In this document: piece after piece, positions 1 to 42,309 of the stretch
Layout: the number at the start of each line of letters is the position of its first letter
How positions within the stretch are numbered: the first letter of the stretch is position 1
From: a virus
Length of the DNA: 42,309 nucleotides
Virus record (IMG/VR): IMGVR_UViG_3300025616_000011
Span: 1-42,309 of that record
Direction: 5' to 3' (one strand)
Notes under the pieces: model-generated
What the model was told of the DNA's origin: nothing
The model's input: only the letters and a program-made list of their open reading frames with translations
Databases searched by the model: none
Made by a program: the position numbers and the translations under genes

Positions 1-28
1 GCTTTGTTGATGTTTGCTACATAATAAC

Positions 29-48
29 TGGTGCCCAGAAGAGGACTC
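29..48. other. Putative phage attachment site core (tRNA-Leu 3' end)
   Basis: The bases TGGTGCCCAGAAGAGGACTC are the reverse complement of the last 20 bases of a typical bacterial tRNA-Leu gene (T-loop GAGTCC through the 3' CCA). The similarity stops at position 49, so only a tRNA fragment is present. Temperate phages commonly integrate at such tRNA 3' ends. An excisionase-like gene lies 75 bases away at the end of the leftward operon, as in lambda. No integrase is in the window; it may lie just left of position 1. Recognition of the tRNA is from memory, not a search. Confidence 0.6.
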
Positions 49-79
49 TAGCGACTTATTAAATCAATAGGTTACAGTC

Positions 80-101
80 GTTTGTCGTGATTTTGTCGTG
101 T
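80..101. repeat. Short direct repeat beside the att core
   Basis: The nonamer TTTGTCGTG occurs twice, at 80-88 and 93-101, between the tRNA fragment and the first gene. Short direct repeats beside an attachment core are often arm-type binding sites for a tyrosine integrase or its excisionase. Only the repeat itself is seen; the binding role is inferred from position. Confidence 0.35.
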
Positions 102-122
102 TCTCTTAAAAATTCCTGTAAT

Positions 123-344
123 TTACGCCGCTTTTCGTGGTCTTCCGACGGGCTTCTGAACACGATCCTCAAGCCATCGCTCAACGTCAATCATGCGCCA
201 TAATACTGTTTTGCTGTTCGGTATTAAAAGCCGGGGCGGCAAAGATTCCGGTCTGCGCGACACATCCTCCGCGATTGTTCTTTCTGTTCTGTGTAATATC
301 AGAGCTAAATCCGCAATCCTGATCGTCTTAACTGCTGCATTCAT
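123..344 (-). CDS. AlpA/excisionase-like helix-turn-helix protein
   Basis: This 73-residue basic protein has an N-terminal helix-turn-helix (about residues 8-35, VKTIRIADLALILHRTERTI) followed by W-LEDRVQKPVGRPRK. That layout is typical of AlpA or MerR-like excisionases and small prophage regulators. It is the last gene of the leftward operon and ends 75 bases from the putative att core, the place of xis in lambda-like phages. It likely binds DNA and biases recombination toward excision. A plain transcriptional regulator is an alternative. It begins four bases after the stop of the preceding gene. Confidence 0.55.
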   Translation of the reverse strand: MNAAVKTIRIADLALILHRTERTIAEDVSRRPESLPPRLLIPNSKTVLWRMIDVERWLEDRVQKPVGRPRKAA

Positions 345-347
345 TAT

Positions 348-536
348 TTAACCCTCATCTGTTTCATCATAAATCTCACCAGCTCGTTCACCGGCGAATG
401 TTTGCGCCAAGTCATGCATCCCCACCACGCATTTTGAAACATCAGGGTGCGTTCTATTTGTGTAACCGGGCAATCCCTCGATGTCAGCAGCCAACTGGGC
501 AAGGCGGCGGGCGAGTGCAAATCGTTCTGCGCTCAT
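348..536 (-). CDS. Small hypothetical phage protein
   Basis: A 62-residue acidic protein with an N-terminal amphipathic helix (ALARRLAQLAADIEGL). No domain is recognised. It overlaps the stop codon of the upstream gene by four bases (ATGA), the coupling used throughout this operon, which supports it being a real translated gene. Function unknown. Confidence 0.6.
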   Translation of the reverse strand: MSAERFALARRLAQLAADIEGLPGYTNRTHPDVSKCVVGMHDLAQTFAGERAGEIYDETDEG

Positions 537-1303
537 GGCGCAACCTCCTTCTGTGATGCGGCTATCATTGCTTTGTAAACCATCTCAGCCAGCATCTGAC
601 CGCTGGTATAAAGTGGCGAGCTGACCGCATCGAATCCAGCGTCAATCATTGCTTCTGATGGGTTAATTGGCGTAAGCACGTAACTGTCAGGGATTGCGGG
701 TACTGGGCGAGCATAAACAGGTCGAACTTTCCAATTATCTGCACCATCAACATCATAATCAACTATTGCGCAGTTAATGTGCTCGTGGCATGCCTGCTCA
801 TAACTTGCAGAAAACTCAACAGTATCACGCGAGTAAACTTCATATGAGCAAGGATTCTGACTCTTCAGCGCATCCAACTCTGATTTTGCCGCATCAAACC
901 AGCTTTGCAGGTCTTTGTTGGCTGCGCTCAATCTTTCAATCTGTGACTTGTAGCCGCGCTCTGCAATCTGATACGCATTCGCCTCGCAGAATCTAGCGCA
1001 CGGTGACGGGTGCTCGCCGCGTGCCTGCAATACGCGACGGTCATCTTCAATCACCTCATACTTCAATTCAAATTCATCAGGCCGCATCATTTTAAACTCG
1101 CCATTCTCGCCAATTCGCAACCAGTTAAGCGGATGGACGCACAACAGCGGCTTATCTTCAGCGCGCGCCATGATGGTATCTTTGTACATCTCAAAGCCCG
1201 TATAACCCAACTCTCGCAGCATTGCAGCCACCTGCTCGGTGTTATCGCCAGTCCACTGCAAACAGACCGCCCGATAAACCTTCTTTTTGTGCGTCCAATT
1301 CAT
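533..1303 (-). CDS. Hypothetical phage early protein with modular layout
   Basis: A 256-residue soluble protein. Residues 1-90 (YRAVCLQWTGDN through FELKYEVI) resemble small phage domains that begin with a YRA-x-QW strand and end with a P-x-EFE-x-KYE strand. Residues about 110-145 form a coiled-coil segment (IERLSAANKDLQSWFDAAKS). The C-terminal part (INPSEAMIDAGFDAVSS) resembles the tails of mosaic Ea22-like accessory proteins of lambdoid phages. These are impressions, not search results. It overlaps both neighbours by four bases. The role is unknown; its place fits accessory early functions. Confidence 0.6.
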   Translation of the reverse strand: MNWTHKKKVYRAVCLQWTGDNTEQVAAMLRELGYTGFEMYKDTIMARAEDKPLLCVHPLNWLRIGENGEFKMMRPDEFELKYEVIEDDRRVLQARGEHPSPCARFCEANAYQIAERGYKSQIERLSAANKDLQSWFDAAKSELDALKSQNPCSYEVYSRDTVEFSASYEQACHEHINCAIVDYDVDGADNWKVRPVYARPVPAIPDSYVLTPINPSEAMIDAGFDAVSSPLYTSGQMLAEMVYKAMIAASQKEVAP

Positions 1304-1770
1304 CGTATATCTCCCATTTCTAACCGCACCCGAACTTCAGCAAGTGAGCGTATTTGCTGGCCAACTGTGGCGGCTGCATTCTGTTCGTCATAAATTGTTA
1401 ACCCACGCATAACCGCCTTCGCCTCATCTCCGGTCATTCCCCACTTGTCCGACTTTTTGAACCGATCCCGGCACGCTACGAGCGCGTCTTGAGCTTTGCG
1501 AATGTCTACGGTATAAGTGGCCAGTACACCGTTGTTTTCAGCGAAGCATAGGCTCACGTTTATTGCATCAGCGAGGTTCTGCCATAGATCATGCGAACCA
1601 CGTCCGCGCCTGAGTCCGTCTAAGCTGGCGTGATACAGCATGCCTAACTTGTCCTGGCCGCCTTTGGTGATCGGCGTGTGCGCCAAGATGTAAGCGCCGG
1701 GGATATGCTGTTTTCTGCGCGCACCGCGCTTACGACACACGACAAACTCCCATCCACGAAACTTGTGCAA
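1300..1770 (-). CDS. Hypothetical phage protein
   Basis: A 156-residue, mildly basic protein with a basic N-terminus (CRKRGARRKQ) and no domain I can name. Its start overlaps the upstream HTH-like gene by about 40 bases, so a later start is possible, such as the internal Met before LYHASLDGLRRGRGSH. Its stop overlaps the next gene by four bases. The helical central part (WQNLADAINVSLCFAE) suggests a folded protein. Function unknown. Confidence 0.55.
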   Translation of the reverse strand: MHKFRGWEFVVCRKRGARRKQHIPGAYILAHTPITKGGQDKLGMLYHASLDGLRRGRGSHDLWQNLADAINVSLCFAENNGVLATYTVDIRKAQDALVACRDRFKKSDKWGMTGDEAKAVMRGLTIYDEQNAAATVGQQIRSLAEVRVRLEMGDIR

Positions 1771-2038
1771 GCCTATTTCCAGCTTCCATCAACTCACGCT
1801 CTTTGTCGGTGTACTTTGGCTCGTAAACGCGCGCTGAAATTACCGCGTTCTTTCGCGCCTTCTGCGCGGCATCCATCTTTGGCGAGCTGCGTTTTTGGCG
1901 CAATCCCAGCGCGATGATCTGCCTGTTCGCTACACCTGAATCGCAAAACAAAAAACCAGCTATTTCGGCAGTTGTGAATTTTCCGAACCACTTTTTGATA
2001 TTCGCGTTTTCTTCATCTGACCAGATGCGTTTTTTCAT
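1730..2038 (-). CDS. SANT/HTH-like small DNA-binding protein
   Basis: A 102-residue basic protein. Residues 4-45 (WSDEENANIKKWFGKFT, then TAEIAGFL) resemble Myb/SANT or GcrA-like helix-turn-helix modules that begin W-(T/S)-x-EE. This predicts DNA binding. The start ATG overlaps the RT stop (ATGA) and is preceded by GGAGG at good spacing inside the RT gene, so it is translationally coupled to the reverse transcriptase. Its link to the DGR may be only positional. The target is unknown. Confidence 0.55.
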   Translation of the reverse strand: MKKRIWSDEENANIKKWFGKFTTAEIAGFLFCDSGVANRQIIALGLRQKRSSPKMDAAQKARKNAVISARVYEPKYTDKERELMEAGNRLAQVSWMGVCRVS

Positions 2039-3138
2039 GATGATTTCCTCCGATAAATTTTCGTTAAACTTCCGTTAATCGTATGCCCGCGTTTGCGCAG
2101 TACGTTAGATAGCAAAATTCTTTGGTGATAGCTGTGAGTTGCCTGACGCATAAGCCCAAAGTAGCTATTCGCTGTTTTGTATAGTTCTGCGCTATCGATA
2201 GTGCTGACGCGGCGCATCGCCTCATTGATGGTGCGTTTGCGCATCGTGCGGTGCCATGGCCGGATAACCTGTCCGACAAAATCAACACCGCGAGAAATTG
2301 GCTGCAGGATTGTTTTTGATGGGTTGATGCGAGCGTGCAGCCTATCGCTCAAGAACTCTTCGATCTGCGCTTTGGCTGCGTTGAGCCATTGCGGTGATTC
2401 ATGCAGAATCAGAAAATCGTCCACATAGCGGATATAGTGGCGCGCCTGCAACTTGTGCTTACAGAACTGGTCGAGTTCATCCAGGTAAATGTTGGCGAAG
2501 AACTGGCTGCTGAGATTGCCAATTGGCAACCCGAGGTGCGCTGGGTGGTTTGTTAGCCGTTTGTGCGGCGGCACTAAGTCGAGCATGCGAGGCGACCCGC
2601 GCAGTTCGTAGTTTTGGCGCGGATCGTGAAACAGGATCGTGTCGGCCAGCTGCATCCACCACGGTTCAGTAACGCGCTTGGCAATCAACTCTCGCAGGAT
2701 GTTCTTATCGATACTGACGAAAAAATTAGCAAGGTCGAGTTTCAGGTAATACGCATGTTTGCCCCAGTTCTGAGTGATGCTGCGCACATTCGATTCAAGC
2801 CGTTTTGCGCCGTACAGCGTGCCGCGACCTGGTATGCAAGCGCAGCTATCAGCAATGAATCTGGCGTGGAAGATCGGCGCGAGGCGGTTGTAGAGAAGGT
2901 GATGCACGATGCGGTCGCGGAAGTCCGCTGCCCATACTTCGCGCGGCTTTGGTTTAGTGATGGCAAAGCAGATGCTTTTCCCTGGCTTATATGAGCCGTC
3001 TGATAGTTCATCGTGCAGACCAATCAGGTTGTGCTCAAGATTATGCTCAAAGCGTAGTGCGCTATCTGTATTGCGTTTGTGGCGTCGGCAGTCTTTGTAT
3101 GCCTCGGCCAGTAATTCGATTGAATATCCAGTATCCAT
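2035..3138 (-). CDS. Diversity-generating retroelement reverse transcriptase
   Basis: This 367-residue protein is the error-prone reverse transcriptase that copies the template RNA into mutated cDNA for the variable repeats. Polymerase motifs are visible: KLDLANFF at about 133-140 with the first catalytic Asp, GLPIGNLSSQ at 203-212, and YVDD at 238-241. The IGN-xSQ form of motif 4 marks the DGR family; group II intron and retron enzymes differ here. Length fits the family. I chose the ATG at 3138 because the RT fold starts there (MDTGYSIELLAEAY) and it lies 20 bases after the template repeat. The frame stays open upstream to 3435 through the template repeat, which I regard as non-coding for RT. 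The last gene of the DGR cassette, it overlaps the next gene by four bases. Confidence 0.93.
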   Translation of the reverse strand: MDTGYSIELLAEAYKDCRRHKRNTDSALRFEHNLEHNLIGLHDELSDGSYKPGKSICFAITKPKPREVWAADFRDRIVHHLLYNRLAPIFHARFIADSCACIPGRGTLYGAKRLESNVRSITQNWGKHAYYLKLDLANFFVSIDKNILRELIAKRVTEPWWMQLADTILFHDPRQNYELRGSPRMLDLVPPHKRLTNHPAHLGLPIGNLSSQFFANIYLDELDQFCKHKLQARHYIRYVDDFLILHESPQWLNAAKAQIEEFLSDRLHARINPSKTILQPISRGVDFVGQVIRPWHRTMRKRTINEAMRRVSTIDSAELYKTANSYFGLMRQATHSYHQRILLSNVLRKRGHTINGSLTKIYRRKSS

Positions 3139-3150
3139 AGAAGCTCTCGG

Positions 3151-3235
3151 TTGAATTTGCGGAAGGGGCGAACACGGAACTCGTTGTTCCGATTGTTGTT
3201 GTTGACGTTGCCGTTCTCGAAGTCCACTGCCCACG
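3151..3235 (-). repeat. DGR template repeat (TR)
   Basis: A 78-base core (3158-3235) is shared with VR1 and VR2 and extends to about 3151 on the 3' side. On the minus strand it contains eight AAC/AAT codons in the phase used by the variable proteins, so it reads as an Asn-rich stretch V-NNNN-R-NN-E. AAY codons are the standard DGR design: randomising their adenines gives 15 amino acids and no stops. It lies between avd and the RT gene, as in Bordetella phage BPP-1. It serves as RNA template, not as a protein gene. Confidence 0.93.
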
Positions 3236-3407
3236 ATATTCGAGCTATTCACGTTTTCAAATCGAGGCATTGCTTCAATAAGAAAACTGCGCGGAATCAT
3301 TGCGGCATACGCCGACGATATTCCTGATGCGCATGTCGGTAGGGCGAACCCTAGCGGCTCGACCAGATTCATAGCGCGTTGTCCAAATTGCCTTGGCAAA
3401 GTCGGCG

Positions 3408-3755
3408 TCAAGCGCATTCCGATTTCCTCTGCCATCCGGTAGCCTGCTTCCCAATGCTTGCCGTGATGGCTATAGCTTTCCCATACTGACCATGAGATAT
3501 AAGGCGCAAGTCAACCGCCAGGCGCAGAGACAGATTAACCGCCTCAACTTCCTGCCGCATTTTGCTCAGGATTGGCGACTTGTCCTGCGATGTATTTGCC
3601 TCGTAGGTACGCATTACCAGCCCCATGCAGCGTCTTCTCAATTCAGCGCCGAAGTCCGCTTTATAGTTTCTGGGCATGTTCGCTACGAGTTGCATCACCA
3701 GCTGTGCCAGTTGGTAAGTCGCCTTGTAAATTGCTGTGTCAGTATGGAGTGCCAT
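3408..3755 (-). CDS. avd: Avd-like DGR accessory protein (four-helix bundle)
   Basis: A 115-residue basic, almost entirely helical protein. Segments YKATYQLAQLVMQLVANM, ADFGAELRRRCMGLVMRTYE, ILSKMRQEVEAVNLSLRLAV and QYGKAIAITASIGKQATGW fit the four-helix bundle of Avd proteins, the S23-like family. Avd forms a pentamer that binds the reverse transcriptase and template RNA and is needed for mutagenic cDNA synthesis. Its place between variable gene and template repeat matches BPP-1. No clear ribosome site precedes the ATG; a 15-base hairpin lies eight bases upstream, so translation may be coupled or structure-controlled. Confidence 0.85.
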   Translation of the reverse strand: MALHTDTAIYKATYQLAQLVMQLVANMPRNYKADFGAELRRRCMGLVMRTYEANTSQDKSPILSKMRQEVEAVNLSLRLAVDLRLISHGQYGKAIAITASIGKQATGWQRKSECA

Positions 3756-3763
3756 ATTTTTAG

Positions 3764-3778
3764 CGGGCTACGCCCGCG
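3764..3778 (-). other. DGR-type hairpin/cruciform downstream of VR1
   Basis: The palindrome GCGGGC-GTA-GCCCGC (minus-strand sense) lies six bases past the VP1 stop. It has six perfect GC pairs and no U-run, so it is not an intrinsic terminator. In BPP-1 a GC-rich hairpin just downstream of the variable repeat stimulates retrohoming, and this matches it in kind and position. No similar hairpin follows VR2. Confidence 0.65.
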
Positions 3779-3784
3779 AAATTG

Positions 3785-4201
3785 TTAAATTGATGAAGCG
3801 ATGAAGCTGCGGAAGGGGCGAACACGGAACTCGCCGCCCCGATAGTAGCTGCCGACGTCGCCGTACTCGAAGTCCACTGCCCACGACCAGCCGTGATGAT
3901 GCGAGCGCGTCCAGTAAACGCTGTCCATGCCGCCGTCACACTTGAATTGCTCCCGCGCGTTGACATAGGCCAGCATGTAATCTTCCTGCTCGCCGGTATT
4001 CCAATCGTCATAGCCGTTGATTTCTTTGAACTGTGCGGATTCCGCTGCGGCGAAATTCTTCCCAGTAAGGTCGTAGTCAATACCGGCAGGCGTGACGACG
4101 TAGCGTTCCTCACCGTCTATGATGCGCATGCCACAATAAACGCCGCCTTGTTCTGCCCAAAGTTCGCCGATTTTTGGTGCTGTGATTTTCTTTTCGTTCA
4201 T
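3785..4201 (-). CDS. DGR variable protein 1 (DUF1566-like C-type lectin fold)
   Basis: A 138-residue protein whose last third ends in the variable repeat. The C-terminus reads VYWTRS, then SWAVDFEYG and EFRVRPFRSF, the YW-S/T plus W-x-(V/D)-F-x-NG plus VRP-R pattern of DUF1566 (Lcl C-terminal) domains, which adopt the C-type-lectin fold used by DGR targets. Variable residues are Y, D, GSYY and GG, each at an Asn position of the template. I start at MNEKKITAPK (4201), preceded by AAGGAG at good spacing. It has no signal peptide or membrane segment. It follows VP2 by 32 bases. The ligand is unknown. The longer frame to 4330 is an artefact reading through VR2. Confidence 0.88.
   Translation of the reverse strand: MNEKKITAPKIGELWAEQGGVYCGMRIIDGEERYVVTPAGIDYDLTGKNFAAAESAQFKEINGYDDWNTGEQEDYMLAYVNAREQFKCDGGMDSVYWTRSHHHGWSWAVDFEYGDVGSYYRGGEFRVRPFRSFIASSI
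3801..3885 (-). repeat. Variable repeat 1 (VR1)
   Basis: Aligned with the template at a fixed offset of 650 bases, the 78-base core has 11 differences, all at template adenines. Extending to 3801 adds three more, also at adenines. The flanks GAGTTCCGTGTTCGCC and GTGGGCAGTGGACTTC are unchanged. VR1 covers the last part of VP1. Confidence 0.93.
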
Positions 4202-4233
4202 GGTGATTCTCCTTTTAAAAATTGATGAATGGG

Positions 4234-4797
4234 TTAATAGGTAAATCTGCGGAAGGGGCGAACACGGAACTCGGTGAGACGAAGGTTGTCGTAGACGTTG
4301 CCGTCCTCGAAGTCCACTGCCCACGCACAATCATTCCCGCGTGTGGTGCTAGTCCAGTAATAGTCTTTCGGGTTGAACAGGTGCGGAACATTTGCCAGCG
4401 CAACCATCAGCTCACGGCGTGCAGGCAGATAAAAGTCACAATGCCCGCTACGCTCATAATTCGCAGCTAGGTCTGCTGCTGGGGATTTCCCGCGCAGCGT
4501 ATTGGTGCTCGACAGGCCGTCCCATTGCGACAGATCGCCTTTATGATCACGGCCAAATTCCACCATGCCGATGTCCATTTCCTCGGCGACGATCAGTCCG
4601 TACAGAACTTTATCGTCGCCAAGAATGTCGCCGACATAGATGCCACCCTCTGTTGTCAGGTATTCGCCAATGCGTGGGCGGCGGTTGCCGGTTGCACTGG
4701 ATTGCTGGCGTAGGCTGTCGAGCAGGTTGCGTGCAACAATTTCAGCTGGTAGCGCGATTTTTGCACCGAAGCCAAGATCAAATTCAATTGAGTTCAT
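4234..4797 (-). CDS. DGR variable protein 2 (DUF1566-like C-type lectin fold)
   Basis: A 187-residue protein with a fuller DUF1566 domain than VP1. Residues about 60-85 hold GGIYVGDILGDDKVLYGLIV, then DWNT-like core motifs, FYLPARRELMVAL, YYWTSTTRGN and AWAVDFEDG followed by EFRVRPFRRF at the C-terminus. Variable positions carry D, N, YDNL and LT. The start ATG at 4797 has AAGGA seven to eight bases upstream and follows the preceding gene stop by 23 bases; a further in-frame ATG at 4836 overlaps that gene and is less likely. No export signal is visible, so a cytoplasmic or virion-associated role are both open. It is transcribed first in the cassette. Confidence 0.88.
   Translation of the reverse strand: MNSIEFDLGFGAKIALPAEIVARNLLDSLRQQSSATGNRRPRIGEYLTTEGGIYVGDILGDDKVLYGLIVAEEMDIGMVEFGRDHKGDLSQWDGLSSTNTLRGKSPAADLAANYERSGHCDFYLPARRELMVALANVPHLFNPKDYYWTSTTRGNDCAWAVDFEDGNVYDNLRLTEFRVRPFRRFTY
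4248..4325 (-). repeat. Variable repeat 2 (VR2)
   Basis: Aligned with the template at an offset of 1090 bases, the core shows nine differences: eight at template adenines and one at a G (CGG to CGT, silent for Arg). It differs from VR1 at most variable codons, so the two targets were diversified separately. Confidence 0.92.
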
Positions 4798-4820
4798 GAT
4801 ATTTCCTTGAGTAATTGGGC

Positions 4821-5627
4821 TTATTTTTGATTCCACACGGCGCCGCGCACCGCATCGCCGACTGGAACCATGGCGAACACTTCCGCTTTGCCGACGAACT
4901 TAGCCGCGCGCATGGCCTGCTGACGTGCTTTCTCCAGCGACTTGACCACAAACGGCTTGTGCTTCGGGATGCGGATCAGGAATTGCTCGACGGTGACTTG
5001 CCGCTCTTGTTTTTCTGCATACTGCATAGACTCAAACGCTATACGGGTTATTTCGCCATCCTTTGATGCGACGACTTCTCTTAGGCGCGATGCTTCGTCG
5101 TCAGCTTTTGAAAGGGCGCGTGAGATACGTAGCTTTTCATCTAGCAGTTTCTCGGTATCGTCACGCCATGTTCGATTCTCCGCCTGCGCGCCTGCAAGCT
5201 CATCGTGCAGCCGCGCATTCTCTTTCGCACCATCCTCGACCAGCTTGCGCAGCTCCTCCAATTCACCGGTTGATGCAGGGAAAATCTTATGGATTACCTG
5301 GTCAATCGTTACAGCTGGTTTTTCAGTTGTTAAATTCGGCTTAACATCTGGCGCAAATGGTGAAGACTCCTTATCGGTTGCCGCATCCGACTTGATGCGT
5401 GCTTTGCCCAGATCAGTAATGCTGTAGGCCTGCTTTCTTGTAATCCCGTCCATGCGGCTGGTCAGCAAACCATCCTGTTTAGCCTGATAGCAGTTGTCGC
5501 CAATTTGCTTTTCGGTAAAATCCGACAGAGAATCGATCATGTCCGCCACGGTCAGATCAGGTTTACGCGCGAGCAGGGCGAGGATCTGAATGCGGATGCC
5601 CTTCATTGGTTTTGCGGTGTCTTTCAT
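4821..5627 (-). CDS. Winged-helix plus coiled-coil early protein
   Basis: A 268-residue protein. Residues 8-75 (IRIQILALLARKPDLTVADMIDSL through QAYSITDLGKARI) read like a winged helix-turn-helix with a C-terminal wing. A linker follows, then a long heptad-rich coiled coil (about 120-205). The C-terminal 60 residues are basic (IPKHKPFVVKSLEKARQQAM). This suggests a dimeric DNA-binding protein; the partner is unknown. It overlaps the acyl-carrier-like gene by four bases and immediately precedes the DGR cassette in the same operon. Confidence 0.6.
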   Translation of the reverse strand: MKDTAKPMKGIRIQILALLARKPDLTVADMIDSLSDFTEKQIGDNCYQAKQDGLLTSRMDGITRKQAYSITDLGKARIKSDAATDKESSPFAPDVKPNLTTEKPAVTIDQVIHKIFPASTGELEELRKLVEDGAKENARLHDELAGAQAENRTWRDDTEKLLDEKLRISRALSKADDEASRLREVVASKDGEITRIAFESMQYAEKQERQVTVEQFLIRIPKHKPFVVKSLEKARQQAMRAAKFVGKAEVFAMVPVGDAVRGAVWNQK

Positions 5628-5857
5628 ATCATCACCTTCACCATATAGTTAATAACGTCCTGCACAGACTTCCATTTTTCTGCATCAGCATCCTCTATCA
5701 CGATGTCGAAATAATCCTCAATCATCATCGCCAGTTCGCACCGATCAATCTCGTCCATTTCGAGAGAGTGGAGCGTGTCAGATAGATTTATGTGCTCTGG
5801 ATCGCGGCCGGTCTGATCTGCGATACATGCGATTACCTCGGCTTGCATATTGTTCAT
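5624..5857 (-). CDS. Acyl-carrier-protein-like protein lacking the carrier serine
   Basis: A 77-residue acidic protein that aligns over its length with bacterial acyl carrier protein. The segments MDEIDRCELAMMIEDYFDI and AEKWKSVQDVINYM match helix II and the helix III/IV region. In true ACP the helix II motif is DSL, and its serine carries 4'-phosphopantetheine. Here it reads DEI, so the attachment residue is Glu. It therefore cannot carry an acyl chain the usual way and may act as a structural mimic or adaptor. It is joined to the KTSC gene by a one-base TAATG overlap. Confidence 0.65.
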   Translation of the reverse strand: MNNMQAEVIACIADQTGRDPEHINLSDTLHSLEMDEIDRCELAMMIEDYFDIVIEDADAEKWKSVQDVINYMVKVMI

Positions 5858-6108
5858 TACGACACTTTCACAAACGGGTGTTTTTCAACATGCGGCTTGA
5901 TGTGCTTTCCGAAGTGCGAGCCAATCGAATCCGACTTCTTGAATGCGGCAAAATCTTCCGATGTGAAATTTTCATAGTGATACACGCTGCCGGGGGTTCC
6001 ATCACGGCGCGGTGAGAACTGGATAGCAAGTGTGTTCGTTTCAGGGTGGTGACCAATAGCCGCGATCTGGCTTGATTCAACCGGTGTTAATGCGATTTGC
6101 TTGTTCAT
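5857..6108 (-). CDS. KTSC-domain protein
   Basis: An 83-residue protein matching the small KTSC domain: VESSQIAAIGHHPETNTLAI, then SVYHYENFTSEDFAAFKKSDS and IGSHFGKHIKP. KTSC domains are common in phages and next to varied enzymes; their biochemical role is not established to my knowledge. The ATG follows AAGGA with good spacing. It is in the early operon between the exonuclease and the ACP-like gene. Confidence 0.75.
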   Translation of the reverse strand: MNKQIALTPVESSQIAAIGHHPETNTLAIQFSPRRDGTPGSVYHYENFTSEDFAAFKKSDSIGSHFGKHIKPHVEKHPFVKVS

Positions 6109-6135
6109 GTTTTTTCCTTTTATGTTGAATGGTGG

Positions 6136-7905
6136 TTAAGCGGCTTCAGTCGCAAATTGAATGTCACCCTTGAACTCGGCGATAATCCAGTCGAGTGCGG
6201 TTTCTGCACTACAGTTGTGCCGCGCTGATATGGCCTCGAGCAGTTGGGCGCGTGTTGGGCGCACCAGCTGCGCAGTAGGTTTGATTTGCGTCACGGTTGC
6301 AGCTGGGCGTTCCTTTTCCTTGCATTGAACGATACGGCGGCGCTCTTCGATTGCGACCAGCTCGGCGTCACGCTCCACTTTTGCTGCCGCCTGCTCGGCT
6401 GCAACCTGCATCGCGTAGCGTGCTTCTTCCCTGGCCTTTGCCGCATCGTGTTGCGCTTTGATTGCGGCAACATCGGCGTCATGCTTCGCTTTTGCTTCAG
6501 ATTCCATCTTGGCGCGCTCTGCCGCGATCAGTGCGTCAGCTTCGGCTTTAGCCTTACGGTCTGCCTCTGCTTGCATGGCGATGCGCTGCGCTTCCAGCTT
6601 GGCGGCTTCGGCAGCTTTATGGTCATCAATACGACGTTGCACGATGGCCTGAAACGCTTCCAGCCCGTTGCTGGTGATGACGGCTTGCAGGTCGCTGAAC
6701 AGAAAACCGTAACCGGCAGATGACTCTTTGCACCATGAAAGTTTCGCGTGAATGTCTGCTGCCAGTGCGTCGGCCTCCATCTTCCCGTTGCGTAGTGCAG
6801 TGCCGGCAGCTTCGCGCAGGCTTGCAATAGTCTTTTTCCCTTTGATTGCACTGGCAAAATCAGGACCGGCAATAGTTATTACAATCGGCTTAACTTCATT
6901 CATGAGAATGCGGCAGTGCTCGACAAATTCAGCCTTTGCATTCGTCACAATCTCAATCCTGATCGATTCCTTGCGCGCCTTTACCATCTTCTCCAGCATC
7001 AGGCGGGTGGTGCGCGCTGTGTCAGCGTAGAGCTTCACTGTCTTGCGCATGTCGTCAATGTCTGCCGTCTGTGCCAGTGCGTTTGCTTCGGCGTATTCAA
7101 GCGCATCCTGAGCGTTTTGCAACGTCTTGATTGCCGACTCTGCATCGGCAAAGCCTTGGTCATCGGAAGGCTCTTTGTTGATCGCAGATACAAACTCATT
7201 CAGGCGGGCACCGAACTTTTGCAAATTGCTGATCAGGCTGATTGAGCCATTAACCTGGATAGACAGGGCGGGGAGGTCTTGCACTGGCGCGGCGATTATT
7301 TCGGGCGCGGCTTCTACGTGCTGGTAGTTTGCGAGGTCAAGTTGGAATTGCTTCCAGATCGAGACGACAGCCTGCTTGCGCTCATCTGTTGTTTCGTACC
7401 AGCAATAAAGATGATTCACTTCTGTGCCGTCTGAAATCATAAACAAGCACTTATCTGCGCCACTGACGAGCAACTGCTGATCCATCTGCATTTTGTAGTG
7501 CTCATCGAGATTGCCGGACTCGATTTGGCGGATCAGTTTTTCAGAAATTAACTTGTGCTCAAAAATAATATCGCCGGTGAAGTTGATGCCGTCCAGTGAT
7601 GCCGATAATGGCACGCCGTCAATTTCTAGCGACATAACCATTGGCGAAAGATCGTCACCAATAACGCTCTCAGCAATTGGGCGCGCGCCAGCTTCTGAGG
7701 CATGCCCTCTATCGAACAAACCTTGAGTGAAGTCGCTAACCTCTTTACTGATGCCGGTCGCTTTTTCCTTCAGCAGATCGCCGCGTGTTGTGTAGTTGCT
7801 AGTTCCGGCTGCTGCCGACAACTCACTAGCGCCAAAGTGCTTTGCGCGAAATTCATGCCATGACAAACTGCCTTGCGGCAGATTATGTGATTGTGGTTTA
7901 TTCAT
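6136..7905 (-). CDS. YqaJ-type (lambda exonuclease family) recombinase nuclease with coiled-coil extension
   Basis: A 589-residue protein. The N-terminal 200 residues are a YqaJ/lambda-exonuclease nuclease: LSWHEFRAKHFGASELSAA, SLDGI (Asp 105), then IIFEHKLIS with E116 and K118, and MQMDQQL with Q140 and Q143. It should degrade one strand of duplex ends to make 3' single strands for RecT. Residues about 210-400 are helical. About 430-535 is a long Ala/Lys/Glu coiled coil, followed by a small C-terminal domain (TRAQLLEAISARHNCSAE). Family members usually end near 200-330 residues, so the extension is unusual. I start at 7905 (TAATG overlap with recT, GGAG upstream) over the in-frame ATG at 7920. 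Confidence 0.85.
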   Translation of the reverse strand: MNKPQSHNLPQGSLSWHEFRAKHFGASELSAAAGTSNYTTRGDLLKEKATGISKEVSDFTQGLFDRGHASEAGARPIAESVIGDDLSPMVMSLEIDGVPLSASLDGINFTGDIIFEHKLISEKLIRQIESGNLDEHYKMQMDQQLLVSGADKCLFMISDGTEVNHLYCWYETTDERKQAVVSIWKQFQLDLANYQHVEAAPEIIAAPVQDLPALSIQVNGSISLISNLQKFGARLNEFVSAINKEPSDDQGFADAESAIKTLQNAQDALEYAEANALAQTADIDDMRKTVKLYADTARTTRLMLEKMVKARKESIRIEIVTNAKAEFVEHCRILMNEVKPIVITIAGPDFASAIKGKKTIASLREAAGTALRNGKMEADALAADIHAKLSWCKESSAGYGFLFSDLQAVITSNGLEAFQAIVQRRIDDHKAAEAAKLEAQRIAMQAEADRKAKAEADALIAAERAKMESEAKAKHDADVAAIKAQHDAAKAREEARYAMQVAAEQAAAKVERDAELVAIEERRRIVQCKEKERPAATVTQIKPTAQLVRPTRAQLLEAISARHNCSAETALDWIIAEFKGDIQFATEAA

Positions 7906-8903
7906 TATCTTTGCTCCCATGAATTGATTGTTTCGATTACTTCATCTGAAAGGCTGAATTTCGGTGTTAGAAAGTTGATCAAGTCTTTCGCCGATTTGTC
8001 GCCTTGCTGGATTTGCGATTTCGTACTGAATGTTTTTACAACTCCGTCCGCATCAACCTTATCTGTTGCGTATTTCTTGGCCAGATCATCCATGCTCAAT
8101 TCAGGAAGGCGCGAAACCTCTTCGGCTGCATCCTCATCACTGACCGGCACCCACTCACCAGCGATTGCATCGTTTACGTTCAATCCCTGACTACCGGTTG
8201 CAGCTGCGTTGTCCAGCTCAACGGCACGGGAAAGTTCCGTGCTCATCGGCATGTACTTCAGCACCTGGAGAAGAACAACTTTGCGCGCATACATTTCCAT
8301 GTTCTCGAATGCGTAGTGCTTATCGCCGACCTTGTTGTATTTCTGAAGGTGGCGCTTAATTCGTGCGATAGACCAGACTTCAGTGATTGCGGTATCAGCC
8401 CCTTTCACCCGGCCGCACGCATAAACATGGGTTGGCTCACCCTCTCCGTGCAGATCGCCGGGGATATGGACGCACTTCGGGTCATCGCCAAGCTGGTACT
8501 CGAACCGATCACCTGCGAACACTGCACCAGTCCATACGGTTGCCTGACCGGAGCGAGACACCAGATCAACCAGGCCTTTCCAGCCAGGGATAAATTGGCA
8601 TTCCCAAGTTTTCTGCCAAACATTGCCAACCTTCGTGTTCTTTGCGTAAGGTAGCAAGTAAGCGCGACCCAACGTGTCCGGCTCAAGACCAAGTTGAGCG
8701 GCCTGGATAACTGCGGCAAACACGCTGCGCGGATCGCATTCAGCAAGCTTTGGCGTGCGGCGAAAGGCTGTCAGCGCAATGCGGCTCATGCGGTCGCCAT
8801 TCAGGTGAGCGGGGAGGGCACGCTGTATCTCAGGCAAAAAAGCCTTCAGCATTGATGGGAAGTCTTTCGGCTGACGATCTTGTGATGTAACTGCTGTACT
8901 CAT
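7905..8903 (-). CDS. recT: RecT-family single-strand annealing protein
   Basis: A 332-residue annealase that coats single-stranded DNA and pairs it with complementary DNA, working with the adjacent exonuclease. Family motifs include SVFAAVIQAAQLGLEPDTLG, AYLLPYAKN, ECQFIPGWKGLVDLVSRSG and MYARKVVLLQVLKYMP. The acidic C-terminal tail (about 250-332) is typical. The start overlaps the preceding small gene by four bases. The exonuclease-annealase pair parallels lambda Exo-Beta and is expressed from the same leftward operon as the DGR. Confidence 0.92.
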   Translation of the reverse strand: MSTAVTSQDRQPKDFPSMLKAFLPEIQRALPAHLNGDRMSRIALTAFRRTPKLAECDPRSVFAAVIQAAQLGLEPDTLGRAYLLPYAKNTKVGNVWQKTWECQFIPGWKGLVDLVSRSGQATVWTGAVFAGDRFEYQLGDDPKCVHIPGDLHGEGEPTHVYACGRVKGADTAITEVWSIARIKRHLQKYNKVGDKHYAFENMEMYARKVVLLQVLKYMPMSTELSRAVELDNAAATGSQGLNVNDAIAGEWVPVSDEDAAEEVSRLPELSMDDLAKKYATDKVDADGVVKTFSTKSQIQQGDKSAKDLINFLTPKFSLSDEVIETINSWEQR

Positions 8904-9076
8904 GATTTTCTCCCGTGTTTTTTAAATTCAATTACACCGATGTGGCAGGTGTTTTCCTCGATATCTGTTTTAGTGCTACAGGGCTGCCCGACCATCCACG
9001 ACTGCCAGCCTTGCCATTCCTGCTCTGTCACGGCTGGTGCGCTGTAAAACAACGTCAGCGCTATCAGCATCCTCAT
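8900..9076 (-). CDS. Small exported or membrane-associated protein
   Basis: A 58-residue ORF whose N-terminus (MRMLIALTLFYSAPAVT) resembles a signal peptide with a possible cleavage after APA. The mature part is Trp-rich (EWQGWQSWM) with two cysteines (QPC and NTC) and a basic tail. It overlaps the upstream gene and recT by four bases each (ATGA), strong evidence of a translated gene in this tightly coupled operon. Function unknown. Confidence 0.6.
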   Translation of the reverse strand: MRMLIALTLFYSAPAVTEQEWQGWQSWMVGQPCSTKTDIEENTCHIGVIEFKKHGRKS

Positions 9077-9384
9077 GGCCGCACAACCATCAGCAGCACG
9101 ATTGCAATCACCATCACGCCCCAGAACACTGGCGCGAACTCCGTTTCACGTTCATCAAAGATGCTGTCAGAGTAGGGCGCTTGCACTGCGCGACCGATAC
9201 GGTCATAAGCGTGCCAGCGGCGTTTCTGTGCAATGCTGCGAATCTCATACGATGTTTTTGCTCGCAAATCTTCTTGTGCGTTCAATTGCATGTTGCGAAC
9301 GTGATGTATTGCTGTTCTGCCCATCGCATCTACAAGCTCATGCACCTTATGGCTTGCTGCATCAAACTGCGTGGCGGCGATCAT
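9073..9384 (-). CDS. Tail-anchored small membrane protein
   Basis: A 103-residue protein with a soluble helical region (AASHKVHELVDAM, then MQLNAQEDLRAKTSYEI) and a single C-terminal membrane segment (VFWGVMVIAIVLLMVV) ending the protein. I choose the ATG at 9384 because it overlaps the previous stop by four bases; an upstream in-frame Met at 9426 is less likely. It probably sits in the inner membrane facing the cytoplasm. Function unknown. Confidence 0.6.
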   Translation of the reverse strand: MIAATQFDAASHKVHELVDAMGRTAIHHVRNMQLNAQEDLRAKTSYEIRSIAQKRRWHAYDRIGRAVQAPYSDSIFDERETEFAPVFWGVMVIAIVLLMVVRP

Positions 9385-9563
9385 TTCAGCACCCGGCTTA
9401 CTGTGCGAGTTGTGCCGTCTGCGCAAGTCTTTACAACGTCCTTGCGGGTCACTACGCGACCACTGGCTGTGTTGTTGCGGCTGACATAGGTGTCAGGCTC
9501 ATCCTTGCAGAAGATGCGCAGAAATGGCGCTTGCAAGGCTTGTGGCAATTGTTGAGTGTTCAT
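9381..9563 (-). CDS. Small basic hypothetical protein
   Basis: A 60-residue protein beginning MNTQQLPQALQAPFL with AGGAG eight bases upstream. The C-terminal half (GRVVTRKDVVKTCADGTTRT) looks like a small beta-rich fold. The frame continues open upstream to 9830, but that part crosses the hairpin-rich stretch and has no good ribosome site, so I exclude it. Function unknown. Confidence 0.6.
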   Translation of the reverse strand: MNTQQLPQALQAPFLRIFCKDEPDTYVSRNNTASGRVVTRKDVVKTCADGTTRTVSRVLK

Positions 9564-10049
9564 TCTGCTATCTCCTGTTTTATTGGGTGATCCGTTACGC
9601 GGATCGGTTCGGCTGGTTTCTTCAGTGCTTCCAGCGGCCTGCATGTAAGGGTTCATGCTTCCGGCGGGACTTTCACCAGCTTGCTTGTCACGCTCTACCG
9701 TGCTTGCCCGGAGATGCCTCCGAAATAGTTGTTGGTGGCCGGTGCTGAGTAACTCCGGCATTCCCCCGCCCATACGTGTCAGGGGATAGGCTACGTTCCA
9801 CATCAGGTCAGCTCCTGAATTCACCAACAAGGCTGATCTGTCACGAGTCTATTGCTCCAGCGCGTCCGCTATTGCTCACCACTGCCCACAGATCAGGCTT
9901 GTTGATCCTCGTCTCTCCGAAGCGTCACTCCATTTTTAACCATCAGTCTCGTGCGCAGAGTTTTGCACCTCATTACGGGTATGGTTCCCGCCCCATCGTT
10001 ATCCGCCAGTCATAGGGGTATGCACTTATCGTTACAGCGGATGCAGAAT
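9564..10049 (-). ncRNA. Candidate large structured non-coding RNA
   Basis: A 486-base gap in an operon whose genes otherwise overlap by a few bases. It holds a run of hairpins (plus-strand coordinates): 9589-9605 GATCCG/CGGATC, 9611-9635 GGCTGG/CCAGC, 9641-9658 GCATG/CATGC, 9689-9702 CACG/CGTG, 9709-9722 CGGAG/CTCCG, 9738-9759 GCCGG/CCGGC, and a 17-pair stem with one mismatch at 9825-9841/9888-9904. Single-stranded links contain GGTGAAAGTCCCGCCGG-type purine-rich text seen in large ribozyme-like RNAs. Orientation is inferred from the operon. Possible classes are an OMEGA/HEARO-like RNA, an intron relic or a large ornate phage RNA. I cannot assign a family. Confidence 0.5.
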
Positions 10050-10346
10050 CTACAAATCCAATTCCTTCACGTCATATTCCAAATCTTCCATCGCGGCCAT
10101 CGCGTCTTCGATTAATTCCAGCTTGACGCGCATCCAGCCTTCTTCATTCTTGCTATGCGCACCGCATGACCAGTCGCCAGACTCAAGCGCTGCAACCACC
10201 TTGCGATAACCTGCAATCAGTTTGCGAACGCTCTCTGGTATGCCGTCTGGCGTTTCGTCATCCTCTTGTGAGGCAAGGTAGGCGTCTAACTGGCGCTCAC
10301 GGTATTTGTCCTCTGCGCTATCGCCATAAATTGAACATGCACTCAT
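10050..10346 (-). CDS. Acidic hypothetical early protein
   Basis: A 98-residue, strongly acidic protein (DAYLASQEDDETPDGIPESV, then a C-terminal acidic helix ELIEDAMAAMEDLEYDVKEL). It has an AGGAG ribosome site six bases before the ATG. It is the first well-supported gene of the leftward operon, the place of early lambda regulators, but shows no antiterminator-like basic motif. Acidic small phage proteins can be DNA mimics that inhibit host nucleases; here that is only a possibility. Confidence 0.6.
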   Translation of the reverse strand: MSACSIYGDSAEDKYRERQLDAYLASQEDDETPDGIPESVRKLIAGYRKVVAALESGDWSCGAHSKNEEGWMRVKLELIEDAMAAMEDLEYDVKELDL

Positions 10347-10470
10347 TGCGTTCTCCTAAAATTTGCTCAACCCCTCGCGCCGGGCTGATGTAGCGTCGAA
10401 GCAACCTTTGTAAGCTGCTTTGATTTACGTGATGTAAGCCACGCGTCGCTGTCGGCTAACCACTTACGAT

Positions 10471-10569
10471 TCAGTGGATCTGCGCGTCTTTCCAGTCAGG
10501 CTGAAATATCCCTCGGGTTTTAGCGATGGTTCGCATCGTGTTGCGGTGTTCATCCAGCATCTGTTTCAT
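10471..10569 (-). CDS. Possible 32-residue leader peptide
   Basis: A short ORF, MKQMLDEHRNTMRTIAKTRG followed by a 12-residue tail, with balanced composition like a real helical peptide. No strong ribosome site is seen. It overlaps the end of the upstream short ORF and lies just downstream of PL. It may be a small early protein or chance. Confidence 0.3.
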   Translation of the reverse strand: MKQMLDEHRNTMRTIAKTRGIFQPDWKDAQIH

Positions 10570-10648
10570 CGGGTCGCTTCACAGCGATGCTTGAGTGAAT
10601 CCCCGAACTCGTCGGATTTGTTGCTGGTCGCCGTGATGTTTGCGGCAT
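10550..10648 (-). CDS. Possible leaderless 32-residue ORF at PL
   Basis: The ATG at 10648 lies six bases after the PL -10 box, the same geometry as cro at PR, so a transcript could begin at or next to this start codon. The peptide is Ser/Thr/Pro-rich and resembles no known family. The position is suggestive; coding is unproven. Confidence 0.25.
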   Translation of the reverse strand: MPQTSRRPATNPTSSGIHSSIAVKRPDETDAG

Positions 10649-10654
10649 GGGTGT

Positions 10655-10683
10655 ATTAAACACTATGTTTAAATTTAAGTCAA
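10655..10683 (-). promoter_or_regulatory. Leftward early promoter (PL)
   Basis: On the minus strand TTGACT (10678-10683) and TTTAAT (10655-10660) are separated by 17 bases. The boxes and spacing equal those of PR. The operator at 10656-10672 overlaps the -10 box, so the repressor would block polymerase directly. Confidence 0.75.
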
Positions 10684-10696
10684 ACAAATTGTTTAA
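10656..10696. promoter_or_regulatory. OL-like operator pair
   Basis: Two copies of TTAAACA-N3-TGTTTAA: 10656-10672 (perfect palindrome) and 10680-10696 (one mismatch, TCAAACA). Centres are 24 bases apart, about two helical turns, as are two of the sites by the repressor gene. They are likely binding sites for the CI-like and Cro-like proteins. Confidence 0.75.
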
Positions 10697-10756
10697 AGTG
10701 CTGATATTTATTTGCTACAATCCACCCGCAGCCGTAATTTCATAAACGATGGGCGT

Positions 10757-10780
10757 AAAAAAACCCGCCGGAGCGGGTTG
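10757..10780 (-). terminator. Intrinsic terminator of the immunity operon
   Basis: On the minus strand AACCCGCTCCGGCGGGTT is followed by a run of T. It lies 25 bases after the last cargo gene and before PL, so it ends the repressor-cargo transcript and isolates it from the leftward early operon. Confidence 0.8.
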
Positions 10781-10804
10781 GGGTAGGGCGAGCAGTCTAG
10801 GCGG

Positions 10805-11167
10805 TTATTTTTTCTGCGTGTCAGATTGATGCGTGCGATCGGCAGGCGATGCGATAGTTATATAGTCTGAAAACTTCGTTACCAAAAAAGACGCGAGCGC
10901 AATAACCGCACCTAATACAATCGCGCCGCCAAGTATCTTATTTTTCCACTCGACCAGGCTATCCACCTTCGATTTCATACTGTTGATTGATGTGGTGGTA
11001 TCAGAGATAACCGCCTTCAGCTCGCCAATAGATTTTTGCATCTCCATAATAGCCTGCAAGGTAAAGCTATGGTCTTGATGGCCTGAATACACGGGCGGCG
11101 TTGATGCACTGCGTGCAGCGGTTTCTGCGGGCGTTACTGGCTGATCGGGGGGTGACGTTCTTCCCAT
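10805..11167 (-). CDS. Coiled-coil membrane protein
   Basis: A 120-residue protein. Residues 1-35 are Pro/Ala/Ser-rich and disordered. Residues about 36-75 form a helix with heptads (AIMEMQKSIGELKAVISDTT). Residues 78-96 are one membrane segment (ILGGAIVLGAVIALASFLV). A short polar tail follows. This layout is common among phage small membrane proteins of unknown role. It joins the upstream gene by TAATG and is the last gene of the immunity operon. Confidence 0.6.
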   Translation of the reverse strand: MGRTSPPDQPVTPAETAARSASTPPVYSGHQDHSFTLQAIMEMQKSIGELKAVISDTTTSINSMKSKVDSLVEWKNKILGGAIVLGAVIALASFLVTKFSDYITIASPADRTHQSDTQKK

Positions 11168-11436
11168 TACTTTTCATTGGCCGCAAGCCATTCCCAAGTG
11201 CTTTTATCGGCGCGCCCCCAGTATCCAGAGGTGTGTAAAACGATTGCGCTTCCAAACGTGCCTTCAGAAATCCCGGTATCGTCGGCAAGCTGCCTGCTGG
11301 TTCCATCATACGCAACAAACCATTCCCCACTAGGGAGTTGATAAGCCGCATTGGCAAAGCGTTTCAGCAAATAATCATCAAGTGATGTTTTTTGCTCTGC
11401 GCTTTGTACGGTAGGAATAATGACAAATGTACTCAT
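11167..11436 (-). CDS. Hypothetical small protein
   Basis: An 89-residue soluble protein (STFVIIPTVQSAEQKTSLDD, then LPSGEWFVAYDGTSRQL and SGYWGRADKSTWEWL). The alternating hydrophobic pattern suggests a compact alpha/beta fold. No family is recognised and no strong ribosome site is visible. It is co-directional with the repressor, so it may be expressed in the lysogen. Confidence 0.55.
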   Translation of the reverse strand: MSTFVIIPTVQSAEQKTSLDDYLLKRFANAAYQLPSGEWFVAYDGTSRQLADDTGISEGTFGSAIVLHTSGYWGRADKSTWEWLAANEK

Positions 11437-11453
11437 GCGCGCATTCTATATTT

Positions 11454-11642
11454 TTAAGGTCGTTCTGTCAGGCTCTTTCGCCAGTCGCCGGTGTAATCAA
11501 AGTCAGGTGCTGGCACCGGATCAGCAAACCAGAAGTCGGTATAAACGGCCACATTAGGCTCACAAAACCAGTTTGCCTGCCCATTGGCATCAATTGCCCA
11601 CCAGTGGGCGGCCTTGGGTGCTTTGCTCCAGTCGATTGTCAT
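11454..11642 (-). CDS. Small Trp-rich conserved phage-type protein
   Basis: A 62-residue protein with pattern MTIDWSKAPKAAHWWAID, then NWFCEPN and FWFADP. Small phage proteins opening with an M-x-DWSKAP-like motif and rich in Trp recur next to cargo genes, but their role is unknown to me. The ribosome site is weak. Confidence 0.5.
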   Translation of the reverse strand: MTIDWSKAPKAAHWWAIDANGQANWFCEPNVAVYTDFWFADPVPAPDFDYTGDWRKSLTERP

Positions 11643-11663
11643 GGGAGACTCAATTTATTCTGG

Positions 11664-11861
11664 TTAATCGTGAGTTTTGAACTTTTGACCAGTCTGCCGA
11701 TTTGTTCTCCAGCCTGTATCTGGGCGGTTCTTGTGTGAATGTGAAGCGTGACTCCGGCCTGATGCGTGACTTCCGGAATGTGAGCCGCTATGCCCGCGAG
11801 CATAAGATGGGGCGGATGAAAAAACCAAAATGGCAGCTAGCGTTGCAAGTATGTATCTCAT
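11664..11861 (-). CDS. Secreted His/Ser/Gly-rich small protein
   Basis: A 65-residue protein starting MRYILATLAAILVFSSAPSYA, a clear Sec signal peptide with cleavage after SYA. The mature peptide is low-complexity with GHSGSHSGSHASGRSHASH, likely able to bind metal ions through many histidines. The start at 11861 has GAGGAAA upstream. It would be exported to the periplasm of the lysogen. No family is recognised; its neighbour is also exported and His-rich. Confidence 0.6.
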   Translation of the reverse strand: MRYILATLAAILVFSSAPSYARGHSGSHSGSHASGRSHASHSHKNRPDTGWRTNRQTGQKFKTHD

Positions 11862-11871
11862 GATTTCCTCT

Positions 11872-12168
11872 TTATAGCCATTGATTAACCCCGCCATGAT
11901 GCGAGCAGGTTCCTTGATGATGCTGACTGAATGAATAGCTGTCGTCGCGGCACTTTGCTGTTGCGCCAGCTGGCGCAGATCCAGATATTGAATGAGCAGG
12001 GGAGTGAACGGTTCTTCCGCTACTGTTCACGTAGTGCTTATGCTCTACAAGTCCTGATTCATTTGGCTCTGCGTATTGGGTGAGCGCTGCTTCTTGCGGC
12101 TGCCTGGCATTCGCTGGAGCGGTAGCTAAGGAGAGCGCAAGCAGTATGGCAAAGAGCAGGGTTTTCAT
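11872..12168 (-). CDS. Exported DUF3761-like protein
   Basis: A 98-residue protein with a signal peptide (MKTLLFAILLALSLATAPANA) and a C-terminal module AKCRDDSYSFSQHHQGTCSHHGG that matches the DUF3761 pattern of two Cys and clustered His. This suggests a small disulfide-bonded or metal-binding periplasmic domain. Function is not known. It overlaps the upstream membrane gene by four bases. Confidence 0.7.
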   Translation of the reverse strand: MKTLLFAILLALSLATAPANARQPQEAALTQYAEPNESGLVEHKHYVNSSGRTVHSPAHSISGSAPAGATAKCRDDSYSFSQHHQGTCSHHGGVNQWL

Positions 12169-13142
12169 GGTTTAACCTTGATCATTAAAGTGTCGTGGTC
12201 GATATTCTTTTCTGAATATCCAAAATACTTATATCCCGCCATTACCTTTTTTCTGAAAAGTTTTCCCTGTTTTGTGAACTCGCGCATATCGTCGCTCAGA
12301 GCCGATGCCATATTTATTCCTGTATGTGCGTTAACTGCAATATCTGCATTCATGGAAATTATGGCTCCAGAAAATTCTGAGATAGCATCGACAAGATTAT
12401 TAAATTGCTCGGTTTGTCCGTCTGTTAAATCCATTGGATAACGCAGTTCTGATAGCTTTTGCTGGCCATTTTTTGCCATATCTAACATATCCTCTGCATC
12501 TTTCCTGTATTTATCAAGATCATTGAATTGCATATCTTGCTGAATCTTTGATATGTATATGCTGTTCAACATGCTAATTGCCGTGAATTGAGATTGAGCT
12601 TTCCCTGCATATTCCGAGAATGCCGCTGCTGCCTGTGCGTTTGTGGGGGCCATCCCATCAGTAACACATTTAAGAGCTTCGATATAATCCGCGCCATTAT
12701 TTGCTTTTTCTGCGCACTTTTCAGATACTTCCTTTGGTATTTTTGCTATCGTACTTAAACTATCAAAAGCCTCTCGCTCTTTAGATGCGCAATCTCCGTC
12801 AGGGAATTTTTTTGTATTTTTAGAGCAATAAAAAGATATGGCATTTTTGGCGTCTTGTTCGTATTTTTTATCTTCTTCAGATATTTGATTATTAGAAACG
12901 CGCTCTTTCGATGATGGCGCGCTCGGATCGTCTTGATCTACTTTATTGTCTGACGAGCATCGAGCAATTCCTACTAAAAGGATAATTATTAGTAGCAGGC
13001 CTGCAAAGCCTTGAATTGCGGCCTTTTCTCTGCCCGTAAATGTCTTTTTAATTGCCGAATGCGTGGTGTCTCCGCAGTGCGGGCATGTTAGGCTATCATC
13101 ACTGTATTTCTCGCCGCAATTATTGCACGTGGTCATTGCCAT
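12165..13142 (-). CDS. Zinc-ribbon membrane protein in the rex position
   Basis: A 325-residue protein. Residues 5-24 hold a zinc ribbon (CNNCGEKY, then CPHCGD). Residues about 42-62 are one membrane segment (AIQGFAGLLLIIILLVGIA). The rest is a polar helical domain with several Cys, presumably periplasmic. Codons here are AT-richer than in the neighbours, a sign of recent acquisition. It starts 16 bases after the repressor stop with AGGGGG upstream, so it should be expressed with the repressor in the lysogen, as lambda rexAB is. A superinfection-exclusion or host-altering role is inferred from position only. Confidence 0.65.
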   Translation of the reverse strand: MAMTTCNNCGEKYSDDSLTCPHCGDTTHSAIKKTFTGREKAAIQGFAGLLLIIILLVGIARCSSDNKVDQDDPSAPSSKERVSNNQISEEDKKYEQDAKNAISFYCSKNTKKFPDGDCASKEREAFDSLSTIAKIPKEVSEKCAEKANNGADYIEALKCVTDGMAPTNAQAAAAFSEYAGKAQSQFTAISMLNSIYISKIQQDMQFNDLDKYRKDAEDMLDMAKNGQQKLSELRYPMDLTDGQTEQFNNLVDAISEFSGAIISMNADIAVNAHTGINMASALSDDMREFTKQGKLFRKKVMAGYKYFGYSEKNIDHDTLMIKVKP

Positions 13143-13157
13143 ATCATCCCCCTGTCG

Positions 13158-13820
13158 TTACATTACTTCGCCTTTGAAAATAACAACCCCGCAAATTGTA
13201 GCGTTGTTGTTAATCTTGATTATTGGCTCCGGCCACGCCGGATTTAGTGCTTGCAGGTAAAGCGTTTCCCCTTCGATTATGAGTTGTTTAAAAGTGGCTT
13301 CATTGGAATTATCTAGCCGCACCACCACTAAGGATTTATGAATGTACGCTCGCTCTGGGTCGATAAAAATTAAATCGCCATCCCTGAATGAGCGCTCTCC
13401 ATGCGGGTTATACATGGATGAGCCGCGCACTCGCAGAACATAAGTGTGTACGCTGTGTTTTACGGGGCACGGCAACCAGTCCTCGACCTCTCCTTGTGCG
13501 AAGTTGTCTGTAATTGCGCACATCGCTCCAGCTTGAACCCAACTAATTAAAGGGACTCGTCCTTTTATACTTGGTGCAGGCTCGGTATTTGGGTGGCGCG
13601 CAAAGTCTTCGCGATAATTTCCATCTATTCCGGTTGCTAGCCAATTAGCATCGACAAAGAAGATGTTCTGAGCTTTTATCATTCCATTTTTTGACACGCC
13701 TCGAGATTCCCAGTTATTTACTGTCTGCGGGGTTTCGTCCATCGCTTTTGCGACATTGGTTTGCCCTATTACGCCTTTCTTTTCAGCGGCAGCGTAAAGC
13801 CTCTCCATAGTTTTGTGCAT
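13158..13820 (-). CDS. CI/LexA-type phage repressor (S24 peptidase)
   Basis: A 220-residue repressor. Residues 1-60 form a helix-turn-helix (QTNVAKAMDETPQTVNNWES). The C-terminal half is an S24 autoprotease: cleavage site Ala97-Gly98 in SWVQAGAM, nucleophile Ser135 in VRGSSMYNP and Lys178 in TFKQL. It should keep the prophage silent by binding the nearby palindromes and be inactivated through RecA-stimulated self-cleavage after DNA damage. I start at the ATG at 13820; the longer frame begins with an in-frame TTG at 13835. It is divergent from cro with three operators between. Confidence 0.92.
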   Translation of the reverse strand: MHKTMERLYAAAEKKGVIGQTNVAKAMDETPQTVNNWESRGVSKNGMIKAQNIFFVDANWLATGIDGNYREDFARHPNTEPAPSIKGRVPLISWVQAGAMCAITDNFAQGEVEDWLPCPVKHSVHTYVLRVRGSSMYNPHGERSFRDGDLIFIDPERAYIHKSLVVVRLDNSNEATFKQLIIEGETLYLQALNPAWPEPIIKINNNATICGVVIFKGEVM

Positions 13821-13837
13821 GCTGAAGTATCCCAAAT

Positions 13838-13893
13838 TTAAACAAACTGTTGTTACACAAAATGTTTGACTAAAAATTAAACATGGTGTTTAA
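13838..13893. promoter_or_regulatory. OR-like triple operator
   Basis: Three copies of TTAAACA-N3-TGTTTAA lie between repressor and cro: 13838-13854 (right half degenerate), 13853-13869 (one mismatch per half) and 13877-13893 (perfect). Centres are 15 and 24 bases apart. The perfect site overlaps the PR -10 box. This is the expected bidirectional control region of a lambda-like switch. Confidence 0.8.
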
Positions 13894-13894
13894 T
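13866..13894 (+). promoter_or_regulatory. Rightward early promoter (PR)
   Basis: TTGACT (13866-13871) and TTTAAT (13889-13894) with a 17-base spacer, the same boxes and spacing as PL. The cro ATG is only five bases past the -10 box, so transcription should start at about the A of the ATG. Confidence 0.78.
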
Positions 13895-13899
13895 GCGTC

Positions 13900-14133
13900 A
13901 TGGACGATAAACAACTAATTACCACACTTGGCGGAGCTACTAGGCTTGCTGAACTGCTTGGCTTTGATAAAAAAACAGGCGGGGCGCAGCGCGTGCATAA
14001 CTGGAAAGAGCGCGGCATCCCTTCTTTCATAAAGCTTCAGAGGCCTGATCTGTTCGCCACTCCAAAGCGCGCCAAACGCACCGCAAAGAACCTCCCCGCC
14101 GAGCAATCGGCCACTGACCAAGGAATGCCATGA
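13900..14133 (+). CDS. Cro-like/YdaS-type regulator
   Basis: A 77-residue basic protein with a helix-turn-helix (LITTLGGATRLAELLGF, then GGAQRVHNWKERGIPSFI), the pattern of YdaS/Cro-type antirepressors whose second helix is followed by V-x-NW-x-x-RGIP. It is divergent from the repressor and would bind the same operators to favour lytic growth. The promoter geometry predicts a leaderless mRNA. A polar tail rich in basic residues follows the fold. Confidence 0.85.
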   Translation: MDDKQLITTLGGATRLAELLGFDKKTGGAQRVHNWKERGIPSFIKLQRPDLFATPKRAKRTAKNLPAEQSATDQGMP

Positions 14134-14189
14134 GCCCGATAACCCTGACATTCCATGCAGATCAAGCGCCGCTTGATTCAGCTTTGTCG

Positions 14190-14411
14190 CTACTTGCCGA
14201 AGTTTCCAAGCACTCGTTTGAAGTCGTCGATGGATTTCTGAGCGGTCTCGACACCCCCGCGCAGCTCGTCCGCGTCTACGTTGATGGTGACACCGCAGCC
14301 GGGACACGGGATTTTCGGGTTGTGCTTCAGCCGTCCGATTGTTTCGTTGAGTTCCTGGCTGCATTTCGGACAGGAGAACGTGATGACGTGTGAATCGAAA
14401 TTTACAGACAT
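14190..14411 (-). CDS. Antisense zinc-ribbon small protein
   Basis: A 73-residue protein with two Cys pairs, FSCPKCSQE and IPCPGCGV, separated by about 20 residues: a zinc ribbon, followed by a helical tail (ADELRGGVETAQKSIDDFKR). It runs against cro on the opposite strand, with AAGGA before its ATG at 14411. I prefer it to the plus-strand frame over the same bases because of the zinc motif. As an independently transcribed cargo gene in the early operon it may be expressed in the lysogen. Function unknown. Confidence 0.7.
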   Translation of the reverse strand: MSVNFDSHVITFSCPKCSQELNETIGRLKHNPKIPCPGCGVTINVDADELRGGVETAQKSIDDFKRVLGNFGK

Positions 14412-14501
14412 GGTGATTCCTTTCGTGATTTCTGTTGTTGAGGAACTCCAGCATATCACGGCTGGAATCACCACCTTTTCTCCTGTCACTCCCGTGACTT
14501 T

Positions 14502-14527
14502 GCCGTGCATCCGTGCGCGGCTTTTTT
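14502..14527 (+). terminator. tR1-like intrinsic terminator
   Basis: GCCGTGCA and TGCGCGGC form an eight-pair stem (one G-U) with a four-base loop, followed by six T. It lies downstream of cro and ahead of the replication genes, the place of lambda tR1. An antitermination step would be needed for full delayed-early expression; no N-like gene is recognised. Confidence 0.75.
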
Positions 14528-14541
14528 ATTGAGTAACCGCC

Positions 14542-14748
14542 GTGAGCATTGAGCTGATCGACGCAAGAACAAAGATTACCGAGTTGACTGACACGGTTCT
14601 CGATGTTCGCCACACGATCACCGGCAAAGACCGTAGCGAGATTATCCGTGACGTTATGCATGATTGGGCGCTCCGTTGTGAACTTGAGTCCACATTACTT
14701 CAGGCCGCAATGAAAGCGAAGGGATTGGCAGGGAAGAGCAGGGATTAG
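14542..14748 (+). CDS. Ribbon-helix-helix-like regulator
   Basis: A 68-residue protein. Residues about 13-50 (ITELTDTVLDVRHTITGKDR, then SEIIRDVMHDWALRC) fit a ribbon-helix-helix or Arc/CopG-like fold, with the strand followed by two helices. It starts with GTG just after the terminator. Likely a DNA-binding protein of the delayed-early operon, in the position of lambda cII, though of a different fold. The call is tentative. Confidence 0.5.
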   Translation: MSIELIDARTKITELTDTVLDVRHTITGKDRSEIIRDVMHDWALRCELESTLLQAAMKAKGLAGKSRD

Positions 14749-14798
14749 CAAAAAAGTCGCCGTAGCAGGCGCAAAGAGATGGGGAATCAGGCTTTTTC

Positions 14799-14865
14799 TT
14801 GCTGTGCACCCGACCGAATAACCGAAAGGTTGACCATCCCGGAACTGCTACCGGGTGCACAGCAA
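14799..14865 (+). promoter_or_regulatory. Structured leader before the replication gene
   Basis: A perfect 14-base inverted repeat (TTGCTGTGCACCCG and CGGGTGCACAGCAA) encloses a 39-base loop that itself contains AACC-GAAA-GGTT, a hairpin with a GNRA tetraloop. The ribosome site AAGGAG follows at once (14867-14872), before a TTG start. The layout suggests an RNA element controlling translation of the initiator, or a protein-binding inverted repeat near the origin. Confidence 0.6.
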
Positions 14866-14880
14866 AAAGGAGTTTGAGTT

Positions 14881-15645
14881 TTGAATGATGTAAATATCTT
14901 CGCTATCGTGCCAATAGAAGTTCTGGCTGACAAGCGGCTCACCTTTAAACAGATGCGCGTTCTGATAGGGATATTCTCGTTCCGCAATAAGACGACGGGA
15001 ATTGCCTTTCCGCGACGCGAGCAACTTTCAGAAAGATGCGGCGGAATGGCTTTGTGCCAGGTGAGCACGGCAACAACAGAGCTGTGTGAATTAGGCTGGC
15101 TCTCCAAGGAAGGTAAGGGCGGAAAATCTCGCTCATCAACCTACACAATAACCATCCCTGACGCAATTCAAACGGTTACTGAATCGGTAACGGTTATCAA
15201 ACCAGTAACGGTTACTAAATCAGTAACTCAAACGGTTACTGAATCAGTAACTTTGCCCCCTCAAACGGTTACTGAATCGGTAAGGGGCAAAGAACAGACC
15301 ATAAAAACTAACAGACAAGGTAACAGATCAATTACACCGCACGCGATGCTTGCGGCGATGAATGTTTCAAATCCCATTGCTGAAGATTGGATTCAGATTC
15401 GCAAAACAAAAAAAGCAGCAATCACCCAAACAGCTATCGATGGAATCCAGAGAGAGGCAGACAAAGCCGGGCTTTCTCTGGAAAACGCTTTACGCCATTG
15501 TTGTGAGCGTGGGTGGGCGGGATTTAAGGCTGAATGGCTGCTTCGCGATAACCCTGCCGTGCCGGTTCAGTCCGGAAGCAAGGAGCAGGCAAGAGAAGGC
15601 GCGAGGGCGCGATTATTTGGAGGAAATGCAAATGCAACAGTGTGA
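14881..15645 (+). CDS. O-like replication initiation protein
   Basis: A 254-residue protein. Residues 1-85 are a winged helix (LTFKQMRVLIGIFSFRNKTT, then RREQLSERC and LGWLSKEGKGG), as in phage O-type initiators. Residues about 98-135 are the repetitive Thr/Val/Ser stretch TVTESVT encoded by the iterons. The C-terminal domain (AEDWIQIRKTKKAAI, then GWAGFKAEWLLRD) matches the end of many phage replication proteins. It should bind the iterons and recruit the host helicase through the next gene product. The start is TTG at 14881 with AGGAG eight bases upstream. Confidence 0.8.
   Translation: MNDVNIFAIVPIEVLADKRLTFKQMRVLIGIFSFRNKTTGIAFPRREQLSERCGGMALCQVSTATTELCELGWLSKEGKGGKSRSSTYTITIPDAIQTVTESVTVIKPVTVTKSVTQTVTESVTLPPQTVTESVRGKEQTIKTNRQGNRSITPHAMLAAMNVSNPIAEDWIQIRKTKKAAITQTAIDGIQREADKAGLSLENALRHCCERGWAGFKAEWLLRDNPAVPVQSGSKEQAREGARARLFGGNANATV
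15174..15284. repeat. Replication origin iterons (five 18-bp repeats)
   Basis: Five copies of the near-palindrome GGTTACTGAATCAGTAAC lie at 15174-15191, 15192-15209, 15210-15227, 15234-15251 and 15267-15284. The first three abut exactly. An A-rich stretch follows (about 15290-15340). Iterons inside the initiator gene plus adjoining AT-rich DNA is the lambda ori layout, so this is the probable phage origin. Confidence 0.85.
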
Positions 15646-16291
15646 CTTTGATGATTTCGTAGACATCCTTCAGGTTGTCGGTGAGCAGTACAGCAAGAAG
15701 CTTTCTGACGGCGTGATTGCGCTGTACTGGCAAGGGTTGCAAGACTTCGATCTGAACGCTGTTCGTGATGCGCTGGGTAGGCACCTGCGCAATACAGACA
15801 CAGGGCAGTACATGCCGAAGATTGCGGACATCATCAAGATGCTGCGCGGATCGACGCTAGATTCTGCGCTTAATGCCTGGGCAAAAGTTGATAAGGCTGT
15901 GCGTCGCGTTGGTCCGTATGAATCGGTTGCGTTTGATGACCCAATTATTCACCGCGTTTTGCATGACATGGGCGGATGGATTTCGTTGGGCGAAAAATCA
16001 GATGATGAATGGCCGTTTGTGGCGCGTGAGTTTGAAAACCGTTACAGAGGATTTGCTTCGCTCGGTGTTGCAATTGAATACCCGGCAAAGCTGATTGGAT
16101 TGTCCGAGGCGCATAACGCGAAGGGCGGATTCAAAGTTGCAGCGCCGATGCTGATAGGAGATTCGACCCGCGCGCAGGCCGTGATAGCCAAAGGCACTAG
16201 TTCTGCAAAACTTCTTGGAATTTCCCGTATGGGTGGCTCATTGCCGCACCCAGCCGAACTCACTGAAAATAAGTTGAGGATTGCGGCATGA
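15632..16291 (+). CDS. Putative helicase-loader (P-position) protein, DUF6475-like
   Basis: A 219-residue protein in the position of lambda P. It has an N-terminal helical module (YSKKLSDGVIALYWQGLQDF, then LNAVRDALGRHLRNTDTG and YMPKIADIIKML), the pattern of phage DUF6475 proteins, then a domain with AWAKVDKAVRRVGPYESVAF. It probably brings the host replicative helicase to the initiator, inferred from order. GGAGG fits the ATG at 15632 better than the one at 15626. It overlaps the initiator end by 14 bases. The longer open frame upstream (15362) is a shadow. Confidence 0.7.
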   Translation: MQQCDFDDFVDILQVVGEQYSKKLSDGVIALYWQGLQDFDLNAVRDALGRHLRNTDTGQYMPKIADIIKMLRGSTLDSALNAWAKVDKAVRRVGPYESVAFDDPIIHRVLHDMGGWISLGEKSDDEWPFVAREFENRYRGFASLGVAIEYPAKLIGLSEAHNAKGGFKVAAPMLIGDSTRAQAVIAKGTSSAKLLGISRMGGSLPHPAELTENKLRIAA

Positions 16292-16530
16292 GCCAAGAAT
16301 ACAAAATCTCAACCGTCGCGGACTTCCTGCAAGTCCCATCTGATAAGCGCGAAGAATGCCTGATTGATTTTCTTCAGTGGCTCCAGCTGGCGGATAACCC
16401 TGAGCTAATCGAAAGCTTTGCGCAGATGACCGGGGTTAAGGCTGAATTTTTAACCTCTGAATTTCATTGGTTTGATGACGGATTGCGCGGAGTCAGCGAG
16501 ATCGTAATCACTGAAAAGGCTGCGACATGA
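16288..16530 (+). CDS. Small hypothetical early protein
   Basis: An 80-residue acidic protein (STVADFLQVPSDKREECL, then FLQWLQLADNPELIESFAQ). It looks like a compact all-helical phage protein. Four-base overlaps on both sides support translation. No function is recognised. Confidence 0.65.
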   Translation: MSQEYKISTVADFLQVPSDKREECLIDFLQWLQLADNPELIESFAQMTGVKAEFLTSEFHWFDDGLRGVSEIVITEKAAT

Positions 16531-16871
16531 ACCAACGCACCCTAATCCGCGATCACCTGATCCACCATGACACGATCACCCAGCGTGAGGCCAGCGTGCT
16601 GTATGGCGTAGGCCGTCTAGCCGCCCGAACTGAAGAGTTGCGTCAGCGTGGTGACGACATCAAAACCAAGATGATCCCGGTGACAAAGAGCAACGGCGAA
16701 TCAACCCGTGTTGGCGAGTACAGCATGAGCCTGGCACAGCGCCTTGAATATCTGGAATTTGAGCGCAGCACGCTCAAGATGCCGGAGCAGATGGAGCGGC
16801 GGAATGCGCTGACGGCGCAGATTGCTAATTTGCGGACGAGGGTTGAGAGAATGAAGGCGAGAAATGAATGA
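16527..16871 (+). CDS. HTH_39-like winged-helix protein
   Basis: A 114-residue protein. Residues 3-50 (LIRDHLIHHDTITQREASVL, then YGVGRLAARTEELRQRGDDI) match the small HTH domain of phages often labelled HTH_39. Residues about 68-112 form a charged coiled coil (AQRLEYLEFERSTLKMPEQM). A DNA-binding role in the replication operon is likely. Its stop overlaps the start region of the methyltransferase genes. Confidence 0.7.
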   Translation: MNQRTLIRDHLIHHDTITQREASVLYGVGRLAARTEELRQRGDDIKTKMIPVTKSNGESTRVGEYSMSLAQRLEYLEFERSTLKMPEQMERRNALTAQIANLRTRVERMKARNE

Positions 16872-17877
16872 GCTGGCTCTTTTCGCAGGTGCTGGTGGCG
16901 GAATACTCGGGGGCAACTTGCTCGGATGGCGAACTGTCTGCGCAGTTGAACGTGATGCCTACGCCGCACAAGTTTTGGCGCAACGACAAAACGATGGAAT
17001 TCTCAAAGCTTTCCCAATTTGGTCTGACGTGTGCACTTTTGACGGAAACCCATGGCGCGGAATTGTTGATGTCGTTTCAGGCGGATTTCCGTGCCAAGAC
17101 ATTAGCGCAGCCGGAAAGGGTGCTGGAATTGGAGGGGGGCGCAGCGGCCTCTGGAAAGAAATGGCGCGAATTATTGGCGAAGTTCGACCCCGTTACGTCT
17201 TCGTGGAAAACAGCCCAATGCTCACTTCTAGAGGACTTGGAGCAGTTCTTGGAGACTTGGCCGCGCTCGGGTTCGATGCTGAATGGGGTGTGTTATCAGC
17301 AGCCGATGTTGGAGCGCCTCACCTCAGGGAGCGAATCTGGATATTGGCCCACGCCGAAGTCGAACGATGCAGAGAAACGCGGAAATTTCGACATACAGAA
17401 CCCTCGGAACGGTTTGCCAGCGGCGGCAAAGAGATCAGTTTTTCCGACGCCATCAGCCTCAGACGGCACGCGCGGCGGTGTGATGACGGAGAACATGAGC
17501 GGTCAATCATTGACGCAGGTGGTCAACACAATGGTGAGGTTCCCAACGCCGTGCGCGACAGATCACAAAGGGAGCGGGAAATCGGGGAAGCTGCGCGACA
17601 GGCTGGATTATGCAGCGGAGCGCGGAGCGACGAAGAGCAACACCTATGCGACACCGCAAGCGCGGGATTTTCGCAGTGGGCAGACGAGCCGCTGGGAAGA
17701 CCCGAAAAGATCGCGGAACTTGAACGACCAAATTGGTGGGCAACTGAACCCGACGTGGGTCGAGTGGCTAATGGGGTGGCCGCTCGGGTGGACAGACTTA
17801 AAGCCATTGGAAATGGGCAAGTTCCGCGAGTGGCAGAAGGCGCATTTAATCAATTGCGCAAAAGGATAAAAGCATGA
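16864..17877 (+). CDS. DNA cytosine-5 methyltransferase
   Basis: A 337-residue m5C methyltransferase that modifies DNA with S-adenosylmethionine, probably shielding the phage from host restriction. Motifs in order: ALFAGAGGGILGG (I, residues 5-17), GGFPCQDIS (IV, catalytic Cys77), VFVENSP (VI, 112-118), RERIWIL (VIII, 155-161) and GNGQVP (X, about 316-321). The region between VIII and X, where the target-recognition domain lies, is polar and low in hydrophobic residues, as if constrained by the overlapping frame. It overlaps the HTH gene by eight bases and the next gene by four. Confidence 0.9.
   Translation: MNELALFAGAGGGILGGNLLGWRTVCAVERDAYAAQVLAQRQNDGILKAFPIWSDVCTFDGNPWRGIVDVVSGGFPCQDISAAGKGAGIGGGRSGLWKEMARIIGEVRPRYVFVENSPMLTSRGLGAVLGDLAALGFDAEWGVLSAADVGAPHLRERIWILAHAEVERCRETRKFRHTEPSERFASGGKEISFSDAISLRRHARRCDDGEHERSIIDAGGQHNGEVPNAVRDRSQREREIGEAARQAGLCSGARSDEEQHLCDTASAGFSQWADEPLGRPEKIAELERPNWWATEPDVGRVANGVAARVDRLKAIGNGQVPRVAEGAFNQLRKRIKA
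16868..17869 (+). CDS. Overlapping +1-frame protein inside the methyltransferase gene
   Basis: A 333-codon open frame starting four bases after the methyltransferase ATG and lying wholly inside it. It reads MSWLFSQVLVAEYSGA, then TPHKFWRNDKTMEFSKLSQF, repeated Thr-Pro motifs (YWPTPKSND, FPTPSASDG, ATPQARDF) and near the C-terminus LNPTWVEWLMGWPLGWTDL. I recall proteins with these motifs annotated in many phages, and the LNP-x-WVEWLMG-x-P motif also appears in C-terminal parts of phage methylases. Both frames thus carry family motifs on the same DNA. Expression is unproven; it may be an overprinted gene or a widely annotated shadow. Confidence 0.5.
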   Translation: MSWLFSQVLVAEYSGATCSDGELSAQLNVMPTPHKFWRNDKTMEFSKLSQFGLTCALLTETHGAELLMSFQADFRAKTLAQPERVLELEGGAAASGKKWRELLAKFDPVTSSWKTAQCSLLEDLEQFLETWPRSGSMLNGVCYQQPMLERLTSGSESGYWPTPKSNDAEKRGNFDIQNPRNGLPAAAKRSVFPTPSASDGTRGGVMTENMSGQSLTQVVNTMVRFPTPCATDHKGSGKSGKLRDRLDYAAERGATKSNTYATPQARDFRSGQTSRWEDPKRSRNLNDQIGGQLNPTWVEWLMGWPLGWTDLKPLEMGKFREWQKAHLINCAKG

Positions 17878-18095
17878 GTGCTCGCGTAATACCTCTGGGA
17901 TGTGTAACCCGCCTTGATCTTCCTGTCGATCGGGTGCTGGAAGAAGCAAAAACGCAAATGCGTGACGTTGTGCTGATGGGCTGGAATAACGATGGCGAAC
18001 TCTATTTTGCAAGTACGTTTTCTGATGGAGGTGAGGTTATGTGGTTGCTGGAGCTTTGCAAGAAGCGCCTTCTTGATTATTCGGGGAAGGTATGA
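17874..18095 (+). CDS. Small conserved phage-type protein
   Basis: A 73-residue protein with DLPVDRVLEEAKTQMRDVVL, then WNNDGELYFASTFSDGGEVM and a C-terminal helix WLLELCKKRLL. The strand-strand-helix pattern ending in DGGEV-x-WLLE-x-x-KK recurs in short proteins of phage nin-like regions. Role unknown. It overlaps the flanking genes by four bases. Confidence 0.65.
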   Translation: MSARVIPLGCVTRLDLPVDRVLEEAKTQMRDVVLMGWNNDGELYFASTFSDGGEVMWLLELCKKRLLDYSGKV

Positions 18096-18469
18096 GCGAT
18101 AACCGCCATTACGTGTTTGCGCACATGACCGCCCGCAAGCTTGCCGCTGCTGCCTGCATGACTATGCCAGACGGTTGGCATTGCCGCATCACACCTCCGA
18201 CGCGCACGCTCGATCAAAACGCCCGTCTCTGGGCGATGCTGAACGATGTGTCCGCGCAAGTAGTTTGGCATGGCCGAAAGCTGTCCAGCGATGAGTGGAA
18301 GATCGTTTTCAGTGCAGCCCTCACCAAGCAGGATGTTATCCCTGGCATTGATGGTGGATTCGTGGCGATGGGTCAGTCCACTAGCAAGATGACCAAGCGC
18401 GAACTGTCCGATCTGATGGAGTTGATCGCAGCGTTTGGCGCAAATAACGGCGTGCAATTTCAAGATTAA
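18092..18469 (+). CDS. ninB: NinB-family recombination mediator (lambda Orf-like)
   Basis: A 125-residue protein matching NinB/Orf: PTRTLDQNARLWAMLNDVSA, then WKIVFSAALTKQDVIPGIDG and MTKRELSDLMELIAAFGANN. NinB binds single-stranded DNA and SSB and promotes strand exchange, replacing host RecFOR in phage recombination. The length is near that of lambda Orf. It sits in the nin-like cluster with a Ref-like nuclease, RdgC and RusA. Confidence 0.88.
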   Translation: MSDNRHYVFAHMTARKLAAAACMTMPDGWHCRITPPTRTLDQNARLWAMLNDVSAQVVWHGRKLSSDEWKIVFSAALTKQDVIPGIDGGFVAMGQSTSKMTKRELSDLMELIAAFGANNGVQFQD

Positions 18470-18480
18470 GCGAGGGCGCA

Positions 18481-18645
18481 ATGACTACCTGCTGCGACAA
18501 GCCAAACATCGCAACTCTGCAAGACAAGCCGGATGAAATAAACCGCGTATGTCTGAGCTGCAAAACTCACTGGTACGGACACTCGGACAGTTTGATCCAG
18601 TACACGCGCAAGGAGTGGGATTTGAAAATGGAGTTGCCGCAATGA
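18481..18645 (+). CDS. Small Cys-rich (zinc-knuckle-like) protein
   Basis: A 54-residue ORF with CC near the N-terminus and VCLSCKTHWYGH, a possible single zinc site with C-x2-C. Its stop overlaps the next start by four bases (ATGA), which supports translation. Similar short Cys proteins are common in phage nin regions. Function unknown. Confidence 0.55.
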   Translation: MTTCCDKPNIATLQDKPDEINRVCLSCKTHWYGHSDSLIQYTRKEWDLKMELPQ

Positions 18646-18950
18646 GCAACCCAAACAGAAGTGAAAAGCTGCATTGGTCACGTCTTGCATCGGAGGTTGG
18701 TTGCATAAGCTGCCGAATAGACGGGCGAATCAATATGCAAGTGAGTATTCATCATGTTCTTGGCCGCACACGCCCAGGGTGTCACATGCAAGTTCTTCCG
18801 CTCTGCGCCGGTCATCATCAGGATGGGGCTGGGAACGACAAGACGCTGATTGCCGTGCATCCATGGAAGAAACGATTTGAAGAGCGGTATGGATCGCAGA
18901 TCAGCCTGATGGAAATGTGCGACAAAATTTTAAACAACACGAGGGAGTAA
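18642..18950 (+). CDS. Ref-like HNH-fold recombination nuclease
   Basis: A 102-residue protein with VGCISCRI, then SIHHVLGRTRPGCHMQVLPL and CAGHHQDG, followed by AVHPWKKRFEERYGSQ. The Cys pair, IHH and C-x2-HH layout matches the Ref family (phage P1 recombination enhancement function), a RecA-dependent HNH-like nuclease. It should cut DNA at RecA-made D-loops. I start at the ATG at 18642, coupled to the small Cys-rich gene. Another small HNH protein is an alternative. Confidence 0.75.
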   Translation: MSNPNRSEKLHWSRLASEVGCISCRIDGRINMQVSIHHVLGRTRPGCHMQVLPLCAGHHQDGAGNDKTLIAVHPWKKRFEERYGSQISLMEMCDKILNNTRE

Positions 18951-18953
18951 AAC

Positions 18954-19853
18954 ATGTTTTTCAAGAACGTATTTGCGTATCGGATTCAGATTGCTGCTGC
19001 TATCACCGCAGCATCATTGAGCGAAGCGCTTGCATCAAAACTGCTGGTCTCATGCGCTGGCCTCGACAAACAAAACAAGGGCTGGGTGCCGTGCCGTGGT
19101 GATGATCGCATGGTGTTTGAGTCTTCCGGGCACATCATATTTGCCATGGGCGCGGAAACAAAGCTTCTTCCCGCATCTGTGATCAACCGGTTCACCAAAG
19201 AGCGTATCGCCGATATCGAAGCGCAGCAGGGCTACAAGGTCGGACGCCGTGAGCTGAAGGACATCAAGGAAGCTATCACTGAAGAGTTATTGCCACGGGC
19301 ATTTTCAACCCAGCGCGTCACCTTCGCATGGATCGATACCAAAGCCGGTCGCCTGATCATCGATGCGCCGTCTGTCGGCCGCGCTGAAGAGCTGATTGAG
19401 CTGCTGCACAAAACCATCGATGGGCTGATGGTCAAATCAATTCGCACTGAGATTTCACCTGTTGCCGCAATGACGGACTGGCTGGCCGGTGATGCGGCAC
19501 CAGCTGATTTCACTATTGACCGTGATTTGGAGCTGCGCGCCACTGGCGAGAGTCATGCAACGGTTCGTTACGCAAAGCATGCGCTCGACGGTGAAGAAAT
19601 CCTTGCGCATATCGCGGCCGGCAAGCGATCAACCCGTCTCGGCATGACTTGGAACGACCGTATTTCATTTGTCCTGACTGAGCAGATGCAGATTAAGCGC
19701 ATCGAGTTCCTGGACATCATCAAGGAGGAATCCGGCACGCAAGCCGACACAGCTGAAGAAATGTTTGAGCTCGATTTCACGCTGATGACCGGTGAGCTGG
19801 CGAAGCTGATCAACAGCCTGCTTGATGTGCTCGGCGGGGAAATGGCCGAGTAA
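18954..19853 (+). CDS. rdgC: RdgC-family recombination-associated protein
   Basis: A 299-residue protein matching RdgC in length and motifs: MFFKNVFAYRI, KGWVPCRGDD, KLLPASVINRFTKERIADIE, GRRELKDIKEAITEELLPRA and TRLGMTWNDRISFVLTEQM. RdgC forms a DNA-encircling ring that limits RecA activity. Phage copies may tune recombination together with the phage RecT, NinB and RusA. It starts three bases after the Ref-like gene. Confidence 0.92.
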   Translation: MFFKNVFAYRIQIAAAITAASLSEALASKLLVSCAGLDKQNKGWVPCRGDDRMVFESSGHIIFAMGAETKLLPASVINRFTKERIADIEAQQGYKVGRRELKDIKEAITEELLPRAFSTQRVTFAWIDTKAGRLIIDAPSVGRAEELIELLHKTIDGLMVKSIRTEISPVAAMTDWLAGDAAPADFTIDRDLELRATGESHATVRYAKHALDGEEILAHIAAGKRSTRLGMTWNDRISFVLTEQMQIKRIEFLDIIKEESGTQADTAEEMFELDFTLMTGELAKLINSLLDVLGGEMAE

Positions 19854-20044
19854 TGAATTGTCCTGACTGCGTCAGCGCAAAAACCAACCCGCACCACGGA
19901 GCATATCGGCGCGACTGCGTTGATTGTGGTGCGCGTGAGGTTGTGATGGCAAGGCCAATGAAGCGGGCGCAGGAAGGGATATTGCAGTTTTATGGAAGAT
20001 CGATGCGCGAAGCTATTTTGTTGAGAGTGAAGGAGCTTGGATGA
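19853..20044 (+). CDS. Small zinc-ribbon protein
   Basis: A 63-residue protein with MNCPDC, then RDCVDCGAREV, a four-Cys zinc ribbon, followed by a basic helical tail (MARPMKRAQEGILQFYGRSM). It is joined to rdgC by TAATG and to rusA by a four-base overlap. Small zinc proteins are frequent beside rusA; the role is unknown. Confidence 0.65.
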   Translation: MNCPDCVSAKTNPHHGAYRRDCVDCGAREVVMARPMKRAQEGILQFYGRSMREAILLRVKELG

Positions 20045-20382
20045 TTGAGTTGATATGGCCGCCGCGCTGCCTGCACCCAAACAGCCGGACGCACTGGGCT
20101 GCTAAAGCGAAGGCAACGAAGGGTTACAGGGAATATGCAGCACTCGCAGCAAAGCAATCTGGTGTGAAGGTTGCGGGGGATGGGCTGATTGATGTCTGGA
20201 TCACGTTCAGGCCACCCAGCAAAGCGCGCAGGGATTTGGATGGGTTGCTCAGTAACATCAAGGCAGGGTTAGATGGAATCGCAGACGGACTTGGCGTGGA
20301 CGACTATCGATTCAGGCCAAGGATTGATTTGGGTGATGTGGTGAAAGGCGGTGGTGTGATTGTGGAGCTGAGGGAACGATGA
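20041..20382 (+). CDS. rusA: RusA-type Holliday junction resolvase
   Basis: A 113-residue endodeoxyribonuclease matching RusA: WPPRCLHPNSRTHWAAKAKA at the N-terminus, RRDLDGLLSNIKAGLDGIAD with the catalytic acidic pair, then GVDDYRF with the further Asp. It resolves four-way junctions formed by phage recombination. The canonical DLDN reads DLDG here, a mild variation. It overlaps both neighbours by four bases. Confidence 0.88.
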   Translation: MIELIWPPRCLHPNSRTHWAAKAKATKGYREYAALAAKQSGVKVAGDGLIDVWITFRPPSKARRDLDGLLSNIKAGLDGIADGLGVDDYRFRPRIDLGDVVKGGGVIVELRER

Positions 20383-20555
20383 GCGCATTCCCCCGAAGGT
20401 TCTACGGCGACCCATCAGACAACATCGACGAACTGCGCAAACTTCGCCAGGTAGTCAAAAGAAAAACAGAAAACGAGCGGCTGGCAAAGCAGCGGCGAAT
20501 CAGGAAATTAGTTAAACAGGTAATTGCAAACGGAGGCGGGACACATGGTAAATAG
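20379..20555 (+). CDS. Small basic protein
   Basis: A 58-residue ORF (MSAFPRRFYGDPSDNIDELR, then a Lys/Arg-rich helix RKTENERLAKQRRIRKLVKQ). It overlaps the rusA stop by four bases and the next gene by 11. The highly basic helix suggests nucleic-acid binding. Function unknown. Confidence 0.55.
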   Translation: MSAFPRRFYGDPSDNIDELRKLRQVVKRKTENERLAKQRRIRKLVKQVIANGGGTHGK

Positions 20556-21078
20556 CGCAGCGGTGAAACAGTACGATGATTATTTGTTTGATGGGGCTCA
20601 CCAAGCGCTCACCTTCGCATTTCGCTATTCAGGTCAGCAATACAGCCCCTCATTGATGCTGATCGCGATGCGTGGCGCAACGGGAAGCGGCGGAAAGGGC
20701 TTGTCCGGACTGGATGGGGCTGCTCAGGCAGGGCTTGTGCGTGCAGTCGTTGGAAAGCTGGATGTGTACGAGCGAAACATGATTGCGGCACGCTTTGCGG
20801 CAAATGAACGCGAGTGCTACGAGGCGCGGATGGCATTGCTTCCGGTTGCCGTGGCAAGTCTCGGTACCGGAATGCATAGCACCCGAGCTGCTGACGCATT
20901 AGTGCAGAAATACTTCGGGCTGAAGATAGGTGTGCAGGATGTTGCCGAGGAAATTGGAGCGCACCGGAACACAGCTGGCCCGGCATGGAAGAATATCCGC
21001 GCTTGCTTGCACAAGCTCTGGGAGAGGGCGGAAGAGGGCGCGCACCGCGAATTGCAGGCGGCAGGATTGATCCCGTGA
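20545..21078 (+). CDS. Putative late gene regulator (Q-position, sigma-4-like HTH)
   Basis: A 177-residue protein with a helical N-terminal half and a C-terminal segment QKYFGLKIGVQDVAEEIGAH followed by RNTAGPAWKNIRACL, which resembles a sigma region 4 or LuxR-type helix-turn-helix. It lies directly before a strong promoter with an immediate terminator, the position of antiterminators such as Q. I infer late-gene control; sequence alone does not show the mechanism. GGAGG eight bases before the ATG at 20545 sets the start over the upstream TTG. Confidence 0.65.
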   Translation: MVNSAAVKQYDDYLFDGAHQALTFAFRYSGQQYSPSLMLIAMRGATGSGGKGLSGLDGAAQAGLVRAVVGKLDVYERNMIAARFAANERECYEARMALLPVAVASLGTGMHSTRAADALVQKYFGLKIGVQDVAEEIGAHRNTAGPAWKNIRACLHKLWERAEEGAHRELQAAGLIP

Positions 21079-21085
21079 AAATAGT

Positions 21086-21113
21086 TTGACATTGTGCAAA
21101 ATCTCTCTAAAAT
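21086..21113 (+). promoter_or_regulatory. Late promoter (PR'-like)
   Basis: TTGACA (21086-21091) and TAAAAT (21108-21113), 16 bases apart, form one of the best sigma-70 promoters in the window. It lies between the regulator and the terminase genes and would start a leader of about 70 bases before a terminator. Confidence 0.8.
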
Positions 21114-21155
21114 GCATAGTTATTCGTAGGTTCATTCCTGCACCCTGAACAAATT

Positions 21156-21189
21156 AAACGCCCATTCGGTTGATTCCGGTGGGCGTTTT
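21156..21189 (+). terminator. Leader terminator before the late genes
   Basis: AAACGCCCA and TGGGCGTTT form a nine-pair stem ending in TTTTG, 43-76 bases after the late promoter -10 box. Placed before the terminase gene, it would stop late transcription unless antiterminated, as lambda tR' does. Confidence 0.75.
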
Positions 21190-21204
21190 GCATTGGAATA
21201 TGAC

Positions 21205-21795
21205 ATGGCGCTGACAGAAAAACAGCGCCGCTTCGTGGATGAGCATCTGATAGACCTTAACGCCACACAAGCGGCGATTAGGGCGGGATATAGCAAAAAG
21301 ACGGCACAAGAGCAGGGTGCGCGCCTGTTATCAAATGTTATGGTTCAGGCCGCGCTTTCTGATCGGATGAAAGCTCGCGAAAAGCGCACAGAAATCACCC
21401 AGGACAGGGTGCTCGCTGAACTTGCAAAGATCGGATTTTCAGACATTCGGAATGTGATCGTCTGGGGCGACGGAATTGTAGTACGCGACCCAGAATCAAA
21501 CGCGATCGAAATCGTTAACGGTCTATCCATTGTTGCTAGTGAAAAAATTGATGATGCAACTGCTGCATCGATATCTGAGATTTCTCAGACCGCACAGGGA
21601 ATTAAGATAAAGCTGCATGACAAACGTGCTGCGCTTGTTGATATCGGCAAACACCTTGGTATGTTCAGAGAGCGAGTTGAGCACACCGGAAAGGATGGCG
21701 GGCCGATTCAGACAGAAGAGGTTGGCGCAGGGTTTGGTGGGTTGGCGCAGCTTATGCAGGCCGGACTTTCAGAGGCTGGCAAGCAGGGGAAATAA
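21205..21795 (+). CDS. terS: Terminase small subunit
   Basis: A 196-residue protein with the N-terminal DNA-binding module of the Terminase_2 family (LTEKQRRFVDEHLIDLNATQ, then AAIRAGYSKKTAQEQGARLL). It selects phage DNA for packaging and activates the large subunit. The ATG at 21205 is chosen over the in-frame TTG at 21193. The last 30 residues are Gly-rich. It overlaps the large subunit start by one base. Confidence 0.9.
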   Translation: MALTEKQRRFVDEHLIDLNATQAAIRAGYSKKTAQEQGARLLSNVMVQAALSDRMKAREKRTEITQDRVLAELAKIGFSDIRNVIVWGDGIVVRDPESNAIEIVNGLSIVASEKIDDATAASISEISQTAQGIKIKLHDKRAALVDIGKHLGMFRERVEHTGKDGGPIQTEEVGAGFGGLAQLMQAGLSEAGKQGK

Positions 21796-23006
21796 TGAGC
21801 ATGCTGGATGTGGTGCCAGCACCGTTCTATCCGCTTTTTGTTCCATGTCGGTGGCGGTACAAGGTGTTTCACGGCGGACGCGGTGGAGCGAAGTCACAGT
21901 CTGTAGCGCGCGCCATCGCTACCATCTGCGACCACGTAAAGCTTGACGTTCTGTATGCGCGTGAATTTCAAAACTCGATTGACGATAGCTCATACCGAGA
22001 TCTGGTTAGCGCTATCGACGAACTGGGGATTGCTGATCACTATGATATTGGCAAAACGACGGTTACGAACATTCGTACCGGCTCAACGTTCAAGTTCATG
22101 GGTTTGCGTCACAACCTTGGCAGTATTAAATCCAAGTCTAAATTTGACCTGTGTATTGTTGAAGAAGCGGAAAACGTTAGCAAGGATGCCTGGGATACGT
22201 TAGACCCGACGATACGCGCTGACAATTCTGAAATTTGGATCATCTTCAATCCAAAAGACCCTGAATCAGCAACATACAAGCAGTTTGTACTAAACCCGCC
22301 GCCTGATGCGTATGTGCGCCAGATTAACTTCGATGAGAACCCTTATTTCCCTGATGTGCTGCGTAGGCAGATGGAACACAGCCGCGCTACAGATCCGGAT
22401 GGATATGCGCACATTTGGCTGGGTTTGCCGAAGACAGCAAGCGATGCGCAGATACTTTACGGCAAGTGGGTTATCGATGAGTTCGAGCCGAAAAAGGAAT
22501 GGGACGGGCCTTATCTTGGGGTGGACTGGGGGTTCTCTGTTGACCCGTCTGCGATGGTTAAGTGCTGGGTTGATAAGACAGCTAATAATTTGATGGTTGA
22601 GTATGAGGCGGGTGGTGTAGGAATCGAGCTTGACGACCTGCCGGCAACATTCGACAAGGTGCCAGATTCGCGCCGCCTCGTGAGCCGCGCTGATTCTGCG
22701 CGTCCAGAAACGATCAATCATTTGCAGAAAAAGGGCTACCCAAAAATGATTGCCGTGCAGAAGTGGGCCGGCAGTATTGAGGATGGTATCGAGCATTTGC
22801 GTTCGTACAGCAAGATCATTGTCCACCATCGCTGCAAAGAAATTCAGACCGAATGCAGACTTTACAGCTACAAAAAAAATAAGGCAGGCGACATCACGAC
22901 CGATATTCTGGATAAGAATAATCACTACATGGACGCGATCCGCTACGCGCTTTCTCCGCTTATCCGTAGGCGCGGCAATGCGAAAGTAACTAATTTGAAG
23001 GTGTGA
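21795..23006 (+). CDS. terL: Terminase large subunit (PBSX/Terminase_3 type)
   Basis: A 403-residue packaging motor and nuclease. Walker A GGRGGAKS (27-34), Walker B FDLCIVEEAENV (117-128) with the catalytic Glu pair, coupling segment FNPKDP, and nuclease domain beginning YLGVDWGFSVDPSAM with Asp244. It pumps DNA into the prohead and cuts it. The length is slightly short but complete. The PBSX type often goes with headful (pac) packaging. Confidence 0.95.
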   Translation: MSMLDVVPAPFYPLFVPCRWRYKVFHGGRGGAKSQSVARAIATICDHVKLDVLYAREFQNSIDDSSYRDLVSAIDELGIADHYDIGKTTVTNIRTGSTFKFMGLRHNLGSIKSKSKFDLCIVEEAENVSKDAWDTLDPTIRADNSEIWIIFNPKDPESATYKQFVLNPPPDAYVRQINFDENPYFPDVLRRQMEHSRATDPDGYAHIWLGLPKTASDAQILYGKWVIDEFEPKKEWDGPYLGVDWGFSVDPSAMVKCWVDKTANNLMVEYEAGGVGIELDDLPATFDKVPDSRRLVSRADSARPETINHLQKKGYPKMIAVQKWAGSIEDGIEHLRSYSKIIVHHRCKEIQTECRLYSYKKNKAGDITTDILDKNNHYMDAIRYALSPLIRRRGNAKVTNLKV

Positions 23007-23007
23007 C

Positions 23008-24354
23008 ATGACGATAAACGCAGCAAACAGCGTGCGAATTCAATCTGCCACGATGGCTGAGGTTACGCAGAGCTACGACATGTGCGCTGCGCTTATGGGT
23101 GGCACTAAGGCTATGCGAGCTATGGGAAAATCTCTGCTCCCGCAATGGCCGAATGAGGATGATGGTGCGTACAAAATACGCCTCTCATCTGCAACGCTGC
23201 ATCCAGTGTTTAGGCGGACAGTGTTGGTAAATTCTGCGCGGCCATTCTCGAAGCCGCCAACATATCAATGCGCGCTGTCAGATGACTGGCTGGAAAACAT
23301 TGACCTGCAAAACACAACGATAACCATGTTCGCGAATTCGTTGCTTGTTGAGTGTCTCGCTTATGGCATGTGCGGATTGCTAGTCGAATATCCGAAGGCT
23401 GAAGGCGTGCGGACAAAGGCAGATGAAAAAGCGGCAGGGGTTAGGCCGTATTTTGTGAAGTATTCGCAGCAAAATATTTTGGGTTGGAAAATTGGCGAAG
23501 GAATGCGCCTTACGCAGTTACGTTTACTTGAAACGGTAGAAGAGGATGACGGAGATTTTGCCACTCAAACAGTCGAGCAAGTTAGAGTGCTTGAAGTTGG
23601 TGCGTGGCGAATATTCCGCAAAAACGAAGCCGAAGATTGGGTTGAGTACGATAGCGGAACAACAACGCTCCCTGTAATACCTTTCGTGTTTTTTTACGGT
23701 CAGCGTATCGCCTTCGGTAATGGTCGCAGTCCGCTTATCGATCTCGCATTCCAGAATATCGAACACTACCAGTCAAGTAGTGATCAGCAAACTATTTTGC
23801 ATGTCTCGCGCGTGCCAATTCTTGTGGCCATAGGATTTGGGGATAGTGAAATCACAATCGGCGCGAGCACTGCGGTAACAACTGATAACCCAGATGCAAG
23901 CCTGGAATATGTCGAGCATACAGGTGCGGCAATTGCAGCCGGCCGTCAGTCAACTCTCGATCTAGAGGACAGGATGCGCTCTACCGGCGCAGAGCTGATA
24001 AGTCAGATTCAAAGCCAAACTACGGCAACGCAGGTAAACGCGGAGGGTGAGGCGTCTAAATCGACTTTGCAGCAAATTGTTGAAGGATTCGAGGAAAGCC
24101 TGGAACTTGCTTTAAGCATGGCAGGGCAATGGGTAGGTTCAACGGCTGATGTTGAGGTTGGGTTATTTAAGAGCTATGAAACCGCACTTGACGGAGACTC
24201 TGCTGTGCTTGGCTCCGCATGTCAGACGGGAGTGATCTCGAAGCAAACGCACTTCACTGAATTGCAGCGAAGAGATGTCATCTCGCCAGAACTGCAATGG
24301 GAAGAAGAGCAGAAAAGAATCGGGCTAGAGAAACCAAGTAATGCGGGTTTGTAA
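23008..24354 (+). CDS. Portal protein (DUF4055 family)
   Basis: A 448-residue portal forming the dodecameric ring at one head vertex. Motifs include LLPQWPNEDDGAYKIRLSSA, TVLVNSARPFSKPP, GRSPLIDLAFQNIEHYQSSS and LEDRMRSTGAELI, which are characteristic of DUF4055 portals. It starts two bases after the terminase stop. No separate MuF-like head protein follows. Confidence 0.9.
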   Translation: MTINAANSVRIQSATMAEVTQSYDMCAALMGGTKAMRAMGKSLLPQWPNEDDGAYKIRLSSATLHPVFRRTVLVNSARPFSKPPTYQCALSDDWLENIDLQNTTITMFANSLLVECLAYGMCGLLVEYPKAEGVRTKADEKAAGVRPYFVKYSQQNILGWKIGEGMRLTQLRLLETVEEDDGDFATQTVEQVRVLEVGAWRIFRKNEAEDWVEYDSGTTTLPVIPFVFFYGQRIAFGNGRSPLIDLAFQNIEHYQSSSDQQTILHVSRVPILVAIGFGDSEITIGASTAVTTDNPDASLEYVEHTGAAIAAGRQSTLDLEDRMRSTGAELISQIQSQTTATQVNAEGEASKSTLQQIVEGFEESLELALSMAGQWVGSTADVEVGLFKSYETALDGDSAVLGSACQTGVISKQTHFTELQRRDVISPELQWEEEQKRIGLEKPSNAGL

Positions 24355-24437
24355 CAGATGTATTTTGTGCTGATCGGCGGATGCTGTGACGCGTTATTGG
24401 CGCGGATGCGTCTTTTAAGGAAAGGTTGGATAGCCAA

Positions 24438-25193
24438 ATGAAGTTGAAACTTGATGCGAATGGAAATGTAGTATTGGTCGATGGAAAGCCTGTTTATGTA
24501 CACGACGACGGGTCGGAGCATCCTTTTGATGCCGCAGCTACAGTGGCGTCTATTGGTCGCCTGAATGGTGAAGCCAAGGGGCATCGCGAGCGTGCGGAAA
24601 CAGCAGAAAAAGCACTGAAGGCATTCGATGGAATTGAGAATGCTGCCGACGCGAAAAAGGCGCTCGAAACTTTGAAAAACCTCGACGCTAAAAAACTGGT
24701 AGACGCCGGTGAAGTTGAGAAGGTAAAGCTGGAGGCAATTAAGGCTATCGAAGAGAAGTACGCTCCCGTCTTGGCTGAGCGCGATGGACTGCAAAAGCAG
24801 CTTATCTCTGAAAAAATCGGCGGTAGCTTCGCTCGCTCAAAGTACATCGCAGATTCACTGGCTATCCCGCATGATTTGGTTGAAGCTCGTTTTGGTAGCT
24901 CGTTCAAGCTGGAGGACGGCAAGGTGGTCGCGTACGATCATCAAGGCAACAAACTTTTCAGCAAGCAAAACGCAGGGGAAGTCGCTGGTTTCGACGAGGC
25001 GCTTTCGCTGCTGGTTGGCAATTATCCATACAAAGATAGCATCCTTAAAAGTTCCGGCCAATCTGGCGGAAGCGCACAGAACAATGGTAAAGGGAGCGCT
25101 GGAGCCAAGTCGATTGGTCGTGGTGACTTCGAGGGCATGGCTCCAGCTGCGCAGCGTGAATTCATCAAATCTGGTGGCGCTCTGACTGATTAA
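24438..25193 (+). CDS. Scaffold-like protein (DUF6651 type)
   Basis: A 251-residue acidic protein. The central region (about 35-125) is a charged coiled coil (AEKALKAFDGIENAADAKKA, then KNLDAKKLVDAGEVEKVKLE), and the C-terminus has a Gly/Ser linker and a basic end. Its place between portal and coat and its composition are those of capsid scaffolding proteins; the layout matches DUF6651. The ATG at 24438 has AAGGAAAGG some 12 bases upstream. Confidence 0.8.
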   Translation: MKLKLDANGNVVLVDGKPVYVHDDGSEHPFDAAATVASIGRLNGEAKGHRERAETAEKALKAFDGIENAADAKKALETLKNLDAKKLVDAGEVEKVKLEAIKAIEEKYAPVLAERDGLQKQLISEKIGGSFARSKYIADSLAIPHDLVEARFGSSFKLEDGKVVAYDHQGNKLFSKQNAGEVAGFDEALSLLVGNYPYKDSILKSSGQSGGSAQNNGKGSAGAKSIGRGDFEGMAPAAQREFIKSGGALTD

Positions 25194-25218
25194 AACGTAA
25201 CACAATGCAGCACTCAAG

Positions 25219-25238
25219 CCGCCTTCGGGCGGTTTTTT
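25219..25238 (+). terminator. Intrinsic terminator after the scaffold gene
   Basis: CCGCC-TTCG-GGCGG followed by six T. It separates scaffold and coat, possibly adjusting relative expression or stabilising the upstream mRNA. Confidence 0.85.
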
Positions 25239-25326
25239 ATTGCCGGTTGCCGGATGGCTATGGCGCGCGAGCTGGATGGCTCACAACTTGCAATACCCAC
25301 CCTATAAATTTTTCAAGGAAAATATA

Positions 25327-26589
25327 ATGAAGTCCATTAAGTTAAAAATCCAGTTCGTGCTTCGCGTTCTGGCCGTGAGTGTTCACGATATGCTGTTTTA
25401 TGGCATGGCAAAGCAGGGAATGATTCTCGGCGTGAATACGCTGACGAACCTTGTTCCGGATCTGTACGAAGCAATCGACGTTGTTTCGCGTGAAATGGTT
25501 GGCTTTATCCCATCTTGCACGCTACTTGCGTCTGCTGAGCGTGCCGCGATTAATGAGAACGTCCGCGTGCCAATCGCTCCCGCAGCTGCCGCTGAAGATG
25601 TTGTTGCTGGCCAGCTTCCACCTGACGACGGTGACCAAAATATCGGGAATAACCCGCTGGTAATCAGCAAGGCGCGCATGGTTCCATTCCGCTGGACCGG
25701 CGAAGAGCAAAAAGGTGTCGGCAACCAATCCCCTAACGGCGGCTACGCGAAGATTCGCCAAGGTCAGATTGCACAGGCAATTCGTACGCTGGTAAACGAA
25801 ATCGAGACAGCAATGGGCGGCTTGCATGTAACGGCATCCCGCGCTACTGGCACGGCTGGCACAACCCCGTTCGCCTCAACGCTTGGCGACCCGGCACAAG
25901 CCCGCAAGATCTTGTCCGACAACGGCGCAGGCATGAGCGATCTGCAAATGGTTATCGACACCACCGCAGGCGCTAACGTCCGCACGCTGGCGCAGTTAAC
26001 CAAAGCAAACGAAGCGGGCACAACCGAGCTGCGCGCACAAGGTAAGCTGCTGGACATTCATGGCTTCGAGCTGCGCGAATCTGCGGGCATTCAGGCTGCC
26101 GTAACTGTCGGCTCTGTTACCGGCGCAGTAACTGGATCGGCAGCCAATGGTGCGACAAGTGTAACGCTGACCACTCCAGCTGGTGGTGCGGTCAACTTGC
26201 TGGCCGGTGATATCGTGACTTTTGCAGGAGACGCTAACAAATACGTTGCTGCGGCCGCTTGCACCATTGGCGCATCCGCTACCGGAACGCTCACGCTGAC
26301 TGCTCCTGGTCTGCGCAAGACGGCAAGTACGGCGGCGATCAGTGTGGTCGGTGCTGCAACTCGCAACATGGCATTCGGTCGTCATGCAATTCTCTTGGCA
26401 ACTCGCCTTCCAGCCTTGCCGGAAGAGGGGGATATGGCCGAGGATAGAATCACGCTGACCGACCCAGTGTCTGGCATTGCGTTCGAGTTTGCTATGTATA
26501 AACAATACCGTCGCGTGCGCTACGAGGTTGCGTTGGCATACGGTTTCGCGAACATCAAGCCAGAGCACACCACGTTGCTGTTGGGTTAA
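25327..26589 (+). CDS. Major capsid protein (P22 coat-like)
   Basis: A 420-residue coat protein. The N-terminal core includes NTLTNLVPDLYEAIDVVSRE, VRVPIAP, WTGEEQKGVGNQ and IRTLVNEIETAMGGLHVTAS, as in P22 gp5-like proteins. Residues about 265-340 are a Thr/Ala/Gly-rich beta insertion (GATSVTLTTPAGGAVNLLAG). The C-terminus ends FEFAMYKQYRRVRYEVALAY. The first 30 residues are hydrophobic and basic (MKSIKLKIQFVLRVLAVSVH), an unusual leader that may be shed or buried. AAGGA precedes the ATG at 25327. Confidence 0.88.
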   Translation: MKSIKLKIQFVLRVLAVSVHDMLFYGMAKQGMILGVNTLTNLVPDLYEAIDVVSREMVGFIPSCTLLASAERAAINENVRVPIAPAAAAEDVVAGQLPPDDGDQNIGNNPLVISKARMVPFRWTGEEQKGVGNQSPNGGYAKIRQGQIAQAIRTLVNEIETAMGGLHVTASRATGTAGTTPFASTLGDPAQARKILSDNGAGMSDLQMVIDTTAGANVRTLAQLTKANEAGTTELRAQGKLLDIHGFELRESAGIQAAVTVGSVTGAVTGSAANGATSVTLTTPAGGAVNLLAGDIVTFAGDANKYVAAAACTIGASATGTLTLTAPGLRKTASTAAISVVGAATRNMAFGRHAILLATRLPALPEEGDMAEDRITLTDPVSGIAFEFAMYKQYRRVRYEVALAYGFANIKPEHTTLLLG

Positions 26590-26608
26590 TCGCCTCGCGG
26601 TAAAACAG

Positions 26609-26633
26609 CCGCCCCGCAGTTGGGGCGGTTTTT
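26609..26633 (+). terminator. Intrinsic terminator after the coat gene
   Basis: CCGCCCC and GGGGCGG pair around a six-base loop, followed by five T. It closes the coat message. Confidence 0.85.
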
Positions 26634-26651
26634 GATACTTTGGAGAACGGC

Positions 26652-26906
26652 ATGGAAATGGTAACTATTACGAAGGCAGGCGAACCGCAAAAGCTAACAA
26701 TTTTGCTCGCGCACCTCGAAGAACATCAAAAGCTTGGCTGGCGCGAATGCGACCCAGACCATGAAGAGCTGGGCGAATTCAACATCGAAACGGCAACCGC
26801 CGCGCAAATGCGCACGTTCCTGACCGAAAACGGCATCGAGTTCGGCAAAAAGGACTTCGCAGCCACGCTCCGCGACCTTTGCGCTGGCGTACAGCCCAAG
26901 GAGTAA
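26652..26906 (+). CDS. Small hypothetical head-region protein
   Basis: An 84-residue acidic protein with EPQKLTILLAHLEEHQKLGW, then TATAAQMRTFLTENGIEFGK. The second part looks like a SAP/HeH-type helix-extended-helix motif, common in small proteins between capsid and connector genes. GGAG six bases upstream supports ATG 26652. Role unknown. Confidence 0.6.
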   Translation: MEMVTITKAGEPQKLTILLAHLEEHQKLGWRECDPDHEELGEFNIETATAAQMRTFLTENGIEFGKKDFAATLRDLCAGVQPKE

Positions 26907-26910
26907 GTAA

Positions 26911-27312
26911 ATGGCTCTTACCGCGCAACAGATTGCCGATGTGCGCCGATTTGCCGGTTACCCATCTGTTGGCGCTGACAGACCTGCTGGCGAGAATAAC
27001 GACTTTGCCTATGCTTATGTAGCTGGCGGGGTATGGGAAACGCTCGCGCATCGTCTTGCGAACATGACGCAAGAGAATGAATTCATATTGCAGACCGTCT
27101 ATCTAGACAACTTAAAGTCGCTAGAAGGTGCGATTGTTGGCGCTTCCTCAAATCTAGATACTGATCAGGCAGCAGTTTGGACAAGAAATAAAAACGAAAT
27201 TGCGGACAGAAACAATCTGTTTGATGGATGGAGGCGACGCATGTGCGAGTTTGTTGGAATTTCTCCTGGTCCGCATTTGCGTAAGGGGAAAGCAACAATC
27301 TCAAGGGGGTAA
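26911..27312 (+). CDS. Putative head-tail connector protein
   Basis: A 133-residue largely helical protein (LTAQQIADVRRFAGYPSVGA, then VWETLAHRLANMTQENEFIL and a C-terminal helix WRRRMCEFVGIS). It lies directly after the coat genes, where phages encode the adaptor that binds the portal and starts the neck. The function is inferred mainly from position and helical content. Confidence 0.6.
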   Translation: MALTAQQIADVRRFAGYPSVGADRPAGENNDFAYAYVAGGVWETLAHRLANMTQENEFILQTVYLDNLKSLEGAIVGASSNLDTDQAAVWTRNKNEIADRNNLFDGWRRRMCEFVGISPGPHLRKGKATISRG

Positions 27313-27313
27313 T

Positions 27314-27997
27314 GTGGACGGGGCAAAGTTACACGAAAGAATTTATTACGGAAGGTCAAAAGTAGCTTTCAGCATTGGATTGGATTACAACTTATTCAGG
27401 CCAATGCTCCCTGCGCAGCCCTTTGGAAATCCGGTAGTAACAACGAATCAGATGGGTGTTTTTGTCCAGACGATCAAAGCATCACTTAATGCCGGGGATA
27501 AAAATTACAAGAACCCGAACCTTCCCGGCGATGCGATTTGGTACGCTGACTTGGATGGTCGCATAACTCGTCCAGGAGATTATCTGGTCAGGGTTAGTTC
27601 GGGCGACGCGTTTTTCATCGCCAATCAACAGGAGCTGCTGCCGATCGTAGTGGTTGAGTGCAACCGCCAGTTGAAAATCACCCGTGAGGTGCCGGTCGCC
27701 GCCGTTGGTGCGGTTGGTTACAGTGGTATGCAACCAGCGCAGGAAACCGATGTTCTGGGCGCTAATGGTGCGCTGTGGCCTTGCTCTATCCTGTTGGGCG
27801 GCAGAAGTCAGGTAGCGCTTAACCTTCCGGCAGACGTTCGGCAATCAGGCTGGCGAATCATGTTGCCACCTTCTGTACCAATCAGTATTAAGGCTGGCGA
27901 CATTGCCACCGACGATCTGGGGCGACGCTATGCAATCGAAGCGGCAGAACAGACGGATTTCGGATGGCGGATTAACGCGCAAGAGGTGCATACATGA
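27314..27997 (+). CDS. Hypothetical neck/tail-completion region protein
   Basis: A 227-residue protein starting with GTG at 27314, right after the previous stop, with AAGGGGG just upstream. It begins LHERIYYGRSKVAFSIGLDY, then has beta-rich segments (ITRPGDYLVRVSSGDAFFIA and GWRIMLPPSVPISIKAGDIA). Proteins with an R-x-YYG-x-(S/A)K-x-A start occupy this place in other contractile phages. A longer frame from 27200 overlaps the previous gene and is not used. The precise role is unknown. Confidence 0.6.
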   Translation: MDGAKLHERIYYGRSKVAFSIGLDYNLFRPMLPAQPFGNPVVTTNQMGVFVQTIKASLNAGDKNYKNPNLPGDAIWYADLDGRITRPGDYLVRVSSGDAFFIANQQELLPIVVVECNRQLKITREVPVAAVGAVGYSGMQPAQETDVLGANGALWPCSILLGGRSQVALNLPADVRQSGWRIMLPPSVPISIKAGDIATDDLGRRYAIEAAEQTDFGWRINAQEVHT

Positions 27998-28590
27998 GTG
28001 ATCTATCTGATGTGTCGAATGCGCTGGTCACGCTGATTGCGGCCACGCTGTATCCGGCGGGAACCGGACAACCAAGCGTTGCGGTCGTGCCGTGCGTGGT
28101 TTATGCCGGATGGCCGATTCCGCAACAGCTCGATGCCGATTTGCTGGCAGGCAAAATCCATGTGTCGGTATTCCCGACGACAACGGAACGCAACACGACG
28201 CGGTACCCGATGACAGACTGGCAGACGATGCCAGGAAACAAGCTGTCTCGTGAGATTCGCAGACAAGAGCGTTTATACATGGTGACGGTATGGGCTGACA
28301 CTCCAGCTCACCGCGACGTAGTGGCGCAGGCGATTGATCCGGTGCTGGCTGTGACTCAGTTTCTGACGATGCCGGATGGATTTGGCGCGCGGCTGCTGTA
28401 TCACAACACACGCATCATTGACGACCATCAGAAATCAAAGCTTTACCGGCGTGATTTGAATTACTCGGTTGAGTATGCAACGACCGAAACAGTGACGGCG
28501 ACACCGATTATCGAAGTCAACATTGGATTGTCGGCACAAGTCGCAGGTACAGACGTGCCGATTTCAACCATTACAACCGTTATCAGATAG
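27994..28590 (+). CDS. Tail-terminator-like protein
   Basis: A 198-residue protein with SDVSNALVTLIAATLYPAGT at the start, then GKIHVSVFPTTTERNTTRYP and LYMVTVWADTPAHRDVVAQA. The helix then beta-sheet layout and place just before the sheath gene fit the tail terminator/completion proteins of contractile phages. It overlaps the upstream gene by four bases. Confidence 0.6.
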   Translation: MSDLSDVSNALVTLIAATLYPAGTGQPSVAVVPCVVYAGWPIPQQLDADLLAGKIHVSVFPTTTERNTTRYPMTDWQTMPGNKLSREIRRQERLYMVTVWADTPAHRDVVAQAIDPVLAVTQFLTMPDGFGARLLYHNTRIIDDHQKSKLYRRDLNYSVEYATTETVTATPIIEVNIGLSAQVAGTDVPISTITTVIR

Positions 28591-28598
28591 GGTAAATC

Positions 28599-28748
28599 AT
28601 GGCAATTAAGCTAATCGTAATTGAGTCCTTTGACGGATACGCCAAGGGTGACGAAATCAGCGACTCCGCCACTGTGGCGACGATCCTTGAGGGTGATTCG
28701 CAAGCCCACGTTCTTTCTGTGCAAGCGCCTGATGCTCCTGCCGAATAA
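28599..28748 (+). CDS. Small protein between tail terminator and sheath
   Basis: A 49-residue ORF (MAIKLIVIESFDGYAKGDEI, then SDSATVATILEGDSQAHVLS and an Ala/Pro tail). Its start lies eight bases after the previous stop and a terminator follows it, so it fits the gene order. Short proteins occur here in Mu-like phages. Function unknown. Confidence 0.6.
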   Translation: MAIKLIVIESFDGYAKGDEISDSATVATILEGDSQAHVLSVQAPDAPAE

Positions 28749-28772
28749 GTAGTAAAAAAATTCAGATTAACC

Positions 28773-28794
28773 AACCGCCTTCGGGCGGTTTTTT
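28773..28794 (+). terminator. Intrinsic terminator before the sheath gene
   Basis: AACCGCC and GGCGGTT pair around a TTCG loop with a run of T. It shares its core with the terminator at 25219-25238. Confidence 0.85.
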
Positions 28795-28812
28795 CATTTC
28801 TAGGAGGCGTAT

Positions 28813-30336
28813 ATGCCAATCAACCAGCAAGGTAGCATCAATACCACAGCGCTTGTCGTTCCAGATCTTTACGTTCAAATCGTTCCGCCTTCCGTCACGC
28901 TGCTGAATGGCGTGCCTACCAATATTCTTGGTGCGGTCGGTACCGCGCAATGGGGGCCAAAGAATGCGCCCGCAATCGTTGGCAGCATGGCCGACTATTC
29001 GCGCTTGTTTGGCGCGATTCAGAACCGTAAATACGACCTCGGCACACAGCTTGCAGTTGCAGTCTTGCAGGGGGCTTCAAACTTCCGCGCCGTTCGTGTG
29101 ACGGATGGTACCGACGTGGCCGCTTCGGTTGTGGTGCTGACCAACTGCATCACCTTCACATCGAAATACACCGGATCGCTGGCGAATGCCGACACGGTGA
29201 CGATTGCTGCCGGTTCGCAAGCCAGCACCTTCAAGGCAGTTGTGGCACGTGCTGGCCGTGTTCCGGAAGTGTTCGACAACATCGGCGGCACTGGTAACGC
29301 GCTGTGGGTCAACATGGCGGCTGCAATCAATGCCGGACAGTCCGGCATTCGTGGCGCGTCTGATTTGATCGTTGCCTCTGCTGGTGTTGGCGTTACGGCT
29401 CCATCACTGGCAAACTACACACTGACTGGCGGCACCGATGGCGTGGCTACAATCACCGGATCTGTGCTGGTTGGTGTGGATACTGTGCCGCGCACCGGTA
29501 TGTATGCGCTGCGCAGTTCAGGCGCATCGGTCGGACTTCTTGCTGATTGCGATGACTCGACCACATGGAGTACGCAAATCGCCTACGGCTTGGCCGAAGG
29601 TACGTACATGATCGGCGTGGGTCCCGCTGGAGATTCTATCGCCAATGCGATTACTACAAAGGCCACCGCAGGCGTGGATAGTTATGCATTCAAGTTACTG
29701 TTTGGTGACTGGATTTACTTCCTCGATACAGTAAACGGCGTCACACGTCTGGTTTCGCCACAAGGTTATGTTGCCGGGCGCTTGTCGAATCTGTCTCCTG
29801 AGCAATCCAGCTTAAACAAACCGCTTTACGGCATTGTCGGCACGCAAAAGAGCATGCAAAGCTTGATGTATTCCGGCGCAGAGTTGCAAGCGCTCGGGCA
29901 GGCTGGCATTGATGTAATCGCAAATCCGATTCCAGCTGGCAATATGTTTGGGGTGCGCTTCGGTCACAACAGCTCAAGCAGCGCCGTAATTCATGGCGAC
30001 AACTACACCCGTATGACCAATTATTCAGCGTCTACGCTCGATGCTGGTATGGGAATCTTCGTGGGTAAGCTGCAATCCAGCAAGCCTACTGACAGCACCC
30101 GCCGCGCAGCTGGCGCCACGATCTCGGCATTCCTTCAGGCGATGGTCGATCAGGGAATGCTGGACGATTACAGCGTGGTCTGCGACCTGTCCAACAATCC
30201 GTTGAACCGTCAGGCGTTGGGCTACATGCAGGCTGACGTGAAAGCGCGCTATCTGAGCGTAGTTGAATACTTCATCGTCAACCTTGAAGGCGGCCAGTCT
30301 GTGCAGATCAATCGCCAATCAGTCGCCCTGGCATAA
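28813..30336 (+). CDS. Contractile tail sheath protein
   Basis: A 507-residue sheath subunit, which identifies the virion as a myovirus. The N-terminal segment (STNIL-like GVPTNILGAVGTAQWGPKNA, then DYSRLFGAIQNRKYDLGTQL) and the C-terminal domain (GATISAFLQAMVDQGMLDDY, then SVVCDLSNNPLNRQALGYMQ) are typical of sheath proteins that interlock by terminal strands. The middle (about 110-230) is a variable Thr/Gly-rich insertion. AGGAGG precedes the start. Confidence 0.93.
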   Translation: MPINQQGSINTTALVVPDLYVQIVPPSVTLLNGVPTNILGAVGTAQWGPKNAPAIVGSMADYSRLFGAIQNRKYDLGTQLAVAVLQGASNFRAVRVTDGTDVAASVVVLTNCITFTSKYTGSLANADTVTIAAGSQASTFKAVVARAGRVPEVFDNIGGTGNALWVNMAAAINAGQSGIRGASDLIVASAGVGVTAPSLANYTLTGGTDGVATITGSVLVGVDTVPRTGMYALRSSGASVGLLADCDDSTTWSTQIAYGLAEGTYMIGVGPAGDSIANAITTKATAGVDSYAFKLLFGDWIYFLDTVNGVTRLVSPQGYVAGRLSNLSPEQSSLNKPLYGIVGTQKSMQSLMYSGAELQALGQAGIDVIANPIPAGNMFGVRFGHNSSSSAVIHGDNYTRMTNYSASTLDAGMGIFVGKLQSSKPTDSTRRAAGATISAFLQAMVDQGMLDDYSVVCDLSNNPLNRQALGYMQADVKARYLSVVEYFIVNLEGGQSVQINRQSVALA

Positions 30337-30360
30337 CCAGTAACTCAAATCATCAACAAG

Positions 30361-30379
30361 ACCCGCTTCGGCGGGTTTT
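30361..30379 (+). terminator. Intrinsic terminator after the sheath gene
   Basis: ACCCGC-TTCG-GCGGGT followed by TTTC. It separates the messages of sheath and tube. Confidence 0.75.
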
Positions 30380-30397
30380 CTCATTTCTGGAGGCACT

Positions 30398-30832
30398 ATG
30401 TCAGCAAGCAATCAATTCAACGTCGGCAAGGATGTATCGCTCGACATCATCGGGCCGTCTGGCCCACTGCGTTTCAGCATCATGACCGGATTTGATTCAA
30501 AGCCTAATTACAAATCACTCGACTCTAAAGGCTTGGACGGTCTGGATCGTTTTGATGACCTGCCCGCTGGCTGGGGCGGTAGTTTCAATCTGGATCGCGC
30601 TGATTCAACCGTGGATGACTTCTTCGCGCAGAAAGAAGCCAACTTTTATTCCGGCCTTGCTTCTACCGCCGTGACAATCACCGAGACGATCGCCGAAATC
30701 AACGGCGCTGTGTCGCAATACCGTTACACCGGCGTGTCGCTGGCCTTGCAGAATGCTGGAAATAAATCGGCTGATGCAAAAATCGCAATGACCATCGGCT
30801 TCCGTGCCGCTCGTCGCCTGAAGGTCGCTTAA
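30398..30832 (+). CDS. Tail tube protein
   Basis: A 144-residue protein following the sheath, with FNVGKDVSLDIIGPSGPLRF, LDRFDDLPAGWGGSFNLDRA and IAMTIGFRAARRL. Size, beta-rich pattern and order identify the inner tube subunit of a contractile tail. Confidence 0.85.
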   Translation: MSASNQFNVGKDVSLDIIGPSGPLRFSIMTGFDSKPNYKSLDSKGLDGLDRFDDLPAGWGGSFNLDRADSTVDDFFAQKEANFYSGLASTAVTITETIAEINGAVSQYRYTGVSLALQNAGNKSADAKIAMTIGFRAARRLKVA

Positions 30833-30834
30833 TC

Positions 30835-31200
30835 ATGACCAAAGTGACAATTAACACGCCAAGCGAACAAGTGGTCGCCAAGGCTCAGGCTGAAGTCGTT
30901 GTTGTGGATGCAACCGGTCGCAGCATCAAGCTGAAAAAGCCCGGTGTATTGGCGCAATACCGGCTGATTGAGGTGTTGGGCGAAACTGCAAAGAACGAGG
31001 TCTACACCGCCATGGTGTTGCCTTTGATCTTCGTCGCAGAAATCGACGGCGACACCGTATTTCAGCCAACCTCAAAGCGTGAAATCGAGGCATTGATTCA
31101 ACGTCTGGATGAGTCTGGTGTTATCGCCGTGCAAGCGGGCGTTGCTGAAAACTTCGGTAAATCAAATCCAGAAGCTGACAAGGCCGCGCTAAAAAACTAG
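30835..31200 (+). CDS. Tail assembly chaperone, short form
   Basis: A 121-residue protein (IKLKKPGVLAQYRLIEVLGE, then VYTAMVLPLIFVAEIDGDTV). Its place between tube and tape measure and its ending at a slippery site are those of the gpG-type chaperone that coats the tape measure protein during tail assembly. The frame-zero stop TAG follows the slip heptamer at once. Confidence 0.85.
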   Translation: MTKVTINTPSEQVVAKAQAEVVVVDATGRSIKLKKPGVLAQYRLIEVLGETAKNEVYTAMVLPLIFVAEIDGDTVFQPTSKREIEALIQRLDESGVIAVQAGVAENFGKSNPEADKAALKN

Positions 31201-31367
31201 CACGCGCTGCGCCGATAAAGGAATGCCTGTGGCTCATCAAAAACGGCATCCCTTTCGACGTGGCGTTTAGCTTGGACGAAATCACACGCGCAGCCTGGTC
31301 GATTGTGTTCTCCGAAATGGAAGGGGCTACCTTCGACTGGTCGCTGATGCAGTTCACAAAGGATTGA
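30835..31367 (+). CDS. Tail assembly chaperone, -1 frameshift form
   Basis: Ribosomes slipping back one base at A-AAA-AAC (31191-31197) continue from 31197 to a stop at 31365-31367. This adds 56 residues (LARAAPIKECLWLIKNGIPF and onward) to the 121 of the short form. The extension has no start codon or ribosome site of its own and fills the gap before the next gene. It is the GT-type product with a C-terminal domain that binds tape measure or tube. Confidence 0.85.
31191..31197 (+). promoter_or_regulatory. Programmed -1 frameshift site
   Basis: The heptamer A AAA AAC in the correct phase (CTA|AAA|AAC) immediately before TAG is a classical slippery sequence for -1 shifting. No downstream pseudoknot was traced. 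Confidence 0.85.
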
Positions 31368-31370
31368 TCG

Positions 31371-31865
31371 ATGCGTGAATTTGATAGTTTTGCAAAGTTC
31401 GCCGAACACCTTGCCGTCATGTCTGCCGCTGTTGTGATTGCAGAACATAGGGCGCTTGAACGGTGCGCGAGACTGGTTGAGAAAACTGCAAAATCAGAGA
31501 TCGGACACTATCAGCCAGAAGTTGGCCCGTTTCAGGACTGGGCGCCACTGGCTGAAAGCACTGAGACAGAAAAGGCGCGCTTAGGTTATGCGAACGATGC
31601 GCCACTTTTGCGCGAAGGTGATCTGCGAGATTCGATCGAGCATGAAGTCCATGGCAACGAGGCTGTGATTGGCAGTAAGTCGGACATTGCCGCTTATCAG
31701 GAATTCGGTACCGCGACGATTCCGCCACGGCCTTTCATTGGGCCGGCGGCATTCAGAAACAAAGAGAAAATCCGGCACATCATCGGTGAGGCTGCGATTG
31801 AGGGTTTGACCTGCGGTGAGGTGGTTCATCACTCACTGGGTTACGACATGGAAATCAAGCCGTAA
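31371..31865 (+). CDS. HK97-gp10/virion morphogenesis-like tail component
   Basis: A 164-residue protein starting with a helix (FAKFAEHLAVMSAAVVIAEH), then WAPLAESTETEKARLG, PLLREGDLRDSIEHEVHG and IAAYQEFGTATIPPRPFIGP. The L-REG-LR-SI and YQEFGT-x-x-IPPRPF motifs are those of phage gp10/gpS-like tail completion proteins. It is unusual in lying after the tail chaperone instead of among the neck genes. Confidence 0.8.
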   Translation: MREFDSFAKFAEHLAVMSAAVVIAEHRALERCARLVEKTAKSEIGHYQPEVGPFQDWAPLAESTETEKARLGYANDAPLLREGDLRDSIEHEVHGNEAVIGSKSDIAAYQEFGTATIPPRPFIGPAAFRNKEKIRHIIGEAAIEGLTCGEVVHHSLGYDMEIKP

Positions 31866-32082
31866 ACAGCGCCCAGAACAGTAGCCCCAAGAAGAACAGA
31901 GCAACGGCACATATTGCCAAAACAAACAGGCTGATCATCAGCAATGAAATGCGCGTAGTCCAGTGCATCTGATGTTTGAAGAATGGTTGATTGCTGACCA
32001 TGCTTACACCCGGGTACTGAACCCAGTTTATGTGATCTGCAAGCCACTCATGCAGACGGAATTTTAAGGAAGGTTTTGCCAT
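31855..32082 (-). CDS. Possible antisense membrane protein
   Basis: A 75-residue frame on the minus strand filling the only gene-free gap of the tail module. It has a polar N-terminus (LKFRLHEWLADHINWVQYPG) and a long C-terminal membrane segment (ISLLMISLFVLAICAVALFF and onward). Its ATG shares the CATG at 32080-32083 with the tape measure start on the other strand. No clear ribosome site or promoter is seen, so it remains uncertain. A small plus-strand ORF of 31 codons in the same gap is the alternative. Confidence 0.4.
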   Translation of the reverse strand: MAKPSLKFRLHEWLADHINWVQYPGVSMVSNQPFFKHQMHWTTRISLLMISLFVLAICAVALFFLGLLFWALFTA

Positions 32083-33931
32083 GTTTGATGCCTATAAAGT
32101 CGCAGTGAAATTAACGCTGGTAAACAGCGTAAGTGCTGGGCTTGTTGGGATGGCTGCGCAATTCCAAGCACTGAACAAGCACGTGAACAGCACGCAGCAT
32201 AGCCTTCTTGGCTTAGAAAAGAAACTGCTCGATATTAAACGGCTTGGAATGGTGGGCGGTGGAATGGCTGCTGCCGGTGGATTCGGCTTGATGCTGTTTA
32301 AAGCACCGCTTGAAGAGGCAAAGAAGTTTCAGACAGAGGCGGCAAAGTTTTCCTCACTTGGCTTCGGTGATGCGACGAACAATCAGGCCATACAGTTTGC
32401 CAAAGGAATGAACACCATCGGCACGAGCGCCCGCGACAATATGTCGATCGTTGGTGATGCAATGGCCGTATTCAAAGATTTGAACGAGGCGAAGATGGTT
32501 GCGCCACTCATGGCAAAGATGAAGTTTGCCAATGAGGTAATTTTCGGCGCGGACGGCGGTGATCGTGACAAGAAGTTGATGGACATGATGAAGGTCGCAG
32601 AGTTTCGCGGCGGTACGAAAAGCCCTGAAGAGTTCGCGCGACAAGCCAACTTTGCGCAACAGGCAATCGCTGGTAGTCGGAACAGGGTTGATCCATCCGC
32701 CATGCTGCAAGCATTGAAGACCGGCGGCGTGGCGCTGTCTCGACGCAGTAACGAAGCCTTTTATCTGGGTGCTGAGCCGTTGCTTCAGGAGTTTGGCGGG
32801 AGCCGGTACGGTACTGCGGCCATGAGCATCTATCAGAATCTGGTGCAATCACGCGGCACGATCACTGCACAGCAAGAGCTGTACAGGCTCGGCTTGTTGG
32901 ACAAGAACAAGGTGCAGTTCAATCAGCTCGGGAAGTTGAAAAAAGCACTGCCAGGCGCTTTTTCTGGTTCGTCCGTCCTCGAAGGTGAAGGAGAACTTGC
33001 TTTGCTTGAAAAAGTATTGCTGCCAGCATTTGCGAAGAATGGCATTACCAGCGAAGAAGGGGTGTTGCGCGAACTCGGCATGATCCTCGGTAATCGCACC
33101 GGTTCATCGTTGATGTCGCGGATCTATCAGCAGCGCGAAAAGTTGCACATGCAAACTGATGCCAACTATCACGCTGAAAATCTTGATCAAGCCAGTGCGC
33201 GGGCATCCGGAACGCTTGACGGTAAAGAGGTTGATCTACACAAGAAGTGGGCCACGCTAATGAATGAGCTGGGCACGACTATTCTGCCGATTGCCATTCG
33301 AGCCGTTGAAGGGCTGACGGGCGTGCTTAAAAGCGCCATTTCATTTGCCAAGGAATACCCGAGTTTAACCAAAGGCATAACGGTTGCATTCGGTGTGCTG
33401 GCTGGAGTTGTGGCCGTTGGCGGGGTCTTGATGATGGCAACAGCAGGATTCAGAGCCCTAGGCCTCGCGCTGTCAATCGGCGGCTTTGGTGGCGGCGGTG
33501 TTGCGCTGGCCGGAATGGCGACAAGCATATCCGGTGTCGGTGTAGGGCTGCTGACGCTTGGCAATGCAATTCCAATACTGAAAGCCGCTTTGGTCGGTTG
33601 GACAATCGGCACGCTGATTCATGAGTTGCTGCCGGATCGTGCGAATGATGCGATCGGCGGGAACATTGCCGGGTTGCTTGGTATGTTCGGCAATAAGGAT
33701 GCGGCTGAGACGTACCAAAAATACAGAATTCAAAGCAAGATTGAAGAGCGTTCTGAGTTTGTGAAATCGCACAACATCAAAACAGCATCGGGAAAAATGG
33801 CCGTTTATCTTGATGGCCGGATCGTTGGTGAAATCGTGACCGCTCGGCAAGAAAAAGAAGCGTCTCGCCCTCAATCCGGTATGAAGCACTTCGACGGCCT
33901 GATGTCTATGCGTCCGGTTGGAGCTTATTAA
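32081..33931 (+). CDS. Tail tape measure protein
   Basis: A 616-residue protein that sets tail length. The N-terminal half is helical (LVGMAAQFQALNKHVNSTQH, then LEEAKKFQTEAAKFSSLGFG), followed by a globular segment and a hydrophobic stretch at about 420-510 (GITVAFGVLAGVVAVGGVLM and others). The C-terminal end is polar. Length and position after the chaperones are diagnostic. It is short for a tape measure, which predicts a fairly short tail. AAGGAAGG precedes the ATG. Confidence 0.9.
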   Translation: MFDAYKVAVKLTLVNSVSAGLVGMAAQFQALNKHVNSTQHSLLGLEKKLLDIKRLGMVGGGMAAAGGFGLMLFKAPLEEAKKFQTEAAKFSSLGFGDATNNQAIQFAKGMNTIGTSARDNMSIVGDAMAVFKDLNEAKMVAPLMAKMKFANEVIFGADGGDRDKKLMDMMKVAEFRGGTKSPEEFARQANFAQQAIAGSRNRVDPSAMLQALKTGGVALSRRSNEAFYLGAEPLLQEFGGSRYGTAAMSIYQNLVQSRGTITAQQELYRLGLLDKNKVQFNQLGKLKKALPGAFSGSSVLEGEGELALLEKVLLPAFAKNGITSEEGVLRELGMILGNRTGSSLMSRIYQQREKLHMQTDANYHAENLDQASARASGTLDGKEVDLHKKWATLMNELGTTILPIAIRAVEGLTGVLKSAISFAKEYPSLTKGITVAFGVLAGVVAVGGVLMMATAGFRALGLALSIGGFGGGGVALAGMATSISGVGVGLLTLGNAIPILKAALVGWTIGTLIHELLPDRANDAIGGNIAGLLGMFGNKDAAETYQKYRIQSKIEERSEFVKSHNIKTASGKMAVYLDGRIVGEIVTARQEKEASRPQSGMKHFDGLMSMRPVGAY

Positions 33932-34698
33932 TGAAAGCCGACACCGTTGTAGAACTAGGCGCGTTCAAGTTTTCAGGTTTTGAGGTCCCGGACAAGATTC
34001 CGTTTGGCGGTGACCAGCAAACGGTTGTGCATAAGCTGATCGGCGGGGCGCGGCAGGTTGACTCAATGGGAAGAGACGACGCGCCGCTGGAGTGGTCTGG
34101 CATCTTCCGTGGCGACAGTGCGCAGCTGCGTGCGCTGTACCTGGACGGATTACGTATTGCTGGAACACAGCAGCAGTTGCGCTGGTACGGATTCGACTTT
34201 ACGGTAATTGTGCAATCTTTCCGCGCAGACTTTGAGCGCTTCTACCATATCCCGTACAAGATCAGTTGCATCGTGGTGGCTGATAACGCCAGTCCGATTA
34301 CGACCATCATCGCGCCGGACGTTGATACCTTGATCGGTGACGACATGGCCGCTGCGAATACGCTGGGCGGGGCGATTGGTGACGGGCCGCTGTCTACCGC
34401 TCTCGGTACGCTGAACGCGGCAATCAAGGGTGTTTCCAGCTTTGCTACTGCTGCAAACGGTGTGATTCAGAGCGTATTGCAGCCGCTTGCCGCTGTGCAA
34501 TCGCGGGTGAATATCCTGATTGGTTCAGTCGGTGGCGTGGTCGGCAACATTGGCACGTTCGGCGGCCTGCTGCCGGGTAATTCGATATCGCAACAGGCCA
34601 ACAAGATGCTTGGCCAAGTGGCTGTAATGAACCAACTGCCTCAACTCTACAATCTGCAATCGACACTTGGACGCATGGGAAAGAACCTCGGGCAATGA
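33931..34698 (+). CDS. Baseplate/tail hub-associated protein
   Basis: A 255-residue protein. The N-terminal 125 residues are beta-rich (VVELGAFKFSGFEVPDKIPF, then PLEWSGIFRGDSAQLRALYL and FYHIPYKISCIVVAD), like the tube-initiator domains found after tape measure genes. The C-terminal half is low-complexity helical (GVIQSVLQPLAAVQSRVNIL). It probably bridges tube and baseplate hub. It overlaps the next gene by four bases. Confidence 0.65.
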   Translation: MKADTVVELGAFKFSGFEVPDKIPFGGDQQTVVHKLIGGARQVDSMGRDDAPLEWSGIFRGDSAQLRALYLDGLRIAGTQQQLRWYGFDFTVIVQSFRADFERFYHIPYKISCIVVADNASPITTIIAPDVDTLIGDDMAAANTLGGAIGDGPLSTALGTLNAAIKGVSSFATAANGVIQSVLQPLAAVQSRVNILIGSVGGVVGNIGTFGGLLPGNSISQQANKMLGQVAVMNQLPQLYNLQSTLGRMGKNLGQ

Positions 34699-35819
34699 CA
34701 ATTAATTCAGCCATACCGCAAGCTGCTGCAAGGCAGCCACGCGGAGCGGTCAGAATCAATGGCGTTGTCGTGCCCGGTTGGATTTCGTTTGAGGTGGACA
34801 ACAACACGTTCTATCAGGCTGACACGTTCCGCGTGACGTTCGCGATTTCAATGCTTCCGGCGGCCTTTAATCAGGCATGGTTTTCCGTGCAAACGCAAAT
34901 TGATGTGGAGATTTTCGCGGGTTTTCCTGTAAATGCTGAAAGCTACACAATCGCTGAGCTTGATAGCCTGATCCTCGGCCGCGTGGATGCGATCGACTTC
35001 AATCCGGCATCGAGGACGCTGGATCTGAGTGGGCGTGATTACACCTCGCTGATGATCGACACGAAGACAACGAAGAAGTGGCAGAACATGCGCGCTTCAG
35101 CGATTGCTGCACAGATTGCAACCGCTCACGGCATGGATGCGAGTTACATCGTTTCGACTACCTCGAAGGTGGGCACGTACTACGACATCGATTCGGTGCG
35201 CATGACCAACGAACACAGTGAATGGGATTTGCTGACGTGGCTGGCCGCGCACGAGGGCTTTGTAGTGTATGCCAAGGGTGATGCGCTGCATTTCGAGCCG
35301 AAGCCATCGGCGACAGTTGAGCCCTATGTGTTGCAGTGGCAGGAGCCGGACGCAGATCACGGTTATTTCAGAGGTAATTTCGTCAGCATCGATTTAACCC
35401 GCAACCTGACCGTTGCAAAGGGTGTGGTGGTCTGGGTGCAGAGCGTCAATCCAAAGACGAAAAAGACTTATGCAATCGCCTATCCGCAAGCAAAGGCGAA
35501 AGGAACGATGCCCGGACAGTCCAGCACGCATGCACAGGTTTACACCTACCGTAAAGCAGCCATGACGCCAGAAAAGGCGCTCCAGTTCGCCCAGGATAAA
35601 CACCGCGAAATCACGCAGCACGAAATGAAGCTGTCCGCCTCACTACCGGCTGACAGGCTGCTTGGCGTGACCAGCGTTATCAAGGTGATTGGTACGGGTA
35701 CGGCGTTCGATCAGATCTACTACCCTGACAGCATCACCCGCCGCATGAGCGTTGATGAGGGCTACATGATGCAAGTCAGCGCAAAGAACACCAATAAGGA
35801 TAACGAGGTGACGTTGTGA
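34695..35819 (+). CDS. Baseplate hub protein (gpD-like)
   Basis: A 374-residue protein matching phage late-control D/gp27-like hubs: VRINGVVVPGWISFEVDNNT, LILGRVDAIDFNPASRTLDL, GRDYTSLMIDTKTTKKWQNM and WDLLTWLAAHEGFVVYAKGD. The hub trimer joins the tube to the spike in the baseplate centre. It overlaps the spike gene by one base. Confidence 0.85.
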   Translation: MTINSAIPQAAARQPRGAVRINGVVVPGWISFEVDNNTFYQADTFRVTFAISMLPAAFNQAWFSVQTQIDVEIFAGFPVNAESYTIAELDSLILGRVDAIDFNPASRTLDLSGRDYTSLMIDTKTTKKWQNMRASAIAAQIATAHGMDASYIVSTTSKVGTYYDIDSVRMTNEHSEWDLLTWLAAHEGFVVYAKGDALHFEPKPSATVEPYVLQWQEPDADHGYFRGNFVSIDLTRNLTVAKGVVVWVQSVNPKTKKTYAIAYPQAKAKGTMPGQSSTHAQVYTYRKAAMTPEKALQFAQDKHREITQHEMKLSASLPADRLLGVTSVIKVIGTGTAFDQIYYPDSITRRMSVDEGYMMQVSAKNTNKDNEVTL

Positions 35820-36433
35820 TGCGTGGACTATTGAATGCAATGCGGCTTCAGGCTCAGAGCGGCCAGCTGGCGTACACGCGAATCGGTACGGTCAGCGCTT
35901 ACAACCCTGCCAACTACTGCGCAAAGGTGATGATTCAGCCCGAAAACGTCGAAACCGGCTGGCTTCCGGTGCTGTCGCCGTGGATTGGTAACGGCTGGGG
36001 CATGTTTGCGCCCCCAACTATAGGCGATCTGGTTGAGGTGCAGTATCAGGAAGGTGATTTTGATGCCGGAATGATATGTCAGCGATTTTTCAATGATGCT
36101 GACAGGCCGCTCAGTGTGTCTTCTGGTGAATTCTGGCTGGTGCATCAATCCGGGTCGTCGCTGAAGTTTCACAACGATGGCACCGTGCAGCTTGTATCGG
36201 CCGGAACGCTGTCGAGCAGCGCGCCGCAGTGGAATCACACCGGCCCGGTGAATATCACCGGCACGCTACACACAACGAGCAACATAACGACTGACGCAAA
36301 CGTGACTGCGGCAATCAACATCGCGGATCAGGCAGGCGCTAAGACAATGGCGGGGATGCGCGCAGCCTACAACGGCCACACGCACACTGACCCTCAAGGC
36401 GGCGCAGTTGGTACACCAAGCGCGGGGATGTAA
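35819..36433 (+). CDS. Baseplate spike protein (gpV-like)
   Basis: A 204-residue spike. The N-terminal OB-fold (MFAPPTIGDLVEVQYQEGDF) is followed by repetitive beta segments (GTVQLVSAGTLSSSAPQWNH, then VNITGTLHTTSNITTDANVT). The C-terminal tip has YNGHTHTDPQGG, the His-x-His iron-binding apex of gpV-type spikes. It punctures the outer membrane on sheath contraction. I use the ATG at 35819 instead of the GTG three bases upstream. Confidence 0.88.
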   Translation: MRGLLNAMRLQAQSGQLAYTRIGTVSAYNPANYCAKVMIQPENVETGWLPVLSPWIGNGWGMFAPPTIGDLVEVQYQEGDFDAGMICQRFFNDADRPLSVSSGEFWLVHQSGSSLKFHNDGTVQLVSAGTLSSSAPQWNHTGPVNITGTLHTTSNITTDANVTAAINIADQAGAKTMAGMRAAYNGHTHTDPQGGAVGTPSAGM

Positions 36434-36796
36434 ATGGATATTTTTCAGTTTTGGGGTGGCGATATTTCAGCCGCTTCCGGTGGCGACCTGATGACGGTAG
36501 ACGGATCGGTGCGCGGCCAGCAGCGGATATTGCGCCGATTGCTCACTAATCCAGGTGATTACAGCTTTCATCCTGAGTATGGGGCAGGGCTGGCGCAGTG
36601 GATTGGCGGCACTGTCGATATCCCGAAGATTACGGCGCTGATTCGCGGCCAGATTCAGCTTGAAGATGCGGTTGCGAAGTTCCCTGCGCCGATCATCACG
36701 ATACAGGCTATCGCGGACGGCATCAGCTGTTACATCAAGTACACCGACGCACCGACGAACACGGTGCAAACCCTCTCATTTAATGTGAAAGTCTGA
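36434..36796 (+). CDS. Baseplate wedge protein (gpW/gp25-like)
   Basis: A 120-residue protein with VRGQQRILRRLLTNPGDYSF and HPEYGAGLAQWIGGTVDIPK, the PG-x-x-x-PEYG pattern of gp25/gpW baseplate wedges that anchor the sheath. The start abuts the spike stop. Confidence 0.85.
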   Translation: MDIFQFWGGDISAASGGDLMTVDGSVRGQQRILRRLLTNPGDYSFHPEYGAGLAQWIGGTVDIPKITALIRGQIQLEDAVAKFPAPIITIQAIADGISCYIKYTDAPTNTVQTLSFNVKV

Positions 36797-36798
36797 CG

Positions 36799-37920
36799 AT
36801 GGCAAATTTAACGACCAAGACCTTCGCGCAGCTTGTCAGCGATCAGGTAACGGCGATTCAGGGCGCGGCGCGCACGCTGATTGACTTCACCATCGGTTCG
36901 ATCCTGCGCTCTATTGTTGAGAGTAATTCGGCGGTTGCGCTGTGGGTGCAAGGATTGATCCTGCAACTGCTCGCCACTACGCGGGCGGCAACATCAACCG
37001 GAAAGGATCTGGATGACTGGGCGGCGGATTTCAATTTTTTCCGCTTGGTCGCCGTTGCTGCTAGTGGGCAGGTTGTTTTTTCACGCTTCACTGCAACTCA
37101 GGCCGCATTTATTCCGGTCGGGACGCAGATTCAAACATCTGACGCCTCTCCGGAGACGTTCGCCGTAATTGCGGATACCACGAACGCGAATTGGAACGCA
37201 GCAAGCAACGGCTACAACGTGCCAGCCGGAACGGTATCGGTATCAGTGCCGGTGCTGGCAACGGTCGCGGGTGCGATCGGTAACGTGCTTGCCGGTCAAT
37301 GCAATGTGCTGACCAGCTCTATCCCGGGCGTTGATACGGTCGCGAACGCAGTGGCTTTCGTGAATGGCGCAAATGCAGAGGCTGACGGCGCGTTTCGCAC
37401 TCGTTTCGTTGCGTATATCAGCAGCCTGTCAAAAGCTACCAAGAGCGCCATTGCTACCGCCATCACCTCGGTGCAATCCGGTGTCAGTTATACGCTGAAT
37501 GAGAACGTGGACTATAGCGGCGCGGTGAAATTCGGTTACTTCTTTGTGGTGGTGGATGACGGCAGCGGCACACCATCATCCGGTTTTCTCGCATCGATCA
37601 GCAACGCCATTGATACGGTGCGCGGCTTCACGATCAATTTCGGCGTGTTTGCGCCTGCGCTGGTTACGGCGAATGTTTCCATGACAGTCGCCAGCATCTA
37701 CCACGCTTCCGATGCCGCGCTGGCGCAGTCTGCCATTAACGCCTACATCGCCGCGCTCGGTATCGGCGTGACGTTGCCCTATAGCCGGTTGGCGCAGATT
37801 GCCTATGACGCATCGCCAACGATAACTAATGTCACTGCGGTGACACTAAACAGCGTAACCGCCGATCTGACTGCAACCAGCAAACAGCGCATTATGCCTG
37901 GCACGATCACGGTAAATTAA
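36799..37920 (+). CDS. Baseplate J-like protein
   Basis: A 373-residue baseplate wedge protein with TKTFAQLVSDQVTAIQGAAR, AATSTGKDLDDWAADFNFFR, then VSVPVLATVAGAIGNVLAGQ and NGANAEADGAFRTRFVAYIS, which are typical of gpJ/Mu gp47 proteins. It works with the gpI-like partner encoded next. Confidence 0.92.
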   Translation: MANLTTKTFAQLVSDQVTAIQGAARTLIDFTIGSILRSIVESNSAVALWVQGLILQLLATTRAATSTGKDLDDWAADFNFFRLVAVAASGQVVFSRFTATQAAFIPVGTQIQTSDASPETFAVIADTTNANWNAASNGYNVPAGTVSVSVPVLATVAGAIGNVLAGQCNVLTSSIPGVDTVANAVAFVNGANAEADGAFRTRFVAYISSLSKATKSAIATAITSVQSGVSYTLNENVDYSGAVKFGYFFVVVDDGSGTPSSGFLASISNAIDTVRGFTINFGVFAPALVTANVSMTVASIYHASDAALAQSAINAYIAALGIGVTLPYSRLAQIAYDASPTITNVTAVTLNSVTADLTATSKQRIMPGTITVN

Positions 37921-37922
37921 TT

Positions 37923-38588
37923 ATGGCGACCGGAGATACTCAAGACTTTATCGCGCGGCTGAAAAGCACCATCCCGCGCTGGTTCGGTGCCGACACCACC
38001 ACGATACTCAATGCGGTGCTGGCAGGATTGGCAACGGCTTGGGCTGGGCTGTATTCGCTCTATCTCTATGCGGCGCAGCAAACGCGTATCAGGACGGCAA
38101 CGGGCGGATGGCTTGATCTGGCCTCGGCGGATTTTTTTGGCACCAGCTTACCCAGACTGGCAAACGAGCTGGACGCACCATTCCGAGTGCGAATCCTTGC
38201 CGCACTGTTGCAAGAGAAAGGCACGCGGCTCGCGATTTATAACGCGATCTACCGCCTGACCGGACACGCCCCCCTAATCTTTGAGCCAATGCGGCCAGCC
38301 GATACGGGAGGTTATCGAGTCGGCGGGGTAGGGTATGGCGTGGCCGGTGGCTACGGCTCGATGCTGATGCTATATCAGGCACTTGTTATCGTGTATCGAC
38401 AGACGGGCTCATCTATTCCGCTGGTGGCAGGCTATGGCGTGCCAGCTGGTGCATACAGGACGCCATCACGCAGCGACTACGCCAGAATATCCGACATGCA
38501 GCAATCCGTGACTGACGCTTCGATCTATGCCGCGCTCGATGCGGTAAAGCCAGCGGGCACCGTCGTATGGACTTCGATTCGTAGTTAA
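37923..38588 (+). CDS. Baseplate/tail protein I-like
   Basis: A 221-residue protein directly after J. The N-terminal helices (IARLKSTIPRWFGADTTTIL, then WLDLASADFFGTSLPRLANE) match the gpI-like adaptor that joins J to the fibres. The middle is Gly/Tyr-rich (YRVGGVGYGVAGGYGSMLML), and the end has ISDMQQSVTDASIYAALDAV. Confidence 0.75.
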   Translation: MATGDTQDFIARLKSTIPRWFGADTTTILNAVLAGLATAWAGLYSLYLYAAQQTRIRTATGGWLDLASADFFGTSLPRLANELDAPFRVRILAALLQEKGTRLAIYNAIYRLTGHAPLIFEPMRPADTGGYRVGGVGYGVAGGYGSMLMLYQALVIVYRQTGSSIPLVAGYGVPAGAYRTPSRSDYARISDMQQSVTDASIYAALDAVKPAGTVVWTSIRS

Positions 38589-38615
38589 ACAGCAGCGCAA
38601 ACAGTTTTGAACCAA

Positions 38616-38639
38616 GCTGCCCTAAATAGCGGCTTTTTT
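38616..38639 (+). terminator. Intrinsic terminator before the tail fibre gene
   Basis: GCTGC and GCGGC (one G-U pair) around an eight-base loop, followed by six T, ending the baseplate message just ahead of the fibre gene. Confidence 0.7.
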
Positions 38640-38652
38640 ATTGGAGAACGAC

Positions 38653-40389
38653 TTGGATAGACAGATTATTTTCCCCGGAGCAATCCCGCTCGAAACAGAT
38701 CTCCTTGCGACGAACAAAAACGCAATGATGGGGCTTTCCAAACTTGCCGCCGCGATGTTCGGCACAGGCAACTTCGTCAACGGATTATCGTGCGGTCCTA
38801 ATAGTCCGGCAGCCCTGAACGTGATCGTTGCACCTGGTGAAATCTACAGCTTGCAGAACGTGGACGGAACGGCATATTCATCGCTGGCTGCCGACACCGC
38901 GCACCAGGTGCTGAAACAGGGCATTTTGATGGATTCCGTAACGTTGGCATGTGCCGCACCCGGCACAGCCGGACAGAGCATCAACTATCTGGTGCAAGCT
39001 GCATTCGCTGAAACCGATGTGAATGCGGTGGTGCTACCTTACTACAACGCCAGCAATCCATCGGTGGCGTGGAGCGGTCCGAGCAACAGCGGCACAGCTC
39101 AGTTTACGAATCGTCAGGATCGGTGTGTTTTGTCGGTAGTTGCCGGAGCAGCTGCGACAACCGGAACGCAGACTACTCCAAGCCCATCCGCTGGCGCTGT
39201 AGGCCTGTGGGTGGTGACTGTTGCGCAAGGTCAGACAACCATCGTTGCGGGGAATATCACGCAATACTCTGGCGCGGCACTTGTGCCAGCCGGTGGCGCT
39301 GTCAGCAACGCCATGAACGCCATCTTAAACAAGAGTGTTGCAGGCGCGGCGAACGTCACGCTTGATCCAAACGGCGAAGCAGCTTACCCAATCATCAATC
39401 TGACCGGTGCGCTGACGGGCAACATCAACGTGATTGTTCCGGCATCGTCTCGGCAGTGGATCGTTGCAAACAACACATCGGGCGGCTTTACGGTAACTTT
39501 CAAGACCGCAGCAGGAACGGGAATCGTTGTTCCTCAAGGCACGGCGATGGTGCTGTACTGCGACGGGACGAACGTGCAGAACGCAACAAGTTCGGCGCTT
39601 ACGCAATCGGCTGGGGATTTACGCTATCTCCAGCCAACCGCCGCACCTGCAACTGTTGGAGCATTCCGCAATTTATCCGCGTCGGCGACAGGGTTAAGCG
39701 CAACGGTTCTCGCGTCTGCTGATGAGATCGTCGTAGAAAATGCCAGTGACGCATACCAAACGCTTCGCTCTGTTTCTTTGACTATCAATTCGGCAGCAGC
39801 AGGGGCTAATGGTCTTGATACCGGAACGCTGGCTGTTTCAACTTGGTGCTCACTCTGGGTGATCTGGAACGGTACGACTATAGCAGGTCTGTTGTCATTG
39901 TCTGCGACTGCCCCGACGTTGCCGAGCGACTACACCCATAAAGCACGCATCGGCTGGATTCGCACAGACGCTACAGCGAATAAATTCCCGTTAAGTTTTA
40001 GACAGTATGGACGGCAGGTCAGGTATGCATTGGCCGCAGCTAGCAATGTTACTGCGTTGCCAATTATGGCTTCTGGCGCATTGGGCAACCCAGCTACGGG
40101 CGCGTGGTCTGCCGTTTCTGTCGCAAACTACGTTCCAACAACAGCCTTGAAAATTGAAGTGAATTTAACAGCGCGGGATGCTGTTCAATGCGTTGTTTGT
40201 GCGCCAAATGCAAATTATGGCGCATATAACTCGGTGACAAACCCTCCGTCAGGGATTGCGTATGGTGGATCAGGAAATATTGCTCAAAGCACTCCAGTAA
40301 GTATTTTGTTGGAGTCAACCAGCGTCTATTACGGCTCGACTGGTGCGACATCATTTATAAATTGTTATGGATGGGAGGATAACCTATGA
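38653..40389 (+). CDS. Tail fibre protein
   Basis: A 578-residue fibre. The N-terminus (MDRQIIFPGAIPLETDLLAT, then NKNAMMGLSKLAAAMFGTG) is the virion-attachment module common to many myovirus fibres. The middle is repetitive beta-rich Ala/Thr/Gly sequence (VPASSRQWIVANNTSGGFTV). The C-terminal 100 residues form a separate tip. I choose the TTG at 38653, with GGAG six bases upstream. It starts adsorption to the host surface. Confidence 0.82.
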   Translation: MDRQIIFPGAIPLETDLLATNKNAMMGLSKLAAAMFGTGNFVNGLSCGPNSPAALNVIVAPGEIYSLQNVDGTAYSSLAADTAHQVLKQGILMDSVTLACAAPGTAGQSINYLVQAAFAETDVNAVVLPYYNASNPSVAWSGPSNSGTAQFTNRQDRCVLSVVAGAAATTGTQTTPSPSAGAVGLWVVTVAQGQTTIVAGNITQYSGAALVPAGGAVSNAMNAILNKSVAGAANVTLDPNGEAAYPIINLTGALTGNINVIVPASSRQWIVANNTSGGFTVTFKTAAGTGIVVPQGTAMVLYCDGTNVQNATSSALTQSAGDLRYLQPTAAPATVGAFRNLSASATGLSATVLASADEIVVENASDAYQTLRSVSLTINSAAAGANGLDTGTLAVSTWCSLWVIWNGTTIAGLLSLSATAPTLPSDYTHKARIGWIRTDATANKFPLSFRQYGRQVRYALAAASNVTALPIMASGALGNPATGAWSAVSVANYVPTTALKIEVNLTARDAVQCVVCAPNANYGAYNSVTNPPSGIAYGGSGNIAQSTPVSILLESTSVYYGSTGATSFINCYGWEDNL

Positions 40390-40676
40390 GTTACGCAGTC
40401 AGAAAAGATGGTCAAGGGTGGCGTGCGGTGGATGGTGTTAAAGATTGTGGTGTTGATGAAGATTATGTCATTGATCAACCTGCGGCTCCAGTTGTGCCAG
40501 TCGGTACGGATGCGAGATTAAAACGTGATGCGCTGCTCGCAGCCTGCGATTGGACGCAATGCCGCGATGTATCAGATGCTGTTGCCACAGCATGGCAGCC
40601 ATACCGGAAAGCGTTGCGCGACTTGACGAAACAGTCTGGCTTCCCTGAGTCTGTCACCTGGCCGGTAATGCCATAA
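40386..40676 (+). CDS. Tail fibre assembly-like protein
   Basis: A 96-residue protein with YAVRKDGQGWRAVDGVKDCG at the N-terminus and a C-terminal module RDALLAACDWTQCRDVSDAV then WQPYRKALRDLTKQSGFPES, the RD-LL-x-x-x-DWTQ pattern found in fibre assembly proteins and chaperones. It overlaps the fibre gene by four bases. Confidence 0.75.
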   Translation: MSYAVRKDGQGWRAVDGVKDCGVDEDYVIDQPAAPVVPVGTDARLKRDALLAACDWTQCRDVSDAVATAWQPYRKALRDLTKQSGFPESVTWPVMP

Positions 40677-42136
40677 TGACCACAACTCGGATCATCAGCA
40701 ATGCCGGGTCGCCGCTCATCAAGCCTGACGGTACGCCGCTTGCTTTCGTACAGGTGTCGTTTACCCTGGTTAATGCGGTCGGTGTATCGTGCGACGCATT
40801 CGACGCGATCGATAGCAGTCGAATCGTCGGCACCGTGTCCGCAACCACCGATGCATCCGGATTTTTTTCGGCAGCACTATGGCCAAATGATCGCGGCACC
40901 ACGACGACGCAATACGCATGCACAGTGAATTACCCTGGCGCCGGCGGATTTTTAGCCGCCATGCCGTCCGGATCGAATAATTTATCGTGGCTGCAATTCA
41001 AAAATTCCGGCATTCCTTTGACGCAGGCGAACATCGATGCCCTGACTGCGTACACCGCGCAATTAGCCGCGCAGGTAGCGCTGGCAACCGCGCAGGCTAA
41101 TACAGCGGCGGCGGAAGCGTTGGTCGCAACAACAAAAGCGATTCTAACTGAGCAGGACGCAGCGCTTACTCACGAAGATGTGACGCTCACACACGCGGAT
41201 GTTGTTTTAACCCATGAAGATGTTGTTCTGACCCATGATGATGTAGCGACCACGCAAGGGCTTGCTACGGTTGCCTCGACGGCGGCTATGGGTGCCACAT
41301 CAGCAGCGGCGGCACTTGATGCGGCCCTTGCAAGCTTTAGAAGCAAATGGCTAGGAAGTTTTACCACCGACCCATTGCTTGATGGAAACGGCAATGCGTT
41401 ATCTGTTGGAGCGGAATATTTCAACACAATCAATAACGTAATACGCGTTTACACTGCGAGCGGATGGGAGAATCCAGACGCAGCGGCCTTGCTCGATATG
41501 ACCAATGCGGCCTTGTCTGCCATCGCTGCGGCATCCAGCGCATCGGCAGCAGGCGCTTATTCTCAGCAAGCGGGAATGTACGCCGCAGCCGCACTTATAT
41601 CAGAGCAGCACGCTGCGCTATCTGCGACAACATCAACAAATAGCGCAAATCTGGCCGCAGCCAGCGTGCTATCTCAACTGACATCACTGCTTGCGCAAAC
41701 GCAAGCGGCAAGGGATGCGGCGCTTGCCGGACTTGGCGCGGCGGATCAATCGCTTAATCTGGCGGCTTTGTCGTCAGGATTGCAGCTTGCATTGGATTGG
41801 GCGGCTCAAGCCAATCAGGTTTCTCTTGTGAGCATCTTGTCTCAGGTCAATACGCTAGTGGTATCGCTCACCCCTTTGAGCATTACACAAACTGAGGTGA
41901 TGGAATCCGCAATCGTTCTGGCGCTTGATTTAATCGGCGCGACGATCAAGCAGATAAATTCCGGAACAGTCCCCCAGCTTGATATAACCGGGACTAAGCT
42001 GCGTATCAGAACCGCCGCTACGCCAGCAACCGCAACTGCCACAGGCAATCAAGGCGAGTGGTGCTGGGATAGCGGATATTTTTATGTATGCACCGCAACA
42101 AACACCTGGCGCCGCGCCGCGTTAACCGCCTGGTAA
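40676..42136 (+). CDS. Second tail fibre/stalk protein
   Basis: A 486-residue protein. Residues 1-105 form a beta domain (PLIKPDGTPLAFVQVSFTLV, then TDASGFFSAALWPNDRGTTT) like fibre base modules. Residues about 118-215 are an Ala/Thr-rich helical stalk with the seven-residue repeat LTHEDV(V/T). A second domain at about 220-265 (KWLGSFTTDPLLDGNGNALS, then YFNTINNVIRVYTASGWENP) is a module common in phage stalks. Another long Ala-rich helix follows. It ends with a small beta tip (WCWDSGYFYVCTATNTWRR). A trimeric stalk is likely. Confidence 0.78.
   Translation: MTTTRIISNAGSPLIKPDGTPLAFVQVSFTLVNAVGVSCDAFDAIDSSRIVGTVSATTDASGFFSAALWPNDRGTTTTQYACTVNYPGAGGFLAAMPSGSNNLSWLQFKNSGIPLTQANIDALTAYTAQLAAQVALATAQANTAAAEALVATTKAILTEQDAALTHEDVTLTHADVVLTHEDVVLTHDDVATTQGLATVASTAAMGATSAAAALDAALASFRSKWLGSFTTDPLLDGNGNALSVGAEYFNTINNVIRVYTASGWENPDAAALLDMTNAALSAIAAASSASAAGAYSQQAGMYAAAALISEQHAALSATTSTNSANLAAASVLSQLTSLLAQTQAARDAALAGLGAADQSLNLAALSSGLQLALDWAAQANQVSLVSILSQVNTLVVSLTPLSITQTEVMESAIVLALDLIGATIKQINSGTVPQLDITGTKLRIRTAATPATATATGNQGEWCWDSGYFYVCTATNTWRRAALTAW
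41167..41250 (+). repeat. 21-bp coding repeats in the stalk gene
   Basis: Four imperfect 21-base units encode LTHEDVT, LTHADVV, LTHEDVV and LTHDDVA. Seven residues is one coiled-coil heptad, so changes in copy number would lengthen or shorten the stalk in register. Confidence 0.7.
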
Positions 42137-42161
42137 ATAATTTCAATCCAAAGGAGTAATC

Positions 42162-42309
42162 ATGCCATTAACCATATCCGTCACAGACTCACTTAAAAAA
42201 TCAGTTGAAGCCGCGTCCGGTGGACGTGTCACCGTGATGTACACCGCTAAAGGCCAAGCCAGCTACATGGCTGTAATTCCACAATTTACGATCGAGAGTA
42301 TTGATCCCG
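42162..42309 (+). CDS. Truncated tail-tip/receptor-binding protein
   Basis: Only the first 49 codons are inside the window. The start (MPLTISVTDSLKKSVEAASG, then TVMYTAKGQASYMAVIPQFT) resembles phage tail proteins whose C-terminal half has a formylglycine-generating-enzyme/C-type-lectin fold, some of which are DGR targets, as I recall. AAGGAG precedes the ATG. It is the last fibre-module gene visible and probably encodes the adhesin. The rest is beyond the edge. Confidence 0.6.
   Translation, partial: MPLTISVTDSLKKSVEAASGGRVTVMYTAKGQASYMAVIPQFTIESIDP

Follow-up and report, generated by a model that had tools for sequence, protein, structure and literature searches.

The diversity-generating retroelement (DGR) described here appears to serve an early, CI-repressed left operon of its temperate phage rather than the tail, and its two targets, VP1 and VP2, may be early intracellular diversified binders, a reading from sequence whose chances are judged to be even. 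The window, the whole stretch of DNA that was analysed, consisted of 42,309 nucleotides (positions 1 to 42,309 of IMG/VR virus record IMGVR_UViG_3300025616_000011). Its minus strand carries a complete DGR with a reverse transcriptase (RT), a template repeat (TR), Avd and two variable repeats (VRs). The RT was 93% identical to those of the IMG/VR locus L009 and of a prophage in a Gallionella MAG (L029).

Table 1. Features of the DGR and of the early region in the window
Feature	Position	Strand	Evidence
DGR reverse transcriptase, 367 aa, ATG at 3138	2035..3138	-	PF00078 (RVT_1) E 1.5e-18; phrog_1423 reverse transcriptase E 1.3e-124
TR core, 21 adenines	3158..3236	-	repeat family D1, TR/VR alignment
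RT-15 structured RNA (Rfam RF03018), directly 5' of TR, between Avd and TR	3233..3417	-	120.4 bits, gathering score 82, E 7e-28
Avd (accessory variability determinant), 115 aa	3408..3755	-	PF22296 bAvd above cut-off; phrog_3206 Avd of DGR E 8e-30
Short hairpin GCGGGC-GTA-GCCCGC just past VP1 stop	3764..3778	-	6-bp stem
VP1, DGR target 1, 138 aa, C-type lectin fold only, VR1 at end	3785..4201	-	AlphaFold pLDDT 93.5; best PDB match 8q4e E 2e-5
VR1 core	3808..3886	-	11/11 substitutions at TR adenines
VP2, DGR target 2, 187 aa	4234..4797	-	AlphaFold pLDDT 83.5; phrog_4245 C-terminus E 4e-21
VR2 core	4248..4325	-	8/9 substitutions at TR adenines
HTH/coiled-coil protein, between exonuclease and VP2	4821-5627	-	small co-directional gene
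Acyl-carrier-like protein, between exonuclease and VP2	5624-5857	-	small co-directional gene
KTSC protein, between exonuclease and VP2	5857-6108	-	small co-directional gene
RecE/YqaJ-type exonuclease	6136..7920	-	PF09588; phrog_7655 E 1e-148
RecT single-strand annealing protein	7905..8903	-	PF03837 E 7e-34; phrog_148
pL/oL: promoter TTGACT-17-TTTAAT (10655-10683) overlapped by two repressor palindromes (10656-10672, 10680-10696)	10655..10696	-	
Intrinsic terminator ending cI-side transcription unit, just before oL	10762..10779	-	7-bp stem, T-rich tail
CI-type repressor, probable ATG 13820, longest ORF to 13835	13158..13820	-	phrog_4 transcriptional repressor E 8e-39
pR/oR: three repressor palindromes and promoter TTGACT-17-TTTAAT (13866-13894), between cI and cro	13838..13894	+	
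Cro-like gene, downstream of pR/oR	13900-14133		

The presence of a real DGR in the window could be confirmed far beyond chance. A DGR-type RT, Avd, a structured RNA flanking the TR and a VR at the C-terminus of a target with a C-type lectin fold were all present, and the differences between TR and VR were restricted to TR adenines save for one VR2 site (19 of 20 substitutions in the window; binomial p of 5e-7 for VR1 and 2e-4 for VR2). The short hairpin past the VP1 stop is a possible retrohoming stem-loop; of the 205 clade VRs, 37 had a hairpin of at least 7 bp on their 3' side, compared with 2 of 205 shuffled ones. The TR core was identical in L009 although the RT had diverged by 12%, and VR1 of the window differed from its L009 counterpart at 14 of 20 TR-adenine positions and at none of the 48 others, while the remainder of the VR1-bearing gene was approximately 13% diverged. 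As judged from this comparative footprint, the VRs appear to have been rewritten since close relatives with an identical TR split.

Both targets start at corrected ATG codons (4201 for VP1 and 4797 for VP2), each with a ribosome-binding site. VP1 contained no domain beyond the lectin fold and no N-terminal attachment domain, while the AlphaFold model of VP2 gave a putative strand-strand-helix segment (residues 1-40) followed by a C-type lectin fold (residues 40-186). The initial annotation had called both targets DUF1566-like, and this was borne out by the models: the sequence match to Lcl_C/DUF1566 (PF07603) was weak and under the Pfam cut-off, but the best structural match of both was the C-terminal domain of Legionella Lcl (8q4e; for VP2, Z 11.5 and rmsd 3.5 over 119 residues). 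Lcl, a larger protein, is exported and displayed at the surface, and every close structure solved for the fold (those of Lcl and of fimbrial and eukaryotic lectins) belongs to a protein that is secreted or at the surface, which counts against an intracellular role. In VP1 and VP2 no export signal was evident by a simple hydropathy check, in line with the initial annotation. Export or lipoprotein display was rejected, as no convincing signal could be found among 201 targets and the weak hydropathy matches were amphipathic N-termini. PADLOC gave no match for VP1 or VP2. An intracellular job, also proposed at the outset, is favoured by the missing signal peptide, by the lectin-fold-only VP1 and by carriers with both contractile and non-contractile tails, but it is unproven, and early transcription does not forbid later incorporation into virions or release at lysis.

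VP1 and VP2 lie downstream of the RecT and exonuclease genes on the same strand, as first described, with overlaps or gaps of approximately 20-35 nt. The exact composite of promoter and palindromes occurred in the window only at pL and pR (0 expected in shuffles), and the pL promoter is overlapped by the same CI operators as pR, as in lambdoid phages. Together with the terminator that ends the cI unit, a single site of a class that was near shuffle frequency, these twin operators indicate that VP1 and VP2 belong to a CI-repressed early operon; the earlier assignment to a PL-driven operon was thus upheld, with clade-wide conservation in addition. A dedicated late promoter before VP2, one of two findings named in advance as together speaking for ordinary adhesins, did not stand out: there was no minus-strand promoter-like site at that place, and promoter-like sites in the window were no commoner than in shuffles. 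Rfam search and folding of the leader at 9.6-10.06 kb gave nothing. The left operon of the window includes RecT and the exonuclease, and the record ends before any integrase.

A survey of 95 related DGR loci with RTs at least 59% identical (the clade) revealed that the window is not a one-off and that this predicted arrangement is shared across a broad family of prophages in Betaproteobacteria and Pseudomonas; carriers include Janthinobacterium, Duganella, Rugamonas and Pseudomonas helleri. Early-region markers were present in 82 of the 95 loci, with a same-strand repressor upstream in 49 and a same-strand integrase downstream in 62, and no same-strand tail gene was detected at any of them. 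All 205 VRs of 97 loci were located upstream of the RT and co-directional with it; 203 were in small stand-alone DUF1566-like ORFs (median 165 aa), and 98.6% of the TR-to-VR substitutions in the clade (2394/2429) fell at adenines. In a sample of 143 neighbours the commonest families were integrases, C5 methylases, ParB-like proteins, repressors and RecE, and no tail family was among the top 25. Operator-like palindromes that also occur in the cI-cro gap preceded the first VR at 23 of the 46 loci that could be tested. Own matches were obtained in 24 loci compared to 5-11 with swapped natural regions; the comparison with shuffled DNA looked much stronger (24 and 4 loci), and the weaker swapped-region figure is the one relied on. 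Aurca01 and Medea1 carry same-family genes at the same place without a DGR.

The targets had been described as 20 kb or more from the fibres. This is true of the linear record, where the distance is approximately 34 kb, although that record may represent a prophage that has been permuted or cut. In Magia, a sister phage, approximately 11.5 kb separates the fibre from the nearest target, which is on the other strand, and the intervening stretch contains integrase and lysis genes. What counts is the separate, oppositely transcribed operon rather than the distance. The placement outside the tail module was sustained, since neither target in the window is encoded there as a tail protein, as BPP-1-type tail tropism would have it, and no VR was found in the tail fibres or tail module of the window or in the tail modules of seven sister genomes that are complete or nearly so. 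These results bear on the possibility that VP1 and VP2 are accessory virion adhesins, made early and built into tails or bound to fibres as receptor-binding tips, so that the DGR would serve host recognition. The VR-free fibres, the separate CI-controlled operon on the opposite strand and the lack of an attachment domain in VP1 make this rather unlikely, as does the association of the same cassette with unlike tails: the window (sheath) and Magia have contractile tails, while Cruim01, Haboob and phPA-G are annotated with siphophage-type tails, which argues against one conserved docking site. The adhesin reading nevertheless draws weight from outside the clade, where the RT family serves tails. 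More distant relatives (RT 55% and less) occur in tail or late modules, including L016 beside a tape measure gene (target of 327 aa) and L017 beside a baseplate wedge gene (fibre-like target of 618 aa that has this DUF1566 domain at its C-terminus); six outgroup phage DGRs were all in tail or late modules, and DUF1566 relatives occur in fibre-like phage proteins and in the QHHSV-1 tail region. The RT tree requires a single change between tail and early operon, although the branch is weak (41/0) and L016 and L017 are not firmly placed; the tree is consistent with one move between tail and early operon, with no polarity claimed.

Prophage defence or superinfection exclusion, in which diversified proteins made by the lysogen would sense or block incoming phages, was considered distinctly improbable. 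In the window the terminator and the CI-operated pL separate cI from the targets, which disfavours lysogenic expression behind cI, and the operator-like sites ahead of the first VR in the clade also count against it, even though in several sisters (Magia gp57, Cruim01) a third target lies close downstream of the repressor gene. As a precedent for such a role, DGR-diversified putative antigen sensors tied to conflict systems have been proposed in Thiohalocapsa and other multicellular bacteria (PMC10907252), and these share diversified lectin folds, sometimes as a short CLec-only target. They belong to a cellular DGR lineage and are fused to or beside NACHT/MoxR/peptidase conflict modules, unlike the window, where no effector, adapter, NACHT or MoxR module was found in the targets or adjoining operon genes and no partner was conserved in the clade.

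Lambdoid phages are known to have an accessory region that extends from the recombination genes to int, and neighbouring genes vary widely at these loci, as would be expected if the DGR were passive cargo held there only through tolerated insertion, with proteins of no early role. This is very improbable given that essentially all sampled members have the same location and co-direction, that the TR is conserved while the VRs are rewritten, and that two or more targets occur in 85 of 97 loci.

The suggestion that RecT and the exonuclease help cDNA integration was not supported, as recombination-type genes (RecT/Erf/Bet/exonuclease/SSB) were near only 27 of 95 clade DGRs, a likely undercount, as the search was seed-based and covered flanks of 10 kb. 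A lambdoid-type left early operon is in any case the usual place for such genes. RecT-assisted integration was rejected as the main reason for the location because recombinases are not constant neighbours. It is most improbable that the position mainly serves the retroelement, with recombinases and replication raising cDNA incorporation and target function secondary. RecT/Erf/Bet do share the operon in the window and several sisters (QDWS, Magia, Haboob), and retrohoming in E. coli is dependent on the orientation of replication and restricted by ExoI (PMC12875486); on the other hand, DGRs of tail modules operate with no recombinase next to them, and the BPP-1 DGR reconstituted in E. coli functions from DGR parts alone (PMC12875486).

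Compared with the BPP-1 DGR (mtd/avd/brt), the window has the same parts in the same order, namely a target with a C-terminal VR, Avd, TR and RT, and the same adenine-specific diversification of a lectin fold. The BPP-1 target is a receptor-binding tail protein encoded in the tail module, whereas the window has two small stand-alone early-operon proteins. Burkholderia phage Magia (MT701587; PMC7883833) belongs to the same clade (RT 64%); two lectin-fold targets, gp47 and gp57, are annotated in the interval from the repressor to the integrase, and this analysis added another ORF with a VR. In the accessible text of its announcement the targets appear solely as short reading frames, a change of host range is suggested, and neither early-operon control nor the clade-wide pattern is discussed (PMC7883833). 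Gut prophages of four species have a second, remote VR near counter-defence genes (PMC12629997), likewise outside the tail and near methyltransferases, whereas here an entire large clade of proteobacterial phages has its VRs in the early operon and none was found in tails.

The sequence shows that the adenine positions rewritten by RT, Avd and TR-RNA are in the 3' ends of the two lectin-fold genes, and that these genes are oriented for transcription away from pL, behind the recombination genes. Under the preferred reading of VP1 and VP2 as early intracellular binders, CI would leave oL upon induction or infection, pL would fire and VP1 and VP2 would be made early in the cytoplasm, acting as binders with a ligand-contacting face that the DGR randomises. 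Their ligand would most likely be a fast-changing protein of the host or a competitor (host defence, other mobile element), and the repertoire may then comprise diversified counter-defence or host-takeover factors. As no conserved partner gene (toxin, effector) was found beside the cassette across the clade, counter-defence is read from position only.

A large DGR survey reported that viral targets of three phage DGR clades were mostly tail proteins and linked phage DGRs to host range (PMC8144416). A large proteobacterial clade with small, early, CI-controlled targets points to a different phage use of targeted hypermutation and suggests that phages diversify proteins working inside the cell. 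We tentatively propose, at somewhat below an even chance, that a widespread temperate-phage lineage turned hypermutation away from host recognition and towards intracellular conflict, with a repertoire of early, DGR-diversified lectin-fold binders directed at host defences or competing elements. The idea is directly testable with culturable lysogens, an inducible operon and small soluble-looking targets suited to pull-downs. Should the targets prove to bind proteins of host defence, these phages would hold a diversifying counter-immune repertoire.

The 42,309-bp virus record represents a temperate, contractile-tailed phage, in which the diversity-generating retroelement (DGR) was located among the early left genes. 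Comparison of the template repeat (TR) with the variable repeats of its two targets, VR1 in VP1 (138 aa) and VR2 in VP2 (187 aa), revealed 20 core differences in total, 19 of which fell on TR adenines. No further VRs could be found in the rest of the window, tail fibres included. An acyl-carrier-protein-like gene (PF00550) of the early operon overlapped both of its flanking genes. The HTH/excisionase-like gene was the last before the record end (window 1-123), and the integrase, the next gene expected from sister phages, was missing beyond it; therefore, the left end of the window has probably been cut.

Positions of the DGR, early-operon and control features in the window
Feature	Position	Strand
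Sheath, baseplate and fibre genes		plus
CI-type repressor and early left genes		minus
RecT, RecE/YqaJ exonuclease, three small genes, VP2, VP1, Avd (accessory variability determinant), Rfam RT-15 RNA, TR, RT (reverse transcriptase), in this order	from pL (10.68 kb) towards base 1	minus
TTAAACAnnnTGTTTAA, two copies	10656-10696	
TTAAACAnnnTGTTTAA, one copy	13877-13893	
Two weaker palindrome copies	13838-13869	
Leftward promoter TTGACT-17-TTTAAT	10655-10683	
Rightward promoter TTGACT-17-TTTAAT	13866-13894	
Terminator ending the cI-side unit, just ahead of oL	10779-10762	
Stretch (~450 nt) between pL and the recombination genes	9600-10060	
PF00550 gene	5624-5857	
HTH/excisionase-like gene	123-344	minus

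The palindrome TTAAACAnnnTGTTTAA occurred three times with at most one mismatch, compared to zero copies expected from shuffled sequences. The rightmost copy and the two weaker copies formed an oR-like triplet between the repressor and Cro-like genes. Each palindrome cluster overlapped a promoter with identical hexamers and spacing, and this composite was unique to the two sites in the window. Together with the terminator, the predicted arrangement corresponds to the lambdoid pL/pR layout, which would make VP2 and VP1 part of an early operon repressed by CI. The initial annotation had assigned the targets to a PL-driven operon instead of the tail module, and this location was upheld by the twin promoters with shared operators, the terminator before oL and the clade-wide position of the DGR. 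A role of the diversified proteins in lysogenic defence is disfavoured, as oL and the terminator count against it. The stretch following pL had no long minus-strand ORF, so it probably belongs to the early leader and may contain an element for antitermination or another leader function; Rfam gave no match there and its folding energy was not unusual.

The nearest RTs (~93% identity) belonged to one IMG/VR record and one Gallionella MAG prophage, while temperate Shewanella, Burkholderia, and Pseudomonas phages carried relatives with 60-65% identity. GTDB genomes contributed 281 RT relatives, of which 80 were kept. When the window was compared with the related locus L009, the RT nucleotide sequences diverged by 12% and the TR was identical over 90 nt. 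Of the 20 TR-adenine positions, 14 differed in VR1 and 10 in VR2; of the 48 others, none and 2 did, respectively. The target genes outside the VRs were ~13-17% different. These patterns indicate that both lineages overwrote their VRs from the shared TR. Across 97 loci with RT identities of 45% or more, all 205 VRs were upstream of the RT on the same strand, and 85 loci carried at least two. Hairpins of at least 7 bp followed 37 of the 205 VRs vs 2 of 205 in shuffles; the hairpin of the window VR1 was 6 bp.

DUF1566-like ORFs (median 165 aa) held 203 of the 205 VRs, nearly always C-terminally, and no convincing signal peptides were found in such ORFs of the 97 loci. The VP1 model (pLDDT 93.5) consisted of a C-type lectin fold alone, and that of VP2 (pLDDT 83.5) added an N-terminal strand-strand-helix segment. 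The best solved-structure match of both was the C-terminal domain of Legionella Lcl (VP2, Z 11.5, 3.5 A over 119 residues; VP1, Foldseek E 2e-5). Among related P. syringae phages (L004, L024, and L028), Cruim01 carried DUF1566, Avd and RT genes, whereas Aurca01 and Medea1 had other genes in the Avd/RT place, providing a natural DGR-plus vs DGR-minus comparison. Aurca01 and Medea1 had related DUF1566 genes in the corresponding position, and their annotated stretch included no Avd or RT gene; thus, proteins of the target family seem useful without diversification.

At least one early marker was in place at 82 of the 95 clade loci (RT at least 59% identical to that of the window), namely a repressor upstream (49), an integrase downstream (62) or a recombination-type gene (27). 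By the seeds used, none of the 95 had a same-strand tail gene near the DGR. The commonest neighbours in a sample of 143 ORFs from 28 loci were integrases, C5 methylases, ParB-like proteins, repressors, and RecE/YqaJ exonucleases, with no tail family among the 25 commonest. The VRs of seven sister genomes, complete or nearly so, were confined to the early segment. Of 46 testable loci, 23 had operator-like palindromes common to the cI-cro gap and the region ahead of the first VR, and the distance to that VR could be as short as 350-600 nt; the operator test gave 24 loci with matches vs 5-11 in swapped controls. At loci with the RT at 10001 (e.g., L046, L058, L074, L107), a remote VR-bearing gene could lie within ~350-600 nt of an operator-like site, so pL transcription may reach diversified targets before most other genes. 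A C5 cytosine methylase was often directly downstream of the RT (15 loci; e.g., L009:11361-11804, L002:4264-5313). A third VR-like match, lacking annotation, was noted in Shewanella phage QDWS (L115:20695-21132); it fell in a small early-operon gene between repressor C and RecT.

Outside the clade, DGRs of more distant loci adjoined a tape measure (L016, RT 55%, target 327 aa), a baseplate wedge (L017, RT 47%, target 618 aa) or tail-fibre genes (L018, RT 40%). The L017 target joined a long fibre-like N-terminal part to the same C-terminal domain as the clade targets. Tail or late modules also held the DGRs of BalMu-1, phiARM81mr, Bise, Lagaffe, and VP58.5, the last being the least certain placement as its annotation lists only numbered gp proteins; the same was true of BPP-1, in contrast to the early left operon of the window. 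One tail/early state change sufficed on the RT tree, with a weak separating branch (41/0) and 1-3 changes in bootstraps; hence, the tree is compatible with one move into the early operon but does not prove it. A global survey found the viral targets of its DGR clades 1, 4, and 6 to be mostly tail proteins (PMC8144416), and the announcement of Burkholderia phage Magia reports a DGR whose targets are two short frames (PMC7883833). Other reports describe a second VR near counter-defence genes in four gut prophage species (2025; PMC12629997) and propose cellular antigen-sensor DGRs (PMC10907252). Passages of open-licence papers located by term search contained no description of a phage clade with early-operon DGR targets.

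Direct sequence and model evidence exists for the DGR parts, adenine bias, lectin fold, operon, operators and clade-wide location. VP1 and VP2 may be virion accessories, a less likely but serious alternative. Counter-defence or takeover is suggested by the early position of the targets, the absence of export signals, a lectin fold that stands alone, the occurrence with different kinds of tail, and the many methylases and other early genes nearby. Release of CI would give VP1 and VP2 early timing, and the proteins would act in the cytoplasm, binding ligands through a diversified face; the targets may thereby serve the phage in counter-defence or takeover of the host.

Follow-up and report, generated by a model that had tools for sequence, protein, structure and literature searches.

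The window analysed here is the whole of a 42,309-base virus record, and the reading of one side of it as an early left operon is sound because its minus strand carries genes for an S24-type repressor, RecT and a YqaJ exonuclease. Within this operon, a 98-aa gene (10346-10050) and a 60-aa gene (9563-9381) are separated by a gene-free interval of 486 nt (9564-10049, minus strand), whose neighbours are small genes of unknown function, RecT and the YqaJ exonuclease. The gap is non-coding. Coding-like codon use is absent from every frame, an open frame running into the gap has a coding score of about 0, and three of the four small neighbours score +0.12 to +0.32 (the fourth, 8900-9076, also scores about 0). 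A PHROGs search of the gap returned no protein family match, and neither this nor codon use points to a protein gene in decay. A search of the gap revealed no terminator-like site, and Aragorn called no tRNA in the window. At the spot expected for a tL1-like terminator, upstream of the 98-aa gene, is a strong hairpin resembling an intrinsic terminator, with a T-run (10779-10762, minus strand).

The core of the structured RNA described below spans 9906-9727 of the minus strand, on which all of its parts lie, and comprises a long stem and, 3′ of it, a junction. In the long stem, strand X (TCAACAAGCCTGATCTGT, 9888-9905) is the complement of strand Y (ACAGATCAGCCTTGTTGG, 9824-9841), with 15 of 16 pairs between AACAAGCCTGATCTGT (9903-9888) and ACAGATCAGCCTTGTT (9841-9826), extendable to about 18. 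The loop domain between them (9842-9887) contains two GAGCAATAG repeats (9877-9869 and 9857-9849; 0.42 copies expected in the window), and the equivalent loop in relatives often contains a T-arm hairpin. Immediately 5′ of X is a conserved hairpin, GTGACGCTTCGGAGAGACGAGGAT (9905-9928, stem CUUCG/CGAGG); TGACRCCTCGGAAGAGACGAGGAT likewise sits just 5′ of X in about nine loci (L046, L101, L105, L109, L121, L198 and others), and the window's TGACGCTTCGGAGAGACGAGGAT just before X resembles it, the individual matches being weak (E about 1 each). The junction module (9727-9832), which is the part matched by the covariance model R1, is ordered as closing stem GUUGGUG/CACCAAC, hairpin A, variable insert and hairpin C. 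Hairpin A (9803-9818) is UCAGG-AGCUGA-CCUGA, with a stem wholly unlike the usual GCGC/GCGC but with pairing kept, and its loop GCUGA is complementary to the loop UCAGC of hairpin C (GCCGG-AGUUACUCAGCA-CCGGC, 9738-9759). The insert, or cassette, is placed by the alignment at 9762-9802 and is swapped among relatives. The 3′ part of Y also pairs with strand Z (CACCAACAAC, 9728-9737), the junction-closing partner of Y and hence a competitor of X. A T-loop-like hairpin, GCTGGTGAAAGTCCCGC (9664-9680), lies 3′ of the module. The gap as a whole is the probable extent of the RNA domain; blastn coverage by relatives stops at about 9723, no conservation was found beyond 9928 and 9727, and the 5′ (10049-9929) and 3′ (9726-9564) limits are not established.

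Much of this was anticipated in an original prediction made from the sequence alone, which claimed a 486-base gap without a credible gene, at least seven hairpins, a 17-pair stem with two copies of GAGCAATAG in its loop, and a density of stems far above that of the neighbours. The first claim held by coordinates, codon use and the lack of a PHROGs match; the hairpins are seen in the minimum free energy (MFE) fold of the gap; the long stem is as given above, and the two repeats are the only ones in the window. The observation is thereby confirmed. As for the density of stems, the fold energy of the gap is the most negative among 16 consecutive 486-nt segments of the minus strand; taken alone it is only mildly unusual (z -2.0, with 3 of 100 shuffles equally good). 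Folding energy by itself is too weak as evidence for a structured RNA.

A strict blastn search of the gap against phages and plasmids gave no match. A permissive search (E up to 10) gave matches of E about 0.5, but these recurrently fell on the same 30 nt of the gap and lie where unrelated phages of Klebsiella, Aeromonas and Pantoea have no annotation. The plan common to them is GGUGAAU, a hairpin with loop AGGCUGAU, a variable stretch, GCCGG-AGAUCAGCA-CCGGC and CACC. A pattern scan for the 3′ hairpin found it in no fewer than 120 viral contigs, with a GGTGAA start upstream at 108 of 125 sites; a scan for the 5′ half, in which both stems and all of hairpin C were left free, also gave at least 120 matches. 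More than 200 relatives were found across viral contigs, phages and E. coli. At most 192 sequenced phage records and 934 of 5,426 complete E. coli genomes (about 17%) carry a 34-nt signature, and in the E. coli set roughly two thirds of the sites belong to plasmid records; these counts were taken at E up to 10, and the weakest matches may be due to chance. The RNA is present in P1, P7, lytic Klebsiella phages and lambdoid operons, and often adjoins tRNAs and T-arm hairpins. Other routes to relatives were unproductive: the flanking proteins yielded none for three small genes, none of 16 viral RecT relatives has similarity to the gap, RecT has no relatives in the genome contigs either, and an exact 20-mer from the insert had no match. 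Rfam 15 has no family for the R1-type RNA, and its signature letters were absent from the literature searched, which did not cover subscription journals.

Several hypothetical proteins are annotated over the RNA. In P1 (L246 19473-20042) these are plp and upl, on the opposite strand, and several phage orfs in the databases that start with MPE(I/L)STGH begin with translated hairpin C. Such proteins are likely to be misannotations. In Pantoea phage PA-1, the Rfam int-alpA RNA (L024 2539-2604) directly follows the module.

When 50 diverse relatives are aligned, standard pairs make up 97% of cells, and 10 pairs have changed on both sides. Double-changed cells number 64 as opposed to 17 in shuffles, none of 500 shuffles was as good, and the signal was far lower in controls with slid partners. 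Covariation covers the closing stem, hairpin A and hairpin C. Because the first scan had preset hairpin C, and both had preset part of the loops, covariation of hairpin C was assessed in the second, which fixed only the 5′ half; its stems there include GUCGG/CCGAC, GUAGG/CCUAC, GUUGG/CCAAC, GCCAG/CUGGC and GCAGG/CCUGC. The covariance model R1, built from the 50 relatives with the window left out, matches the window at 9832-9727 with 52.2 bits (E 3.5e-12), at full length and with every pair intact; the second-best site in the window scores 11.8 bits, and R1 has no match in RecT-neighbour loci without the element. The window meets the whole R1 plan of GGUGAAU, hairpin A, insert, hairpin C and CACC, with the covarying stems. 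It is very probable, on this evidence, that a conserved structured RNA is present in the gap. The claim of a folded minus-strand RNA thus held, with strong compensatory change among homologues and no degraded protein gene.

The window loops AGCUGA and AGUUACUCAGCA conform to the complementarity of GCUGA in loop A with UCAGC in loop C. A compensated change to ACUGA/UCAGU is found in P7 and L208, and two loci (L036 and L142) have A-C loop mismatches. Since the loop pairing is mostly invariant and most loop letters were fixed by the scans, support for kissing is thin.

The long stem belongs to the family as well. A segment complementary to the bases 5′ of the junction sits about 60-200 nt upstream, and X-Y complementarity is significant at p<=0.05 in 58 of 143 loci versus about seven expected, with sequences that differ between loci. 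In the window it beats 60 of 60 shuffles. X was selected as the best complement of Y, which inflates the pair counts, and the evidence is the excess over shuffles. The junction-side bases of Y pair with both X and Z, so that the window has a long X-Y stem whose 5′ arm shares its partner with Z. Folded by itself, the window's X-to-Z segment loses roughly half of the X-Y end to pairing with Z; in the MFE fold of the entire gap, X-Y prevails completely over Y-Z.

Modules occur in tandem, two or three in a row, in P1, P7, L153 and L193. P1 and P7 also have a second kind of module, whose loop is AGGCA and which constitutes the Rfam STnc100 core; the R1 and STnc100 models match there at the same sites. 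T-arm hairpins (GGTTCRANYCC) near modules number 60 on the RNA strand versus one on the other strand; 36 of the 60 are outside any predicted tRNA and 24 are within tRNAs. Modules adjoin tRNAs in P1, P7 and HC6, and most loci have no Aragorn tRNA nearby. The inserts of L115 and L214 resemble a tRNA body without the anticodon arm. The HC6 unit consists of a consensus promoter, the RNA, tRNA-Ile and a terminator, oriented opposite to the flanking genes. Other contexts are early operons in which a repressor-like protein is encoded upstream (24 loci, the window among them) and stretches that run from Q/NinG-like genes to lysis or terminase genes; the identities of neighbour clusters, including Q and NinG, were assigned by eye from sequences. 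The early position in a PL-like operon is shared by the window with E. coli and Edwardsiella phages. HC6 (L148 2621-2779) and P1 (L246 18873-18977) have weak matches of tmRNA type upstream of their modules (E 0.12 to 0.55), which may be chance, or possibly a tmRNA-like domain.

The insert is a swappable cassette in a conserved frame, because identical flanks carry unrelated inserts in several pairs of loci. In five pairs both flanks are at least 90% identical and the inserts are unrelated; in two of these, L070/L194 and L090/L121, the flanks are 100% identical on both sides. A further 38 pairs share one flank only. Similar inserts recur as families with their own paired changes. One such family (L045, L048, L061, L083, L104, L143) has the core GGCAAGACAA...GGCCCCCGTTG and covarying hairpins, and further insert families recur, each of which might be given RNA family status.

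The original prediction listed four kinds of RNA that might account for the gap: a phage ornate RNA, an OMEGA-like RNA without its nuclease, an intron relic and a processive antitermination element. An OMEGA-like RNA is not supported, there being no HEARO match at the Rfam threshold and no IscB or TnpB among the neighbours. An intron relic is not supported either, with no RF00028 or RF00029 match for group I or II at the Rfam threshold and only 15.3 bits for D1D4-4 versus a cutoff of 49; the weak group II match originates in the T-loop-like hairpin 3′ of the module, and this lead was rejected when the exact 18-mer GCTGGTGAAAGTCCCGCC matched only one coding-region coincidence. The antitermination element is not excluded for the early-operon copies, although their structure is unlike HK022 put. 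The phage ornate RNA fits best because the RNA is phage-borne, lies near tRNAs, and has loop-loop complementarity and a variable insert. The Rfam covariance search and the homologue alignment proposed along with these candidates gave, respectively, no membership of group I or II introns, HEARO, GOLLD or ROOL, and strong compensatory changes.

GOLLD and ROOL are of phage origin, with tRNA proximity, kissing loops and a variable linker able to hold tRNAs (PMC12286853). The present family resembles them in being borne by phages and prophages near tRNAs, in loop complementarity, in its variable linker and in its unknown function. Unlike GOLLD, many examples of which exceed 800 nt, its conserved core is a junction of about 110 nt that occurs in tandem, and there is no evidence in the R1 family of multimers such as the homo-oligomeric nanocage that marks GOLLD and ROOL. 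Membership of GOLLD or ROOL was rejected, as their Rfam models have no match over the gap at gathering or E<=10 and none over the relatives.

The outer plan (GGUGAAU, hairpin, insert, hairpin, CACC) is shared with the prophage sRNAs STnc100 (RF02076) and PasD, which are grouped together by a common structure; PasD has RIL-seq targets (PMC13192938) and STnc100_4 has been detected by Northern blot in EHEC (PMC5331693). STnc100 differs in having AGGCA as the loop of hairpin C and no GCUGA/UCAGC. Its model scores 43.0 bits on the sister module of P7, 33.4 on that of P1 and 48.7 on L022 (gathering threshold 47 bits). The window does not meet this threshold, has no match to the model even at E<=10, and was rejected as an STnc100 member. 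A weak sister module was also detected in the Rac prophage of K-12 (L245 7261-7393, minus strand, 23 bits), between the sRNA KilS (PMC8175672) and kilR; KilS might be the 5′ domain of the same RNA.

The likeness to tRNA lies in a 3′ hairpin directly after the closing stem, two hairpin loops able to pair, an insert at the position of the anticodon arm, and tRNA fragments inside or beside the module. Unlike tRNA, the window RNA has no T-loop in hairpin C, no CCA end and no Aragorn call. HK022 put, about 70 nt with two stem-loops, mediates RNA-only antitermination near PL (PMC9378689), and the window RNA is likewise an element near the early left promoter of a lambdoid phage. The published structure of put is unlike it (PMC9378689), and the window RNA was not assigned to the put-type elements. 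R1 does find a 21-bit match in HK022 itself (L247 13580-13695), between a DnaB-like gene and Q and not at putL.

The favoured interpretation, somewhat more likely than not, is that the RNA of the gap belongs to a so far undescribed family of structured RNAs in phages, ornate in kind and acting in trans, with STnc100 as a sister and without belonging to GOLLD or ROOL. The function is inferred: there are no expression data for this phage, and no trans activity, target or multimer has been shown. Loops A and C would kiss, within or between molecules, to give a rigid frame comparable to that made by the D and T loops in tRNA. In the window phage the RNA would be made within the early operon, and in some lytic phages a separate transcript would carry only it and tRNA; it may then persist as a stable molecule that acts in trans. 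Because X and Z share a pairing partner in Y, the X-Y hairpin might form first and later be partly displaced, or X and Z might swap partners between molecules. The insert is predicted to be the part that faces a changing target; suspicion of a changing partner, such as a host defence, is an inference that rests mainly on the cassette exchange. The likeliest role in this scheme would be counter-defence or takeover via tRNA mimicry or decoy. No phage RNA decoy or inhibitor of this description was found in the literature searched, which left out most preprints and subscription journals.

That the inserts are counter-defence cassettes is an inference less likely than not to hold; if correct, it would open an RNA layer of the phage-host contest. 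A bolder reading, clearly more apt to be wrong than right, is that a tandem, tRNA-like kissing-loop frame carries exchangeable RNA cassettes that neutralise changing host defences. If true, this would be the equivalent, at the RNA level, of exchangeable genes for anti-defence proteins, and would have been overlooked in P1 and in many prophages of E. coli. A strongly covarying RNA is present in the well-studied P1, yet has no Rfam family, and STnc100, the tRNA region of P1 and the Rac kilR leader are joined into one superfamily, the function of which is testable in a laboratory phage.

The strongest alternative, though itself unlikely, is a cis-acting leader or processive antitermination element, in which the RNA would bind RNA polymerase while nascent, or alternate between X-Y and Y-Z pairing, and so allow transcription to proceed into recT and exo. 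A cis role is possible, and is not excluded, because the window RNA sits inside a protein operon. In its favour are the early PL-like operon position in the window and in E. coli and Edwardsiella phages, the placement of other copies between Q/NinG-like genes (named by eye) and lysis or terminase genes, the competition of X and Z for Y, a hallmark of switches, and the precedent of put near PL in HK022. Against it are the dissimilar structure of put, the HC6 RNA that shares a unit with a tRNA only, the tandem copies and swapped inserts, which would be unexpected for a polymerase-binding element, and the absence of any terminator-like site found in the gap. A base-pairing regulatory sRNA like STnc100 and PasD, in which the insert or loops would serve as the seed for mRNAs of the host or the phage, perhaps with the help of Hfq, is somewhat less likely still. 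It is supported by the P1/P7 sister module being the STnc100 core, by the Northern blot of STnc100_4 (PMC5331693), by the common structure of STnc100 and PasD and the RIL-seq targets of the latter (PMC13192938), and by the proximity of KilS to the Rac sister module (PMC8175672); however, the inserts are structured, in families with conserved stems, and are not open seeds, and no 3′ terminator with a U-tract follows the window module. Still less credible is a mere processing or tRNA-maturation signal, whereby tRNA-like modules punctuate transcripts for RNase P, RNase E or RNase III and do nothing more: T-arm hairpins and tRNAs do share the module strand, and modules lie beside tRNAs in P1, P7 and HC6, but conserved A/C loop complementarity and cassette exchange are left unexplained, and most loci have no Aragorn tRNA nearby. 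The absence of any functional RNA, with the hairpins a chance cluster or a decayed gene, agrees with the only mildly unusual folding energy but is all but excluded by the independent R1 match, the phage-wide conservation, the lack of coding signal and the covariation, which refutes it unless the alignment is wrong.

Elsewhere in the window, a diversity-generating retroelement occupies 2035-4836 (minus strand), with a reverse transcriptase (3435-2035), an Rfam RT-15 RNA (3417-3233, 120 bits) and a template-like repeat near 3234-3157. The motif WAVDFE..FRVRPFR recurs at two variable-protein ends, near 3810-3890 and near 4240-4305.

Follow-up and report, generated by a model that had tools for sequence, protein, structure and literature searches.

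A phage C5-cytosine methyltransferase gene that probably encodes two halves of one enzyme in nested reading frames

Why does a phage gene for a DNA methyltransferase remain readable in a second frame over nearly its whole length? The gene lies in the window, by which we mean the whole stretch of DNA that was analyzed, a single virus record (IMG/VR) of 42,309 bases. One frame, here called alpha, runs from an ATG at 16864 to a stop ending at 17877 and encodes 337 aa. The original prediction was that the +1 frame is also open from 16868 to 17869 with a start of its own. This was confirmed: the second frame, here called beta, begins with an ATG at 16868, its stop ends at 17869, and it encodes 333 aa. 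We consider it very likely, from comparative sequence analysis, that 16864-17877 encodes a two-subunit C5-cytosine DNA methyltransferase through a pair of nested genes that share one mRNA but use different frames. The genes concerned are the following.

16527..16871, + strand: upstream winged-helix gene (HTH_39), in the third frame (Pfam HTH_39, 4.3e-15; sequence)
16864..17877, + strand: putative alpha subunit, C5-cytosine methyltransferase chain with motifs I-VIII and X, 337 aa (PF00145, 2.1e-31, residues 4-182 only; phrog_363, 6.9e-71; Foldseek match to M.HhaI, E 1.5e-11)
16868..17869, + strand: putative beta subunit in the +1 frame, with an amino-terminal extension, target-recognition region and motif IX, 333 aa (phrog_1008 'DNA methyltransferase', 6.6e-40; relatives; purifying selection)

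A stop-free +1 frame had been judged improbable by chance, and permutation agreed with this. When the synonymous codons of alpha were permuted, the +1 frame contained 5.45 stops on average and was free of them in only 0.01% of 20,000 permutations; the +2 frame of the alpha gene itself contains 19 stops. Permuting the beta codons in turn placed 9.8 stops in the alpha frame, which was stop-free in 0 of 5,000 permutations.

To obtain an unbiased sample of relatives, we used loci picked by a search with alpha alone. A +1 open frame with a recognizable motif IX was present in 78 of the 79 other loci, a count made without the filter on the length of both frames that is described below for a larger gene set, and the sole exception (L083) still has a long open beta frame. 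Among the distinct alpha-selected genes, the beta frame was open through the motif IX region in 59 of 59, and in 56 of them the +1 frame had no stop until the last 20 alpha codons, the remaining three having a longer alpha tail. Another count of stops, in 97 genes, was discarded in favor of the alpha-selected one because its overlap had been set by the first beta stop, which made it circular. Frequent +1 stops among close relatives, which the original prediction had named as evidence that would tell against it, were thus not found. Searches with beta yielded at least 596 related stretches in viral contigs, where at least 80 beta relatives were present, nearly all of full length, and 191 related stretches in bacterial genomes. 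Hundreds of phages and prophages retain the two-frame arrangement. Alpha is broken in a few relatives (L073, L174, L218 and L246), and beta is broken in L018. In L174 and L218 the alpha stop falls directly past motif VIII; in L246 (2500-3261, a prophage of E. coli PCP07014) an internal stop interrupts alpha in the motif VI region, and the gene is annotated as a pseudogene.

Is the second frame also maintained at the protein level? Nucleotide differences between 55 independent gene pairs were classed by their effect in each frame, with bootstrapping over pairs. Sites that are silent in alpha and change beta evolved at 0.06-0.45 of the rate of doubly silent sites, depending on the region. Over codons 2-106, dN/dS was 0.06 for alpha; for beta it was 0.42-0.44, a moderate constraint on its first 105 codons. 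The values were 0.12 for alpha and 0.44-0.45 for beta over codons 106-160. Over codons 160-285, two estimates gave 2.16 (1.29-4.60) and 0.93 (0.61-1.88) for alpha, that is, no purifying selection, and 0.15 (0.10-0.20) and 0.06 (0.03-0.15) for beta. Both frames were conserved over codons 285-322 (0.13-0.20 for alpha and 0.12-0.18 for beta). There is therefore a division of labor along the gene: codons 1-160 are strongly constrained in alpha and moderately in beta, codons 160-285 are neutral in alpha and strongly constrained in beta, and codons 285-322 are strongly constrained in both. The NN/NS estimator was biased low for beta (0.59 in the control), so SN/SS was used for its amino-terminal half. 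Single-chain or partly split relatives served as the control: over their motifs I-VIII, the +1 frame has 2.2 stops on average and gave an SN/SS of 1.54 (95% interval 0.92-4.31), compared with 0.44 (0.36-0.56) for the same measure in the nested family. The codon-level analysis of both frames that had been proposed beforehand thus found the +1 frame constrained, and the lack of constraint that had been named as a refuting result did not occur.

The +1 frame might nevertheless be open through base composition or through the conserved nucleotides of alpha, with no second protein made, and the amino-terminal part of beta does sit on strongly conserved alpha sequence. We regard this as extremely unlikely. 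The chance probability is about 1e-4 in this gene alone, the frame is open in every one of the alpha-selected relatives, and the middle segment, where alpha is neutral and beta is constrained, contradicts it. Both frames are open in relatives and under purifying selection, as in an overlapping gene pair. The original prediction offered true overprinting or some other constraint holding the frame open; the open frames in relatives and the selection on beta support it, and bases 16864-17877 appear to be a case of genuine dual coding.

What, then, does each chain carry? The parts of the two frames are placed as follows.

17080..17100, + strand: alpha motif IV, GGFPCQD, with the predicted catalytic Cys (sequence; invariant in 62 relatives)
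17326..17343, + strand: alpha motif VIII region, RERIWI (sequence; alignment to a single-chain relative)
17342..17737, + strand: putative beta target-recognition region with repeated WPTP/FPTPxxxD motifs, in the frame of 16868 (hhalign together with motif IX, E 3.3e-12, to residues 224-383 of a single-chain relative)
17353..17733, + strand: alpha linker, open and neutral at the protein level, over which the +1 frame is the putative beta target-recognition region (dN/dS by frame)
17744..17782, + strand: beta motif IX-like LNPTWVEWLMGWP, in the frame of 16868 (core invariant or near-invariant in 74 relatives; the equivalent shares a chain with motif X in single-chain relatives)
17806..17826, + strand: alpha motif X, IGNGQVP, in the frame of 16864 (GNGQV invariant in 62 relatives)

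Alpha has the marks of a C5-cytosine methyltransferase, namely motifs I, IV (PCQ), VI (ENV-like) and VIII, conserved in 62 relatives, and a cofactor-binding fold; its predicted core resembles M.HhaI. The earlier description of alpha as having all key motifs holds for motifs I-VIII and X and fails for the target-recognition region and motif IX, both of which lie in the +1 frame. Alpha is consequently not a monomeric C5 methyltransferase, as motif X is on alpha and the other two elements are not. Nor do GNGQVP and LNPTWVEWLMGWP occupy the same bases, as had been proposed. Motifs IX and X lie about 24 bases apart, neighbors in a part of the gene where selection is strong on both frames; alpha reads the bases of beta motif IX as EPDVGRVANGVAA, and beta reads the bases of alpha motif X as about LEMGKFR. 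The AlphaFold model of beta was poor (mean pLDDT 53.8, below use for a fold search), and a beta profile compared with PDB sequences gave no credible match and found no solved methyltransferase.

The probable role of beta emerged from single-chain relatives in actinobacterial phages, in which motifs I-VIII (matching alpha), the recognition region and motif IX (matching beta) and then motif X follow one another in one frame. In prophi104-2 gp17, the first part matches alpha residues 5-170 (E 5e-34; hhalign 1e-35), and residues 214-383, which comprise a PTP-repeat region and the NPRLAAPFSEWMQGWPLGW segment, match beta 149-314 (E 1e-19; hhalign 3.3e-12); the chain ends with IGNGVVP, the counterpart of IGNGQVP in alpha. 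From these complementary matches, alpha is a chain without the specificity module and motif IX, and beta is predicted to supply both. The matches also mean that the DNA order in our gene (I-VIII, recognition region and IX, X) is that of the single-chain enzyme, with the middle segment shifted one base out of frame. The second frame is very probably the missing half of the same enzyme and not an unrelated protein, a point that the original prediction did not notice. Alternatively, beta could be an independent protein that is overprinted on the methyltransferase gene and does something else, for example, as an anti-restriction or regulatory factor; outside this arrangement no relative of its first ~105 residues is known, and selection on them is moderate. 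However, beta 149-314 is homologous to exactly the recognition region and motif IX that alpha lacks, and beta is most constrained precisely where alpha is neutral, which makes a separate function improbable.

The conserved order of modules raises another alternative, in which programmed ribosomal frameshifting produces one fused chain, moving +1 after motif VIII into the beta frame and back before motif X. Such a product would hold all motifs in the order of the single-chain enzymes. However, it would need neither an open beta frame before codon 150 nor an open alpha linker, and both are open in 113 genes. In this set, which is partly conditioned because both frames were required to span at least 600 bases, the alpha frame across the neutral linker has 0 stops where 365 were expected from permuted beta codons; for codons 1-105 of the beta frame, the counts are 0 observed and 185 expected. 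Moreover, beta retains its own start codon, and M.EcoHK31I, an enzyme with a comparable motif distribution, consists of two separate polypeptides (PMC3404938). We therefore consider a frameshifted product quite unlikely. The two open segments argue against it, and it seems that translation of alpha continues uninterrupted to motif X and that beta is translated from a start of its own.

Overall, we favor a two-subunit enzyme and provide a putative mechanism for it. Ribosomes would initiate at two codons four bases apart (ATGAATGA), producing both chains from one mRNA. Alpha would contribute motifs I-VIII, for cofactor binding and catalysis, together with motif X and the unconserved linker before it; beta would contribute a poorly understood amino-terminal extension, then the target-recognition region with motif IX. 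Both chains may then assemble into one enzyme in which beta picks the methylation site on the phage DNA, and the methyl mark may shield that DNA from host restriction.

The start region is itself compact. The TGA stop of the upstream gene sits inside the ATGA start of beta, and the octamer at 16864-16871 (ATGAATGA) is used in all three forward frames, for the end of the upstream gene and the starts of alpha and beta. Of 119 distinct genes, 115 have ATG or GTG where beta starts, and in 97 a start codon for alpha lies exactly four bases upstream of that position. Most of the remaining genes have an in-frame upstream start for alpha or a TTG five bases after the beta ATG; this TTG is the alpha start in one public annotation (an A. 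baumannii plasmid). A Shine-Dalgarno-like core was found in 82 of 113 genes, typically ~5 bases before the alpha start and 9 before the beta start.

Several known systems resemble this arrangement in part. In M.EcoHK31I (YGGCCR), the gene for the small subunit, a protein of ~176 aa, is said by Lee et al. in 1995 to lie inside the large one in another frame. Beta is longer, at 333 aa, starts four bases after alpha and overprints almost the whole gene. The large subunit of M.EcoHK31I carries motifs I-VIII and X and the small one motif IX (PMC3404938), the same partition as in alpha and beta when the two systems are compared by description. Published descriptions place the M.EcoHK31I recognition domain on the large subunit, whereas the selection pattern and homology place it on beta in our pair; in addition, M.EcoHK31I is part of a restriction-modification pair, whereas alpha/beta is an orphan in a phage. 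The best explanation is that the predicted alpha/beta enzyme shares the organization of M.EcoHK31I, except that beta carries the target-recognition region. M.AquI (CYCGRG) is likewise a two-subunit C5 methyltransferase, split after motif VIII into two chains (PMC3404938); however, its second chain holds IX and X, whereas motif X stays on alpha in our pair and the genes are nested. A hidden frame has also been described in the ShiLan domain, an HNH endonuclease out of frame in a phage methylase gene (PMC11855218), but that frame is a homing endonuclease in an insertion, whereas the hidden frame here is probably the enzyme's own recognition half. A two-polypeptide C5 methyltransferase with motif IX on the small chain is therefore known; what is new is a putative beta chain that contains the recognition region and extends over almost the full gene. 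Our literature searches, which covered few subscription papers and are therefore weak evidence, found no description of a nested phage methyltransferase family.

Other phages show further versions of the split. The prophi104-2 gp17 type has the same modules as alpha/beta in the same order but in one frame. Mycobacterium phage Camperdownii gp76/gp75 is an intermediate: its beta homologue is in the +1 frame and starts inside alpha, but the overlap is only ~180 bases, alpha ends past motif VIII, and beta carries the recognition region, IX and X. The Fernvirus (Paenibacillus larvae phage) pair, for example, Bloom gp56/gp57, is nested with the second gene in the +1 frame, and both genes are annotated as DNA cytosine methyltransferase; unlike the window pair, its alpha is distant and its beta starts ~200 bases into alpha and has 234 aa. 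The SEN5 type (Salmonella phage SEN5) is another, distant alpha family; here 63 of 64 genes have an open +1 frame between motifs VIII and X, compared with 0 of 64 for the +2 frame. Several alpha families thus have the putative recognition half in the +1 frame. In a tree built from alpha motifs I-VIII, the window type is distinct from the Fernvirus type, and the single-chain and split actinophage enzymes lie between the two; the SEN5 type was left out of this tree, whose rooting and support do not decide between one and repeated origins of nesting. Two candidates were set aside. Salmonella phage SLP-22 had been taken from its frame for a single chain and is actually a beta homologue annotated as the methyltransferase. 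A Candidatus Megaera plasmid gene (L253, 1296-2321) had been classed as fused by motif search; it has motifs I-VIII, IX and X in the alpha frame and recognition-like PTP repeats in the +1 frame, and is either a further partition of the modules or a decayed copy.

Recognition regions also appear to move between genes. Two relatives, L128 and L130, have first parts that are 99% identical in DNA and end parts that are 89% identical, and the recognition regions of their betas are ~16% identical. Such unrelated regions within otherwise near-identical genes suggest exchange by recombination. We tentatively speculate that the split-frame methyltransferase is a lasting phage design, with catalysis in one frame and sequence choice in the other, found in at least two very different alpha families and in many kinds of bacterial hosts; as the alpha linker runs free, recognition regions might be swapped without harm to the catalytic chain, which might explain its persistence.

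Annotation often gives only one of the two proteins. In the public records that we inspected, alpha alone is annotated in Acinetobacter phage ABMM1, Salmonella phage S9-5, E. coli PT62 and a Leptospira plasmid, beta alone (as hypothetical) in Pseudomonas phage phPA-G, and both in Fernvirus Bloom and Camperdownii. The arrangement suggests that, in many phages and prophages, what is listed as a single cytosine methyltransferase gene codes for half an enzyme and that the annotation lacks the specificity half; if so, methylome predictions made from alpha alone would be wrong. The locus would represent a long, fully nested same-strand pair of ~1 kb that encodes two halves of one enzyme, with selection mapped for each segment and a clear reason on both sides. 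The natural series from single chain through partly overlapping split to fully nested genes is useful for studying the origin of overlapping genes.

As for the setting, the window contains genes for an S24-type repressor, RecT, terminase, tail sheath and baseplate J, and NinB, RdgC and Ref-like nuclease genes adjoin the methyltransferase locus; from this gene content, it is a temperate contractile-tailed phage. No partner endonuclease was recognized among the neighboring genes examined, which is consistent with an orphan methyltransferase. Elsewhere in the window, positions 2035-4836 on the - strand hold a diversity-generating retroelement (reverse transcriptase PF00078, 2.6e-18), with a template repeat at ~3129-3235 and, within two Lcl_C-like target genes, variable repeats at 3779-3885 and 4219-4325; where the repeats match well, mismatches fall mostly at template adenines.
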